A stretch of 54,723 bases of DNA, from positions 1 to 54,723 of the forward strand of contig JAIPED010000005.1 of the NCBI GenBank assembly GCA_021737325.1, read 5' to 3'. Numbering within the stretch: the first letter of the stretch is position 1; every line of letters begins with the position of its first letter. Origin of the DNA: Deltaproteobacteria bacterium (GTDB taxonomy: Bacteria; Desulfobacterota; Syntrophia; Syntrophales; JAIPED01). The position numbers and the translations under genes are program-made. Under the pieces are notes generated by a model. It was not told the DNA's origin. It worked only from the letters and a program-made list of their open reading frames with translations, and searched no databases. Shown one piece after another: positions 1 to 54,723 of the stretch.

Positions 1-354
1 GGTGGTCTTAGTTAAGTTTGGCGTAGGGTTGTAGTGGTTGGGTGTAAGGAGCAGGGGAAGATCAGCGGCAACAAGAAGCCCCCTGAGGGGACTAACTGAC
101 AGCAAACAGCAACATCTGGTGGGCTGCTGCTGGTGTTTTTGGTGCGGGATATCGCTCCTTTTGGGAAGCATTTTCGTCAATCATGAAAAAAACTTGGCAA
201 AAACCAAACAAAAATAAAATGACGACCTTGTGCAAGGGCCTTTTTTTATTCATTAGAAAGGGGTATAAGGTGTTTTCTCCGCTACGCTACGAAAACGATT
301 TATTTATAAGGGGAAAGCGAATACAATACAAATACTTAACTTGGATATAAAATA
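1..354. other. Non-coding left edge of the window
   Basis: No convincing gene is seen here. The stretch holds small hairpins: a CCCC-TGA-GGGG hairpin at 80-90, a GCAGC/GCTGC-rich segment at about 108-136 followed by a short T run, and a terminator-like hairpin at 226-247. From about 180 onward the base composition becomes AT-rich like the defence genes that follow, so the edge of the acquired segment probably lies between about 140 and 300. Confidence 0.5.
226..247 (+). terminator. Probable intrinsic terminator
   Basis: The self-complementary sequence CCTTGTGCAAGG (226-237) is followed by GCC and seven T residues (241-247), the pattern of a Rho-independent terminator. It would end transcription of whatever lies upstream of the window. 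A related but weaker copy of this block occurs at 7284-7313. Confidence 0.5.
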
Positions 355-2733
355 ATGCATAGAATTAACGAAGCAACAGACACTGATCTGAAAATAATTG
401 AAGACTTAAAAAAACTCGGCTGGAAAGTCGGGGATACTTTGCTGTATCAACAAGAATACGCTTTAACCCCAGAACAACAAAAACAATTTGAGGGGAAGAA
501 AAGCGTTAAACCCGATATTACGCTTTTAGATTTGAATCGTAATATTATCGCTATTTTTGAAAATAAATTTGAAGATGAGAAAAAAGCACTTACTAAACTT
601 CGCACACTTTACGCTTCAATTTTAAAACCTCGTTTTTTATACGCCTGCTCACCAGAAAGAATTCTTTTTTATGATACCGAATGGAAAGGTCTTGAATCTG
701 GTGAATTTCGCCAAATCAACAGTTTGATGACGCTTGAAGAAATGCAACTCAAAGTCGAGCAGGCAAAAAAAATAAATCTTGATCGAGAAATAATCATTGA
801 TAAAGGTATTGCAGGAGGAATCAATCCAAGCTGTGGCAAAGAAACCTATTATCAAGCTGAATGTATTCAAGCGCTTATCCAAAGATATAAAGAAGGTAAA
901 CAAAAAATGCTTGTGCATATGGCTACTGGGCTAGGTAAAACTAGAACAATGGTTGCTTTTACGAAAGCACTTTTGGAATACAACATGGCGAAGCGAGTTT
1001 TATTTGTGGTTGATCGTGTTATGCTTGCCGAACAGGCTATCAACGACGGATTTTCGCTTATCAGTAAAGAATACTCAGCCGTTCGCATTACTTCCGGCAA
1101 TTACAAGCAATACAAAAACGCACAAATTCATGTTGTAGTGATTGATACGCTAGAAAATATTTATCAAAATATCCCAAGCACTTTTTACGACCTAATCATT
1201 GTTGATGAATGTCATCGCTCAATCAATATCAACCGCAAACTTATTTTTGATCACTTCTTATGTCCGCGTGTTGGATTGACTGCTACCCCGAGAACAGCAG
1301 TCGCCAAGAAAGGCGTAACAATTCCGGACGAAGATCTGGCAATTTTAGATACATACAGATTATTTGGCTGTGAAACTGGCGAGCCGGACTATCAATTCGA
1401 CCTTACTCGTGGCATTGATGAGGGCTTTCTGGCTCCCTATCAAGTTTTATCTATTGAAACCGAGTTAATCAAAACCGCGAAAGAAATCGGCGTTGAATTT
1501 GACCACTATATTGACCCGGAAACCGAGGAAGTAGTAAATCTCGAAAGCTCAAAAAAGATAAAATTGGAACAATTAAATAGAAAATTTATCGCTTGGGATA
1601 ATTGCTTGAGAATTGCCGAAGAACTAAAAGCAAATACAGAATATGGCGAAAAAGTAATTTTGTTTGGTGTCAGCCAATCGCACGCTGTTCAACTCGTCAA
1701 AGCAATCAATCAAATGTTTAAAACAAGCGAGGATGAATTATCGCCCCGTTATGCGGAAGCGATTATTTCAGAAAACGACGAGCTTAATGCCACTTTCAAA
1801 AAATGGTTCAAAGATCAAAATCACAAGCCGTTTGTCGCTGTTTCTGTGGATATTATGAGTACCGGCGTTGATATTCCTTGTGTCCGCTATATTGCTTTTG
1901 CCAATCTTACAAAATCGGTCGGTAAATATATTCAAATGCTTGGGCGCGGAACTCGCCTTGATCCTAAGACTGGAAAATTCAGTTTTAAGGTTTTGGACTT
2001 TGTGGGTCTGTGTCAAAAAATGGAAGATAACGGCAAGGGGACAGCAAAAGAAAATAAGAAAATTATTTCAATGGCTGGTGGTACAACAAGTCAAGGCGCT
2101 GGCTCAGGTACACACGGGACAGGTCATGCTGGAATTATTGATAATCCAGATCCGGCACATTTAATTCAGCGTGTTTACTTGCACGGCGATAATATTAAAG
2201 TGATAGACAATATTCCGATTGAGAAAGCCAAAGAGATATTTGAGGAAGAAATAAACAAAAATGCCACGCCGGAAATAGTTGAAATAAAAGAAAAAGTGAA
2301 AGCGGATGAAAATTATGAGCCAAGCGAGCAAGAGATTGATGAAATAAAAGTTTGGTCCAAAAATCCTAATGTTTATCTTGATGAAGGGCAGTTGCAAAAA
2401 GCCTATGACTTTGAACAGGGATCAATTTGGGACTTCTTCTTACACGCACTCAAAATCAAAAAAATTCCAACACCGAAAGAGCGAGTAGAAAGAGGTTTTG
2501 ATTCGTATGTTCAAACATACAATTTCAATGACAAACAAATTCAAATCTTGCGCGATATGAAAGATATTGTCTCGGCAAATATTGCTGAAAAAAAGAGGAT
2601 TTCACCGCAAGAAGTATTTAATAATCCTGTATTTGTAAGGATTATCGGTGCCGACTATCAGGAGGTAAATCAAACTTTTGATAATCGTTTCTCTCAAGTA
2701 TTTGAGGAATTACAATCATCATTTAAGGTATAA
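355..2733 (+). CDS. hsdR: Type I restriction enzyme, R subunit (HsdR)
   Basis: This is the motor and nuclease subunit of a type I restriction-modification system. It translocates DNA with ATP and cuts unmodified DNA at a distance. The N-terminal nuclease motif is visible as D54 followed by E69-x-K71. The SF2 helicase core has Walker A ATGLGKT (about residues 189-195), a DECH box (about 284-287), GLTATP, and a late QMLGRGTRLD motif VI. The C-terminal part is helical. At 792 aa it is shorter than EcoR124I-type HsdR proteins but complete by motif content. No good ribosome binding site precedes the ATG. The next gene (hsdM-hsdS) starts 3 bases after its stop, so the two are surely co-transcribed. 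The gene is AT-rich compared with the rest of the window. Confidence 0.93.
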   Translation: MHRINEATDTDLKIIEDLKKLGWKVGDTLLYQQEYALTPEQQKQFEGKKSVKPDITLLDLNRNIIAIFENKFEDEKKALTKLRTLYASILKPRFLYACSPERILFYDTEWKGLESGEFRQINSLMTLEEMQLKVEQAKKINLDREIIIDKGIAGGINPSCGKETYYQAECIQALIQRYKEGKQKMLVHMATGLGKTRTMVAFTKALLEYNMAKRVLFVVDRVMLAEQAINDGFSLISKEYSAVRITSGNYKQYKNAQIHVVVIDTLENIYQNIPSTFYDLIIVDECHRSININRKLIFDHFLCPRVGLTATPRTAVAKKGVTIPDEDLAILDTYRLFGCETGEPDYQFDLTRGIDEGFLAPYQVLSIETELIKTAKEIGVEFDHYIDPETEEVVNLESSKKIKLEQLNRKFIAWDNCLRIAEELKANTEYGEKVILFGVSQSHAVQLVKAINQMFKTSEDELSPRYAEAIISENDELNATFKKWFKDQNHKPFVAVSVDIMSTGVDIPCVRYIAFANLTKSVGKYIQMLGRGTRLDPKTGKFSFKVLDFVGLCQKMEDNGKGTAKENKKIISMAGGTTSQGAGSGTHGTGHAGIIDNPDPAHLIQRVYLHGDNIKVIDNIPIEKAKEIFEEEINKNATPEIVEIKEKVKADENYEPSEQEIDEIKVWSKNPNVYLDEGQLQKAYDFEQGSIWDFFLHALKIKKIPTPKERVERGFDSYVQTYNFNDKQIQILRDMKDIVSANIAEKKRISPQEVFNNPVFVRIIGADYQEVNQTFDNRFSQVFEELQSSFKV

Positions 2734-2736
2734 ACT

Positions 2737-5700
2737 ATGGGAAGATCAACAACACATTACGCTGATAGCGAAACGAATAATATCCTAAAAAGGCTTCATA
2801 ATAAGCTCCGCCCTGCTGGTACGCCGGTTGAAAGAGTTGAGTATATTATTGAGCTTCTTTTGCTTCGCATTTTTGAGGCCAAACTCAAACAAGAGGAATC
2901 ATTTAAACCGCTTCGCAATCTTTTTACCGGTGAAAATTATCGGCTTCTTTTTTCGCATTTACTTTCTCTCAACGGCGAGCAGATTTTGTCAGAACTCAAT
3001 AAAAATATTTTTCCTTTTTATTCCGCTATTCTTTCCAAAGCACGAACTGTAGTCAGCGGAAACTTGCCTCAAAAAATGCAAGATCAGTTGGTTTTAATGG
3101 AAGAAGTTTTTGCTAATTCTAACTTTACCAACAACGTCAAAGGCGGAGTGATAGCCGAAGTAATCGGCATGGTGAACGAAATTGACGAAAAATATATTTT
3201 AAAAACTGATTTGCTTGGTGATGCGATCGAGTCTGCTCTTTCAGAAACAGGCGGAACAAAAGATTTGGGACTATATCGAACACCTGACCATATCCGCCAA
3301 ATGATGGTTGAGATGGTTGATCCTGATTTTACAGACACGATTTTTGATCCCGCTTGCGGTACGGCAGGTTTTCTTTTTGACGCTTACGATTATGTGATAG
3401 AAAAAGCGCGCCAAACGAGGCAATTTCCAGCCGAACATATCGCCAATATGTTTTATCGCACCGGAATTAGCGGAATTGAATATCAAGGCAGAATCCGCAA
3501 AATGGCGGCGGTAAATATGTATATTCGCGGACTGAATCCGCACAACATTGATCAAGGCGACAGTCTCAAAATGTATGACCCGTCGCGAGACGGAGGAGGT
3601 AAAAGCGTGGTGATTGCTAATCCGCCTTTTGGAGCCGAGCGCGATCAGCCAGCATACCCAAATGTTTGGGAAGAATACTCCAAAGAATCAGAAACTACGA
3701 TTTTGTTTGTAAAACTAATGTTTGATTTGCTCAAAGACAAAGGGCGTTGTGCAGTAGTGGTTTCCGAAGGCTTTTTGACTTGGGGGCAAAACAGCGCCTC
3801 AGCTTTGCGAAAAATGCTTTTGAACGAAGCCAACTTGCGAGCAGTTATTTCACTTCCGCAAGGAGTATTTGTAAGCAAGAGCGGACAAGGAGCCAAAACC
3901 TCTATTTTGTATTTTGAAAAAGGTGAGCCGACAGATTTTGTTTGGTATTACAAAATAGAAAATGACGGCTTTAGTATGGGAACCAATAGAAAACCGATTG
4001 AAGGCAGTCAGATTCCAGAACTTCTGAAATTGTTTACAGAAGTGAAACAAGGCAAAAAGCCACAAGATACAAAACACAGTTTTTGTATTTCTAAAGAACA
4101 AATTGAAACACTTGATCCGCGAATTGCCGAGCGAATAAAAAAAGAAGTCAGCGAAAAGACCAAAGAAAAGAACGCCAAAAAACGAGAAAAACTCGTGGCG
4201 GACTTAGATAAAAAACTGGAAGGCAAAAAGATCAGCAAAGAAATGTACGATGAGAAATTGTGGCAGTTTGACAATATTGTGGAAGGACAAACTGATAACG
4301 AAGTCGCCAAAGCAATTGAAAAAGCCCACAATTATCATTTTAACCTGCAAAATTACCGCAGTAACTTGAGTGCGGAGCAGATAAAAGATTGGCAAGAAGT
4401 TTTGAAAGGTACAGAAATCAAAAATGGCTCAAAGATTGATAAACGCTACCTTGAATTACAAAAAGCCGATCCCAAAACTGCCTTACAAATTCTTGCTTCT
4501 TTTAACCCACAAAATGCCCTGCAAATGGATATTGCAAGAGAGTATTTGAGTAAGTTGGATAAACAGGTTTTGGAAAAAGAAGAAAAACTCAAAAAACTAG
4601 AGGAGATTTTAAGAAAAGGTTTTCAATATCCAATAGTTTCTCTAAAGGACTTGATCATTGTAAACGAAGACAAAATCAAACCTGCAAACTTCCCTGAAAC
4701 GGAATTTACAATTTTAGGCGTATCAAACCAAACAGGCGTTTTTGTAAATGAAAAACAGCTTGGAGATAATATCAAACAATCATATTTTAGAGTTTATAAA
4801 AATCAGTTTTGCTACAACCCATACAGAATCAATGTCGGATCTATTGGTTTTTGCGAATTTGAAATTGAAAATCAGATTATTAGCGGAGCATACAATATTT
4901 TTGGCTGTAAAGAAGATGAGTTAAATCCGAAATATCTTGACGCGCTTTTCAAAACAAAAATGTTTCTTGATTTTGTTAATGAAAAAGCAAATGGCGGGGT
5001 TCGCATGGATTTTAAAATTGAAAGCATGCAGGAATCGCAAATCCCTCTCCCACCACTTGAAGTTCAAAATGAAATCGTCGAAAAAATCGAAAAGCAAAAG
5101 CAGATTATTGAGGGGGCGGAGAGGATTGAAGCTAATTGGAATATTGCTAATGATTTATTTGTTGCCGATAATTCAGTTGAACTAGGTTATCATCTCGTTT
5201 TTGTTTCAAGTGGGTCAACTCCTTTGGGTGGGGAGAGTAATTATACAAGTGAAGGGATTTTATTTATAAGAAGTCAAAATGTATTAAAAGGAAAATGTGA
5301 TTTTTCTGATGCTGTTTTTATTCCAGAAGATATTCATGCAAAAATGCAAAGAACCCATTTAGCTAAAAATGATGTCTTATTAAACATAACAGGTGCATCT
5401 ATTGGCAGATCGGCTGTATTTAAAGAGGACAAAAAGGCAAATGTAAATCAGCATGTCGCAATATTAAGAGTAAAAAAAGATATTTTTCCTGATTATCTTT
5501 CTTATGTTTTAAATTCACCATACTTACAAAAACAGATAGATTCTTTACAAAACGGTGCCTCACGACAAGGATTAAATTTTGATCAAATTAAAAAACTTAA
5601 AATCCCACTTCCTCCCCTCGAAACTCAACGTCAAATCGTGGAAAAACTGGATAAGCAAATGCAGGCTTTGGAAGGCGTGCGAATGCTCAAATCCGAAGCC

Positions 5701-5745
5701 GAAAAGCGAATTGAAGAGATTTTAGCGGGAGTTTGGGGAGAGTAA
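2737..5745 (+). CDS. Fused type I modification and specificity protein (HsdM-HsdS)
   Basis: A single 1002-aa chain joins the N6-adenine methyltransferase (HsdM) and the DNA-recognition subunit (HsdS), which are usually separate. The HsdM part has the SAM-binding motif DPACGTAGFL (about residue 204) and the catalytic NPPF motif (about residue 295). A Lys/Glu-rich helical linker covers about 425-620. Two target-recognition domains follow (about 625-790 and 805-985). Each ends in the typical PLPPLE.Q..IV.K conserved helix start (PLPPLEVQNEIVEKI and PLPPLETQRQIVEKL). The reading frame is continuous across the junction, so this is a real fusion and not an assembly artefact visible here. It should methylate a bipartite site and provide specificity to the HsdR encoded just upstream. 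Confidence 0.92.
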   Translation: MGRSTTHYADSETNNILKRLHNKLRPAGTPVERVEYIIELLLLRIFEAKLKQEESFKPLRNLFTGENYRLLFSHLLSLNGEQILSELNKNIFPFYSAILSKARTVVSGNLPQKMQDQLVLMEEVFANSNFTNNVKGGVIAEVIGMVNEIDEKYILKTDLLGDAIESALSETGGTKDLGLYRTPDHIRQMMVEMVDPDFTDTIFDPACGTAGFLFDAYDYVIEKARQTRQFPAEHIANMFYRTGISGIEYQGRIRKMAAVNMYIRGLNPHNIDQGDSLKMYDPSRDGGGKSVVIANPPFGAERDQPAYPNVWEEYSKESETTILFVKLMFDLLKDKGRCAVVVSEGFLTWGQNSASALRKMLLNEANLRAVISLPQGVFVSKSGQGAKTSILYFEKGEPTDFVWYYKIENDGFSMGTNRKPIEGSQIPELLKLFTEVKQGKKPQDTKHSFCISKEQIETLDPRIAERIKKEVSEKTKEKNAKKREKLVADLDKKLEGKKISKEMYDEKLWQFDNIVEGQTDNEVAKAIEKAHNYHFNLQNYRSNLSAEQIKDWQEVLKGTEIKNGSKIDKRYLELQKADPKTALQILASFNPQNALQMDIAREYLSKLDKQVLEKEEKLKKLEEILRKGFQYPIVSLKDLIIVNEDKIKPANFPETEFTILGVSNQTGVFVNEKQLGDNIKQSYFRVYKNQFCYNPYRINVGSIGFCEFEIENQIISGAYNIFGCKEDELNPKYLDALFKTKMFLDFVNEKANGGVRMDFKIESMQESQIPLPPLEVQNEIVEKIEKQKQIIEGAERIEANWNIANDLFVADNSVELGYHLVFVSSGSTPLGGESNYTSEGILFIRSQNVLKGKCDFSDAVFIPEDIHAKMQRTHLAKNDVLLNITGASIGRSAVFKEDKKANVNQHVAILRVKKDIFPDYLSYVLNSPYLQKQIDSLQNGASRQGLNFDQIKKLKIPLPPLETQRQIVEKLDKQMQALEGVRMLKSEAEKRIEEILAGVWGE

Positions 5746-5783
5746 ATTAGAAATGAGGAATTTTGAATCATAAATTAAAAATT

Positions 5784-6941
5784 ATGCCATCTAATCAAAA
5801 ACCAACGGAAGACGAAATTATTCAAAACTCAAAAACGGATGTTTTGTATACAACTGATTTTCAAGATGGAAAATATTTTCAAGTGGTATTTGAAGATGAA
5901 ACAGGCTTTGGTATCCAAATTGCAACAAGAACAATGTTTAAGGTTTTATATATAAAAAACAAAGCTGATCTAACTTCTTTTGAAATTGTTAAATGCACCA
6001 AAAAATCAGACAAAGCAGAATTTGAAGACAAACAAAAAGTAACGCTATCACAATTTAATTTTTCTCAACTTATTGCATTTTTAAAGCTTATCTCTAAGCT
6101 TGATCTAAAAGGGATTACCGAAGGAAAAATATCTTTATCAAATGATGAGTTAGGAGAATTAGATGATGAGACAAAGAAGAAAATTAAAACGCTTTTATCA
6201 AAAAATGATGGAGCTGATTTAATTCAAGAATTATTAAATAACGGCAATCTCACAACCAAAGACATTGTAAATACTGGGTACAGAAAAGAACAACTAGAAA
6301 TTTTTAGAAAATTATTAGAAGAGAATTATTTAGATGATTACAAAAACATTGAGGCTCAAAAATATTCAAAGCAAAACGAGCCGCCAATAACAGCACAATC
6401 AAAAAATGAAAAAGTTTGGCAATATTTTTTTGAACAAAATCAATGGATATTTGGTTATGGGTTAGATTATCGTTTTATGGGAATTTTACAGAGAGAATTT
6501 GCAGCTTCAATTTCAGAAGCGGATGGTTCAAATACTGTTTTTGCTGATTATTTATTGGGAGATAAAAAATTTACTACATTTGTAGAAATCAAATTACCGG
6601 ATACAAATATTTTTGGACAATCAAAAAACAGATCAGGCTCTTGGTGTTTATCATCAGATTTAATCGATGCTGTCTCACAAATTCTTGAACAAAAAGCCAG
6701 TGGAACAATAAAACTAGAAAAAGAACAACATGATTCAAGTGGAAATAAAATCACACAAAAATCTTATGATTCAAAAACTGTTTTAATAATGGGAAATTGG
6801 AAAGAAACTAAAGAATGTAATGATTTAGAAAAAAAGATAAAAGAAAAAACATTTGAACTTTTTAGAAGAGATTCTAGAAATATTGAAATTATTACTTATG
6901 ATGAAATTTACGAAAGGGCAAAATATATTGTTGAGCAATAA
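5784..6941 (+). CDS. Shedu-type defence nuclease (DUF4263, SduA-like)
   Basis: The C-terminal half carries the DUF4263 signature: an E..W..FF..N.WIFG block followed by a PD-(D/E)xK-like core (an aspartate in VFADYLLG, and VEIKLPDT with E and K 13 and 15 residues later). Shedu proteins of this family are single-gene anti-phage nucleases; that role is established for characterised members and inferred here. The N-terminal half (about 190 residues) is not recognised and probably senses the infection trigger. It lies 38 bases after the HsdM-HsdS gene and is even more AT-rich. The start is uncertain: ATG at 5784 has no Shine-Dalgarno, while a TTG at 5763 has GAGGA only 3 bases upstream and would add 7 residues. 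Confidence 0.85.
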   Translation: MPSNQKPTEDEIIQNSKTDVLYTTDFQDGKYFQVVFEDETGFGIQIATRTMFKVLYIKNKADLTSFEIVKCTKKSDKAEFEDKQKVTLSQFNFSQLIAFLKLISKLDLKGITEGKISLSNDELGELDDETKKKIKTLLSKNDGADLIQELLNNGNLTTKDIVNTGYRKEQLEIFRKLLEENYLDDYKNIEAQKYSKQNEPPITAQSKNEKVWQYFFEQNQWIFGYGLDYRFMGILQREFAASISEADGSNTVFADYLLGDKKFTTFVEIKLPDTNIFGQSKNRSGSWCLSSDLIDAVSQILEQKASGTIKLEKEQHDSSGNKITQKSYDSKTVLIMGNWKETKECNDLEKKIKEKTFELFRRDSRNIEIITYDEIYERAKYIVEQ

Positions 6942-7352
6942 GTTGTTTTCGGTCGGGGCAATTCACCCCTTTAGCTCCCCTCTTGCCCCTCCCTCAAACA
7001 GAATAAGGAGTTTAGAGATTTTGGGCATTCATCCCTAACCCCTCTGCCCAAAATACAAAACAAAAAAACAAATTTATGATTATTGAATAAAAAGCCTGTC
7101 AAAATTAAATTGAATGAAAAATATTTTTTGAACTCGCTTCTTTCAGTCGCGCCCCGCTGCGCTCTCGCCTCCGCTACGCTACGGTTCGGGGCTCGGCTCG
7201 CCCCTCACCCATATTTTGCTCCCGTTGGTCGCAAAAACATCGCATACGCTGGAACGATAAATGATTTTTCCGGGGCGACAAATTAAAATGACTGCCCTGT
7301 GCTGGGGTCTTTATGATGGAAGAATATGATGGATGTTCAAGGAAGGGGAGGA
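6942..7352. other. Intergenic stretch at the right edge of the defence module
   Basis: No convincing gene is present; short open frames here are low-complexity. At about 7147-7205 there is a GC-rich, pyrimidine-biased, repetitive patch (GCGCCCCGCTGCGCTC, CTCCGCTACGCTACG, CTCGGCTCGCCCC) in otherwise AT-rich DNA. The 15-mer CTCCGCTACGCTACG at 7169-7183 also occurs at 277-291. TAAAATGAC at 7284-7292 also occurs at 215-223, each time followed by a small hairpin. Confidence 0.5.
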
Positions 7353-7383
7353 GACAAGGGCGGGAGACATTTCCGCCCTTGTC
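7353..7383 (-). terminator. Hairpin downstream of gdhA
   Basis: GACAAGGGCGG (7353-7363) and CCGCCCTTGTC (7373-7383) form a perfect 11-bp stem with a 9-base loop, 21 bases beyond the gdhA stop codon. There is no strong U tract on the minus strand, so it may stabilise the mRNA 3' end or act as a weak terminator. Confidence 0.6.
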
Positions 7384-7404
7384 CATAGATAAAAAGCAAC
7401 CTTT

Positions 7405-8781
<1,377 letters not shown>

Positions 8782-8792
8782 CTATTAAAAAC

Positions 8793-8804
8793 AACAAAAT
8801 TGTT
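8793..8804. promoter_or_regulatory. Operator-like 12-mer, copy 1
   Basis: AACAAAATTGTT occurs here, 54 bp upstream of the gdhA start codon, and again at 8878-8889. The arms AACAA/TTGTT are inverted around a 2-base centre. The centres are 85 bp apart, close to eight helical turns, so a dimeric regulator could bind both and loop the DNA. The regulator is unknown. Confidence 0.4.
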
Positions 8805-8877
8805 ACAAGAATGAACAACAATTTCGTCTTTTGCGGGCTAACACCACGGGAAAATCAAAGTCAATGCGATTTAGTAG

Positions 8878-8889
8878 AACAAAATTGTT
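8878..8889. promoter_or_regulatory. Operator-like 12-mer, copy 2
   Basis: This is the second identical AACAAAATTGTT, extended here to the inverted repeat GAACAAAATTGTTC (8877-8890). It lies between gdhA and the divergent sigma-54 activator gene and could serve either promoter. Confidence 0.4.
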
Positions 8890-9040
8890 CAATCTGGAAG
8901 AACGACCGTTATGCTTCGTTGGTTAAATAGCTCGGCGGGCCTGGTGAACAATGACGAAGTCGCATGGAAGGTATAAACTTCTTTGCAAAAATGGCACGAT
9001 AATGTAACAAAACCCGCAAGAAGCCAGAAAAAAAGGGGAA

Positions 9041-9076
9041 ATGGAGCCAAGAGGTTATGGAGCGGACAATAGATGA
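9041..9076 (+). CDS. Possible 11-codon leader ORF overlapping the activator start
   Basis: ATG at 9041 follows an AAAAGGGGAA sequence, a better ribosome binding site than that of the activator. It encodes [11 protein letters not shown] and stops at 9076, overlapping the activator start (9057) in another frame. Ribosomes reading it would cover the activator start, which would suit translational coupling or attenuation. It may equally be chance. Confidence 0.25.
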
Positions 9077-10586
9077 GCTCGTTGCCCTATATGAGATTGC
9101 CCGGATATTGGCGAAACCTGGCGACCTCAAGGATAAGCTAACCAATGTTCTTGGGGAAATGGATGAGCGGTTACTGATGCGCCGAGGAATGATTTCCCTT
9201 TTAGATAGGGAGATGAAGGAAGCTTGGTTGGATGTAGCGCATGGTGTGGATATTAGCGGGTTAAAAATCACCTATCGTCCAGGGGAGGGTGTTACCGGAC
9301 AGGTTGCTTTGACCGGCAAGCCTATAGCAATTCCTAACATCGCCGATTCTCCCCTTTTTCTTGATAGAACTGGCGCGAGAAGCAGTCTTAACCGCTTTGA
9401 GCTCTCTTTTTTGTGTGTTCCTATCATTTATGAGGGTAGGGTCGTGGGGGTTCTTTCGGCAGATAAAAATGCCGATGTGATCGTGGATATCAATAGGGAT
9501 TTGGAGCTACTCGGTGATATTGCCGAGCTTGTTGCCCGCTCTGCTCATTACCTCTCCATAGAAGAGGAAAATCGTCGTTTACGCGAAATTGTTGGCAAAT
9601 CAAGGCAACCTTCTCTGGAGATAATTGGTCAATCAAAACGAATGCGAGAGGTCTTTGCTCTCATTGCTCAAGTTGCGGATTCCAACACCACGGTTCTCAT
9701 CAACGGCGAAACAGGCACTGGCAAGGAACTAGTTGCCCGTTCCATCCATATAGGTAGCTCCCGCTCAAAGGGACCGCTGGTAATGGTTAACTGCGCCGCG
9801 ATACCGGATACCCTATTAGAATCCGAGCTTTTTGGGCATGTCAAGGGTGCTTTTACTGGTGCTCTTTTTTCTCGTCGGGGACGCTTTGAAGAGGCTCATG
9901 GCGGCACTATTTTTCTCGATGAAGTTGGAGAGCTTTCTCCTGCAGCACAGGCGAAGTTGTTACGCGTTTTGCAGGAGAGGTGTTTCCAGCCCTTGGGGTC
10001 TTCTAGGGTGGTACAGGTAAATGTAAGAATTATCGCCGCGACTAACCGTAACATTTCCAGCGATGTTGATTCAGGTCGTTTTCGTGCGGATCTTTATTAT
10101 CGTCTTAATGTCTTTGCTATTAATCTCCCCTCTCTACGAGACAGGGGTTCCGATGTTTTGTTGCTTGCAGATCACTTTCTCCACCGCTTTGCCGAAAATC
10201 TACAAAAACCGATAAAGCAGATTTCCCCTGATGTCTCCAATGTGTTTCTTTCCCATGAGTGGCATGGGAATGTCCGTGAACTGGAAAACTGCATGGAAAG
10301 GGCGGTGCTCGTTTGTTCGGGAGACGCCATTGAGATAGAGCATCTTCCTCCGACGATGCTGGCAAAGGAAAAAGTAACTGCCTCGGCAAGGGAGGGGAGA
10401 TTTAATTCTCTGGTGGAAACTCAAGAAAAAAATCTCATTATCGAAGCACTCGAGGAATCTGAGGGGAATCAAAGCAAAGCTGCCGCAAGGATAGGCATCA
10501 CCAAGCGGGTTATCCAGTACAAAATAAAAAAATATGCCATTGACCCGAAGCGCTGGAAGCCCGTTAGGGGCGAAAAATTCCGATGA
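9057..10586 (+). CDS. Sigma-54-dependent transcriptional activator, NifA-like (GAF-AAA+-HTH)
   Basis: This bacterial enhancer-binding protein uses ATP to remodel sigma-54 RNA polymerase. An N-terminal GAF domain (about 10-170) is the likely sensor. The AAA+ domain (about 195-420) has Walker A GETGTGKE (about 217-224), the sigma-54 contact loop GAFTGA (about 264-269), Walker [11 protein letters not shown] and the FRADLYYRL and NVRELENC motifs. A Fis-type HTH (about 465-500) contains [22 protein letters not shown], close in style to NifA. The absence of a receiver domain also fits NifA/FhlA-type rather than NtrC-type control. NifA identity is only a suggestion, since no nif structural genes are in view. 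The divergent gdhA and the -24/-12 promoter at 23.08 kb are plausible targets. The start ATG sits inside a short out-of-frame upstream ORF (9041-9076). Confidence 0.9.
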
Positions 10587-12010
10587 GCATCAAAGAGAAA
10601 CTTAAAGAAATGACGAAAGTTGCGGATGATTTTCCCGCTTCCGAGTCTGTTACGCCGCCCTCCCGTGCGAATATGGGAGAGGCAATGGCATCTCCGCTAT
10701 CCACACAAAAAAAACAGACGCTGGCAGAGTTACGAGCACGGATAGATGCGGTTGCAGGGAGAAACACTTCCGCAGCGAATTCTTCCAGCGTTTCTCGTCG
10801 GTATATTCCCCAATCGCAAAGGCAGGCTCATGCCGTAACAAGAAATGGGGGTAGCGTTAACAATGACTTGCCGCCATTATATTCGAGCTATCGTCATGAG
10901 GGCAGGGAAGTGCACAACGCGCATGGAAGTTTTTTTCTCGTGGAAGAAACGCTGGAGGGGAGCCATCGCCACGGAGATTTTATGGTGAGCGATTTTTCCC
11001 GTATCTGTACCAATTCACTGGCGATGCTTGCCGACCAAAAAGCAATAGGCGAACTTAACTGTTCTGATGCCCTTTTTTTGGATTTGGAAACAACCGGCTT
11101 ATCCGGCGGTGCGGGAACATTTCCCTTTATGATTGGTATCGGCTGGTTGGCAGATGGCAAATTTGTTGTGCAGCAACTATTTTCTCGTGATCACTCCGAG
11201 GAGAAGGCATCCCTTGCCCATCTGTTAACTGCTGTCGCCCAGCGGGGATTTTTAATTACCTTCAACGGTAAAGCCTACGATGTTAATCTCCTTGCAACCC
11301 GTTTGGTGCTTAACCGTTTTCCCAATAGTCTGGATGATATGCCCCATTTAGACCTGCTCTATTCCTGCCGACGGGTATTTAAACACCGTTTGGAGGACTG
11401 TTCGCTAAGTAGTGTGGAAGGTGGCGTACTGGGGTTTCAGCGCGGCGAAGATATTCCAGGAATGGAGATTCCCCAGCGGTATTTTGCCTGGTTAAGACGA
11501 CGCGACCCCGCTTTAGTGTCCGATATTTTTTACCATAATCGGCTGGATATTATCTCTATGGTCGGAATTGCTCTTTCGTTATCGCAAATAACGACCACAG
11601 AAGCTGTTTGCTCCGAACGGGATTTGTTAAACATGGAGCGTCTGAAGATTCAGCGGACCGACGGCGAGAAGGATCTCGCAAGGTTATTGGAGTTGGCGGA
11701 ATCAGCCGACGATTCGGTGGCGGAGGAAGCAAGAGAAACCCTCTCGGCAATATACAAGAGGGATGGCAACTGGGAAGATGCGCACCGGCTCTGGCTGAGG
11801 ATGTTAGCATCTAGGCCAAACAATTTTTTGGCCGTGGAAGAACTTGCCAAATACTATGAACATCGCGAGCGTCGCTACTTAAAGGCAATTGATATCCTTG
11901 AAGAGTTCATTCAAACAGCAGGTTTTATTGCCAGTGAGAGGCGCGAGATTATAGCTCGCAGGTTAAAAAGGCTAAACAGGAAGATCAATGAGAAAGATTC
12001 TGGTTGTTGA
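10583..12010 (+). CDS. YprB-like ribonuclease H-fold protein with TPR-like C-terminus
   Basis: The central domain (about residues 160-335) is an RNase_H_2 / YprB exonuclease-like fold of the DEDD superfamily. Acidic positions are visible in [23 protein letters not shown] and [10 protein letters not shown]. The first 150 residues are low-complexity and polar. The C-terminal 110 residues look like TPR helices ([30 protein letters not shown]). The substrate is not known for this family; a nuclease acting on nucleic acid is inferred. Its ATG overlaps the stop of the sigma-54 activator (ATGA), and its end overlaps the start of phoB by 23 bp, so translation of all three genes is likely coupled. Confidence 0.8.
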
Positions 12011-12683
12011 AGACGAAAGGGATATCGCAGAGATGGTCGCCTATAGCCTAAAGCGGGAGGGTTTTGCGGTAAAAATAGTTGGTGACGGCGATTTGGCTCT
12101 TAGTTCTACCTTGGATTACAAGCCGAGCATGGTTTTGCTTGATCTAATGCTTCCCGGAATTGATGGCCAAGAGGTCTGTCGGCAACTTAAGCGCAATCCG
12201 CTAACAGAAAAAATACCGGTGATTATGATTACGGCAAAAACCGATGTGGTGGACAAAATTGTTGGGTTGGAAATCGGTGCTGATGATTACATCACGAAAC
12301 CATTTGATATTCGTGAGCTTATCGCCAGGGTGCGGACGGTTTTCCGCCGTTTTGATCTAACTTTGACACAATCCGGCGAGGTTTTTGCCTCTGCGGGGTT
12401 ATTGCTTGATTATCGTAACTGCGAGTTGATGGTTGATGGGAGTGAAGTGGAAATCAGCGCTACGGAATACAAATTGTTATCCCTACTTACCAAAAATCCC
12501 GGTAGGGTTTTTTCGCGGGAACAAATCCTAGACCATATTTGGCGCGATGAGGCTTTTGTTGAGCCAAGAACCGTTGATGTGCATATCGGCAGACTTCGTG
12601 CAAAGATTGAGCGGGACCGCAGAAACCCCCAATACATCATTACGGTTAGTGGCCTTGGCTACAAGTTCGTCAAGACGGAGTGA
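11988..12683 (+). CDS. phoB: Phosphate regulon response regulator PhoB
   Basis: This OmpR/PhoB-type regulator is activated by PhoR phosphorylation under phosphate limitation and binds PHO boxes. The receiver domain (1-120) shows the acidic pair E8-D9, the phospho-acceptor D52 in LLDLMLPG, and the conserved Lys in DDYITKPFD. The winged-helix domain (about 130-231) has TEYKLLSLL and VDVHIGRLRAKI. The 231-aa length is typical. It lies immediately before pstS, whose promoter carries a clear PHO box array, and the cognate kinase phoR is at the end of the same block. Confidence 0.95.
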   Translation: MRKILVVEDERDIAEMVAYSLKREGFAVKIVGDGDLALSSTLDYKPSMVLLDLMLPGIDGQEVCRQLKRNPLTEKIPVIMITAKTDVVDKIVGLEIGADDYITKPFDIRELIARVRTVFRRFDLTLTQSGEVFASAGLLLDYRNCELMVDGSEVEISATEYKLLSLLTKNPGRVFSREQILDHIWRDEAFVEPRTVDVHIGRLRAKIERDRRNPQYIITVSGLGYKFVKTE

Positions 12684-12735
12684 AATGTTGTAGCAAGGGG
12701 TTAAGAGAAGCAAAAAGCGTTTGTGATTGTTTCAG

Positions 12736-12779
12736 TTTTCACCAATTCTTCATTTCTTTGTCATCACCATGTCATAATA
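12736..12779 (+). promoter_or_regulatory. PHO box array (four 11-bp units)
   Basis: Four direct repeats lie in perfect 11-bp register: TTTTCAC (12736), TCTTCAT (12747), TTGTCAT (12758) and ATGTCAT (12769). This is the head-to-tail arrangement bound by PhoB dimers. The last two units fit the TGTCAT half-site exactly. Confidence 0.85.
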
Positions 12780-12785
12780 GTTCGG

Positions 12786-12791
12786 TATGGT
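12786..12791 (+). promoter_or_regulatory. pstS -10 element
   Basis: TATGGT begins 10 bases after the final PHO-box TGTCAT, the spacing expected when PhoB replaces the -35 contact. Transcription would start at about 12798-12800, giving a roughly 30-base leader. Confidence 0.55.
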
Positions 12792-12827
12792 CGCGGCAAC
12801 AAATTCAAAGAAAAGGAGAAAAAGACA

Positions 12828-13643
12828 GTGTTAAAAAAAATGTTCATTGCGGTATTTTGTTTGTTCGCTCTTGTCAGCCAGGTCTTTGCCAGTTCCTCCA
12901 ACATCGTTATCAAAGGTTCAACCACAGTTTTGCCGATAACGCAGGCATTGGTGGAGGCCTTCGTCACGGCGAATAAAGGGGTAAACATTTCCGTTTCTGG
13001 GGCGGGCTCCGGAGATGGTATCAAAGCGATTATTGATGGCACCACGGACATCGCACAATCTTCGCGCCCCATGACGGAAAAAGAGATTGCTCTGTTGCGG
13101 ACAAAAGGGGGTGAGGTGGTGGAATATATAGTGGGTCTTGATGCGCTTACCCCGGTTGTCCATCCGAGTAATGGTGTTGTAAACTTGAGCCTTGATCAGT
13201 TGAACCAGATATACCAAGGCAAAATTAGAAATTGGCAGGAAGTCGGCGGGGTGGACAGACCTATTGTAGTCGTTTCTCGCGATACCTCTTCGGGAACATT
13301 TGAGTCTTGGCATCACTTTGTAATGAGGGGCAGTAAAGTTACTCCAAGGGCGCAGATGCTCGCTTCTAGCGGTGCGGTGTATGCAGCGGTGTCCAAAAAT
13401 CCTAACGCCATTGGCTATATTGGTATGGGTTATGTCAAAGACGGGGTGAAGGCGGTTAGTGTTGATGGTGTTGTTGCCAGCCTTGCCAATGTGCAGGCGA
13501 AAAAGTTCCCCATTGCCCGCGAGCTATACTTTTACACCAACGGTGCTCCCCAGGGGATGGTTGCTCAGTTTATGCAGTTTGCTCTAGGTAAGGAAGGGCA
13601 AAGAATCGTGGCTAGGGAGGGTTTCATTCCCGTATTAAAGTAA
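12828..13643 (+). CDS. pstS: Phosphate ABC transporter, periplasmic phosphate-binding protein PstS
   Basis: It captures phosphate in the periplasm for PstCAB. The chosen GTG start follows AAAGGAG at good spacing and begins a clear signal peptide (MLKKMF, a hydrophobic core, VFAS cleavage region). The mature part has IKGSTTVLPITQALVEAF, GAGSGDGIKAIIDGTTDIAQSSRPM, VVSRDTSSGTFESWHHF and NPNAIGYIGMGYV, all standard for PstS. The protein is 271 aa. An open frame extends upstream to 12723 but would run through the PHO box and lose the signal peptide position, so it was not used. Confidence 0.95.
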   Translation: MLKKMFIAVFCLFALVSQVFASSSNIVIKGSTTVLPITQALVEAFVTANKGVNISVSGAGSGDGIKAIIDGTTDIAQSSRPMTEKEIALLRTKGGEVVEYIVGLDALTPVVHPSNGVVNLSLDQLNQIYQGKIRNWQEVGGVDRPIVVVSRDTSSGTFESWHHFVMRGSKVTPRAQMLASSGAVYAAVSKNPNAIGYIGMGYVKDGVKAVSVDGVVASLANVQAKKFPIARELYFYTNGAPQGMVAQFMQFALGKEGQRIVAREGFIPVLK

Positions 13644-13664
13644 TTTGGTAGCATAATAATTACG

Positions 13665-13693
13665 GCCGTTTGTGCACAGCATGCGCAAACGGC
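13665..13693 (+). terminator. Hairpin between pstS and pstC
   Basis: GCCGTTTG (13665-13672) pairs with CAAACGGC (13686-13693). No U run follows. A stem at this place often limits read-through or protects the pstS mRNA, so that the binding protein is made in excess over the membrane subunits. Confidence 0.5.
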
Positions 13694-13865
13694 AATGATA
13701 TGAAAATGGCGTAAAGTTTTTTTGTTTGGTGTACCCCATGACGGAGTGCATTTGTAAATGGCGGTAGCCTTGGCAGTGAAGTTTTTAACGGGATCTAAAA
13801 TTTCCAAGCTGTTCTATGGATGTTTTTCTTTGGCCTTTTCTGCCATGGAGGAAATAGGAGCACAG

Positions 13866-14006
13866 ATGGAGGGAGAAAGATTGAAGCATCTACGGAGGAA
13901 TTTTTCCACGACACCGTTAACTTTTTTATCGCTTAAAGCGATGGAGCTAACGCAACCTGCCAGCGACGAAAACAAGAGATGCCGGGAGGAAGCAAATGAA
14001 ACCTAA
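13866..14006 (+). CDS. Possible small ORF ahead of pstC
   Basis: A 46-codon frame starts at an ATG preceded by GGAGGAAATAGGAG and ends 11 bases inside pstC. The product is polar (starts MEGERLKHLRR) with no recognised domain. The frame is open further upstream to 13758. It could be a translationally coupled leader or a chance ORF in the 352-bp pstS-pstC gap. Confidence 0.25.
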   Translation: MEGERLKHLRRNFSTTPLTFLSLKAMELTQPASDENKRCREEANET

Positions 14007-14904
14007 CCACATCTTCTTCAGCAGAGAGACGAAAGAGCGAATCATCAAGAGGTTTTTTCTGTTTTGTGCGTTTATCTCCGTGGGAGTGCTGGCGCTAATA
14101 CTGTTTTCCCTTTTTCACGGGGGTATGCCGCTTTTTGAGACAGTTAACATCAAATCGTTTTTGTTGGGGATGGAATGGTACCCGACTTTTGAACCACCCG
14201 AGTTCGGCATTTTTCCCCTGATAATTGGTTCCCTTATTGTTACGACTATTTCTACCTGCATTGCGGTTCCTTTAAGTATTTTGCTGGCGGTTTTTACCGC
14301 TGAGGTTGCCCCTGATTATTTAAAAAATACGGTAAAGGTTATTATTGAGTTGCTTGCGGGATTACCTTCGGTGGTCTTGGGATTTTTTGGAATGGTGGTT
14401 ATCGCACCCATACTTCAAGATAGCTTTAATCTGCCAAGCGGCCTTAACATCATCAACGCTTCCCTCATCCTTTCGATAATGGTTGTTCCCACAATTGCCA
14501 GCCTTTCCGATGATGCTTTAAGGGCGGTTCCCAAGGAATATAAGGAAGCTTCCTACGCGCTGGGTGCCACACGGTTTGAAACCATTGCCTTTGTCATTAT
14601 TCCCGGAGCGCTTTCCGGGATATTCACCGCGATAATTTTAGGGATGGCTCGTGCTATTGGTGAGACGATGGTTGTTTTGATGGTTGCTGGCGGCGCGGGG
14701 GCAATTCCAGAAAGCATCTTTGATTCGGTAAGGCCCATGCCGGCGAGTATCGCCGCGGAAATGGGCGAAGCACCGCGCAACGGCCTCCATTACCATGCCT
14801 TGTTTGCCATTGGGATGGTGCTTTTTTTCATCACTCTGGCCTTTAATATTGTTGCCGACTATGTTTCCCGACGCTTCAAGGAAGGGGGTTCATCCTCGTT
14901 ATGA
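13996..14904 (+). CDS. pstC: Phosphate ABC transporter permease PstC
   Basis: This inner-membrane permease forms the phosphate channel with PstA. It is 302 aa with about six hydrophobic segments. The binding-protein-dependent transport signature is seen in DDALRAVPKEYKEASYALGATRFETIAFVIIPGA, the EAA loop that docks on PstB. The ATG follows GGGAGGAAG. Its last 4 bases overlap the pstA start (ATGA), so the two are translated together. Confidence 0.94.
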   Translation: MKPNHIFFSRETKERIIKRFFLFCAFISVGVLALILFSLFHGGMPLFETVNIKSFLLGMEWYPTFEPPEFGIFPLIIGSLIVTTISTCIAVPLSILLAVFTAEVAPDYLKNTVKVIIELLAGLPSVVLGFFGMVVIAPILQDSFNLPSGLNIINASLILSIMVVPTIASLSDDALRAVPKEYKEASYALGATRFETIAFVIIPGALSGIFTAIILGMARAIGETMVVLMVAGGAGAIPESIFDSVRPMPASIAAEMGEAPRNGLHYHALFAIGMVLFFITLAFNIVADYVSRRFKEGGSSSL

Positions 14905-15788
14905 TTAGTGCAAACAAACACGGCTTTACCCTGTCGAAGTGGCGTTATCTAAAACAGGATATTTTTCTTGTGAGTGTATGGTTTTCCGCACTTTTATTGG
15001 CAGGAATAGTCATAGCAATCTTTGGTTACATTATCATCAACGGTATCGGCGCTATCAACTGGGAATTTTTAACCACTCCGCCTCGGGAGATGATGACCAA
15101 GGGCGGGATCATGCCCGCAATAGTGGGTACTTTTTATCTTACATGTGGAGCTCTTCTTGTCGCCCTGCCTTTGGGAGTTGCTGCCGCAATATACCTTGCG
15201 GAGTACGCCAAGGATGGTTCTGTGGTGCGTTTTATCCGCATCATGATAAACTGTCTTGCTGGTGTTCCCTCGGTTGTTTTTGGGCTTTTCGGTTTGGGGT
15301 TTTTCGTCATTTTTCTTGGTTTTGGTTCATCGATTCTGGCAGGATCTTTAACTCTAGGCTGTATCATCCTGCCAACGATAATTTCCGCAAGTGAAGAAGC
15401 GATAAAATCCGTTCCGCAGACCTTTCGCGAGGCTTCGCTTGCCCTGGGTATTTCCAAATGGCAGACGATACAAAAAATAGTGCTTCCTGTGGCTCTTTCC
15501 GGGATTATGACGGGTTCCGTTTTAAGCGTAGGGAGAGCCGCGGGAGAAACCGCGCCGATAATGTTTACGGCGGCAACATTTTTTACAACGCAACTACCAG
15601 AATCAATCTTTGACGAGGTGATGGCATTACCGTATCACATATATGTTCTGGCGACGGCGGGAACATATATTGAAGAGACGCGGCCGTTGCAATACGGAGC
15701 GGTCCTCGTGCTCATATCGTTGATATTTATGATTAATATTGGCGCTATCCTATTAAGGATTTATTCACGGAAAAACAAGAGGTGGTAG
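14901..15788 (+). CDS. pstA: Phosphate ABC transporter permease PstA
   Basis: This is the second membrane subunit of the high-affinity phosphate transporter. The 295-aa protein has about six transmembrane segments and an EAA loop (EEAIKSVPQTFREASLALGISKWQTIQKIVLP). AGETAPIMFTAA near the end is typical of PstA. It overlaps pstC by 4 bp and is followed by pstB after 6 bp. Confidence 0.94.
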   Translation: MISANKHGFTLSKWRYLKQDIFLVSVWFSALLLAGIVIAIFGYIIINGIGAINWEFLTTPPREMMTKGGIMPAIVGTFYLTCGALLVALPLGVAAAIYLAEYAKDGSVVRFIRIMINCLAGVPSVVFGLFGLGFFVIFLGFGSSILAGSLTLGCIILPTIISASEEAIKSVPQTFREASLALGISKWQTIQKIVLPVALSGIMTGSVLSVGRAAGETAPIMFTAATFFTTQLPESIFDEVMALPYHIYVLATAGTYIEETRPLQYGAVLVLISLIFMINIGAILLRIYSRKNKRW

Positions 15789-15794
15789 ATTACG

Positions 15795-16556
15795 ATGAAC
15801 GAACAACCAATTATTAGTGTGCGGAATGTTAATTTCTATTACGATTCATTCCATGCTTTAAAGGATATTTCCTTGGATTTTGCCCCCAATAGCGTAACGG
15901 CGCTAATTGGTCCCTCGGGTTGCGGCAAATCCACCTTGTTGCGTTTACTTAACCGTATGAATGACTTAATTGATAAGATCCGTTTGGAAGGGGAGATTAT
16001 CTTTGAGGGCAAGAATATCTATGATCCTGGGGTCGATCCTGTTGAGGTACGCAAACGGATTGGTATGGTTTTTCAAAAGCCCAACCCCTTTCCGAAGACG
16101 ATTTACAAAAACATCTCCTATGCGCCGAAATTATCAGGAGTGAACAATAGCGACGAATTGGATGCGGTTGTTGAACAGAGCCTTCGTCAAGCGGTTTTAT
16201 GGGATGAGGTGAAGGACATCCTTAACCGCTCGGCGATGACGCTTTCTGGAGGGCAGCAACAGCGCTTGTGTATCGCTCGCGCTTTGGCGATGAAGCCCGA
16301 TATCATTCTGATGGACGAGCCAACATCCGCGCTTGATCCCATATCTACGGCAAAGATAGAGGAACTGATTGATGAGCTCAAAAAGGATTACACCATCATC
16401 ATTGTAACTCATAATATGCAGCAGGCGGCGCGAGTCTCCGATAAAACGGGATTTTTCTATCTTGGCTCTTTAATTGAGTACGATGTTACAAAGAAGATCT
16501 TCACCATGCCGCAGGTTAAGCAAACGGAAGATTACATAACAGGACGCTTTGGCTAG
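15795..16556 (+). CDS. pstB: Phosphate ABC transporter ATPase PstB
   Basis: The cytoplasmic ATPase powers phosphate uptake through PstCA. It has Walker [10 protein letters not shown] (about residues 36-44), the Q-loop [15 protein letters not shown], the ABC signature LSGGQQQR, Walker [14 protein letters not shown] and the switch His in VTHNMQQA. The length (253 aa) and the QKPNPFP motif are specific for PstB. Confidence 0.96.
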
Positions 16557-16588
16557 GCAATGATTGCTGATAAAATAAGGAGAAAACA

Positions 16589-17263
16589 ATGACCACTTTT
16601 GCGACAAAGCATACCAATGTGCAGTATGAAAGGGAGCTTTCGGAGGTTAAGGAGAACATCGTTTACGCGGGGATGCTCACAGAAAAAGCGATTGAGAAAT
16701 GTATCAAAGCGCTTTTGGAACGGAATTCCTCCTTGGCCAATGAAGTTATTAAGGAAGACGCTAACATTGATGCCATTGATATGAAAATAGAGGAACAGTG
16801 CATCAATATCCTTGCGCTTCGTCAACCAACCGCTCGGGATCTGCGTTTTATTACCACCGCGATAAAGATAAACGGACACCTAGAAAGAATCGGCGACATG
16901 GCATCCAATATCGCCCGCAAGGTGATAATCCTCAACGAAGAGCCGCAACTAAAGCCCTACATTGATATTCCTCGGATGGCGCAAGCCACGAGGAAGATGA
17001 TTAGAGACGGATTGGATGCTTTTATGAATGGCGATATGGAATTAGCAAGAGAGGTGCGGGAAGCCGATGAAATAATAGACTCGTTGAATGAACAAATTTT
17101 TCGGGAGTTGCTAACATTTATGATCCAAGACCCTAGGACTATTCATCGGGCGATTATAATTTCACAGGTATCAAAGAATCTCGAGCGCATTGCCGATCAC
17201 GCCAAGAGCGTTGCCGATATGGTCATTTACATGGTTACAGGGCAGAATGTTCGCCACGAGTAG
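16589..17263 (+). CDS. phoU: Phosphate signalling protein PhoU
   Basis: PhoU links the Pst transporter to PhoR, keeping the kinase off when phosphate is high. This 224-aa protein has two repeated three-helix PhoU domains, each with the metal-binding style motif (ERIGDMASNIAR near residue 105 and ERIADHAKSVADMVIYM near residue 205). A ribosome binding site AAGGAG precedes the ATG. The phoR gene starts 2 bases after its stop. Confidence 0.95.
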   Translation: MTTFATKHTNVQYERELSEVKENIVYAGMLTEKAIEKCIKALLERNSSLANEVIKEDANIDAIDMKIEEQCINILALRQPTARDLRFITTAIKINGHLERIGDMASNIARKVIILNEEPQLKPYIDIPRMAQATRKMIRDGLDAFMNGDMELAREVREADEIIDSLNEQIFRELLTFMIQDPRTIHRAIIISQVSKNLERIADHAKSVADMVIYMVTGQNVRHE

Positions 17264-17265
17264 CA

Positions 17266-19002
17266 ATGAAAAAAAACCTCTACATTAAAATATTGGTAGG
17301 CTATCTGTTGGTAGCTTCCTTCGCGATCTCTCTCCTGTGGTTAATTGGGATAGTTGGCATTCGTAACGGTGCAACGGAACGGTTACAAAAGGAAATGCGT
17401 GGCTATGCGGAGATGCTGGCGAACACGAATGCCAGCAATGAAGAGTCCATCGTCGCCTTCTCCGAGGCAATTGCTTGTCAGATAACGGTCATTGATAGCG
17501 CGGGAGAGGTGATTGCCGCTAGCGAACAGAAGTTACCCCGAGAAGACCACTTCAACCTTCCTGAGATAATAGAAGCTCGGCTAAAGGGAACGGGTGAGGC
17601 GATTCGCCGCAATCCCTTAACCGGGGAGAAAAAAATCTACATAGCTCATTCACTACGGACAAAAGATGGTAGCATTAGCGGGTATGTTCGGGTTGCACGG
17701 TCTTTTGTGGAGATAGAAGAAGCGATTGGTGCTTTTAATAGGCTTATCCTCACTGTTTTTATCCTCTCTTTGATTCCTTGTTTGTTCTTGTCGTTACTTG
17801 TTTTACGAAGGATAATTGAGCCGATGCGCAGAATAGAAAAACACACCGCACAGATAGTGAAAGGCGAAGATCCCGGCACTTTGATAATTCCTCGTCAAGA
17901 CGAATTTAGTGGATTGGTACGGAATATCAACGAGATGTATGCGTATCAACATGAAAAGCTTGTTCAATTGCGAGAGGAGCGTCGCAAACTTGCGGCGACT
18001 TTTGCGAATTTGGAAGACGGCGTTATGCTTCTTGATAACGGCTTAAGGATTGAAGAGATAAACCCTGGGATGCTTAAATTGCTACGGAAAACGCGCAAGG
18101 AAGCGATAGGCAGGGTGCCATTGGAAATTTTACGGAGTGGGGAGTTACACAAAGCCCTCAAGGCAAATATCGCCACGGGATTGAGCCAAAACATTGAAGT
18201 AGCGATTGATGAAGCTGACCAGATTTTTTGGAACATCGGGGTTGCCTGTCTTGCCAGTAGCGTGCTCGGCAGGGAAAAAATAGTTATTGTTGCTCGCGAT
18301 ATTTCTCGAATTAAAAGATTGGAACGAAGCCGTTCTGATTTTGTCGCCAACATCGCCCACGAGCTAAAAACACCCTTGAGCGCGATTATAGGCTTTTCGC
18401 AGATGCTAGTTCGTGGCGAGGTGGAAGGAGCAAAAGAACAAGAGTTTTTGGAAAGGATTAACGCTAACGCCGCGAGGTTGGACCACTTGACGAGAGATTT
18501 GCTCACCCTCTTTGAATTGGAGTTTGGTTATGTTTCCGTGGAGATGGTGCCAGTAGCGTTAGCCCCACTCATTACAGAAGCCCTATCGTTGGTCAGCAAC
18601 AAAGAAAAAGGGCTTGCCATCACCAATAATTCTCTAGATGTTTCTATCATGGTGGATAAGGAGAAGGCGCTAACAGCTCTCATAAACATCCTATCAAACG
18701 CAATCCGCTATACAGAGCAGGGTGCGATTGCCATTGAAACCCAAATTAATGATGGTTTTGCGGTTGTTAGCATTGCCGACACGGGGATTGGCATTGATGA
18801 GCTTTTTATTGCCCGTTTGGGAGAGAGATTTTTCCGTGTTGACGGAGCTCGCTCAAGGCAGTTGGGCGGAACAGGTTTGGGGCTTTCTATAGTCAAGCAT
18901 GCCATGCGGCTTTTCGGCGGGAGGATGGAAATCCGTAGTCGTTTGGGGAAAGGAACAACCGTAAAGCTTTTTTTCCCTTGTGCGAGCGAAGGTGATCATT
19001 AG
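17266..19002 (+). CDS. phoR: Phosphate regulon sensor histidine kinase PhoR
   Basis: This membrane kinase phosphorylates PhoB. A transmembrane segment at about 8-28, an extracytoplasmic domain of about 130 residues, a second membrane segment at about 162-182, a HAMP region and a PAS domain (about 240-340) precede the kinase core. The phospho-accepting His is H365 in NIAHELKTPLSAIIGFSQML. The ATPase domain has N box NILSNAIRY, G1 DTGIGID and G2 GTGLGLSIVK. The large extracytoplasmic domain is bigger than in E. coli PhoR and resembles Gram-positive and deltaproteobacterial forms. Assignment as PhoR rests on position after phoU and the matching phoB. Confidence 0.9.
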   Translation: MKKNLYIKILVGYLLVASFAISLLWLIGIVGIRNGATERLQKEMRGYAEMLANTNASNEESIVAFSEAIACQITVIDSAGEVIAASEQKLPREDHFNLPEIIEARLKGTGEAIRRNPLTGEKKIYIAHSLRTKDGSISGYVRVARSFVEIEEAIGAFNRLILTVFILSLIPCLFLSLLVLRRIIEPMRRIEKHTAQIVKGEDPGTLIIPRQDEFSGLVRNINEMYAYQHEKLVQLREERRKLAATFANLEDGVMLLDNGLRIEEINPGMLKLLRKTRKEAIGRVPLEILRSGELHKALKANIATGLSQNIEVAIDEADQIFWNIGVACLASSVLGREKIVIVARDISRIKRLERSRSDFVANIAHELKTPLSAIIGFSQMLVRGEVEGAKEQEFLERINANAARLDHLTRDLLTLFELEFGYVSVEMVPVALAPLITEALSLVSNKEKGLAITNNSLDVSIMVDKEKALTALINILSNAIRYTEQGAIAIETQINDGFAVVSIADTGIGIDELFIARLGERFFRVDGARSRQLGGTGLGLSIVKHAMRLFGGRMEIRSRLGKGTTVKLFFPCASEGDH

Positions 19003-19096
19003 AAGCGGTATCATTTCAAATGTAAAAAAATCAGAACAGCGCCGAACTTCCCGGTAATTTTTAGGGGGAGGATGAACAAGGGTAACCAATACCTCT

Positions 19097-19888
19097 TTAT
19101 TTTGTCCCGATGGGGCAAAATTTAGTGCAATTAAAGCAGAAATACTGAAACCCGATGAACGAAGCTTGGTACAAGCTCATAAACTCGGGACTAGCAACCA
19201 TCTTTTTTTGTTCTTCAATGTCGCTCTGAGCAAACTTTTTCCAGAAGCGCATGTTTCCTGCAATACCGAACGGTTGAGAATGCTTCAAACAAAGTATCTC
19301 GTTGGTTTTTCCCTCTCCATCTAGGGCATGTCCAGGGCATTGTTCCACGCAAATGTTACAGTTGTTGCATATATTCTCTTGGCAAGGCTTATCGGGTGGC
19401 AATGGAACATCGCTGATAATGGTACAAAACAATACCCGCGCACCAAACTTGGGGTGCAGGATAAGGTTGTTTCTTCCCCAAGTGCCCAATCCTGCAGCAA
19501 ATGCCGCATGTCTTTGGGAAAATTCGGCGATCAAGCCGTAGCGATTTTCTGGGGACATTTTTAGCGGGTATGAGGGAGGGGTGGACATTGCTTTCATGGC
19601 GAATTCTTTTTCCAGATAACGGGCGAGCTTGTAGTTGCAAGGCCTAATAAATTCCATTGCGTCAAGCCTACCCCCCATTGCGAGGTACGCATTATCGCTC
19701 TCACAATTGGCAAGCTCCTTAAAAGCCATCACAATGAGTGTTTTAGCCTTGGGGAAAAAGGTGTCAATTTTGGGTGAAAGTGGGCTTTGGTAATCATCAA
19801 CAGCGCCAAAGCCAAGATCATCAACTCCCAATACCGTCAGAGCGTAGTGCCTAATCTGGGCTTTAATTTCTTCACTCACCGATCGCAA
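19097..19888 (-). CDS. QueG-like 4Fe-4S cluster protein
   Basis: The C-terminal half has a ferredoxin-like set CNNCNICVEQCPGHAL and a second C..C...CPIG group at the end, giving ligands for two 4Fe-4S clusters, as in the epoxyqueuosine-reductase-like family. At 263 aa it is clearly shorter than true QueG (about 380 aa) and lacks its HEAT-repeat tail, so a queuosine role is doubtful; a redox or electron-transfer function is inferred. It is the last gene of the minus-strand group paaK-ACT-this gene, 37 bases after the ACT gene. Confidence 0.75.
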   Translation of the reverse strand: MRSVSEEIKAQIRHYALTVLGVDDLGFGAVDDYQSPLSPKIDTFFPKAKTLIVMAFKELANCESDNAYLAMGGRLDAMEFIRPCNYKLARYLEKEFAMKAMSTPPSYPLKMSPENRYGLIAEFSQRHAAFAAGLGTWGRNNLILHPKFGARVLFCTIISDVPLPPDKPCQENICNNCNICVEQCPGHALDGEGKTNEILCLKHSQPFGIAGNMRFWKKFAQSDIEEQKKMVASPEFMSLYQASFIGFQYFCFNCTKFCPIGTK

Positions 19889-19925
19889 CCTTCTTTTGCT
19901 GGTTTATTAAAGGCTTTAAGCTCGG

Positions 19926-20354
19926 TTATAGCTTGTAGAGTTTTTCGCCTTCAACAACGGTTATCCCGTTCTCTTGGAGTACCTTATACGCCTTGGGAGG
20001 ATCATCGAAACGGAAAATAATCACCGCATTATGCCCACTCTTTTCTACAAATGCGTAGAGATATTCAATATTAATGCCCGCCTCCTGGAGGGGAAGCAGA
20101 ATCTGCGCCATGCCCCCAGAACTGTCTGGCACCTCCACGGCGATGACGGTGGCACGGTTAGCGGTGAAGCCATTATTCTTTAACACCTCTGCCGCTTTGG
20201 CCGCGTCATCGACAATTAGCCTTAAAACACCGTAATCGGCTGTGTCTGCCATGGATAGCGTTCTGATATTGATCCCGCCGTCGGCGAGCTTTTTGGCTAC
20301 TTCCAACAGTGTTCCCGGTTTGTTTTCCAAGAATATGGTTATTTGTTCCAGCAT
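19926..20354 (-). CDS. Double ACT-domain protein
   Basis: The 142-aa protein is two ACT domains in tandem (about 1-70 and 70-142): ITIFLENKPGTLLEVAKKLADGGINIRTLS and then an EVPDSSGGMAQILLPLQEAGINIEYLYAF repeat. ACT domains bind amino acids and usually regulate a partner. Stand-alone double ACT proteins commonly sit next to phenylacetate-CoA ligase and indolepyruvate oxidoreductase genes in anaerobes, so it probably senses an aromatic amino acid and tunes the PaaK reaction. It starts 14 bases after paaK with a GGAGGAC ribosome binding site. Confidence 0.85.
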   Translation of the reverse strand: MLEQITIFLENKPGTLLEVAKKLADGGINIRTLSMADTADYGVLRLIVDDAAKAAEVLKNNGFTANRATVIAVEVPDSSGGMAQILLPLQEAGINIEYLYAFVEKSGHNAVIIFRFDDPPKAYKVLQENGITVVEGEKLYKL

Positions 20355-20368
20355 ACTGATGTCCTCCG

Positions 20369-21679
20369 TTATATTTTTCTCTTGTCCGTTACCCTGTTCG
20401 CTTTGCCTTCAAAGCGTTGCAATGTTTTTGGTGCAACCATCTTCACCTGTGCGCTAATCCCTAAGTAATCTTTTAGGTCTTTTTTAAGCTTCTTCTCAAT
20501 GCCTTGTAGAACCTTAATCTCGCCGCCGCTCTTGGCAAACAGCGCATCGTTGACCTCCACCTGCACCTCTAGGGTGTCAAGGGAGCCTTCCCGATCAACT
20601 ATTAACTGATAGTGCGGTTCCACCCCCGAGACATTCATCATCACCGCCTCAATTTGCGAAGGGAAAACATTAACTCCCCTGATGATGAGCATATCATCGC
20701 TTCTCCCCATCACTCTTCCCATACGGACATGCGTTCTTCCGCAAACGCAGGGATCCAGATTCAAGCGGCAAATATCGCGGGTACGGTATCTAATAAGGGG
20801 AAAAGCCTCCTTGGTAAGGGTGCTAAAAACAAGTTCACCCTCTTCTCCCGGCTTAAGCACCTCCCCAGTCTTGGGGTCTATCGTTTCGACAAGGAAGCTA
20901 TCTTCAAAGATATGCAGACCATTTTTACCCTCAAGGCACTCCATGGAAACGCCAGGACCCATAATCTCAGAGAGCCCGTAGATATTTAGTGCATCAATGT
21001 TCAGCGCGTCCTCAATCTCTCCGCGCATTTCTTCGCTCCAAGGCTCCGCTCCAAGGATGCCGACCCTCAACTTCAGGGCACGCATATCAACGCCCATTTC
21101 TCGTCCCTGTTCGGCAAGGTTTAAAGCGTAGGAAGGCGTGCAACAGATGGCGGTGGGCGCGAAATCTTGCAAAAGCATGATTTGTCTTTTGGTGTTGCCT
21201 CCGGACATCGGGATGACACTTGCGCCTAATTTTTCGGCGCCGTAATGTGCGCCCAACCCTCCGGTAAAAAGACCATAACCATAGGCGTTATGGATCATGT
21301 CTTTGTTGGTGAGCCCCGCTGCGGCAAAGCACCGCGCCATTAATTCGGACCAGGTCTCAATATCGCGCTTGGTGTACCCCACGACCGTCGCCCTGCCGGT
21401 TGTTCCCGAGGAGGCGTGGAGGCGTACCACTGCGCTCATCGGCTCGGCAAATAGCTTGAAGGGATAGTTATCGCGGAGGTCTTGTTTGTTGGTGAAGGGA
21501 AATTTGGCAAGATCGGCAAGCGACCGTAGATCCTGTGGTTTTAGACCTGCCTTGTCAAAAGAATCCTTGTAAAAGGGTACATTGTTGTAAACCTTTTGTG
21601 CAACCTGTTGCAGTCTTTTGAGTTGCAACGCCTCTAATTCAGGACGCGGCAACATTTCAAATTCGGGATTATGTATCAT
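20369..21679 (-). CDS. paaK: Phenylacetate-CoA ligase
   Basis: This cytoplasmic AMP-forming ligase activates phenylacetate or another aryl acetate with CoA and ATP. The 436-aa length is standard. Visible motifs are the adenylation P-loop [17 protein letters not shown], the YGLSE motif in [24 protein letters not shown] and [20 protein letters not shown]. In anaerobes with an ACT-domain partner the enzyme usually acts on aryl-CoA products of aromatic amino acid fermentation or supplies them for synthesis. The indolepyruvate oxidoreductase genes often found beside this pair are not present in the window. Confidence 0.92.
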
Positions 21680-21888
21680 TGCTATACTCCTAACGCGGGA
21701 TTTATATTGCGGGGAGCGACCTACATAAATAGCGGCTTTAAGTCAAACTTGCCGGGACCTTGTCTTGTAGCCAAGGAAAAATGTCCTCGCGTGGATGGTG
21801 AATTGCCAAATAACTCTCCTTTCGTAAAACATTTGAACTCAGCCGCTGGCGTAGCCGGTCGGATGGAGTGACTAGCCATGCATTTACC

Positions 21889-22192
21889 CTACACGATTGT
21901 TCGTGTACTCGGCAGGCGGAGCAAAGCATAAGCCAGAAGATAACTTACCGTGCTGGCTATACCCGCCACGAGCGCTGCTTTAAGCCATGGGCTTGAGGGT
22001 GCTCCTATGAGAAGAAATTGGAGCACGGCGACAAACGGCAGATGAACTAAGTAAATCCAGAAAGACGCATGGCTGACACCAGGACATAGCTCTATAGGGA
22101 ATAATTGAGTGTTGCAGGACAACCAGCAGGATGACCAAGCTTTGCAAGCGATCCAGCGCCCTAATTCTCTGGTCAGGCAATCCGTTTATCAT
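21889..22192 (-). pseudogene. Acyltransferase 3 (OafA/YrhL-type) remnant
   Basis: On the minus strand, one frame reads RIRALDRLQSLVILLVVLQHS, which matches the conserved N-terminus of membrane acyltransferase 3 proteins (R.PALDGLRGLAILLVVLFH). A second frame then reads ASFWIYLVHLPFVAVLQ and a further hydrophobic segment, which matches their C-terminus. The two ends are about 30 codons apart instead of about 300 and are out of frame, so the gene has a large internal deletion and a frameshift. Confidence 0.65.
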
Positions 22193-22510
22193 CTGCCGGC
22201 CGCCTTAGGCGTATGAGATAAGTTTAGGTGTACTAAGAAAATAGCAAAGGTTGCTCTTCATGACATCCTAGTCCATGCTGCTGGTTAATTGTGATTTGTT
22301 TACCATTATCAAGATTGCGCATTTTTGCTCCTGTTCAACTTCCTTGTATGCGGTTGCTCATTTTACGCTACCTCATCTAAAAATCGGCAGGGTTTCTTAC
22401 ACCTTTACCACTTCTTGATTCATAACATGAGTAATCCCCCTGCACAATCTTGTCGTGTATTGTTACCTAAGACTCCTGAACCAATACGCTACATGGTTTG
22501 GCGTTTTGTC

Positions 22511-22551
22511 GTCATCCCTGCACCCGTCTGCACGAGTGCAAGCTCTGCGAG
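22511..22551 (+). repeat. Inverted repeat element, left copy
   Basis: This 41-base segment contains CACCCGT..GCACGAGTGCA. Its reverse complement recurs at 22737-22774 with a few differences. It is the more degenerate copy and lacks one of the outer arms. Confidence 0.55.
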
Positions 22552-22729
22552 CAACCGCAAAAAATGCAAGAGAACGAGGCATCCCGAAGATTTTGTAATA
22601 ATTGTCTTTTCAGTGCCTCACCCATGCACCACAAGATAAAGACCCTTGCGCAACTCGTTCATCAAACACCAACGGAAGAAAAGGCTCCTCGATTAAAGAA
22701 AATAACTGAAACATTTCAAACACCTCTGG

Positions 22730-22774
22730 ATTCCCGCTGGAGCCTGCACTCGTGAAAACGGGTGCGGGAATGAC
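22730..22774 (-). repeat. Inverted repeat element, right copy with ATTCCCGC/GCGGGAAT arms
   Basis: ATTCCCGC (22730-22737) and GCGGGAAT (22764-22771) are perfect inverted arms enclosing GCACTCGTGAAAACGGGTGC, itself a hairpin. Short interspersed elements with ATTCCC/GGGAAT arms are widespread in intergenic DNA of several bacterial groups. The reverse-complement copy lies at 22511-22551. Confidence 0.6.
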
Positions 22775-22932
22775 CACAACAAGGCAAGTGTTGCAGTTGT
22801 GCAAGAGTCTTTAGTAATAAACACAATTTTGGTCATGTAAGGGTGGGATACTCCGAAGCCTATTTTTCGCTCTGGTTGCCCGCGCAAAACGAACGGGGGA
22901 ATCTTGAGTAATTCCGCTGCGCATCAATGACC

Positions 22933-22948
22933 GTTGCAAAACTGCAAC
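22933..22948. promoter_or_regulatory. Inverted repeat, possible enhancer site for the sigma-54 promoter
   Basis: GTTGCA-AAAC-TGCAAC has perfect 6-bp arms and is followed by GTTGCCGGTCA, which also pairs loosely with TGACCGTTGC at the left (22928-22937). Its centre is about 140 bp upstream of the -24 element at 23080, a usual distance for an activator site. It does not match the NifA TGT-N10-ACA consensus. Confidence 0.35.
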
Positions 22949-23078
22949 CATAGTTGCCGGTCAATGGTAGCCGATATGATACTAATTCTTGCTGGCGAAT
23001 TGTTGTTAATGATTTTTTTGCTAAAAAAAGTTAATTACAATAGTATGTTATATATATTTATTAAACATATTGATACTT

Positions 23079-23095
23079 TGGCATGATTTTCGCTT
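23079..23095 (+). promoter_or_regulatory. Sigma-54 (-24/-12) promoter of the Fe-S/NifX operon
   Basis: TGGCATGATTTTCGCTT matches the consensus TGGCACG-N4-TTGCW with two mismatches. The key GG (23080-23081) and GC (23092-23093) are at the required spacing. The predicted transcription start is about 23105, just before the ribosome binding site GGAGG (23111-23115) of the first gene. The 60 bp upstream are very AT-rich, suiting DNA bending. A sigma-54 activator gene lies in the same window at 9057. Confidence 0.65.
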
Positions 23096-23125
23096 CCCTC
23101 CAATATGCTAGGAGGATATTCGATT

Positions 23126-23686
23126 ATGATAGTGGCATTGGCTGTTTGGGATGAGCGTATTGCGCCGGTATTTGATGTGGCTCGGCAGTTGGTTGTTTTG
23201 AGCTTGGAGGACGGGGTTGCCCACAAGCAAGAGCAAGTTCGTTTATCGGAAGGGTTGACTGGTCAGCAAAGGGCTTTGGTCATTGAAGAGATTGGTACTC
23301 AAAAACTTGTTTGTGGCGCAATTTCGCGCACGCTGAGCGCGTTAATTGAAGCGATGGGCATTGAGGTGATTTCTTTTATCTCCGGTAGCCTTGGTGAAGT
23401 GGAACGAGCGCTGCTGGATAGCAATTTTAATTGGGAGAAGCTGGCGATGCCGGGATGCTACGGAACAAAAGTGGAGGCTGATATGGAAAATCCTGACAAG
23501 GCTATGAATCAAAGAGGAGCGGGCAGGGCAGGCGGTAGAGGAAGTGCAGTATGCCGCAGGGGAGCTGGTACCAGTGGTAGTTGTGTCTGTCCACAATGTG
23601 GGGAGAAGGTCCCTCACCAGCGGGGAAGACCATGTTTTGAGGTGAATTGCTCCAAGTGCGGCACAGCAATGGCAAGGGAGTTTTAA
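23126..23686 (+). CDS. NifX/NifB-type cofactor-binding domain protein with Cys-rich tail
   Basis: The first 110 residues form a dinitrogenase iron-molybdenum cofactor-type domain (NifX/NafY/NifB C-terminal family), which in known members binds Fe-S or Fe-Mo cofactor precursors. Here it reads VALAVWDERIAPVFDVARQL and then alternating beta/alpha segments. A Gly/Arg-rich linker leads to a zinc-ribbon-like tail with CPQCGEKVPHQRG and CSKCGTAMA. The tail is unusual for a NifX protein and suggests a metal or partner-binding addition. The ATG at 23126 is chosen for its GGAGG at 10 bases. It is the first gene after the -24/-12 promoter and heads a 15-gene co-directional block. Confidence 0.8.
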   Translation: MIVALAVWDERIAPVFDVARQLVVLSLEDGVAHKQEQVRLSEGLTGQQRALVIEEIGTQKLVCGAISRTLSALIEAMGIEVISFISGSLGEVERALLDSNFNWEKLAMPGCYGTKVEADMENPDKAMNQRGAGRAGGRGSAVCRRGAGTSGSCVCPQCGEKVPHQRGRPCFEVNCSKCGTAMAREF

Positions 23687-23735
23687 TCGGTGAGTGTTTT
23701 TAGCGTTTACTAAATTCTTGAGGAGGATGAAGGTT

Positions 23736-24026
23736 ATGCCAAGAGGAGATGGGACAGGTCCAAGGGGAGTCGGGGCGATGACGGGACGCGCCCGGGGGTT
23801 TTGTGCGGGTTTTAGTTCGCCCGGAGATGACAACGGTTGGGGATTGGGTGCGGGGTTCTGCCGAAGGTTTGGCGGTAGCTTCCGTAGCAGGAGATTCGTG
23901 GGTAATCCCCCAGCGTTGCCTGCAGGGTATAGCGAAAATTCTTTACAGGGACAAATGACTATTTTGTGTGAAGAGATAAAGAATCTTCAAGAGAGATTGC
24001 GTCAAGGGGAAAAGGAACAAGGGTAA
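23736..24026 (+). CDS. DUF5320-type small protein
   Basis: The N-terminus MPRGDGTGPRG..AMTGRARGFCAG is the recognisable Gly-rich pattern of DUF5320 proteins, here followed by further Gly/Arg/Phe-rich sequence and a C-terminal coiled coil (LQGQMTILCEEIKNLQERLRQ, about residues 66-88). The function of the family is unknown. These proteins commonly neighbour NifX-type and MinD-type genes in anaerobes, as here. The chosen ATG starts exactly at the conserved motif and has AGGAGG about 10 bases upstream; the open frame continues further upstream but without support. Confidence 0.7.
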   Translation: MPRGDGTGPRGVGAMTGRARGFCAGFSSPGDDNGWGLGAGFCRRFGGSFRSRRFVGNPPALPAGYSENSLQGQMTILCEEIKNLQERLRQGEKEQG

Positions 24027-24141
24027 TTTACTGTTTCCGACGAAAATATTCCCTCTTGCGGATGAAGCGCAGGCAGTTTTTCGCTTGTGAGAGCTAAAGA
24101 TACTATCATGACAAAAATTATAAAGGGAGAGATTCATTAGT

Positions 24142-25092
24142 ATGGGAGGAAGATTAAAAAATTTCCCCGTGCCATTTTTTTCTGTGGTGATGGGGATTGC
24201 GGGGGCTACAATTGCCTCACAAAGGGTTGAAGCTTCTCTGCAGACGGGGGCAGTTGTGAGCGGGGTTTTACTTTTATTATCGGTAACGGTTTTTGCGCTG
24301 ATTTTATGCCTATATACCGTGAAAATGATGCTTTATACGGATGAAGTGAAAAAAGAATTTCGCGATCCAGTACGCATCAATTTTTTTCCTACGGTATCCA
24401 TTAGCCTGTTATTGCTAGCTGTTGCGTTTTCTCCGTTGCATCCCAGAGTGGGTGCTACGCTCGCGTTGACCGGAGCTATCCTCCAGTTTTTCTTCTTTTT
24501 GGTGATTGTTGCGGAGTGGATCAGGCATGAGCGCTTTGAAATAAAACACATGAATCCGTCATGGTTTATTCCCGCTGTTGGCAATCTCCTCATCTCTATC
24601 GCCTGTACAGGAATAACACCGGCGATTGTTTCTTGGTTTTTTTTCAGCGCGGGAATATTTTTTTGGTTGGTGTTGCAGGTAATCCTTTTTTCCCGAATCA
24701 TCTTTAATGCGCCACTTCCGGAGAAACTCGTTCCTACATTTTTCATCTTAATTGCCCCTCCTGCCGTTGGTTTTCTCGCTTATTTTAAGCTAACGGGGGT
24801 CGTTGATAATTTTGCGACATTTCTCTTTTGTGTTGCTCTCCTCATGTTCTTTTTACTCCTATCCCTAGGGCGGATGTTTTTCCAAATTCGCTTTTTTATT
24901 TCTTGGTGGGCGTATTCTTTCCCCCTGGCGGCATTGACGATGGCGTCATTGGCGTACCATCATCACGGTGGAGGTGAAGTACCACTTTATTTCGGGTTAG
25001 GACTTTTTCTCCTCCTGGCGCTACTGATACTGTTCTTGATTATCAGAACGCTTATTGCCATACTTCGCCACGAAATCTGTGTGGAGGAATAG
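24142..25092 (+). CDS. Membrane transporter of the TDT/SLAC1 (TehA-like) family
   Basis: The 316-aa protein has about ten hydrophobic helices. It starts with LKNFPVPFFSVVMGIAGATIA, the TehA/SLAC1-type first helix (FP..FF..VMG..G). SLAC1/TehA proteins are anion channels or exporters (for example tellurite, sulfite, dicarboxylates), so an anion is the likely substrate but cannot be named from sequence. Being inside the Fe-S operon, sulfite or another sulfur anion would be sensible, but this is a guess. A ribosome binding site AAGGGAGAG precedes the ATG. Confidence 0.7.
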   Translation: MGGRLKNFPVPFFSVVMGIAGATIASQRVEASLQTGAVVSGVLLLLSVTVFALILCLYTVKMMLYTDEVKKEFRDPVRINFFPTVSISLLLLAVAFSPLHPRVGATLALTGAILQFFFFLVIVAEWIRHERFEIKHMNPSWFIPAVGNLLISIACTGITPAIVSWFFFSAGIFFWLVLQVILFSRIIFNAPLPEKLVPTFFILIAPPAVGFLAYFKLTGVVDNFATFLFCVALLMFFLLLSLGRMFFQIRFFISWWAYSFPLAALTMASLAYHHHGGGEVPLYFGLGLFLLLALLILFLIIRTLIAILRHEICVEE

Positions 25093-25097
25093 CGACA

Positions 25098-25433
25098 ATG
25101 TCCCATAACGAAACGGAAATGATCAAAGTTGTCCATGATGTGGGAAAAACGCAGTTTTTTTGCGATATTGAGGGATACCGTTGCTTCGTGGAGTACGAAA
25201 TTACCGAAGAAGGGATGATTGATATTCAGCACACGATGGTCAATGAAAACCTTCGCGGGAGAGGGATTGCGGCGGTTTTGCTCAAGGAGGTTTCCGCATT
25301 TGCCCAGCGTGAGGGAAGAAAGGTGATACCCACCTGTTCTTATGCGGCTAAATTCTACGAAAAAAGCCGTGAATATGCCCCAATTATTGTTAATGAAGTA
25401 GCTGAAGGGAAGATTGCGTCATCCCAGCCGTAA
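25098..25433 (+). CDS. Small GNAT-type N-acetyltransferase (YjdJ-like)
   Basis: The 111-aa protein belongs to the short GCN5-related acetyltransferase family (PF14542 type). It has YEITEEGMIDIQHTMV, the acetyl-CoA-binding loop NENLRGRGIAAVLLKEVSAFA, and the C-terminal VIPTCSYAAKFYEKSREY. The substrate is unknown for the family. It begins 5 bases after the transporter stop, so it is translated from the same mRNA. Confidence 0.85.
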   Translation: MSHNETEMIKVVHDVGKTQFFCDIEGYRCFVEYEITEEGMIDIQHTMVNENLRGRGIAAVLLKEVSAFAQREGRKVIPTCSYAAKFYEKSREYAPIIVNEVAEGKIASSQP

Positions 25434-25470
25434 ATTTTTACATAATTGTTAAACAGGGAGGTACCTAAAA

Positions 25471-25830
25471 ATGAAGATTGCTTTTACCACGGCGGGAGAG
25501 AGCCTGGAGGCGGCATTGGACAGCCGTTTCGGTAGAGCACCGAAATTTCTAATTTATGAAACCGATGATGGCTCATATATCATCATTGACAATGAACAGA
25601 ACCTCAACGCGGCTCAAGGAGCGGGTATTCAAGCCGCGCAAAGCGTTATCAAGGCAGGCGCCTTGGCGGTGGTTACGGGGCATTGTGGTCCCAAGGCGTT
25701 TAAGGTTTTAAGCGCGGGGGGGGTTACGATCTACAACTCTACAGCTCCAACAATCATTTCTGCTCTGGTAGAGTACACCAACGGCAAATTGGCGCCACTG
25801 TCTTCGGCAAATGCAGAGGCGCATTGGTAA
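25471..25830 (+). CDS. NifX/NifB-type cofactor-binding protein
   Basis: This 119-aa protein is a single dinitrogenase iron-molybdenum cofactor domain. It begins MKIAFTTAGESLEAALDSRFGRAPKFLIYE, the family's usual start, and later has VVTGHCGPKAFKVLSAGGVTIY. NifX-type domains bind Fe-S or Fe-Mo precursors; no nitrogenase genes are seen here, so another metal cofactor is probable. An AGGGAGG ribosome binding site precedes the ATG. It is the second of three such proteins in the operon. Confidence 0.88.
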   Translation: MKIAFTTAGESLEAALDSRFGRAPKFLIYETDDGSYIIIDNEQNLNAAQGAGIQAAQSVIKAGALAVVTGHCGPKAFKVLSAGGVTIYNSTAPTIISALVEYTNGKLAPLSSANAEAHW

Positions 25831-25832
25831 AA

Positions 25833-26318
25833 ATGGATAAAATAATCTATCGCCCGATTGGCGTAATCCATTCTGAACACAAGGACACAGCGAAAACACC
25901 GATTCAACCGCGCTATGCGGGGGGAGCCAGGGGTGTTGTGGAGGTTTTTCCCGAGTTTGCGGAGGGGCTATGCGATATTGAGGGATTCTCGCACATTTAT
26001 CTTCTTTATCACTTTCATCTCTCACAGGGCTTTAAGCTCATAAGCAAACCTTTTTTGCAGGATATGGAGCATGGTGTGTTTGCCATTCGTTCGCCACATC
26101 GCCCCAACGGGTTGGGGCTTAGCGTTGTGGAATTGTTATCAAGACGGGAAAATTTGTTAGATATTGCTGGCGTTGATGTCATTGACGGCACGCCACTGCT
26201 GGATATTAAACCATACACCACGAAGTTTGACGGCTGGATAAAGAGTGCCAGCAACGGTTGGCAGGACGATGTTAGCGAAGAGGAAGCGGAAGTTTTAGGT
26301 TCCCGCGGGAATGGGTGA
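25833..26318 (+). CDS. trmO: tRNA (N6-threonylcarbamoyladenosine37-N6)-methyltransferase TrmO-like
   Basis: This TsaA/YaeB-family enzyme transfers a methyl group from SAM to t6A37 of certain tRNAs in the studied members. It has YRPIGVIHS, FSHIYLLYHFHLS, GVFAIRSPHRPNGLGLSVVELL and DGTPLLDIKPYTTKFD, the four hallmark blocks. It has 161 aa and only the core domain, without the C-terminal extension of E. coli TrmO. Anaerobes often carry short homologues inside metal-related clusters, so a different substrate is possible. The ATG at 25833 is used; a TTG at 25824, overlapping the previous stop, is an alternative. Confidence 0.85.
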   Translation: MDKIIYRPIGVIHSEHKDTAKTPIQPRYAGGARGVVEVFPEFAEGLCDIEGFSHIYLLYHFHLSQGFKLISKPFLQDMEHGVFAIRSPHRPNGLGLSVVELLSRRENLLDIAGVDVIDGTPLLDIKPYTTKFDGWIKSASNGWQDDVSEEEAEVLGSRGNG

Positions 26319-26363
26319 GATTATCCAACGGAAGAATAATAAACATTAACAGGGGAGAGAATA

Positions 26364-28055
26364 ATGGGAAAGAGAATTATCGTTGTTGGTGGTTCTGCAG
26401 CGGGACCAAAAGCCGCCGCAAAAGCAAGGCGGCTTGATGAAAATGCCGAGATTACCATAATCCAAAAGGATGCCGAGTTATCAATGGCATCATGCGGATA
26501 TCCTTACTATGTCGGCGGGGTTTTTGATGATCGTAATATGCTTCTTTGTACACCTACTGGCGTTGTCCGCAACCCTACATTTTACATGAATGCCAAAAAA
26601 ATAGAGGCTTTGGTATGTACGGAGGTGACGGCGATAGACAGACAGAAAAAGAGCGTTCAATGCCGCAATCTAGAGTCAGGGACCACCAGCGAGGTTCCTT
26701 ATGATAAGTTGATCCTCGCAACGGGTTCCATTCCCAACATGCCGAGGATTCCTGGCGCGAGCCTCGAAGGCATAACCACCCTTCAGAGCATGTCCGATGC
26801 CGATTACCTCCGCAAAATTAAGGACGAAAAGAAAATAACCAAAGCCGTTGTTATCGGTGGTGGGTTAATTGGCGTGGAGACCTGCGAGGCGTTACAGTTA
26901 GCGGGAATAGATATTACGGTTGTAGAGTTACTGCCACAGCTTCTGACCTTTCTTGATTGGGAATTGGCAAAGCTCATAGAAAACCATATCAAGAGCAAGA
27001 ATGTTAATGTAATCACGGAAAATGGGATAGTGGCCTTCCTGGGCGATGGGAAAAAGCTCTCCGGCATTAAACTTGCCAACGGTGCGGAGATTCCCTGCGA
27101 GTTGGCCGTTGTCGCCATTGGCGTTCGTCCCAACTCCTTGATCGCCAAGGAGGCGGGCTTAAAAATCGGAGAAAGGGGTGGTGTGTGCGTCAATGAATAC
27201 CTGCAAACTTCCGATACTGATATCTATGCGGTGGGCGATTGCATTGAGGTTAAGAACCTTATCACTGGTAAAATGATCCATGCTCCCTTTGGCGATTTGG
27301 CAAACCTGCAAGGACGCGCCGCAGGGGAAAACGCGATAAGCGGCAACAAGGCGCAATTTTCTGGCACCATCCAAACAGGTATTTGTAAAATATTTGATTA
27401 CGCGGCGGGCACAACGGGGCTTACCGAAAAAGCTGCACTTCAGGCTGGGTTTGATATTCTCACGGTTGTTAACACGAGTCTGGATAAGCCGGGCTTTATG
27501 CAGGGGAAGCTCCTGATAACCAAGCTCGTTGTGGAAAAGGGTAGCGGAAAAATTCTGGGGGCGCAGTGTATCGGCGCTGGTGATGTCGGCAGGCAGGTGG
27601 CGCAATGGGCGATGGCGATCATGGCGGGTTTTAGCGTTCACGATGTTATTAATGCAGATCTTCCTTATGCGCCGCCATTCTCGTTGGCGCTGGATCACTT
27701 CATCGCTACCGCACATATTATGCAAAACAAAATGTTAGGTAGGCTGAAAGGGATTAGCGCCCGGGAAGTGAAAGAGCGCATCGACAAGGGGGAGAAAATA
27801 ACCTTTTTGGATATCCGCGATCATAGCGAATATGAGGCGATGCGGTTGGGTATCGGGGAAAAACTGATTCCACTAGGAGCCTTGCGCAAAAAACTGGGTG
27901 AGCTTCCCCAGGAGAAAGATGCGCCGATAGTTACCTTTTGTAAAATATCCCTACGGGGCTATGAAGCGGCTTTGGTTTTAGAAGCCAACGGCTGGAGGAA
28001 TGTGCGGGTGATGGAGGGTGGAATTATGGCTTGGCCTTTTGGCAGAGAAAAGTAA
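26364..28055 (+). CDS. CoA-disulfide reductase-like flavoprotein fused to rhodanese
   Basis: Residues 1-445 are a pyridine-nucleotide disulfide oxidoreductase of the CoA-disulfide reductase/NADH oxidase type: FAD motif VVGGSAAGPKAA, the single redox Cys C44 in SMASCGYPYY, a second dinucleotide fold AVVIGGGLIGVETCEAL, and the FAD motif TDIYAVGDC. Residues about 465-563 are a rhodanese domain with catalytic C526 in TFCKISLRGYEAA. Related fusions reduce CoA disulfide, CoA persulfide or polysulfide with NAD(P)H. In this operon it may handle sulfane sulfur for Fe-S assembly or respiration. It starts 45 bp after trmO with a strong GGGGAGAG ribosome binding site. Confidence 0.9.
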   Translation: MGKRIIVVGGSAAGPKAAAKARRLDENAEITIIQKDAELSMASCGYPYYVGGVFDDRNMLLCTPTGVVRNPTFYMNAKKIEALVCTEVTAIDRQKKSVQCRNLESGTTSEVPYDKLILATGSIPNMPRIPGASLEGITTLQSMSDADYLRKIKDEKKITKAVVIGGGLIGVETCEALQLAGIDITVVELLPQLLTFLDWELAKLIENHIKSKNVNVITENGIVAFLGDGKKLSGIKLANGAEIPCELAVVAIGVRPNSLIAKEAGLKIGERGGVCVNEYLQTSDTDIYAVGDCIEVKNLITGKMIHAPFGDLANLQGRAAGENAISGNKAQFSGTIQTGICKIFDYAAGTTGLTEKAALQAGFDILTVVNTSLDKPGFMQGKLLITKLVVEKGSGKILGAQCIGAGDVGRQVAQWAMAIMAGFSVHDVINADLPYAPPFSLALDHFIATAHIMQNKMLGRLKGISAREVKERIDKGEKITFLDIRDHSEYEAMRLGIGEKLIPLGALRKKLGELPQEKDAPIVTFCKISLRGYEAALVLEANGWRNVRVMEGGIMAWPFGREK

Positions 28056-28067
28056 CGGGGGTAAAAG

Positions 28068-28910
28068 ATGGTTGTTGCGGTTGCTTCAGGAAAAGGCGGA
28101 ACGGGAAAAACAACGGTGGCGGTAAATCTCGCTCGAGTTTTTGGGGAACGGGTGCAACTGCTGGATAGTGATGTAGAGGAACCAAATGCGCATCTATTTT
28201 TTCCCGCCGCGCAAATGCAGGAGCGTTATGTCGTTTCGCAGCCAGTGCCCTATGTCGATGAGAAGCTCTGCAATGCTTGCGGAGAATGCGCCCTGTTTTG
28301 CCGTTTTAACGCCATCGTTTCGTTTTCCACAACTCCCCTTGTTTTTCCCGAGCTGTGCCACTCTTGCGGTGGTTGTGCGGTAATATGCCCGCAAAAAGCC
28401 ATCACGGAAATGGAAAACCGCATTGGCGAGGTGGAGATACTGGTTGCCGATAACATTAGGTTGATTAAGGGAGTGTTGGATGTGGGTAAGCCCATGGCGC
28501 CGCCTCTCATTCGCGCCACACTGAAGTATCTAGAAAAAAATACACCCGCAATCATTGATGCCCCACCAGGGACATCATGTCCGGTAATTGCCGCGCTTAG
28601 AGGTGTTGATTTTGCCTTGCTGGTTGCCGAGCCGACGGCCTTTGGGCTGAACGATTTAGCCTTGGCGGTGGAGGTTCTCTACGCGATAGATGTGGAATTT
28701 GCCGTGGTAATTAACCGTGATGGAAGTGGTGATGATCGGGTGAAGCGCTTCTGTGATGACCGGGGGATCGAGGTTATTGCTTCTATTCCCTATGATAGGC
28801 GGATAGCGGAGATTTACGCTCATGGCAGGCTCATTGTTGATGCAATCCCTGCATACCTCGAGATTTTTGTGAACATCAAAAAAAGAATTCAGGAAAAAGG
28901 AGCAAGGTAA
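28068..28910 (+). CDS. MinD/ParA-type ATPase with inserted 2x[4Fe-4S] ferredoxin domain (first copy)
   Basis: A deviant Walker A P-loop (ASGKGGTGKTT, residues 6-16) starts the ATPase fold. Between the first and second strands lies a ferredoxin insert with two CxxCxxCxxxC sets (CNACGECALFCRFNAI and CHSCGGCAVICPQKAI, about residues 67-115). The fold then continues with IIDAPPGTSCPV. Proteins of this type are common in anaerobes next to NifX, DUF5320 and Mrp genes; none of the close family has a settled function. ATP-driven transfer of Fe-S clusters or electrons is inferred. The next gene (fmdB-like) starts directly after its stop. Confidence 0.88.
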   Translation: MVVAVASGKGGTGKTTVAVNLARVFGERVQLLDSDVEEPNAHLFFPAAQMQERYVVSQPVPYVDEKLCNACGECALFCRFNAIVSFSTTPLVFPELCHSCGGCAVICPQKAITEMENRIGEVEILVADNIRLIKGVLDVGKPMAPPLIRATLKYLEKNTPAIIDAPPGTSCPVIAALRGVDFALLVAEPTAFGLNDLALAVEVLYAIDVEFAVVINRDGSGDDRVKRFCDDRGIEVIASIPYDRRIAEIYAHGRLIVDAIPAYLEIFVNIKKRIQEKGAR

Positions 28911-29153
28911 GTGCCGACCTACGAGTACGAATGCCAAAAATGTGGATTTTGCTTTGAAGCGGAGCAATCCATCAAATCCGTCCCTCTGGAGGAATGCTCC
29001 CAATGCCATGGCAGGGTAAAAAGGCTCATCAGTGCTGGCGGGGGATTTCTGTTAAAGGGGGCAAGAGGCGAGGCGAATTGCGATGCTCATTCCTGCTCAC
29101 TTGCGCGGAGCGGACGGGGGTGTCCCCTGCCAAGTGCTGGGGAATTTTCCTGA
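28911..29153 (+). CDS. FmdB-type zinc ribbon protein
   Basis: The 80-aa protein begins MPTYEYECQKCGFCFEAEQS and continues with CSQCHGRVKRLISAGGGFLLKG, the standard FmdB/CxxC_CXXC_SSSS regulatory zinc-ribbon pattern. The two CxxC pairs should bind one zinc. FmdB was named after a formamidase neighbour; its exact role is unknown. It starts with GTG immediately after the upstream ATPase stop codon. The last 25 residues are not conserved in type. Confidence 0.8.
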   Translation: MPTYEYECQKCGFCFEAEQSIKSVPLEECSQCHGRVKRLISAGGGFLLKGARGEANCDAHSCSLARSGRGCPLPSAGEFS

Positions 29154-29244
29154 GGATCTTAGCCATTCGTCAGGTTCTGGCGGGCGGATATTTAGGCGAT
29201 TGTGACAAATAATACAAATGATACGAAGCTTCGATGAGGTGATG

Positions 29245-30126
29245 ATGCGGGAGATAGCTGTTATCAGTGGCAAGGGAGGAACGGGGAAAACGAGCATTGC
29301 GGCGTCTCTCGCGGTGTTGGCGGAGAAAGCGATTGTTGTTGATTGCGATGTTGATGCCGCTGATTTGCACCTACTGCTGGAGCCGCGTGTGATTACAACC
29401 AACGATTTCTACAGCGGTTTTACGGCGATGATCCGTCAGGAGGATTGTTCCCGTTGCGGACTATGCGCCAGATTGTGCCGCTTTAATGCGGTGGTGGAAA
29501 AAGTTACTGGTGGCGATTGCTTGCCGCAATACCATATAGATAAAATTGCGTGCGAAGGTTGTGGTTTGTGCGTGCGGTTGTGCCCGGCAAAAGCGATAGA
29601 TTTCCCTCAAAGCCTCTGTGGAAAATGGATGGTATCCGAGACCCGCGTGGGTAAAATGGTTCATGCTCGTTTGGGTATTGCCGCCGAAAATTCGGGTAAA
29701 CTCGTTTCCACTATACGGCAGGAGGCTAAAAAAATTGCCCAGCAGGAAGGGGTGCCGCTTATTATTATTGATGGACCGCCAGGAATCGGTTGTCCGGTTA
29801 TCGCTTCCGTTACGGGAGCAACGGAAGTGTTGATCGTTACGGAACCGACGGTTGCGGGTGAACATGATTTGGAGAGGGTTTTGCTCTTGACGCGTCATTT
29901 TGCGATTCCCGCGAGCGTTTGTGTCAATAGATGGGATATTGCTGTAGCGATCACCGAACGCATTGAGGCTAAAGCTAGGCAATTAGGGGCGAAGGTGGCG
30001 GGGCGTGTTCGCCATGATTTGGGTATAACAACGGCGCAGTTACAGAAAGCCACCGTTGTCGAAACGGCAAGCGCGAGTGCCAACGATATTATTCAGTTAT
30101 GGGAGAACATCCAGCATGGAGCATAA
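29245..30126 (+). CDS. MinD/ParA-type ATPase with inserted 2x[4Fe-4S] ferredoxin domain (second copy)
   Basis: It is a paralogue of the ATPase at 28068. The P-loop ISGKGGTGKTS is at the N-terminus, followed by DCDVDAADLHLLL, then two 4Fe-4S motifs (CSRCGLCARLCRFNAV and CEGCGLCVRLCPAKAI) and the late IIIDGPPGIGCPV and TEPTVAGEHDL blocks. Tandem pairs like this probably act as a heterodimer, since ParA/MinD ATPases work as dimers. The start was placed at the ATG after GAGGTG; a frame extends 9 codons upstream. The NifU-like gene begins 11 bases before its stop. Confidence 0.88.
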   Translation: MREIAVISGKGGTGKTSIAASLAVLAEKAIVVDCDVDAADLHLLLEPRVITTNDFYSGFTAMIRQEDCSRCGLCARLCRFNAVVEKVTGGDCLPQYHIDKIACEGCGLCVRLCPAKAIDFPQSLCGKWMVSETRVGKMVHARLGIAAENSGKLVSTIRQEAKKIAQQEGVPLIIIDGPPGIGCPVIASVTGATEVLIVTEPTVAGEHDLERVLLLTRHFAIPASVCVNRWDIAVAITERIEAKARQLGAKVAGRVRHDLGITTAQLQKATVVETASASANDIIQLWENIQHGA

Positions 30127-30535
30127 AATTGAAGAAGAATTGCAAGGTTTTTCTGAGATCGCCTGCCAACATGCCCTCTATCCGTATAGCTACGGCGAGC
30201 CTTGCCGCTTTAACACATACGAACAGATCCAGGGACCATGCGGAGACACGGTAAGGATTTGGCTCTACTGCGAAGACGAGCTGGTCCATGAAGCCGCTTT
30301 TGCCACCGATGGCTGCGCTTCCTCCATCGCTTGTGGGAGTGTTACCGTATCGTTGGCACAGGGGGTAAAACTGCAGGACGCCCTAAAAATAGGGCAGAGG
30401 GAGGTCCTTGCCGCGCTGGGGCAATTTCCCGTAGAATTTGCGCACTGTGCGCTATTGGCAAGCAACACGCTCAAGGGTGCCATTAAAAAATATTTGAACC
30501 AGAGGGAAAGGAACGAAGATGGAAGACAAGAATAA
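30116..30535 (+). CDS. IscU/NifU N-terminal-type Fe-S scaffold-like protein
   Basis: The 139-aa protein resembles the NifU_N/IscU fold. It has three conserved cysteines in the expected order: one in PCGDTVRIWL, one in TDGCASSIACGS (the DGC motif), and one in EFAHCALLASNTLK. These ligate a transient cluster in known scaffolds. It overlaps the ATPase gene upstream by 11 bp and the Mrp gene downstream by 17 bp, a tight coupling that argues for a shared complex. It would build or hold a cluster for the ATPases, but no cysteine desulfurase gene is in the operon. Confidence 0.8.
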   Translation: MEHKIEEELQGFSEIACQHALYPYSYGEPCRFNTYEQIQGPCGDTVRIWLYCEDELVHEAAFATDGCASSIACGSVTVSLAQGVKLQDALKIGQREVLAALGQFPVEFAHCALLASNTLKGAIKKYLNQRERNEDGRQE

Positions 30536-31379
30536 CGGTTGTGGTGGTTGTGCGGATGCCGCCTGCGAGGCGGAAAAGCGCAAGAATACCGAAGCTATGG
30601 AAAAGCAAAAATTAAGTTCGCGATTATCCAAAATCAAACGCAAGATCGTGGTGATGTCGGGCAAAGGAGGTGTTGGTAAAAGCACGGTGGCGGTGAATCT
30701 GGCTGTTTCTTTGGCGCTAAAGGGCAAGCGGGTCGGTTTGCTGGATGTGGATATCCACGGTCCCAGTATCCCGACGATGCTGGGAATAAAGGGGCGGCAA
30801 ATGACGGGAAGCGAAGATGGAATTAACCCCGTTGAGGTTGAAGGGTTAAAGGTCATGTCCATAGGATTACTAGCCAGTAATGACGAGGAGGCAATCATTT
30901 GGCGTGGTCCTGTGAAAGGTGCTGTTATCAAACAGTTTATTCAGGATGTTGCTTGGGGTGATTTGGATTATTTAATTGTTGATGCCCCTCCGGGCACTGG
31001 GGATGAGCCATTATCCCTTTGTCAAATCATTGGCACTCTTGACGGTGCGGTTATCGTTACAACGCCACAAAAGGTTGCCAGTGTGGATGTCAAAAAATCT
31101 ATCACCTTTTGTCGACGGCTGAATGTTCCTATTCTTGGAGTTGTGGAAAACATGAGCGGATTTGTTTGTCCTCATTGTGGACAACGAACGGACATCTTTC
31201 CTGCTGGTGGTGGTGCACAACTGGCAAGGGAGATGGGTGTAAAATTCCTTGGTGCGATTCCGCTTGATGCTCAAGTTGCGGATTCCGGCGATAGTGGCCT
31301 TGCCTTTATTCATCACTATGCGGAGAGCTCTACCGCGAAGGCGATGGCTGAAGTTATCAAGCCTATTTTAGATTTATAA
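30519..31379 (+). CDS. Mrp/Nbp35-family Fe-S carrier ATPase
   Basis: This P-loop ATPase carries and delivers 4Fe-4S clusters in the cytoplasm. The N-terminus has a CGGCADAAC cysteine group as in Nbp35. The core has MSGKGGVGKSTVAVNLAVSLA, DVDIHGPSIPTMLG, IIWRGPVKGAVIKQF and IVDAPPGTGDEPL. The C-terminal CPHCG pair provides the inter-subunit cluster ligands. At 286 aa it matches the deltaproteobacterial and archaeal type. Its position after an IscU-like scaffold fits a build-and-deliver pathway for an unknown target enzyme. Confidence 0.92.
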   Translation: MEDKNNGCGGCADAACEAEKRKNTEAMEKQKLSSRLSKIKRKIVVMSGKGGVGKSTVAVNLAVSLALKGKRVGLLDVDIHGPSIPTMLGIKGRQMTGSEDGINPVEVEGLKVMSIGLLASNDEEAIIWRGPVKGAVIKQFIQDVAWGDLDYLIVDAPPGTGDEPLSLCQIIGTLDGAVIVTTPQKVASVDVKKSITFCRRLNVPILGVVENMSGFVCPHCGQRTDIFPAGGGAQLAREMGVKFLGAIPLDAQVADSGDSGLAFIHHYAESSTAKAMAEVIKPILDL

Positions 31380-31398
31380 ACGAAGGGAGAATATCAAT

Positions 31399-31737
31399 AT
31401 GAAAATTGCCATTCCTACGGCTGGTGGTTTACTGGCGATGCACTTTGGTCACTGTGAGAGCTTTACCCTGATTGATGTTGATGAGACGACAAAAACCATC
31501 GGCAAGGTTACTGCTGTGGTGCCGCCGCCGCACCAACCGGGGCTATTGCCCCCATGGGTCAAAGAACAAGGCGCCACGCATGTGATTGCGGGTGGTATGG
31601 GTGCGCGAGCACAGGAGCTTTTTGCCGCACAGGGGATAAAGGTCTTGGTTGGGGCAACGGCGGAAAATCCAGAAAAAATTGTATCAGATTTTTTAACGGG
31701 TAAATTAATTGTTGGTCTCAACGCCTGCGATCACTAA
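31399..31737 (+). CDS. NifX/NifB-type cofactor-binding protein (third copy)
   Basis: A 112-aa single-domain member of the dinitrogenase iron-molybdenum cofactor family. It begins MKIAIPTAGGLLAMHFGHCESFTLIDVD, with the HFGHCE motif typical of the stand-alone group, and has THVIAGGMGARAQELFAAQGIKVLVGA. It follows the Mrp ATPase by 19 bp. Its His/Cys pair in HFGHC may bind iron or another metal. The three NifX-type proteins in the operon are clearly different from each other, so they are not recent duplicates. Confidence 0.9.
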   Translation: MKIAIPTAGGLLAMHFGHCESFTLIDVDETTKTIGKVTAVVPPPHQPGLLPPWVKEQGATHVIAGGMGARAQELFAAQGIKVLVGATAENPEKIVSDFLTGKLIVGLNACDH

Positions 31738-31765
31738 CGCGGCTTATTAAACAAGGGGGGATCAG

Positions 31766-32791
31766 ATGTTCAACGCGAATAAATGTGATTTTTGTGGGGA
31801 ATGTTTGGCGCGGTGTTACTATCTGCCGTTTGATAGCGTTAGTGGTGGGATAGCGATAAAGGAGTTGCTCAAGTTGCGGGAAGGGGCAAGGGAGGAACCT
31901 CCTCAGTGGATTTATGATTGCATTACTTGCGTTGCCTGCAACGAGTACTGCGAGCAAGGGGCAAAGCCCTTCGATTTGATTTTATCCTGGATGGAAAAGG
32001 ATTTTACCAGCTGGGAATTGCGCGAGCAAATGGCGGCACGATTTTTGCCCGAAGGTCCTCCCAAACCGATTGAACGGCGAGAGAGGATGATGTCTCTCTG
32101 CGTAATGCAGGGAAGTATGCCATGGGCTTTGCAAGGGCAACTGTTCGAGAATATCCCTCTGTTAAAGGGCAAGCACTACTTCTGCAATGTGCTCTTTGTG
32201 CACATGGGCGATGAAAGCATCATGCGCGAGCGGTTACAGGCGATGGTGGATAACCTTGCCGCTTCTGGCGCGAAGGAGATAGTTTTTGTCCATGATGATT
32301 GCTACGCTGCGGTAAAAGGGATGGCGCCGGAATATGGCATCAATATTCCTTTTCGCCCGGTGCACCTTTTTGAGTATCTCCATGAATATCTCATAGCAAA
32401 CAGTAAAAAGGTCAAGAAACTGGGTATTCTTGTGGCGTATCAACGCCCCTGCGCTTCGCGCTACACGACCGAGAAAGATTATCTCGTTGATGAAATTTTC
32501 CAGCTTATCGGAGTGGAGAGGGTTAAACGAAAATATGACGGGCTAAAAGCGCTCTGTTGCGGGGTGGAGATTGCTGGACCTGGTTTGAAGCTGTTTCCTC
32601 GTGGCAAAAACTATGAGCCTTACCGTGATTTGAACATCGCCGACGCGAAGGCTAGCGGTGCAGAGGCGATGGTGTATCTTTGCCCGATGTGCTTTAACAC
32701 CCTTAAAGAAAAATCCCAGTTAGCAGGGCTGAAAAACTACATGATCAGCGATATCTGCCGTCTTGCTTTGGGAGAAAATCCGCAAGCATAG
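31766..32791 (+). CDS. Fe-S protein with ferredoxin and CCG-type cysteine motifs (HdrB/HdrD/GlpC-like)
   Basis: Two 4Fe-4S motifs open the protein (CDFCGECLARC at residues 8-18 and CITCVACNEYC at about 52-62). The C-terminal half has Cys patterns of the CCG family: RPCAS, ALCCGVEIAG and YLCPMCFNTL. In heterodisulfide reductase this arrangement binds a noncubane cluster that reduces disulfides, and in related proteins it passes electrons. The 341-aa protein is soluble with no membrane segment. A thiol/disulfide redox role next to a CoA-disulfide-reductase-like enzyme is inferred. A GGGGGGA ribosome binding site precedes the ATG. Confidence 0.82.
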   Translation: MFNANKCDFCGECLARCYYLPFDSVSGGIAIKELLKLREGAREEPPQWIYDCITCVACNEYCEQGAKPFDLILSWMEKDFTSWELREQMAARFLPEGPPKPIERRERMMSLCVMQGSMPWALQGQLFENIPLLKGKHYFCNVLFVHMGDESIMRERLQAMVDNLAASGAKEIVFVHDDCYAAVKGMAPEYGINIPFRPVHLFEYLHEYLIANSKKVKKLGILVAYQRPCASRYTTEKDYLVDEIFQLIGVERVKRKYDGLKALCCGVEIAGPGLKLFPRGKNYEPYRDLNIADAKASGAEAMVYLCPMCFNTLKEKSQLAGLKNYMISDICRLALGENPQA

Positions 32792-32820
32792 CGAGCGCTA
32801 ATTTTAAAGGAGGATCCATC

Positions 32821-33654
32821 ATGGAAGTGCGTTTGACGGTTCTTTGTGAAAATTCGGTTTTATTTCCCCGAGGTGTTATTGGTGAGCACGGCTTTGCTTG
32901 CTACGTCGAAACACCCCGGGGGAATTATCTTTGGGATACCGGGCAGGGCTTTGGCATCGTGCAAAACGCCATAACACTTCGCAAGGATCTAACGGCAATT
33001 ACCGCACTGATTTTAAGTCACGGGCATTATGACCACACTGGCGGACTGGATAAGGTTTTGATGCTTCGCGACAAAACTAGGGCGCTGGCACACCCCGATA
33101 TCTTCGTTAATCGCTACTGGAAATTATCGAATAAAAATCTTGGTATTGGGATGCCCTTTTCTCGTGGTTTTTTGGAGGGGCTCGGCGCCGAGTTTGAGCT
33201 AAGCACCGATTTTAGAGAGGTAGCGGATAGCGTGTACCTCACAGGCGAAGTTACGAGGCTGAACGATTTTGAAAAAGGCGATTTGGGGATGGCAGGGATT
33301 TACGCTGGCGTTGAAGTCTCTCCCGACCCCATTAGGGATGATAACAGCCTTATCTTGGATACAAGCAAGGGGCTGGTTATCCTTCTAGGTTGCGCCCACG
33401 CGGGGATGATCAATATTATTGACTACGCCCGCCAAAAAACGGGGAAAAATAAAGTCTATGCCGTTGTTGGTGGTACGCACATGGGCTTTGCCTCCCCCGC
33501 GCAGTTTGAGAAAACGCTAACAGTTATTGGCGATTACGGCATTGAAAGGGTTGGGGTGGCGCACTGCACAGGGCTTCTTCAGGGGGCTAGGCTTTGCAAC
33601 CTCTTGGGGGACAAGTTCTTCTTCGGCGCGGTCGGCGCCGTTTTGGAGGTGTAA
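32821..33654 (+). CDS. Metallo-beta-lactamase-fold hydrolase (DHPMP-synthase-like)
   Basis: The 277-aa protein has the metal-binding motif LSHGHYDHTGGL (about residues 65-76), a later GCAHAGMINIIDYA block and a final GVAHCTG, as in the MBL group annotated as 7,8-dihydropterin-6-methyl-4-(ribofuranosyl)-aminobenzene-5-phosphate synthase. That archaeal activity is unlikely to apply directly; the substrate is unknown. It is the last gene of the Fe-S operon, 29 bp after the CCG protein, with AAAGGAGGA before the ATG. Confidence 0.88.
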   Translation: MEVRLTVLCENSVLFPRGVIGEHGFACYVETPRGNYLWDTGQGFGIVQNAITLRKDLTAITALILSHGHYDHTGGLDKVLMLRDKTRALAHPDIFVNRYWKLSNKNLGIGMPFSRGFLEGLGAEFELSTDFREVADSVYLTGEVTRLNDFEKGDLGMAGIYAGVEVSPDPIRDDNSLILDTSKGLVILLGCAHAGMINIIDYARQKTGKNKVYAVVGGTHMGFASPAQFEKTLTVIGDYGIERVGVAHCTGLLQGARLCNLLGDKFFFGAVGAVLEV

Positions 33655-33863
33655 GAAGAGCAAACACGGGGAACAATAAAAAAAGAGGAAGCAATTCTAT
33701 TTTCAGCAGGTTAAAATCAGCATTGCGCCGTGCTTTATTAGTTTGCCTGAAAGAAGGGCAAGGAGATTTAACAGAAAACAACGGCAAAACGGGAAGCAGT
33801 TGGGGTGTGTTGTTTGGGTGTTGGAGACAATAACAAGGATAGCTACAGGAAAAGCCGCATAGC

Positions 33864-33892
33864 CGAGGATTTTTTTGCCTCAACAATCCTCG
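33864..33892 (+). terminator. Hairpin after the Fe-S operon
   Basis: CGAGGATT (33864-33871) pairs with AATCCTCG (33885-33892). The loop contains a T run but none follows the stem, so it is a weak candidate terminator. Confidence 0.35.
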
Positions 33893-33928
33893 AACGGGTC
33901 GCGAGCATCTTTTTCAATTATCGGCAGA

Positions 33929-33934
33929 TATAAT
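33929..33934 (+). promoter_or_regulatory. Candidate -10 box for rpoZ-pyrF
   Basis: TATAAT is perfect, but the -35 region (CATCTT or similar) is weak. It lies 126 bp upstream of the rpoZ start. Confidence 0.3.
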
Positions 33935-34059
33935 CACATAATTCTTCATCGCTAAGGCAGGATATTTCTACCTCGAAAATCAGGAAGGTGGGTGTTCGCT
34001 CCTTGACGACGGAAGGCAAAAAAAGTAAGCGTTCACGCCTATGGTCTGAGGAGGCTTAA

Positions 34060-34332
34060 ATGGCGCGGGTTACAATTGAGGATTCGTTACTAAAGGCAAA
34101 AAACAAGTTCGCACTGGTAGTTTTGGCATCTGATCGTGCCAAACAGTTGGCAAAAGGGGAATATAAACCGCTGGTAGAAGCGAAAAATCGTCCAGTGGTG
34201 GTGGCGTTGCGGGAGATTGCGGCCGGCAAGGTAGGTTACGAGCATCCCGAGCTTTTGCACAGAGATAGCGATGCTGGTTCTATCCAATTCGACGATATGG
34301 AATTTACCGATGACGATGAAGAGGGCGAATAA
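34060..34332 (+). CDS. rpoZ: RNA polymerase omega subunit
   Basis: Omega helps assemble and stabilise RNA polymerase by clamping the beta-prime subunit. The 90-aa protein starts [30 protein letters not shown] and has [16 protein letters not shown], both characteristic, followed by the acidic tail. The ATG is preceded by GAGGAGG. The pyrF start lies inside its 3' end (17-bp overlap). Confidence 0.95.
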
Positions 34333-35059
34333 AACTGCTCGCGAGCGGGTAATTTTTGCTCTGGACATCGGCGATGGTTGGGAAAAAGCCCTTTCCTGGG
34401 TGGAGCTATTGGCGCCCCATGTGGGGATGTTCAAGGTGGGAAAAGAAGCATTTACCCACTATGGGCGGTCGCTGGTGGAATCCATTAACAGCGGTGGGGG
34501 ACGCGTTTTTCTTGATCTCAAGTTTCACGATATTCCTAACACCGTAGCTGCAGCGGCTACTTCCGCAACCGCGATGGGGGTTGCAATGTTCAACATCCAT
34601 GCCCTGGGTGGGCGGGAGATGATTGCCGCCGCCTCTAACGCGGTCAAGTCAACCGCCATTAAGCATGGCTTGCCCAAGCCGATACTTCTTGCCGTAACCG
34701 TCCTTTCTAGCATTGATGACGCTGATCTTGCAGAGATGGGATTTAGCAAATCGGTGCAAGAACTGAGCATTCATTTGGCACTGATGGCCAAGCAAGGTGG
34801 AGCCGATGGTGTTGTTGCTTCCGGTGAGACCATTGCGGCGATTCGCCAGGCTTGTGGCGATGATTTTTTGATAGTGGCCCCTGGCATTCGCGAAGTTCAA
34901 ACAAGCGATGACCAAAAGCGTGTTTTAACGCCTCAACGGGCGATATCCCTCGGGGCGGACTATTTGGTCATTGGTCGCCCAATAAGTTCTGCCACGGACC
35001 CTGTAGCGAAGTGTAAGAAAATCGCCCAGGAAATGGAAGCAGTTACCGGTGGAAAATAG
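34316..35059 (+). CDS. pyrF: Orotidine 5'-phosphate decarboxylase
   Basis: It converts OMP to UMP, the last step of de novo pyrimidine synthesis. The 247-aa TIM barrel shows FALDIGDG, the catalytic [13 protein letters not shown] (K and D residues), [30 protein letters not shown] and [11 protein letters not shown]. The start inside rpoZ (ATG at 34316, or 34310) implies translational coupling; a longer frame from 34271 has no support. Confidence 0.94.
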
Positions 35060-35078
35060 CGGAATGGTGGAGGGGTAA

Positions 35079-38000
35079 ATGTTTTTTCAGTTTAAGTCAT
35101 TGCGCGGGTTCTTCCATTCCGTGTTTTCTTTTGGCATGATAACAAGGTTCCGCTGGCATTTCTGCTGTAATGTGGCAGGAATTTCCGCGCCTGCGATAAT
35201 TATTTTCCCGCAACGGGCAAATGTTCTTTGTTGCGGCATTGCGGGGGTTATTGCTGTTAAACGGACCACTGATAATTGTAACACTGCGCAGGAGCTGATA
35301 GCCGATTGTTCCCAGTTGCTTGAAACACTGCATTCGGCGGTTATCGCCAATGACCTCGTAAACCAAGAAGCAACAATAAAGCATTTTTATGAAGAGTTGC
35401 TACTTCTACGAGATGAAGATCTCCTGGCGACGATAATCGCTTCTTCTGCACTCGCGGCAAAGTTAAGACAGAGTTGTGAACAGATAGCCAGCGTACTTGC
35501 GGCGGCTAATGAGTATCGTAAGCGAAAGATTGAGACAATTTCCAGCGTTGCTTTAGAGCAGATAAACGAAAAGATAGTTATGCTTGAAGATGCCCACTGG
35601 GTTTTGGAAAGGGACATCCTCGCCAATATCCTTCCAATAAAAGCGCTTGCGGGAGACAGGGTTTCCCCGTTTGGTCTCAAGATGTTTGCACGGATTAACT
35701 TCGTTCTCAACAGCATTTACCGTCTGGAGGTTCGTGGGCGCGATTCGGCGGGAGTAGAAGTTGATTTTTCTTTTAAGCCGGAGATATTTACCGGAATTAT
35801 CAAGGAGATTGAGGAACAAGGGCTTGGAGAGGATTTTCGCTCTCGTTCTCTGTCAGGCGATTCCCTTTCTGGTTCTATCGGTGTTGCTTCAAGCGAGAAA
35901 CAAGTAGTGGTATCGTTTACCTATAAGACCTTTTCCGTCGTGGGTGAGCTAGGTAAAAATGTGCGCGACCTACGAGAACGCATTGGCCGCGATGCCCTTT
36001 TATCTTTTTTTGCGATGATTCCCTCAGAGAATGATGCCATTTTTTCGCACACTCGCTGGGCGTCGGTAGGTGCCATTTCCGAGGGAAACTGCCATCCACT
36101 CAATAACTACAGCCCCTCTCTCGCGTCAGAAAGCCGGATTAGCGTTGTTCTTAACGGTGATATTGATAACTATTCCTCTTTGCGGGAGCATCTGGAGGGC
36201 GGTAAGAACTTGATTGATACTGCCATTTCAACCGATACCAAGATAATTCCCTTAATGGTGGATAGCTTTCTGCGTGAAGGAAAAAACATTGAAGAGGCTT
36301 TTCGACTGGCGCTTTGTTCTTTTGAAGGCTCCCATGCCATTGCCATGCGTAGTTCACTCGCACCAGGAAAGATATTTCTTGCCCAAAAAGGTAGCGGACA
36401 AACAATATATGTTGGCTTTGCTAAGCGGGGTTATGTCTTTTCCTCGGAACTTTATGGCTTGGTGGAAGCAACAAACGATTTCATTCGTTTGGATGGCGAA
36501 GCTTTATCCATAAACGGCAATAGCGGGCAGTTGTTGGTGTTAGAACAAAACAGTGAAGGCGGCTTAGCGGGTATTCGTGCCTGTTTTTATGACGGCACAC
36601 CGCTACAGTTTTCCTTAAATGATGTTGGCAAGGCAGAAATGACGACCCGCGATATTGATAGGGAAAACTTTCCCCACTATTTCCTCAAGGAAATCATGGG
36701 AGCGCCCCGCTCCGTTGCCAATACTTTAATGGGAAAATATCGCTACATCACTAATGATGGTCTTCGTCGTGTAGAGTTTAACCTCGGTGCTGATGTTATC
36801 CCTCCTGATCTTTTGGAGAGGATGAGGGCAAGGGCCATTCGCGATATTTTCGTCATTGGACATGGCACTGCCGGTGTTGCTGCCAATGCGGTGGCGGAGG
36901 CCTTGGCCCGTTATTTTGGAGATAGCCCCATTCGTGTCAGAGCTAAAATAGCCTCGGAGCTCAGCGGTTTCCATCTTGAGCAGGATTTTTCCCGTGCCTT
37001 GGTTATTCCGATAACCCAGTCGGGCACGACGACCGATACCAACCGTGCGGTGGCGCTAGCCCGCGAACGGGGAGCAACAATTATTAGTATCGTGAACCGT
37101 CGGCAATCCGATATCACGGCAAAATCGCATGGAGTTTTTTACACTAGCAATGGCAGGGATGTGGAAATGTCCGTTGCATCAACAAAGGCCTTTTATTCGC
37201 AGATTGTTGCTGGGCATATTTTAGGCTTGGCGCTTGCCTCCGGTGCTGGCGAAATCGGTACCGAAGATCTCGTAAGCGAAATAGCAGCGCTGGAACGGAT
37301 TGTTCCCGCAATGCGGGAGACGCTGGTTAGTAAACATGAGGTTATCAAAGAGGCTGCGCGCTTTGCTGTCGGTGGTTCCCGCTACTGGGCAATTGTCGGT
37401 TCTGGCCCCAATAAGATAGCCGCCGATGAAATTCGTATTAAGCTGAGCGAACTTTGCTATAAAACCATTTCCACAGATATTGTTGAGGATAAAAAGCACA
37501 TTGATCTTTCTGCAGAGCCGCTTATCATCGTCTGTGCGGTAGGGACTCCCGAAAGTGTTCTAGAAGATATTGTCAAAGACACCGCTATTTTTAAGGCGCA
37601 TCGCGCCAAGGTTATTGTTTTTGCCGCCGAAGGAGAGAATCGCTTCGCGGGTATAGCGGATGCCGTTATTCCCCTAATTCCCGCCGAGTACCCTGGTAGC
37701 CTCATCATCAACACGGTTGCAGGGCATTTATGGGGATACTATGCGGCATGCTTTATTGATGAAGAGGCAAAGTTCTTTAAGAATTTCCGTTCCAAGCTAA
37801 ACGAGAGGCGAGCCTTCTTTAGCGCCGCAGGGAAGAGTGTTTATGAGCAATTGGGGGATTACGAGCTACAAAATTTGTCCACCGAATTTTCCCGCAAATT
37901 GCGCCAAAGAATATCCGCAGGTGCATTTTCCTCTGCCGAAAATCAAGACATTGCAGATATCCTTCTTTTGCTTAAATACGCCGCTGGCAAGCTTTCTACG

Positions 38001-38771
38001 GAAGACTTCTGGGAAGAATTTGGTGCGGAGCTGGGCGGAGATATAGCCTCTCCGTTAATTTCCTTGGACGGTGTGTTAAAGAAGCTGATAGAATCCCTCT
38101 CCCGACCTGTGGACGCTATCAGGCATCAGGCAAAAACGGTTACCGTTGGCACCAGTCGCAAAGAGGCGCCATTAAAGGGGATTATTTTTAATTTGCTTAG
38201 CGATTTAGGGTTTTCATTCAGGGATATTGCCAGCCGTAACGCTCTTGCCCTAATGAGGGTGCAGCCAGTAATTGCCTCGCTTGAAGGGTACACGCTATAT
38301 CTGGTTGAGGGTTTAGATAAGAACTCCCTGCCCTGTGATGACACAACTATAAGGATAACGAGGCGGGCTGGTGTTTCCTCTCAAATGGTTTCCCGAACAG
38401 GGAACAATGGTGGATTGCTTGGCACGAAACGAACAATTGTCCGCAAGAAGGATATCTATATTGGACAGGGTAAAGTTGATGGAGCGCCGCTTGTTGTTTT
38501 TCCACTCAGACACGGGACCGATACTGCAAAAATCTTTTTGTTGCTCATCCATGTTGTATTTGCTGAGAACCTCCCCTGGGAGGCGAAAAAACGCTCGTTG
38601 GGTACACGCTATGGCGATATCCGCAATCTGATAAATGAATATAACATAAGCTGGAGCGAAGATTACATCAAGGACTACCCGCTTGCGAGATTACTAGGAG
38701 AGCAAGCTGAGGTCATCGCTTTGGAAATCAAGAATACGGGTAATAAACCGTGCAATCCCGGAAATAAATAG
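35079..38771 (+). CDS. Giant GlmS-like protein (glutamine amidotransferase + two SIS domains) with insert and C-terminal extension
   Basis: The order of domains is that of glucosamine-6-phosphate synthase, but at 1230 aa it is twice the usual 610. The class II amidotransferase motif CGIAGVIAV has its cysteine at C52, not at position 1 or 2, so a 51-residue leader must be removed for activity, as in GltB. About 150 residues of helical sequence separate it from RGRDSAGVEV, which normally follows within 30 residues. Further amidotransferase blocks are SHTRWASVGAISEGNCHPLNN and VLNGDIDNY. SIS domain 1 has TQSGTTTDTNRAV; SIS domain 2 has EIRIKLSELCYKTIS and DKKHID. About 260 extra C-terminal residues are unrecognised. 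GGAGGGG precedes the ATG. The product may be an aminosugar synthase with another sugar substrate. Confidence 0.8.
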   Translation: MFFQFKSLRGFFHSVFSFGMITRFRWHFCCNVAGISAPAIIIFPQRANVLCCGIAGVIAVKRTTDNCNTAQELIADCSQLLETLHSAVIANDLVNQEATIKHFYEELLLLRDEDLLATIIASSALAAKLRQSCEQIASVLAAANEYRKRKIETISSVALEQINEKIVMLEDAHWVLERDILANILPIKALAGDRVSPFGLKMFARINFVLNSIYRLEVRGRDSAGVEVDFSFKPEIFTGIIKEIEEQGLGEDFRSRSLSGDSLSGSIGVASSEKQVVVSFTYKTFSVVGELGKNVRDLRERIGRDALLSFFAMIPSENDAIFSHTRWASVGAISEGNCHPLNNYSPSLASESRISVVLNGDIDNYSSLREHLEGGKNLIDTAISTDTKIIPLMVDSFLREGKNIEEAFRLALCSFEGSHAIAMRSSLAPGKIFLAQKGSGQTIYVGFAKRGYVFSSELYGLVEATNDFIRLDGEALSINGNSGQLLVLEQNSEGGLAGIRACFYDGTPLQFSLNDVGKAEMTTRDIDRENFPHYFLKEIMGAPRSVANTLMGKYRYITNDGLRRVEFNLGADVIPPDLLERMRARAIRDIFVIGHGTAGVAANAVAEALARYFGDSPIRVRAKIASELSGFHLEQDFSRALVIPITQSGTTTDTNRAVALARERGATIISIVNRRQSDITAKSHGVFYTSNGRDVEMSVASTKAFYSQIVAGHILGLALASGAGEIGTEDLVSEIAALERIVPAMRETLVSKHEVIKEAARFAVGGSRYWAIVGSGPNKIAADEIRIKLSELCYKTISTDIVEDKKHIDLSAEPLIIVCAVGTPESVLEDIVKDTAIFKAHRAKVIVFAAEGENRFAGIADAVIPLIPAEYPGSLIINTVAGHLWGYYAACFIDEEAKFFKNFRSKLNERRAFFSAAGKSVYEQLGDYELQNLSTEFSRKLRQRISAGAFSSAENQDIADILLLLKYAAGKLSTEDFWEEFGAELGGDIASPLISLDGVLKKLIESLSRPVDAIRHQAKTVTVGTSRKEAPLKGIIFNLLSDLGFSFRDIASRNALALMRVQPVIASLEGYTLYLVEGLDKNSLPCDDTTIRITRRAGVSSQMVSRTGNNGGLLGTKRTIVRKKDIYIGQGKVDGAPLVVFPLRHGTDTAKIFLLLIHVVFAENLPWEAKKRSLGTRYGDIRNLINEYNISWSEDYIKDYPLARLLGEQAEVIALEIKNTGNKPCNPGNK

Positions 38772-38793
38772 TAATTGCGGTGGGAGTTAAAAA

Positions 38794-39585
38794 ATGGACT
38801 TGGGCTTAAAAAATAAGGTTGCTTTGGTGGCGGGTGGTTCCATGGGGCTTGGGCTGGCGGTGGCGAAGCGTTTAGCGCATGAGGGTGCCAAGATCGCCAT
38901 TTGTGCTTTGGATGATCCCCATCTAGCGCTGGCAAAAGAAGAAATTTTCCGCGAAACGGGGGCGGAAGTTTTTGCTTTTGGTGCCAACCTGAGTGATCCT
39001 GTTGCGGCGCGGGATTTTGTTAGTAGCGCTAACAGGCATTTTGGCACCGTTGATATTCTAGTAAATAATGCTGGCGGACCTCCCTCACTACAGTTTTTGG
39101 AGATAAGTGACGAACAATGGCTAGAAGGTTTTCACCTTAATCTGCTTTCCACAATTGCCATGACTGCTGTTGCCGTTCCCGTGATGAAGGAGAAAAAGTG
39201 GGGTCGTATCGTTAACATCACCTCAATATCGGTTAAGCAACCAATCGAAGGGCTGATATTATCTAATACGATCCGTTCGGGTGTTATTGGTTTTTCCAAG
39301 ACGCTCTCTAACGAGCTTGCTCCGCTTAATGTTACCATTAACAGCGTCTGTCCTGGCTACACGCTTACCGAACGGGTGCGCAAGTTGTCAGTTATCCTTG
39401 CCGAAAAGCGCCAAACCACACCCGAAGCGGTAATTGCCGGATGGGAGAATGATATTCCGATGAAGCGGTTAGGAACTCCCGAAGAATTTGCCGCCTTGGT
39501 TGCTTTTTTAGCTTCAGAACTTGCTGCTTATATAACGGGTGCGGCAATTCAAATTGATGGTGGTTGGTATAAAGGAGTGATGTAA
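38794..39585 (+). CDS. Short-chain dehydrogenase/reductase (SDR)
   Basis: This NAD(P)-dependent oxidoreductase has the glycine motif GGSMGLGLAVAKRL (residues 14-27), NNAGG (about 90-94), a catalytic Ser in NITSIS and the PG block CPGYTLTERVR, ending with ITGAAIQIDGGWYKG, as in 3-oxoacyl-ACP reductase-like SDRs. Strikingly, the usual catalytic YxxxK after the Ser is not obvious: the segment reads LILSNTIRSGVIGFSKTL, with Asn/Ser in place of Tyr. Some SDRs of this subgroup (for example those resembling YohF or aldehyde-forming types) share the change. The substrate is unknown. Confidence 0.85.
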   Translation: MDLGLKNKVALVAGGSMGLGLAVAKRLAHEGAKIAICALDDPHLALAKEEIFRETGAEVFAFGANLSDPVAARDFVSSANRHFGTVDILVNNAGGPPSLQFLEISDEQWLEGFHLNLLSTIAMTAVAVPVMKEKKWGRIVNITSISVKQPIEGLILSNTIRSGVIGFSKTLSNELAPLNVTINSVCPGYTLTERVRKLSVILAEKRQTTPEAVIAGWENDIPMKRLGTPEEFAALVAFLASELAAYITGAAIQIDGGWYKGVM

Positions 39586-39625
39586 AGGGGTTTGCTAAAG
39601 AAAAAAACGACGCAGGAGGGTTGCC

Positions 39626-40030
39626 ATGGTTAACAAAGTCATTTTAATCGGCAGGCTGGGGGCTGATCCTGAGGTGCGCTACACTCAGGATGGTACGCAG
39701 ATAACGAACTTTCGTATCGCTACCAGCGAGTATTGGAAAGAGAAGGATGGCACAAAGGCCGAGAGGACGGAGTGGCATCGCATTGTTACCTTTGGGAAAA
39801 TCGCGGAGTTTTGCGGTAGTTACTTAATGAAGGGGCGAATGGTTTATTGCGAAGGGCGTATTCAGACGCGAGAGTGGGAAGATAAGGAAGGGCACAAGCG
39901 ATCAACAACGGAGATTGTCGCCTCAAATGTGCAAGCGTTGGAGAAAAAAGCATCTAACGAAAGAAGAGTCGGTGATGACGATCAAATGGTTGGCGGAGCT
40001 ACCGATACTCAAGACGATGTTCCCTTTTAG
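39626..40030 (+). CDS. ssb: Single-stranded DNA-binding protein
   Basis: SSB coats single-stranded DNA in replication and repair. The 134-aa protein begins [23 protein letters not shown] and has the OB-fold blocks [17 protein letters not shown] and [20 protein letters not shown]. It ends in the partner-binding acidic tip DDVPF. A GCAGGAGGG ribosome binding site precedes the ATG. It converges with nth, 18 bp apart. Confidence 0.96.
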
Positions 40031-40048
40031 GCGAGGTCGCTTTTGTCT

Positions 40049-40738
40049 TTAGCGTGTTCTTTTCACTCCGTGGCGCGGGCATTTGTGTGTGATTGGACAG
40101 ATAGAACAGTATGGCGAAGTGGGGTGGCACATTTCCCTGCCGAAGGCGACGAGTAGCGGGTTAATTTCTTGCCAGTGTTGGGGCGGAAGTTTTTTTCTAA
40201 GGGCAAATTCCGTCTCTTCGGGGCTGGTTGTTTTTACATAACCAACTCTGTTCGTGATGCGATGTACATGGATATCAACGCAGATCGCGGGTTTATTGTA
40301 AGCAACGCTCATGACGAGGTTTGCCGTTTTTCTGCCCACACCCTTGAATGTTAACAACTCTTCTAATGTGTCTGGGACGCGGGAGTCATATTCGCTGAGC
40401 AATCTACGGGAAACTTCTAGAATCGTCTTAGTTTTGTTACGGTAAAAACCTACAGGATGCAGAATTTTAGCGATTATATCCTCACCGAGGGCAAGCATCT
40501 CTTGCGGCGTGTTCGCTAGCGCAAGCAACTGGCTGGCAGCGGGGGCGGTTTGTTCCTCCTTTGTTCGCAGGCTAATTAGCGATGTAATCAAGATGGCGAA
40601 GGGGTTATCCGCCCTCCCACGCAGAGCTTCAACCACTGGCAAAACCCATTTTTGTGCCAGCGGACGAATTCTTTCAAGCAACTCCGGCATTTCCACGCCA
40701 GATTGGGGGAACAAGGCTGGCTTATTCGTAGCCTTCAT
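40049..40738 (-). CDS. nth: Endonuclease III (DNA glycosylase/AP lyase)
   Basis: Nth removes oxidised pyrimidines and cleaves at abasic sites in base excision repair. The 229-aa protein has the HhH motif LLTFKGVGRKTANLV with the catalytic Lys, and the catalytic Asp in AICVDIHVHRITNRVGY. The C-terminal 4Fe-4S loop has C-x6-C-x2-C-x5-C spacing (CHPTSPYCSICPITHKCP). It overlaps the end of fdhE by 17 bp. Confidence 0.93.
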   Translation of the reverse strand: MKATNKPALFPQSGVEMPELLERIRPLAQKWVLPVVEALRGRADNPFAILITSLISLRTKEEQTAPAASQLLALANTPQEMLALGEDIIAKILHPVGFYRNKTKTILEVSRRLLSEYDSRVPDTLEELLTFKGVGRKTANLVMSVAYNKPAICVDIHVHRITNRVGYVKTTSPEETEFALRKKLPPQHWQEINPLLVAFGREMCHPTSPYCSICPITHKCPRHGVKRTR

Positions 40739-41582
40739 CGGCGGCGATTATATCTAAGTGTAGGGTGTTAATATCCTCTATTTCTAAATTGACCTCTTTT
40801 GCCATACTCCGCATGTCAACGATTTTGATGTATTGGCGACACTTGCTACAAGTATCCACACGATAATTCTCATTTCCCTCAACCGTGAAATAAAGAAGAC
40901 TCTGATGGTCATCATTTCCGCAAAAGGGACACATTATCCGCGGGAACACCCACTCATAACCGCATTGGTGGCAATACAGATGGCGGTGTCCTTCCTCTCC
41001 CTTAATCTCCCCAATTTTTGGTTCAGAGCCACAAACTGGGCAAAATCCCTCGTGCCAGGGTGTTTTGTTTAAATGCTGTGAGTATCTATTTATCACCCTC
41101 TCAAAACCCGGTCTAAGAGATTCGCGCAGTAACATTCCCACTATATCAACAGCTTCCTCGCCAATATCCGTTTCCAAAGAGTCAATCGTCGCTTCCGCAC
41201 GAGTCTCATCGCCACCGTGACAATCCGCGCCAATAAGCTGATAGGCAATAAGTAAATCACGGTAGGATTGTTCTTCCTGTAGATGCTTTTTGAGGATGAG
41301 GGCTTCTCCGCCAAATTTTTCTCCTAAAGCCTCCACTAGGATGCGAAGGTAATTTTCCGCTGGTGCCAAATTTACTTCCTGACTACTATCAACCAACGGC
41401 ATTCCACCGGAAATTTTGGGAAGAATGTACTTGTCATCCACGGGGAAAATATCTTCGGTTAACCCGCGAGAAAAATCTTCTCTTAAAACCAATATCCCAC
41501 CGAGAATATCAAGTAAATCAACATAATGTGGAGATTCTTGCTTGTAGCTTTCAATTATTTTCAATGATTGTTGCAAGTGCAT
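40722..41582 (-). CDS. fdhE: FdhE-like formate dehydrogenase accessory protein
   Basis: FdhE proteins bind formate dehydrogenase and help its maturation, probably at the cluster or selenocysteine stage. The C-terminal part (about 175-265) has the CxxC rubredoxin-like pairs: CPVCGSEPKIG, CHQCGYEW, CPFCGND and CSKCRQYI. The N-terminal 170 residues are helical, as in the family. At 286 aa it is a normal length. No formate dehydrogenase gene is in the window, so its target lies elsewhere. The family also occurs in anaerobes that mature other molybdenum or tungsten enzymes. Confidence 0.88.
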   Translation of the reverse strand: MHLQQSLKIIESYKQESPHYVDLLDILGGILVLREDFSRGLTEDIFPVDDKYILPKISGGMPLVDSSQEVNLAPAENYLRILVEALGEKFGGEALILKKHLQEEQSYRDLLIAYQLIGADCHGGDETRAEATIDSLETDIGEEAVDIVGMLLRESLRPGFERVINRYSQHLNKTPWHEGFCPVCGSEPKIGEIKGEEGHRHLYCHQCGYEWVFPRIMCPFCGNDDHQSLLYFTVEGNENYRVDTCSKCRQYIKIVDMRSMAKEVNLEIEDINTLHLDIIAADEGYE

Positions 41583-41717
41583 TTTGTAAACCTCACTTTC
41601 TTAAAGGCGGCGCGTAGCTTTTTTTAATGCGCTCCTCAAGGAAAAATCAAAATTAATAAGACTTGTCTTGCTATACCCCTGAACAATTGTCGCAGTGCGT
41701 TTAATCCTTAAAATGCC

Positions 41718-41746
41718 TTGACAAAGGGTTTTTAAAAAAAGTAGGT
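41718..41746 (+). promoter_or_regulatory. Likely stable-RNA promoter for the tRNA-secE-nusG transcript
   Basis: A consensus -35 TTGACA (41718-41723) is followed 17 bases later by GTAGGT (41741-41746), a weak -10, and by a GC-rich discriminator GCCCCGC, as in stringently controlled tRNA promoters. Confidence 0.4.
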
Positions 41747-41747
41747 G

Positions 41748-41762
41748 CCCCGCTTCGCGGGG
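41748..41762 (+). other. Perfect GC hairpin at the 5' end of the tRNA transcript
   Basis: CCCCGC-TTC-GCGGGG would form the first structure of the transcript, 17 bases before the first tRNA. It has no U tract, so it is not a terminator; it may protect the 5' end or mark an RNase cleavage site. Confidence 0.45.
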
Positions 41763-41778
41763 TGTGGTCTTGGCGATG

Positions 41779-41853
41779 GCTGGCGTAGCTCAACGGTAGA
41801 GCAGCTGATTTGTAATCAGCAGGTTGCGGGTTCGAATCCCATCGCCAGCTCCA
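41779..41853 (+). tRNA. tRNA-Thr (anticodon TGT)
   Basis: The acceptor stem GCTGGCG/CGCCAGC, D loop, anticodon stem GCTGA/TCAGC with loop TTTGTAA, the T arm with GGTTCGAATCC and an encoded CCA are all present. Confidence 0.96.
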
Positions 41854-41866
41854 TGGCGCGATTAGC

Positions 41867-41951
41867 GGAGGGGTTCCCAAGCGGCCAAAGGGAGCAGACT
41901 GTAAATCTGCCGGCGAAGCCTTCGGTGGTTCGAATCCACCCCCCTCCACCA
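41867..41951 (+). tRNA. tRNA-Tyr (anticodon GTA)
   Basis: The acceptor stem GGAGGGG/CCCCTCC, anticodon loop with GTA, long variable arm typical of bacterial tRNA-Tyr, T arm GGTTCGAATCC and an encoded CCA are visible. Confidence 0.96.
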
Positions 41952-41964
41952 TTTTTGGTTAAGA

Positions 41965-42040
41965 GCGGGAGTAGCTCAGGGGCTAGAGCATCAGCCTTCC
42001 AAGCTGAGGGTCGCGGGTTCGAATCCCGTTTCCCGCTCCA
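41965..42040 (+). tRNA. tRNA-Gly (anticodon TCC)
   Basis: The acceptor stem GCGGGAG/TTCCCGC (with a G-T pair), anticodon TCC in loop CTTCCAA, T arm GGTTCGAATCC and an encoded CCA are present. Confidence 0.96.
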
Positions 42041-42062
42041 GATGATGGTAAAATATTATCAT

Positions 42063-42138
42063 GCCCACGTAGCTCAGTAGGTAGAGCACATCCTTGGTAA
42101 GGATGAGGTCACCAGTTCAATCCTGGTCGTGGGCTCCA
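42063..42138 (+). tRNA. tRNA-Thr (anticodon GGT)
   Basis: The acceptor stem GCCCACG/CGTGGGC, anticodon stem CATCC/GGATG with loop TTGGTAA, T arm AGTTCAATCCT and an encoded CCA are seen. In E. coli and many Proteobacteria a tuf gene follows this tRNA; here rpmG follows 20 bp later. Confidence 0.96.
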
Positions 42139-42158
42139 CGGTATGTAAGGAGAAGGGT

Positions 42159-42308
42159 ATGAGGACGATAATTTCTTTAGCGTGTACGGCGTGTAAGCGT
42201 AAAAATTACACAACAACAAAAAACAAAAAGACGATGCAGGGCAGGATGGAGATAAAAAAATACTGTCCTTTTTGTCGTTCTCATAAGATCCATAGAGAAG
42301 CCAAATAG
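42159..42308 (+). CDS. rpmG: 50S ribosomal protein L33
   Basis: A 49-aa L33: it reads [24 protein letters not shown] and ends [17 protein letters not shown]. Both CxxC pairs (C9/C12 and two near residues 36-39) are kept, so this is the zinc-binding form. A ribosome binding site AAGGAGAAGG precedes the ATG. It lies between tRNA-Thr and tRNA-Trp, as in many Deltaproteobacteria. Confidence 0.93.
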
Positions 42309-42320
42309 TTAATGATTAAC

Positions 42321-42397
42321 AGGCCAGTAGCTCTAATGGATAGAGCGTCGGACTCCAAATCCGAATGCTGGGGGTTCAAGTCCCTCCTGGCCTGCCA
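42321..42397 (+). tRNA. tRNA-Trp (anticodon CCA)
   Basis: The acceptor stem AGGCCAG/CTGGCCT, anticodon CCA in loop CTCCAAA, T arm GGTTCAAGTCC and an encoded CCA tail (GCCA) are present, just ahead of secE as in many bacteria. Confidence 0.96.
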
Positions 42398-42420
42398 TAT
42401 ACAATTAGACGGAGACCATT

Positions 42421-42624
42421 ATGGATAAGGTGAGACATTATTATTTACAGGCTAAGACCTTTCTCGCGGAAGTTAAGAGCGAGCTTAAGAAGGTTGTTTG
42501 GCCACAACCGCGCCAGGCCATGAGCTCCACTGCTGTTGTCATTGTCTTGGTGGCTATCGTTGCTCTTTTTCTGGCTTTGATAGATTTTTTTATTACGAAG
42601 CTTTTAGGTTTGGTGATGGGGTAG
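42421..42624 (+). CDS. secE: Preprotein translocase subunit SecE
   Basis: This essential small subunit clamps SecY in the inner membrane. The 67-aa protein has the conserved FLAEVKSELKKVVWPQPRQAMSST amphipathic and hinge segment, followed by a single transmembrane helix (about residues 39-62). It is the short one-helix type, common outside the Enterobacteria. Confidence 0.93.
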   Translation: MDKVRHYYLQAKTFLAEVKSELKKVVWPQPRQAMSSTAVVIVLVAIVALFLALIDFFITKLLGLVMG

Positions 42625-42628
42625 GTTG

Positions 42629-43162
42629 ATGGATTTTAAGTGGTATGTTGTGCACACATATTCAGGATTTGAAAACAAAGTGAAGCTTTCGCTGATGGAG
42701 AACATTGTCAAGGCTGACAAACAAAGTTGTTTCGGAGAGATACTAGTCCCGGAAGAAGAGGTGGTTTCTTTGGTCAAGGGTCAGAGAAGGACATCAAAGC
42801 GCAAATTTTTTCCCGGGTATATTATCGTAAACATGGTTCTTACCGATGAAACTTGGCACATCGTGAGAAACACACCGAAGATTACCGGTTTTGTTGGCAC
42901 TAAGGACAAACCGACACCGATTCCGAATAGCGAAGTTGAGCATCTTTGTGGGAGAATTTCAGAGGGGACACTAGTTCCCAAGTCCAAATTTTCCTACGAG
43001 GTAGGTGATGTGGTCAAGATTATTGATGGTCCTTTTGCGGGCTTTGATGGCTCTGTTGATGAAGTCAAGCCGGAAAAAGGTAAGCTAAGGGTTACCGTAT
43101 CAATTTTTGGGCGCGCCACGCCTGTTGAGATAGATTTCATACAGGTTTCGTCAGAGGTGTAG
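42629..43162 (+). CDS. nusG: Transcription termination/antitermination factor NusG
   Basis: NusG binds RNA polymerase, reduces pausing and links it to Rho or the ribosome. The 177-aa protein starts with [19 protein letters not shown], has [21 protein letters not shown] and PKITGFVGT in the NGN domain, and the KOW motif [22 protein letters not shown]. The ATG follows GGGGTAGG, 4 bases after the secE stop. Confidence 0.95.
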
Positions 43163-43189
43163 TCAAACAAGAAAGGAAGTGGGTCTGCT

Positions 43190-43615
43190 ATGGCAAAGAA
43201 GATCGTGGCAAATGTTAAGTTACAAATAAAAGCGGGTAAGGCGACGCCGTCGCCGCCAATCGGTCCGGCATTGGGACAGCATGGTGTTAACATCATGGAG
43301 TTTTGTAAAGCCTATAATGCGATGACCCAATCCCAAGAGGGGACGATAATTCCGGTAGTGATAACCGTATATGCCGACAGATCTTTCACCTTTGTTACCA
43401 AGACACCTCCCGCTTCGTTTCTAGTAAAGAATGCCGCGAAACTGGCAAAGGGTTCGGGAACGCCAAAGAGAGAGACGGTGGGTAAAATTACCGAGCAGCA
43501 GGTGCGAGAGATTGCGGAGTTTAAGCTGAAGGATCTTAACGCTGTTGATATCGAAGGTGCCATTAAAATAATAAAAGGCACCGCTCGTTCAATGGGTGTA
43601 GAGATAGTCCCATAG
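43190..43615 (+). CDS. rplK: 50S ribosomal protein L11
   Basis: L11 is part of the GTPase-associated centre of the large subunit. The 141-aa protein has [34 protein letters not shown] and ends with [19 protein letters not shown], as expected. It sits directly before rplA. Confidence 0.97.
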
Positions 43616-43626
43616 GAGATTTAATT

Positions 43627-44325
43627 ATGCCAAAGAGAAGCAAAAGTTATGTAAAGGTAAAGGAAACGCTTCACAGCGATAAGAGCTACACCCTGGATGG
43701 GGCCTTGGAGGCGGTAGTTTCCGGGCGAAGAGCTAAGTTTGATGAAACTGTGGATGTTGCCATTCGCTTGGGTGTCAATCCGCAACACTCGGATCAAATG
43801 GTACGCGGGTCGGTGGTGCTACCCAACGGGCTGGGTAAGACTGTTCGAGTGTTAGTTTTTGCCAAGGGAGAAAAAGAAAAGGAAGCCCTGGATGCTGGCG
43901 CTGATTTTGTCGGATCAGATGAACTGATAGAGAAGATAAGGGGTGGGTGGCTGGAATTTGACAGCGTTATCGCCACTCCTGATATGATGGGTGCGGTAGG
44001 GAAAATCGGCAAGATACTAGGTCCAAGAGGGTTGATGCCGAATCCTAAAGTGGGAACGGTCACCTTTGATGTTGGCAAAGCCGTTTCTGATTCGAAAGCA
44101 GGTAAAGTAGAATTTCGTGTGGAAAAAGCCGGTATAGTCCATTCTCCCATAGGGAAGATATCGTTTGGGGCGACAAAGCTTAAGGAGAATATGCTAGCTT
44201 TGGTTGAGATAATCTTTAAATTAAAGCCCGCCGCCAGCAAGGGAGCTTATATCAGAAGTGTTTCTCTTTCTTCCACCATGGGGCCTGCGGCGAAGGTGGA
44301 TCCGCTGGAGCTTAAGTCAGTGTAA
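43627..44325 (+). CDS. rplA: 50S ribosomal protein L1
   Basis: L1 forms the stalk at the E site and represses its own operon in many bacteria. The 232-aa protein has [48 protein letters not shown] and HSPIGKISF. It lies 11 bp after rplK. Confidence 0.97.
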
Positions 44326-44332
44326 AATTCCT

Positions 44333-44370
44333 ACCATCTGCTGCATGGTTTTTCGACCATGCAGGGGTGG
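44333..44370 (+). terminator. Hairpin between rplA and the L10 leader
   Basis: CTGCATGG (44341-44348) pairs with CCATGCAG (44357-44364), extended outward by ACC/GGT pairs. A short TTTT follows. It probably attenuates transcription so that rplJL and rpoBC can be set separately from rplKA. Confidence 0.55.
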
Positions 44371-44402
44371 TTTTCGTTCAAGAGATAACCGAGAAGAAAA
44401 AG

Positions 44403-44526
44403 GTCGGAGACAGCAGGTATCATAACGATTTAATCGCTGTAATGGCGACCTGTCGAGGCTTTTGGGGATTGCGATAACACCAGACCTGCTGAAGGTTTTC
44501 ACGGTGCTGTGCGCCTCCGACTTTTT
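44403..44526 (+). ncRNA. Ribosomal protein L10 leader
   Basis: This mRNA element binds the L10-L7/L12 complex for feedback control. A closing stem GTCGGAG (44403-44409) / CTCCGAC (44515-44521) and a perfect 8-bp inner stem CAGCAGGT (44411-44418) / ACCTGCTG (44484-44491) are visible. Between them are two smaller arms, and a short T run follows the closing stem. Position, 36 bp before rplJ, is as in the known family. Confidence 0.8.
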
Positions 44527-44561
44527 AGAACAATAAAAAGAAAGGAAAGGAGGTTTAGCAT

Positions 44562-45092
44562 TTGGATAGAAGCGCCAAGGAAAAAATTGTGGCAGATATG
44601 CGCACTAGCCTAGAAGGTGCAAGGTTGGCAGCGCTTGCCGAGTACCGTGGTTTGACGGTGGGGAAAATGTCTGTGCTGAGGAACTCTCTTCGTCCCTCGC
44701 AGACTCAAGTCAAGGTGGTGAAAAATACCCTGTTGAATTTAGCCACCCAGGATACGCCTTTAGGCATCTTAGAGCCATACCTGAAAGGCCAGTTGGCGGT
44801 AGCCTTCAACCATGGGGATGCCGTTGAGGCAACGAAGGTGTTGATTGATTTTGCCAAGAAGAATCCCGAGTTTGACATAAAAATTGCGTCGCTCGATGGC
44901 AAATTGCTCAGCAAGGCTGATTTACAGATTCTTTCGGAGCTTCCCAGCAGAGAGGTGCTTTTGGCAAAATTACTCTCGGTGATGCTGGGTGTTCAGGGTT
45001 CATTCGTCAATGTTCTTGCGGCTACTCCCCGCTCGCTGGTGCAGGTTTTAGCCGCCTACAGGGATAAACAGCTACAAGAAAATCAACAATAA
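44562..45092 (+). CDS. rplJ: 50S ribosomal protein L10
   Basis: L10 is the base of the L7/L12 stalk. The 176-aa protein has LAALAEYRGLTVGKMSVLRNSLR and the NTLLNLATQDT block. It starts with TTG, preceded by the strong AAAGGAGG, and follows the L10 leader. The weak start codon together with the leader fits feedback control at the level of translation. Confidence 0.96.
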   Translation: MDRSAKEKIVADMRTSLEGARLAALAEYRGLTVGKMSVLRNSLRPSQTQVKVVKNTLLNLATQDTPLGILEPYLKGQLAVAFNHGDAVEATKVLIDFAKKNPEFDIKIASLDGKLLSKADLQILSELPSREVLLAKLLSVMLGVQGSFVNVLAATPRSLVQVLAAYRDKQLQENQQ

Positions 45093-45112
45093 CATAAGGA
45101 AGGAAGATAAAA

Positions 45113-45493
45113 ATGGCAATAACCAAAGATGATGTAATTCAATTTATTTCTTCAATGACGGTTCTAGAGCTTTCCGAGCTCGTGAAAGAGCTGGAAGAAA
45201 AGTTTGGAGTTTCTGCTGCGGCTCCCGTTGCGGTTGCTGTTGCTGGTGCGGCTCCTGCAGCTAGCGCCCCTGTTGAAGAAAAAACCGAATTTGATACGAT
45301 ACTTACTGGTTTTGGAGAAAACAAGATCCAAGTCATTAAAGAAATCCGTGCCATCACCGGTCTGGGACTCAAAGAGGCAAAGGATCTCGTAGAGGGAGTG
45401 CCGAAGCCAATAAAAGAAGCGGTAAACAAGGCGGAAGCGGCGGATATAAAATCTAAAGTGGAAAAAGCCGGCGGCACAGTTGAAATTAAGTAA
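45113..45493 (+). CDS. rplL: 50S ribosomal protein L7/L12
   Basis: This stalk protein recruits translation factors. The 126-aa protein has the N-terminal dimerisation segment, the Ala-rich flexible hinge (about residues 36-56) and the C-terminal [40 protein letters not shown] domain. Confidence 0.97.
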
Positions 45494-45507
45494 GTTTTTT
45501 TAAATCG

Positions 45508-45529
45508 AGGGGTGCCTCTGCGCACCCCT
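45508..45529 (+). other. Hairpin between rplL and rpoB
   Basis: AGGGGTGC (45508-45515) and GCACCCCT (45522-45529) form a perfect 8-bp stem with a 6-base loop. There is no T run afterwards. It is in the place of the rplL-rpoB attenuator/RNase III region of E. coli, where it sets the lower output of rpoBC. Confidence 0.6.
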
Positions 45530-45578
45530 ACCAATAAACAGGGCAATTCCTAAAGTCTTACTTGGAGAGGAAAAACAA

Positions 45579-48500
45579 GTGATTAGAAAGCGTTTTGGTC
45601 GCATCAAAAGCGTTCTAGAAATACCCAATCTGCTGGAGATACAAAGGCGTTCTTTCGATAAATTTTTACAAAAAGATATCCCCGCAGAAATGAGAAAACC
45701 CTATGGGTTGCAGGGAGCCTTCAAAAGCGTTTTCCCGATAAAGGATTTTAGCGGGAAGGCATCTTTGGAGTTTGTCTCTTACCGGCTGTTGGATCCTCGT
45801 TATGACGAGCAGGAGTGTCTCGAAAAGAGCCTGACATATTCCGCGCCGCTAAAAATTATTGTTAGGCTTGTCGTTTTTGATGGTGATCGCAACACGGAAA
45901 ATCGTTTAATTCGCGATATCAAAGAGCAGGAAGTTTTTTTCGGGGATGTCCCTTTGATGACAGAAAAGGGAACCTTTATTATAAATGGTACGGAGAGGGT
46001 TATAGTTAGCCAGTTACACCGCTCGCCTGGGATATTTTTTGATAGCGACAAGGGGAAGACGCTAAGCAGCGGCAAGGTTGTTTTCTTTGCCCGCATCATT
46101 CCTATCCGGGGTTCTTGGTTGGATTTTGAGTTTGATTCCAAGGATCTGCTCTATGTTCGTATTGATAAACGACGCAAGATGCCCGTTACCATCCTCCTCA
46201 AGGCCATCGGGTTTTCTACCGCCGAGATAATAGAAAAATTCTACAAAGTTGCCCAGATACGAGTAACTCCTGATGGCTATGAAGTTGCTGTTGATGATAA
46301 TTTAGTCGGTAGCAGGGCGGATGCGGATATCCGCAAGGGGGAAGAGATCATCGTCCGTAAAGGGAAGAAGATTACCGCCAATCATGTTAAGAGAATATTG
46401 GGTGCAGGGGTTACTGCTATCAGGCTAATACCTGAAGAACTTGCCGGTAAAATCCTCGCCGTGGAGATAAGGGATGCGTCTCAACAAGAAGTAATTTTCC
46501 GGCCTAATGAGGTTATTTCCGCAGAGATGTTGGATGAGATAAGGAATCTCAAGGTTGAATACTTCCATGTTGCGTCTGCTGACGAAGAAATGGTGAGTCC
46601 CTCCATTCATCAAACGCTGAATGCTGATAAAACGGAAGGGGTTGACGAGGCGCTCATGGAAATCTATCGCCGGTTACGCCCGAGCAATCCTCCCACCCCA
46701 GAGGCAGCACAAAAGTTTTTCCATTCGCTTTTTTTCGAGCCGGAAATGTATGATCTGTCTGATGTTGGCCGGGCGAAGATGAACTATAAACTTCGTCTTG
46801 ATACTCCGACGGATGTGACTACGCTTCGCCGTGAAGATATCATGGCGGCGGTTAAATATCTGGTGGATCTGAAAATTGGTGTTCCCGATAAAACCGTTGA
46901 CGATATCGATCACCTTGGCAACCGCAGGGTTCGTTCGGTGGGCGAGCTTATTGAGAATCAATACCGGATTGGTCTTGTGCGTATGGAACGATCCATCAGA
47001 GAAAAAATGAGCTTACAGGATGTGGAGACGATGGCTCCTCCTGATTTTATAAATTCCAAGCCAGTGACTGCGGTTATCAGCGAGTTCTTTGGTTCTAGCC
47101 AACTATCACAGTTTATGGATCAAACTAACCCCCTTTCTGAGGTTACCCACAAGCGTCGTTTGTCAGCGTTAGGTCCTGGTGGACTCACCAGAGAGCGCGC
47201 GGGATTTGAGGTGCGCGATGTTCACCCCACTCACTACGGAAGGATATGTCCGATAGAAACGCCTGAGGGTCCCAACATCGGCTTAATCGTATCGCTAAGC
47301 ACCTATGCTCGGGTCAATGAGTTTGGTTTTATTGAAACACCCTACATGATGGTGAAGGAAGGGAAGATAACTGGAGAAATTCGTTATCTGACCGCCATAG
47401 AGGAGGAAGAGAAAATTTTTGCTCCGGCGGATACACCTTTTGATGAAAAGGGGGATTTGCTTGGTGAATTGGTTTCGTGTCGGCGGGGTGAAGATTTTAT
47501 TATGGTGCCACCTGAAGAAGTTGCCATGATGGATGTTTCTCCTAACCAATTAATATCGGTGGCCGCAGCGATAATTCCCTTTTTAGAGCATGATGATGCA
47601 AACCGGGCATTGATGGGATCAAACATGCAGAGGCAAGCGGTGCCGTTGGTGATTCCAAAGGCTCCACTTGTTGGAACAGGGATGGAAGCTGTTGTTGGTA
47701 GGGATTCTGGCGTTGTTGTTACCGCCAAAAGATCTGGCATTGTTACTAGTGTTAATTCCAAGCAAATAGTTATTAAGACGGAAATTGACAGAAACTCGCT
47801 AACGGATGTTGGTTTTGATACCTACCGCCTCGTAAAATACAAACGCTCCAATCAGGATACCTGCTTTAACCAGAAGCCGATAGTGTTTGTTGGTGATGTC
47901 ATAAAGGAAGGGGATGTTATTGCCGATGGCCCAGCGACAGAAATGGGGGATCTAGCTCTGGGAAGGAATGTCATGGTCGCGTTTATGTCCTGGGGAGGTT
48001 ACAACTATGAGGATTCCATTCTGGTCAGTGAGCGCATTGTCCAAGATGATGTTTATACATCCATTCACATCGAGAAGTTTGAGGCGGTGGCTCGTGATAC
48101 CAAAATTGGACCAGAAGAAATTACGAGAGATATCCCCAATATCGGAGATGAAGCCTTACGAAACCTTGATGAGAACGGTATTGTTCGGATGGGTGTTTTT
48201 GTTAAGCCGGGCGATATTCTTGTAGGAAAAATTACTCCCAAGAGCGAAACACAGCTTTCTGCCGAGGAAAAGTTGCTCAGAGCAATATTTGGAGAAAAGG
48301 CTTCGGATGTCCGTGATTCTTCGTTGCGCGTTCCTCCTGGGGTTGAGGGCATTGTGGTTGATGCGAAAATATTCGTCCGCAAGCGCCTAGACAGGGATAG
48401 TAAAGCTCAGAAGTTTGAAGATGAGCAAATTCACGACCTTGGTTTAGCACGCGAGGAGGAAATCGCGCTTATCAACAGGGCAGTTAGAGAAGAGGTAATC

Positions 48501-49685
48501 ACGCTTCTTAGTGGTAAAAAGAGCGGCGCCAAACTCCTTGATGCCAAGAAAAAGAAGGAATTGTTGGATGTAGGGGAAGTTATAACGGCAGAGTTCTTAG
48601 AAAAGGTTTCCTTGAAGGTTCTCAAGGGAATAACGCTCAAAGGGGATGAAAAAACGGAGAGTAAGGTTCGCCTGTTTGTTGACAATTGGGAACGGCGAAT
48701 CGCGGAAATAGAGAAGTTCTTCGCTCAAAAGATGGAAAAAATCAGAGCGGGGGATGAGTTGGCCCCGGGTATTCTGAAGGTAGTTACCGTTTATGTTGCC
48801 ATCAAGCGCAAGCTTGCTGTTGGTGATAAAATGGCGGGAAGACACGGCAACAAAGGTGTTCTTTCGCGCATTTTGCCCAAGGAAGACATGCCGTTTTTCT
48901 ATGATGGTACTCCGGTTGATATAGTCTTAAATCCGCTCGGGGTTCCTTCACGAATGAATGTTGGACAAATATTGGAAACGCATCTCGGATGGGCGGCTAA
49001 AGGGCTGGGAGATCAGATCAATGCCCTCATGGAGAAGAAAGAACCTGTTTCGGTTTTACGCAATAAACTCAAAGAGATATACACGGCAGAGGAGCTTGAA
49101 AGCTATCTAGAGGGCAGGAATGATGATGAAGGAGTGCTTCGTATTGCGAGAACGCTATCCACCAATGGAGTGGCAATGGCAACGCCCGTTTTCGATGGTG
49201 CCCCAGAGGGAGAAATAAAAAAACTGCTTTTACAAGCGGGTTTGCCCGTGTCGGGGCAGAGCATTCTCTTCGATGGAAGGACTGGTGAGCCATTTGACCA
49301 GAAGATTACCGTGGGCATGATTTATATGCTGAAGTTGCACCATCTGGTGGATAACAAGATCCATGCCCGTTCCATTGGTCCGTACTCTTTGATTACACAG
49401 CAGCCGTTGGGTGGAAAAGCGCAATTTGGCGGACAAAGGCTGGGAGAGATGGAAGTTTGGGCGTTAGAGGCTTATGGAGCGGCGTACACACTGCAGGAAT
49501 TTTTAACTGTGAAGTCGGATGATGTTGCAGGAAGAACAAGGACCTACGAAGCGATAGTGAAGGGGGAACACACCCTGGAAGCGGGCATTCCCGAGTCGTT
49601 TAATGTTCTTGTTAAGGAAATGCAGGGTCTTGGTTTGGATGTTTCCTTGATAGAAGAGGAAGAACACGCACCACACAAAGATTAA
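45579..49685 (+). CDS. rpoB: RNA polymerase beta subunit
   Basis: This catalytic subunit forms half of the active centre. The 1368-aa chain has [38 protein letters not shown], the rifampicin pocket region [30 protein letters not shown] with normal residues for a sensitive enzyme, [26 protein letters not shown] and [13 protein letters not shown]. It starts with GTG after GGAGAGG. The length and blocks are of the proteobacterial type, closest by eye to Deltaproteobacteria. Confidence 0.98.
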
Positions 49686-49706
49686 AAAAGATATCGGGGG
49701 TAAAAA

Positions 49707-52700
49707 GTGACGGAAGACATTTATAGCCATTTTGAGAAACCAAAAGATCCTGTTAGGTTTACGGGTGTTAAGGTTTCTTTAGCGTCGCCGGAGACGATAC
49801 TGAGTTGGTCGCGTGGCGAGGTAAGGAAGCCCGAGACTATAAATTACCGCACCTTCAAGCCCGAGCGTGATGGGCTCTTTTGTGCTAAAATTTTCGGGCC
49901 TACAAAGGATTATGAGTGCCTTTGCGGTAGGTATAAGCGGATGAAGCACCGCGGGGTTGTTTGCGAAAAATGTCAGGTGGAAGTAACGCAGTCCAAGGTT
50001 CGCCGAGAGCGGATGGGTCATATTAAGCTTGCTGCACCCGTTGCGCATATCTGGTTTTTAAAGAGTCTTCCCAGCCGTATCGGTAATTTGCTTGATCTCA
50101 CCCTCAAGGAGTTGGAGAGGGTTTTATACTTCGAATCGTGGATTGTTTTGGACGCTAAGAGCACACCCTTGGTAAAAAAGTCTTTACTAACTGAGGAAGA
50201 GTATTTGGATGCCTGCCAGTTATACGGTAGCCATTCTTTTGCCGTTGGCATTGGCGCGGAAGCCGTGAGGAAACTGTTAGAAGAGATTGATATTGATGAG
50301 CTTTACAACCAATTAATCAGCGAATACGCAACAGTAAGCTCCGAAACCAAGAAAAAGAAACTCGTTAAACGAATTAAAATTGTCAAGGCGTTTAAAAAAT
50401 CGGGAAATAGGCCCGAGTGGATGGTGCTTACGGTTCTACCGGTTATTCCTCCAGAGCTAAGACCGTTGGTTCCCCTTGATGGTGGGCGTTTTGCGACTTC
50501 TGATCTGAATGATTTATATAGGCGGGTTATCAATAGAAATAATAGGCTGAAGCGGTTGTTGGATCTTAGCGCTCCAGAGGTCATTATTCGCAACGAGAAG
50601 CGTATGCTTCAGGAGGCGGTGGATGTTCTCTTTGATAATGGCCGCCGTGGGCGGGCGATACTTGGCACGAATAAACGCCCTCTCAAGTCTTTGTCGGACA
50701 TGTTGAAAGGAAAGCATGGCCGATTCAGACAAAATCTATTGGGAAAGCGTGTTGATTACTCTGGGCGTTCGGTTATCACCGTAGGTCCAGATCTGAGGTT
50801 GCATCAATGCGGACTTCCGAAAAAAATGGCATTGGAATTGTTTAAGCCTTTTATTTACAGTGTTCTAATTAAAAAGGGCTTTGTCGGTACCGTTAAAACG
50901 GCAAAAAAATTGGTTGAAAAAGAAGGTCCGGAGGTTTGGGACGCGCTTGACGAAGTTGTGCGCGAGTATCCGATTTTACTGAATCGGGCGCCAACCTTGC
51001 ATAGGCTTGGTATTCAGGCATTTGAGCCGGTTCTGATAGAGGGCAAGGCGATTCAGCTACACCCCCTTGTTTGTACCGCATTTAACGCTGATTTCGACGG
51101 AGATCAGATGGCAGTGCATGTTCCCCTTTCGTTAGAAGCACAAACGGAAGCAAGGGTGTTAATGATGTCCACGAATAACATTCTCTCCCCGGCGAACGGT
51201 AAGCCGACGATCATTCCCTCTCAGGATATAGTATTGGGGATGTACTACCTCACCAGATCAAAAGATGATCAGGATGAAACTGTTAGCGTTTTTGCTGATC
51301 CCGAAGATGCAAGATATGCGTATCACATGGGGCAGATCGACCTGCATGCCAACATCAAGGTGCGAATCAACGGCAAATTGCTTGAGACAACACCAGGAAG
51401 GTTGCTCCTTTTGGCAATTATGCCTGATGAAGTTCCCTTTGAACGGTTTAACAAAACCATGAATAAAAAGGAGTTGGAGAAGCTCATCGGTGAAACATAC
51501 AGGCTTTGTGGGCAGAAGGTTACGGTGCTTCTTGCCGATAGGATTAAGGACATCGGTTTCAAATATGCCACAGTTTCTGGAGCATCCTTCGCGTTGGATA
51601 ATATGATGATCCCTGAAGGCAAAGAACGCATAGTTAAGAAAGCCGATAGGGATGTTTTAGAAATTCAGAAACAATACACCGATGGTTTGATAACCGACGG
51701 CGAACGCTATAACAAAGTTATCGATATTTGGTCCCAAGCCACCGAAAAGGTTGCCACCGAAATGATGACGGGAATGGAAACGGGAGAGATTGCCGTTTCT
51801 GAGAAGAGCAGTGGGCAGAGCAAGGTAAAAGGGAAGAGTTTCAACCCCATTTTTATGATGGCCGATTCTGGTGCTCGTGGTAGTGCTAATCAGATAAGGC
51901 AGTTGGCGGGGATGCGTGGGTTGATGGCAAAACCCTCTGGAGAAATCATCGAAACCCCCATTATTGCGAGCTTCCGCGAGGGGCTTTCGGTAATGGAATA
52001 CTTTATTTCCACCCACGGTGCCCGTAAGGGGCTTGCGGATACCGCGTTAAAAACAGCAAATTCGGGCTATCTAACCAGACGCTTGGTAGATGTTGCTCAG
52101 GATTGTATTGTTACCATGCATGACTGCGGTTCCGTTGACGGGATAACAGTTAACAAGCTCATGGAAGGCGGCGAAATCATTGAAATGGTTGGTAAGCGCA
52201 TTTTGGGACGAGTTGCTCTTGAGGATGTTAAAGATCTGTACACCGGCGAAATCATCGTTGGTGCCAACGAACAGATTACGGAAGAATTGGCAGAAAAGAT
52301 AGATGCCGCTGGGTTAGATTCCGTAAAGGTTCGTTCCGCTTTGACTTGTCGGGCGAAGGTGGGCATTTGCGCCATGTGTTACGGTCGCGATCTTTCAAGT
52401 GGACAGTTAGCCGATATAGGCGAGGCGGTGGGGATAGTTGCAGCGCAATCCATCGGGGAACCTGGGACACAATTAACCATGAGAACATTCCATATCGGTG
52501 GAACGGCGCGGTTTGAGGAGAGATCAAAACTTACGGCTGCTCATGAAGGAACTATAAAGTTTGAAGGTTTTAACCCAATAAAGAGCCGCTCGGCTGAGGA
52601 TAAGATAGTAGTAATGAGCCGAACAGCGGAAGTACATGTTGTTGACGAGGAAGGAAGAAACAGAGGGAAGTATCCTGTTCCCTATGGAGCTCGCTTGCTG

Positions 52701-53891
52701 GTTTCCACAGGTGGTATGGTTGCCAAGGGTGATGTAATCGCAGAGTGGGATCCGTTCTCCATTCCAGTGTTAGCGGAGGTTGAAGGAGTAATAAAGTACG
52801 GAGATATCGTGGAAGGCAAGACCATGCAGGAACAGGTTGATGAAACAACCGGTCTTTCCCGCAAGGTCATAGTTGAATTTAAGGGGTCTGGTATTGATCT
52901 GCGCCCGCGTATTTCTTTGAAAGATGATGGCAACAAAACGGCGAAGGTTTCTGGTTCCAATGCCCATGCGCGGTATTTCCTCCCGATTGGGGCAAACATA
53001 GTTGTTACTGAGGGAGAAAGAGTTAATCCTGGCGATATAATTGCCAAGATACCCCGTGAGACAATGAAAACAAAGGATATTACTGGCGGTCTGCCACGGG
53101 TGGCGGAGCTTTTTGAGGCGCGGAAGCCAAGAGAGTGCGCAATTATCAGCGAAATTGATGGTACTGTGAGCTACGGCAAGGATGAAAAAGGCAAACGAAA
53201 GGTAAAAATTGTCCCCGAAATCGGAGATGAGAGGGAATATCTTATCCCTAAAGGGAAGCATATAACGGTTCATGAAGGGGATATGATTGTTGCGGGCTCT
53301 CCGTTAATGGATGGGTTGCAGAATCCTCATGATTTGCTACAGATAAAAGGGGAAAAAGAGCTTTCTCGTTATTTGGTGGATGAAGTTCAAGAGGTTTATC
53401 GCCTTCAGGGTGTTACCATAAATGATAAGCACATCGAGATTATCATCAAACAAATGCTCCGCCGGGTTAAGATAGTCTTTCCTGGTGATACAGCATTTGT
53501 TGCGGAAGAACAGGTGGAACGGTATCGCTTCCAAGAGGAAAATGACCGTGTTGTTGCTATCGGAGGGACACCGGCGACAGCCGAGCCGATGCTTTTGGGA
53601 ATAACCAAGGCATCGTTGTCCACGCAGAGTTTTATTTCAGCGGCTTCTTTCCAAGAGACGACTAAAGTTCTTACGGAAGCTAGCATTGCGGGCAAGGTTG
53701 ATTATCTCCGTGGGCTTAAAGAAAATGTCATCATGGGGAGGCTGATAACCGCCGGTACAGGAGTTCCTATTTATCGGAAATTGGGGATGAAGCTGTTTGC
53801 GGAATCCGTTAACGAAGATAGCTTTCTTGATGGCGGCCCAGAGGAAACTTTGGAAGCGGAAGAAGGTGTAGTAATTTCAGAAAATGCTTGA
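49707..53891 (+). CDS. rpoC: RNA polymerase beta-prime subunit
   Basis: It carries the catalytic metal motif NADFDGDQM (about residue 459). The first zinc site is [19 protein letters not shown] (about 71-90) and the second is in [16 protein letters not shown] (about 880-900). Other blocks are [25 protein letters not shown] and [21 protein letters not shown]. It is 1394 aa with a GTG start, 21 bp after rpoB, and includes the sequence insertions usual for Proteobacteria. Confidence 0.98.
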
Positions 53892-53974
53892 CACAAAAAG
53901 GCGTAGTTGATACCGCGTTGCGCCTTCGTGGTTGGTAAAAAACAGGCGAAGCGCGAAAGGTTTTTGGAGGGGTA

Positions 53975-54346
53975 ATGCCAACAGTTAATCAGCTTGTAAG
54001 AAAAGGTAGAGCAAAGGTTGCATGCAAGACCAATGTGCCTGCTCTTGTTCAGTCGCCGCAACGACGGGGAGTTTGTGTTAGGGTTTATACCACAACGCCG
54101 AAGAAGCCGAATTCAGCCCTGCGGAAGGTGGCTCGTGTTCGTCTCACCAGTGGCTTTGAAGTAACATCGTACATCCCTGGTGTTGGACACAATTTGCAAG
54201 AGCACTCGGTTGTTCTCATTAGAGGTGGCAGGGTGAAAGATTTGCCCGGCGTAAGGTACCATGTTGTTCGTGGGACTCTTGATACCCTTGGGGTTCAAAA
54301 TAGGAAGCAAGGACGATCAAAATACGGGGCAAAAAAGCCTCGTTAG
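53975..54346 (+). CDS. rpsL: 30S ribosomal protein S12
   Basis: S12 lies at the decoding centre. The 123-aa protein starts [12 protein letters not shown] and has [54 protein letters not shown]. The K42 and K87 equivalents (TTPKKPNSA and GGRVKDLPG) are wild-type for streptomycin sensitivity. GGAGGGG precedes the ATG. It begins the str operon directly behind rpoC. Confidence 0.97.
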
Positions 54347-54361
54347 TTTAGGAAATAAAAT

Positions 54362-54723
54362 ATGCCGAGAAGAAGAGAAATTGCGAAGCGGGCTGTAACA
54401 CCGGATCCAAAGTATAATAATCCTTTGGTCGCTAAGTTCATTAACAATCTGATGAAGTGTGGAAAAAAGAGCGTTGCTGAATCTATCCTTTATGGTGCCT
54501 TTGCGATAGTGGAACAACGAACCAAAGACGCTCCCATCGCCGTTTTTGAAAAGGCCTTAGAAAATGTGAAACCTCTGCTTGAGGTTAAATCACGGCGGGT
54601 TGGTGGTGCCACCTATCAGGTTCCGGTTGAGGTCGCGCCTTCCCGTAAGTTGGCTTTAGGAATACGCTGGTTAATTTCCCATGCTCGCGAAAGGGCGGAG
54701 AAGACAATGAAGGAAAAGCTGGC
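54362..54723 (+). CDS. rpsG: 30S ribosomal protein S7 (truncated by window edge)
   Basis: The first 120 residues are present: it starts [20 protein letters not shown], then [21 protein letters not shown], and continues with [20 protein letters not shown]7 organises the 3' domain of 16S rRNA and often represses the str operon. About 36 residues would follow beyond the window, as would fusA and probably tuf. Confidence 0.95.

Follow-up and report, generated by a model that had tools for sequence, protein, structure and literature searches.

The supply of cell-wall sugars is controlled, nearly universally, at glucosamine-6-phosphate synthase (glutamine:fructose-6-phosphate amidotransferase, GlmS), which is also a drug target. 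The DNA analysed here (the whole stretch of 54,723 nucleotides, hereafter the window) encodes a GlmS-like protein of twice the normal length, in which the catalytic cysteine lies behind a 51-residue leader. This raises the questions of whether the giant gene is genuine, how its nucleophile might become available and whether the protein is the organism's GlmS.

An intact open reading frame for a giant GlmS-like protein

The features of the locus, all on the plus strand, are as follows (aa: amino acids).

35069–35075, plus strand: Shine-Dalgarno-like GGAGGGG ahead of the ATG (direct sequence reading)
35079–38771, plus strand: open reading frame of the giant GlmS-like protein, 1230 aa, uninterrupted, ATG start
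35079–35231, plus strand: conserved 51-aa leader, a probable propeptide, aa 1–51 (aligned in 66 sequences, with a fixed spacing from FP to Cys)
35232–35234, plus strand: Cys52, equivalent to the Cys1 nucleophile of E. coli GlmS (Cys in 75/75 sequences covering the site)
35265–35666, plus strand: helical insert 1, aa 63–196 (~134 aa), splitting the amidotransferase domain (alignment to E. coli GlmS; AlphaFold helices with pLDDT mostly 72–94)
35667–36518, plus strand: remaining class II glutamine amidotransferase domain with RGRDSAG, HTRWAS, NGD and TDT, aa 197–480 (invariant residues; Pfam GATase_6)
35775–35954, plus strand: insert 2 within the amidotransferase domain, aa 233–292 (about 60 aa; alignment to E. 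coli GlmS)
36711–37757, plus strand: two SIS (isomerase) subdomains, aa 545–893 (Pfam SIS 6e-15; TIGR01135 225 bits; Foldseek to E. coli GlmS, TMt 0.77)
37758–38102, plus strand: helical insert 3 ahead of the catalytic tail, aa 894–1008 (~115 aa; alignment and AlphaFold model)
38103–38159, plus strand: GlmS catalytic C-tail RPVDAIRHQAKTVTVGTSR, aa 1009–1027, with the K603 equivalent at aa 1019 (A-K-T-V-T-V in 82/82 sequences)
38160–38768, plus strand: new C-terminal domain, aa 1028–1230 (~200 aa; AlphaFold model, PAS-like core at about aa 1052–1161)

The initial annotation of this DNA had described an open reading frame with a strong ribosome binding site at its ATG and a nucleophile, C52, lacking a nearby in-frame start, and our reading agrees on both counts: GGAGGGG precedes the ATG, Cys52 aligns with Cys1 of E. 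coli GlmS, no start codon adjoins Cys52 and the nearest in-frame starts before it are an ATG at aa 20 and a GTG at aa 32, both without a Shine-Dalgarno sequence. A protein of twice the normal length could nevertheless reflect an artefact, be it a wrong start, a frameshift or a fusion of neighbouring genes, and the initial annotation had itself named a start error or frameshift as the way in which it might be wrong. The relatives argue strongly against this, since dozens of them match in length and architecture, on which basis a start-codon or frameshift error was rejected; the identical architecture is present in dozens of independent assemblies, single-contig genomes included, and leader and insert are kept in sequence and register. 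We therefore regard an artefact as extremely improbable.

These relatives form a family of proteins of about 1,160–1,300 aa found in about 70 related genomes. Species genomes were scanned with peptide patterns specific to the query protein, which makes the scan no measure of absence elsewhere; it gave 21 loci with 41–55% identity (best segment), the full-length ones spanning nearly the whole protein, and all 21 lie in metagenome-assembled genomes labelled Deltaproteobacteria, Desulfobacterales (or kin), Syntrophales (or kin) or Proteobacteria/Pseudomonadota. The genes of genomes G028 and G037 are identical across the last 1100 residues to loci L003 and L022, and as these two loci are labelled Syntrophaceae, the order to which G028 and G037 belong is probably Syntrophales. 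Searches of plasmid, phage and viral contigs with the C-terminal domain or the whole protein returned no relatives. The window's own gene sits on a long branch (0.97) in a tree built from the catalytic core. Three loci (L116, L117 and L118; families f26 and f76) form a divergent leaderless branch of 1163–1170 aa, which may represent an older form of the family.

The catalytic core of GlmS is retained

Cys1, E488, H504 and K603 are published GlmS catalytic residues (PMC9272926). Alignment to E. coli K-12 GlmS showed that the amidotransferase residues C1, R26, D29, S30, H71-T72-R73-W74, H86, N98, G99 and D123 are invariant in the family, as are the isomerase residues Q348, S349, T352, S401, K485, E488, H504 and K603 in all sequences covering them (up to 82). 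The equivalents of E488, H504 and K603 are aa 791, 807 and 1019 respectively, kept in 82/82 sequences. The tail carrying K603 (PRNLAKSVTVE in E. coli) corresponds to AIRHQAKTVTVG, aa 1013–1024, and follows insert 3, the additional helical stretch of ~115 aa. The sugar-phosphate pocket is altered, with S303 replaced by Ala and E351 by Thr in every one of the 82 sequences and S347 by Thr in 69 of them, whilst Q348, S349, T352 and S401 are retained. With a TIGR01135 score of 225 bits the giant protein falls far below the equivalog threshold (curated cut-off 418), and we therefore class it as a divergent GlmS variant rather than as an equivalog member. The AlphaFold model of the mature protein (pLDDT 84) matched E. 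coli and human GlmS/GFAT over the whole chain in Foldseek (2j6h, TMt 0.77, rmsd 5.0).

A conserved leader and the genomic neighbourhood of its bearers

To be active, a class II amidotransferase must have its Cys free at the N-terminus; GltB and PurF are the known members made with a propeptide. In the giant family a short leader pattern, G-x2-P...[SA]-[IV]-[IV]-x-F-P-x7-Cys, is common to 66 sequences, in which the last 28 leader residues align as W-R-[IV]-[YF]-x-G-[RK]-[DN]-P-x6-[SA]-[IV]-[IV]-[FL]-F-P-x5-L-x-C. Counted back from the Cys, Pro −8 is present in 66/66, Phe −9 in 63/66 and Gly −23 in 61/66, and residue −1 is variable (Cys, Phe, Ala or Asn). Since this pattern with Pro −8 is shared by 66 sequences, an annotation error does not account for the leader.

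Six relatives, from three separate lineages, start directly at Met-Cys, and their ATG is preceded by a Shine-Dalgarno-like GGAGG or GAAGG. They are L043 and L049 (family f12), L104 (in G198, a one-contig genome of 4.46 Mb) and the divergent L116, L117 and L118. In L043, L049, L104, L116 and L117 the frame is closed by a stop codon two to eight codons ahead of the Met-Cys start. On the catalytic-core tree, which was built quickly and has a long branch to E. coli, the leader and Met-Cys states require at least three changes. Given these six leaderless relatives, the leader is best understood as being processed away to leave a free Cys1; the simplest and most likely interpretation of these sequences is that the leader would be a cleaved propeptide with which some members dispense, and the propeptide proposed in the initial annotation is thus well supported by comparison.

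Whilst pyrF lies upstream and genes for a short-chain dehydrogenase/reductase (SDR) and ssb lie downstream of the giant gene in the window, in relatives it often stands in a row of glutamine-dependent enzymes, the order being gltB pieces, pyrG, giant gene, hisH, hisF, purL and purQ at L018; glnA, carA and giant gene at L009; giant gene, guaA and pyrG at L003; and glmM, a NagB-like gene, giant gene and a guaA-like gene at L011. Varying combinations of such a glutamine-making and -using island (glnA, split gltB, pyrG, giant glmS, hisH, hisF, purL, purQ, carA and guaA) were observed at these four loci and at L004, L005, L012 and L022. Elsewhere in the window, a 111-aa open reading frame at 41745–42080 is not a protein gene, overlapping a run of tRNAs (Thr, Tyr, Gly, Thr) found by ARAGORN, which also placed a tRNA-Trp after this run at 42321.

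The strong conservation of the leader would equally be expected of a structural element, and together with the variable residue −1 it raises the alternative that the leader stays uncut as a folded N-terminal cap, glutamine hydrolysis being off or reduced and free ammonia being used. We consider this improbable given that the glutamine-site residues are all invariant, that the Met-Cys relatives span three lineages and that the neighbouring genes of relatives encode glutamine-dependent enzymes, and removal of the leader remains our preferred reading.

Inserts and the C-terminal domain

Insert 1 is all helix in the model and lies before RGRDSAG, as the initial annotation had it, although its length is ~134 rather than 150 residues; insert 2, between RGRDSAG and HTRWAS, was absent from that annotation. 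The same source had described the last 260 residues as lacking a clear relative. This does not hold for aa 1009–1027, which are the GlmS K603 tail, and it does hold for the insert of ~115 aa before the tail and the domain of ~200 aa behind it: insert 3 gave no sequence matches in Pfam or the PDB, and sequence searches of the same two databases with the C-terminal domain gave no relatives outside the family.

When modelled alone with AlphaFold, the C-terminal region (pLDDT 89) comprised a helical block, a beta-beta-alpha-alpha-beta-beta-beta unit and further helices. Its only significant Foldseek matches were two chains of L-GDH180 (7jsr, E 3.4e-4; global TM only 0.33), with several LOV/PAS domains among the weaker ones. 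Sequence homology to L-GDH180 was rejected, as hhalign against large-GDH alignments gave nothing. The PAS-like label, which comes from the topology and one strong Foldseek target with no Pfam hit, is given with moderate confidence, and the domain is plausibly allosteric. Its invariant residues (e.g. R1055, K1066, D1083 and H1107, mature numbering) are compatible with a putative ligand site.

The giant protein in place of canonical GlmS

Of 41 genomes from the order, probably Syntrophales, a TIGR01135 search detected the giant form in 36, with open frames mostly of 1230–1590 aa and shorter ones only at contig ends. No canonical GlmS above the TIGR01135 cut-off was present in any of the 41, and none was found in the genome carrying the window, a check that the initial annotation had proposed. 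As no genome of the order reaches the curated cut-off, the glmS of these bacteria would escape standard annotation. Of 297 genomes sampled from the phylum, 234 had canonical GlmS and 37 the giant-specific C-terminal region; canonical GlmS was present in 1/37 giant-positive and 233/260 giant-negative genomes (Fisher p 5e-28, counting genomes singly although they are not independent). Within this sample both forms occurred together only in G220 (giant locus L114), and neither was found in about 27 genomes, some of them nominally complete. The giant protein hence appears to have replaced normal GlmS across one bacterial order.

GlmM was above its cut-off in 39/41 genomes of the order. Reverse action of NagB, considered as another source of glucosamine-6-phosphate (GlcN-6-P), was rejected for the organism carrying the window, in whose genome (89% complete) no NagB match was found. 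With GlmM kept and no NagB match, the giant protein is the sole GlcN-6-P source found in that genome.

These data also bear on the substrate. The substitutions S303A and E351T in all sequences and S347T in most, together with a score far under the glmS cut-off, would fit an amidotransferase acting on a different sugar phosphate, i.e. a new aminosugar synthase. The invariant isomerase triad and K485, the retention of GlmM in an order that has no other GlmS and a distribution complementary to that of the canonical enzyme all speak against such a role, which we judge unlikely. Between the two options of the initial annotation, a new aminosugar synthase or a regulatory version of GlmS, the latter is the closer, given the conserved catalytic residues and the replacement of canonical GlmS, albeit with a pocket that differs at three positions.

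Two further observations concern the surrounding pathway. Many genomes of the order have, right next to glmM, a divergent NagB-like gene with an open frame mostly of ~320–370 aa (G005:C43, G018:C108, G035:C1:764271-765164 and others), including two, G005 and G018, in which neither form of GlmS was found. In 38/41 genomes GlmU matches covered the uridyltransferase half only (open frames of ~165–330 aa, e.g. G000:C26:6516-7247), and no GlmU above the full-length cut-off was found in the 41, so that acetylation of GlcN-1-P (or GlcN-6-P) must fall to another protein.

Proposed function

In our view the gene product is probably an enlarged form of the organism's own glucosamine-6-phosphate synthase, with the leader removed and with inserts and a C-terminal domain that are likely regulatory. 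The leader of ~51 aa would be removed from the precursor, in all likelihood through self-processing by the amidotransferase domain in the manner of GltB or PurF, freeing Cys52 as the N-terminal nucleophile. This Cys1 would hydrolyse glutamine, the ammonia would move to the SIS domains, and aa 791, 807 and 1019 would there perform the ketose-aldose isomerisation yielding GlcN-6-P for UDP-GlcNAc. A small ligand would most likely act through the helical inserts and the PAS-like domain behind the catalytic tail to set oligomer state or activity.

More tentatively, the family might constitute a second class of GlcN-6-P synthase with an architecture of its own, replacing canonical GlmS in whole lineages: a pro-enzyme in which leader cleavage exposes Cys1 and a PAS-like sensor of a kind not described before sits behind the tail. 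Were this so, entry into cell-wall sugar synthesis would depend both on maturation and on a ligand (e.g. UDP-GlcNAc or a nitrogen-status signal). A lineage-wide swap to a double-size GlmS with a propeptide and added new domains would amount to a novel mode of regulation of the GlcN-6-P step, and the occurrence of leadered and leaderless members side by side offers a natural system for studying the maturation of class II amidotransferases.

Comparison with known systems

We know of no GlmS with a propeptide, and a literature search for a GlmS propeptide or a giant GlmS found no paper. L-GDH180 (7jsr), which carries ACT-like and PAS-type sensor modules (PMC8175468), is likewise an enlarged metabolic enzyme, comparable in its added modules with the putative sensor of the giant protein, but it has another catalytic core and profile comparison showed no sequence homology. 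With GltB and the Bacillus-type PurF the giant protein shares a leader before a Cys that must be N-terminal, whilst its leader has a conserved sequence pattern of its own. GlmS itself (TIGR01135; E. coli 1jxa/2j6h; human GFAT-1) has in common with the giant protein the class II amidotransferase domain, two SIS domains and catalytic C-tail, all catalytic residues and the fold of the whole chain, to which the giant protein adds the 51-aa leader, inserts of ~134 aa, ~60 aa and, before the tail, ~115 aa, and the C-terminal domain of ~200 aa, along with three pocket substitutions and a family score below the cut-off.
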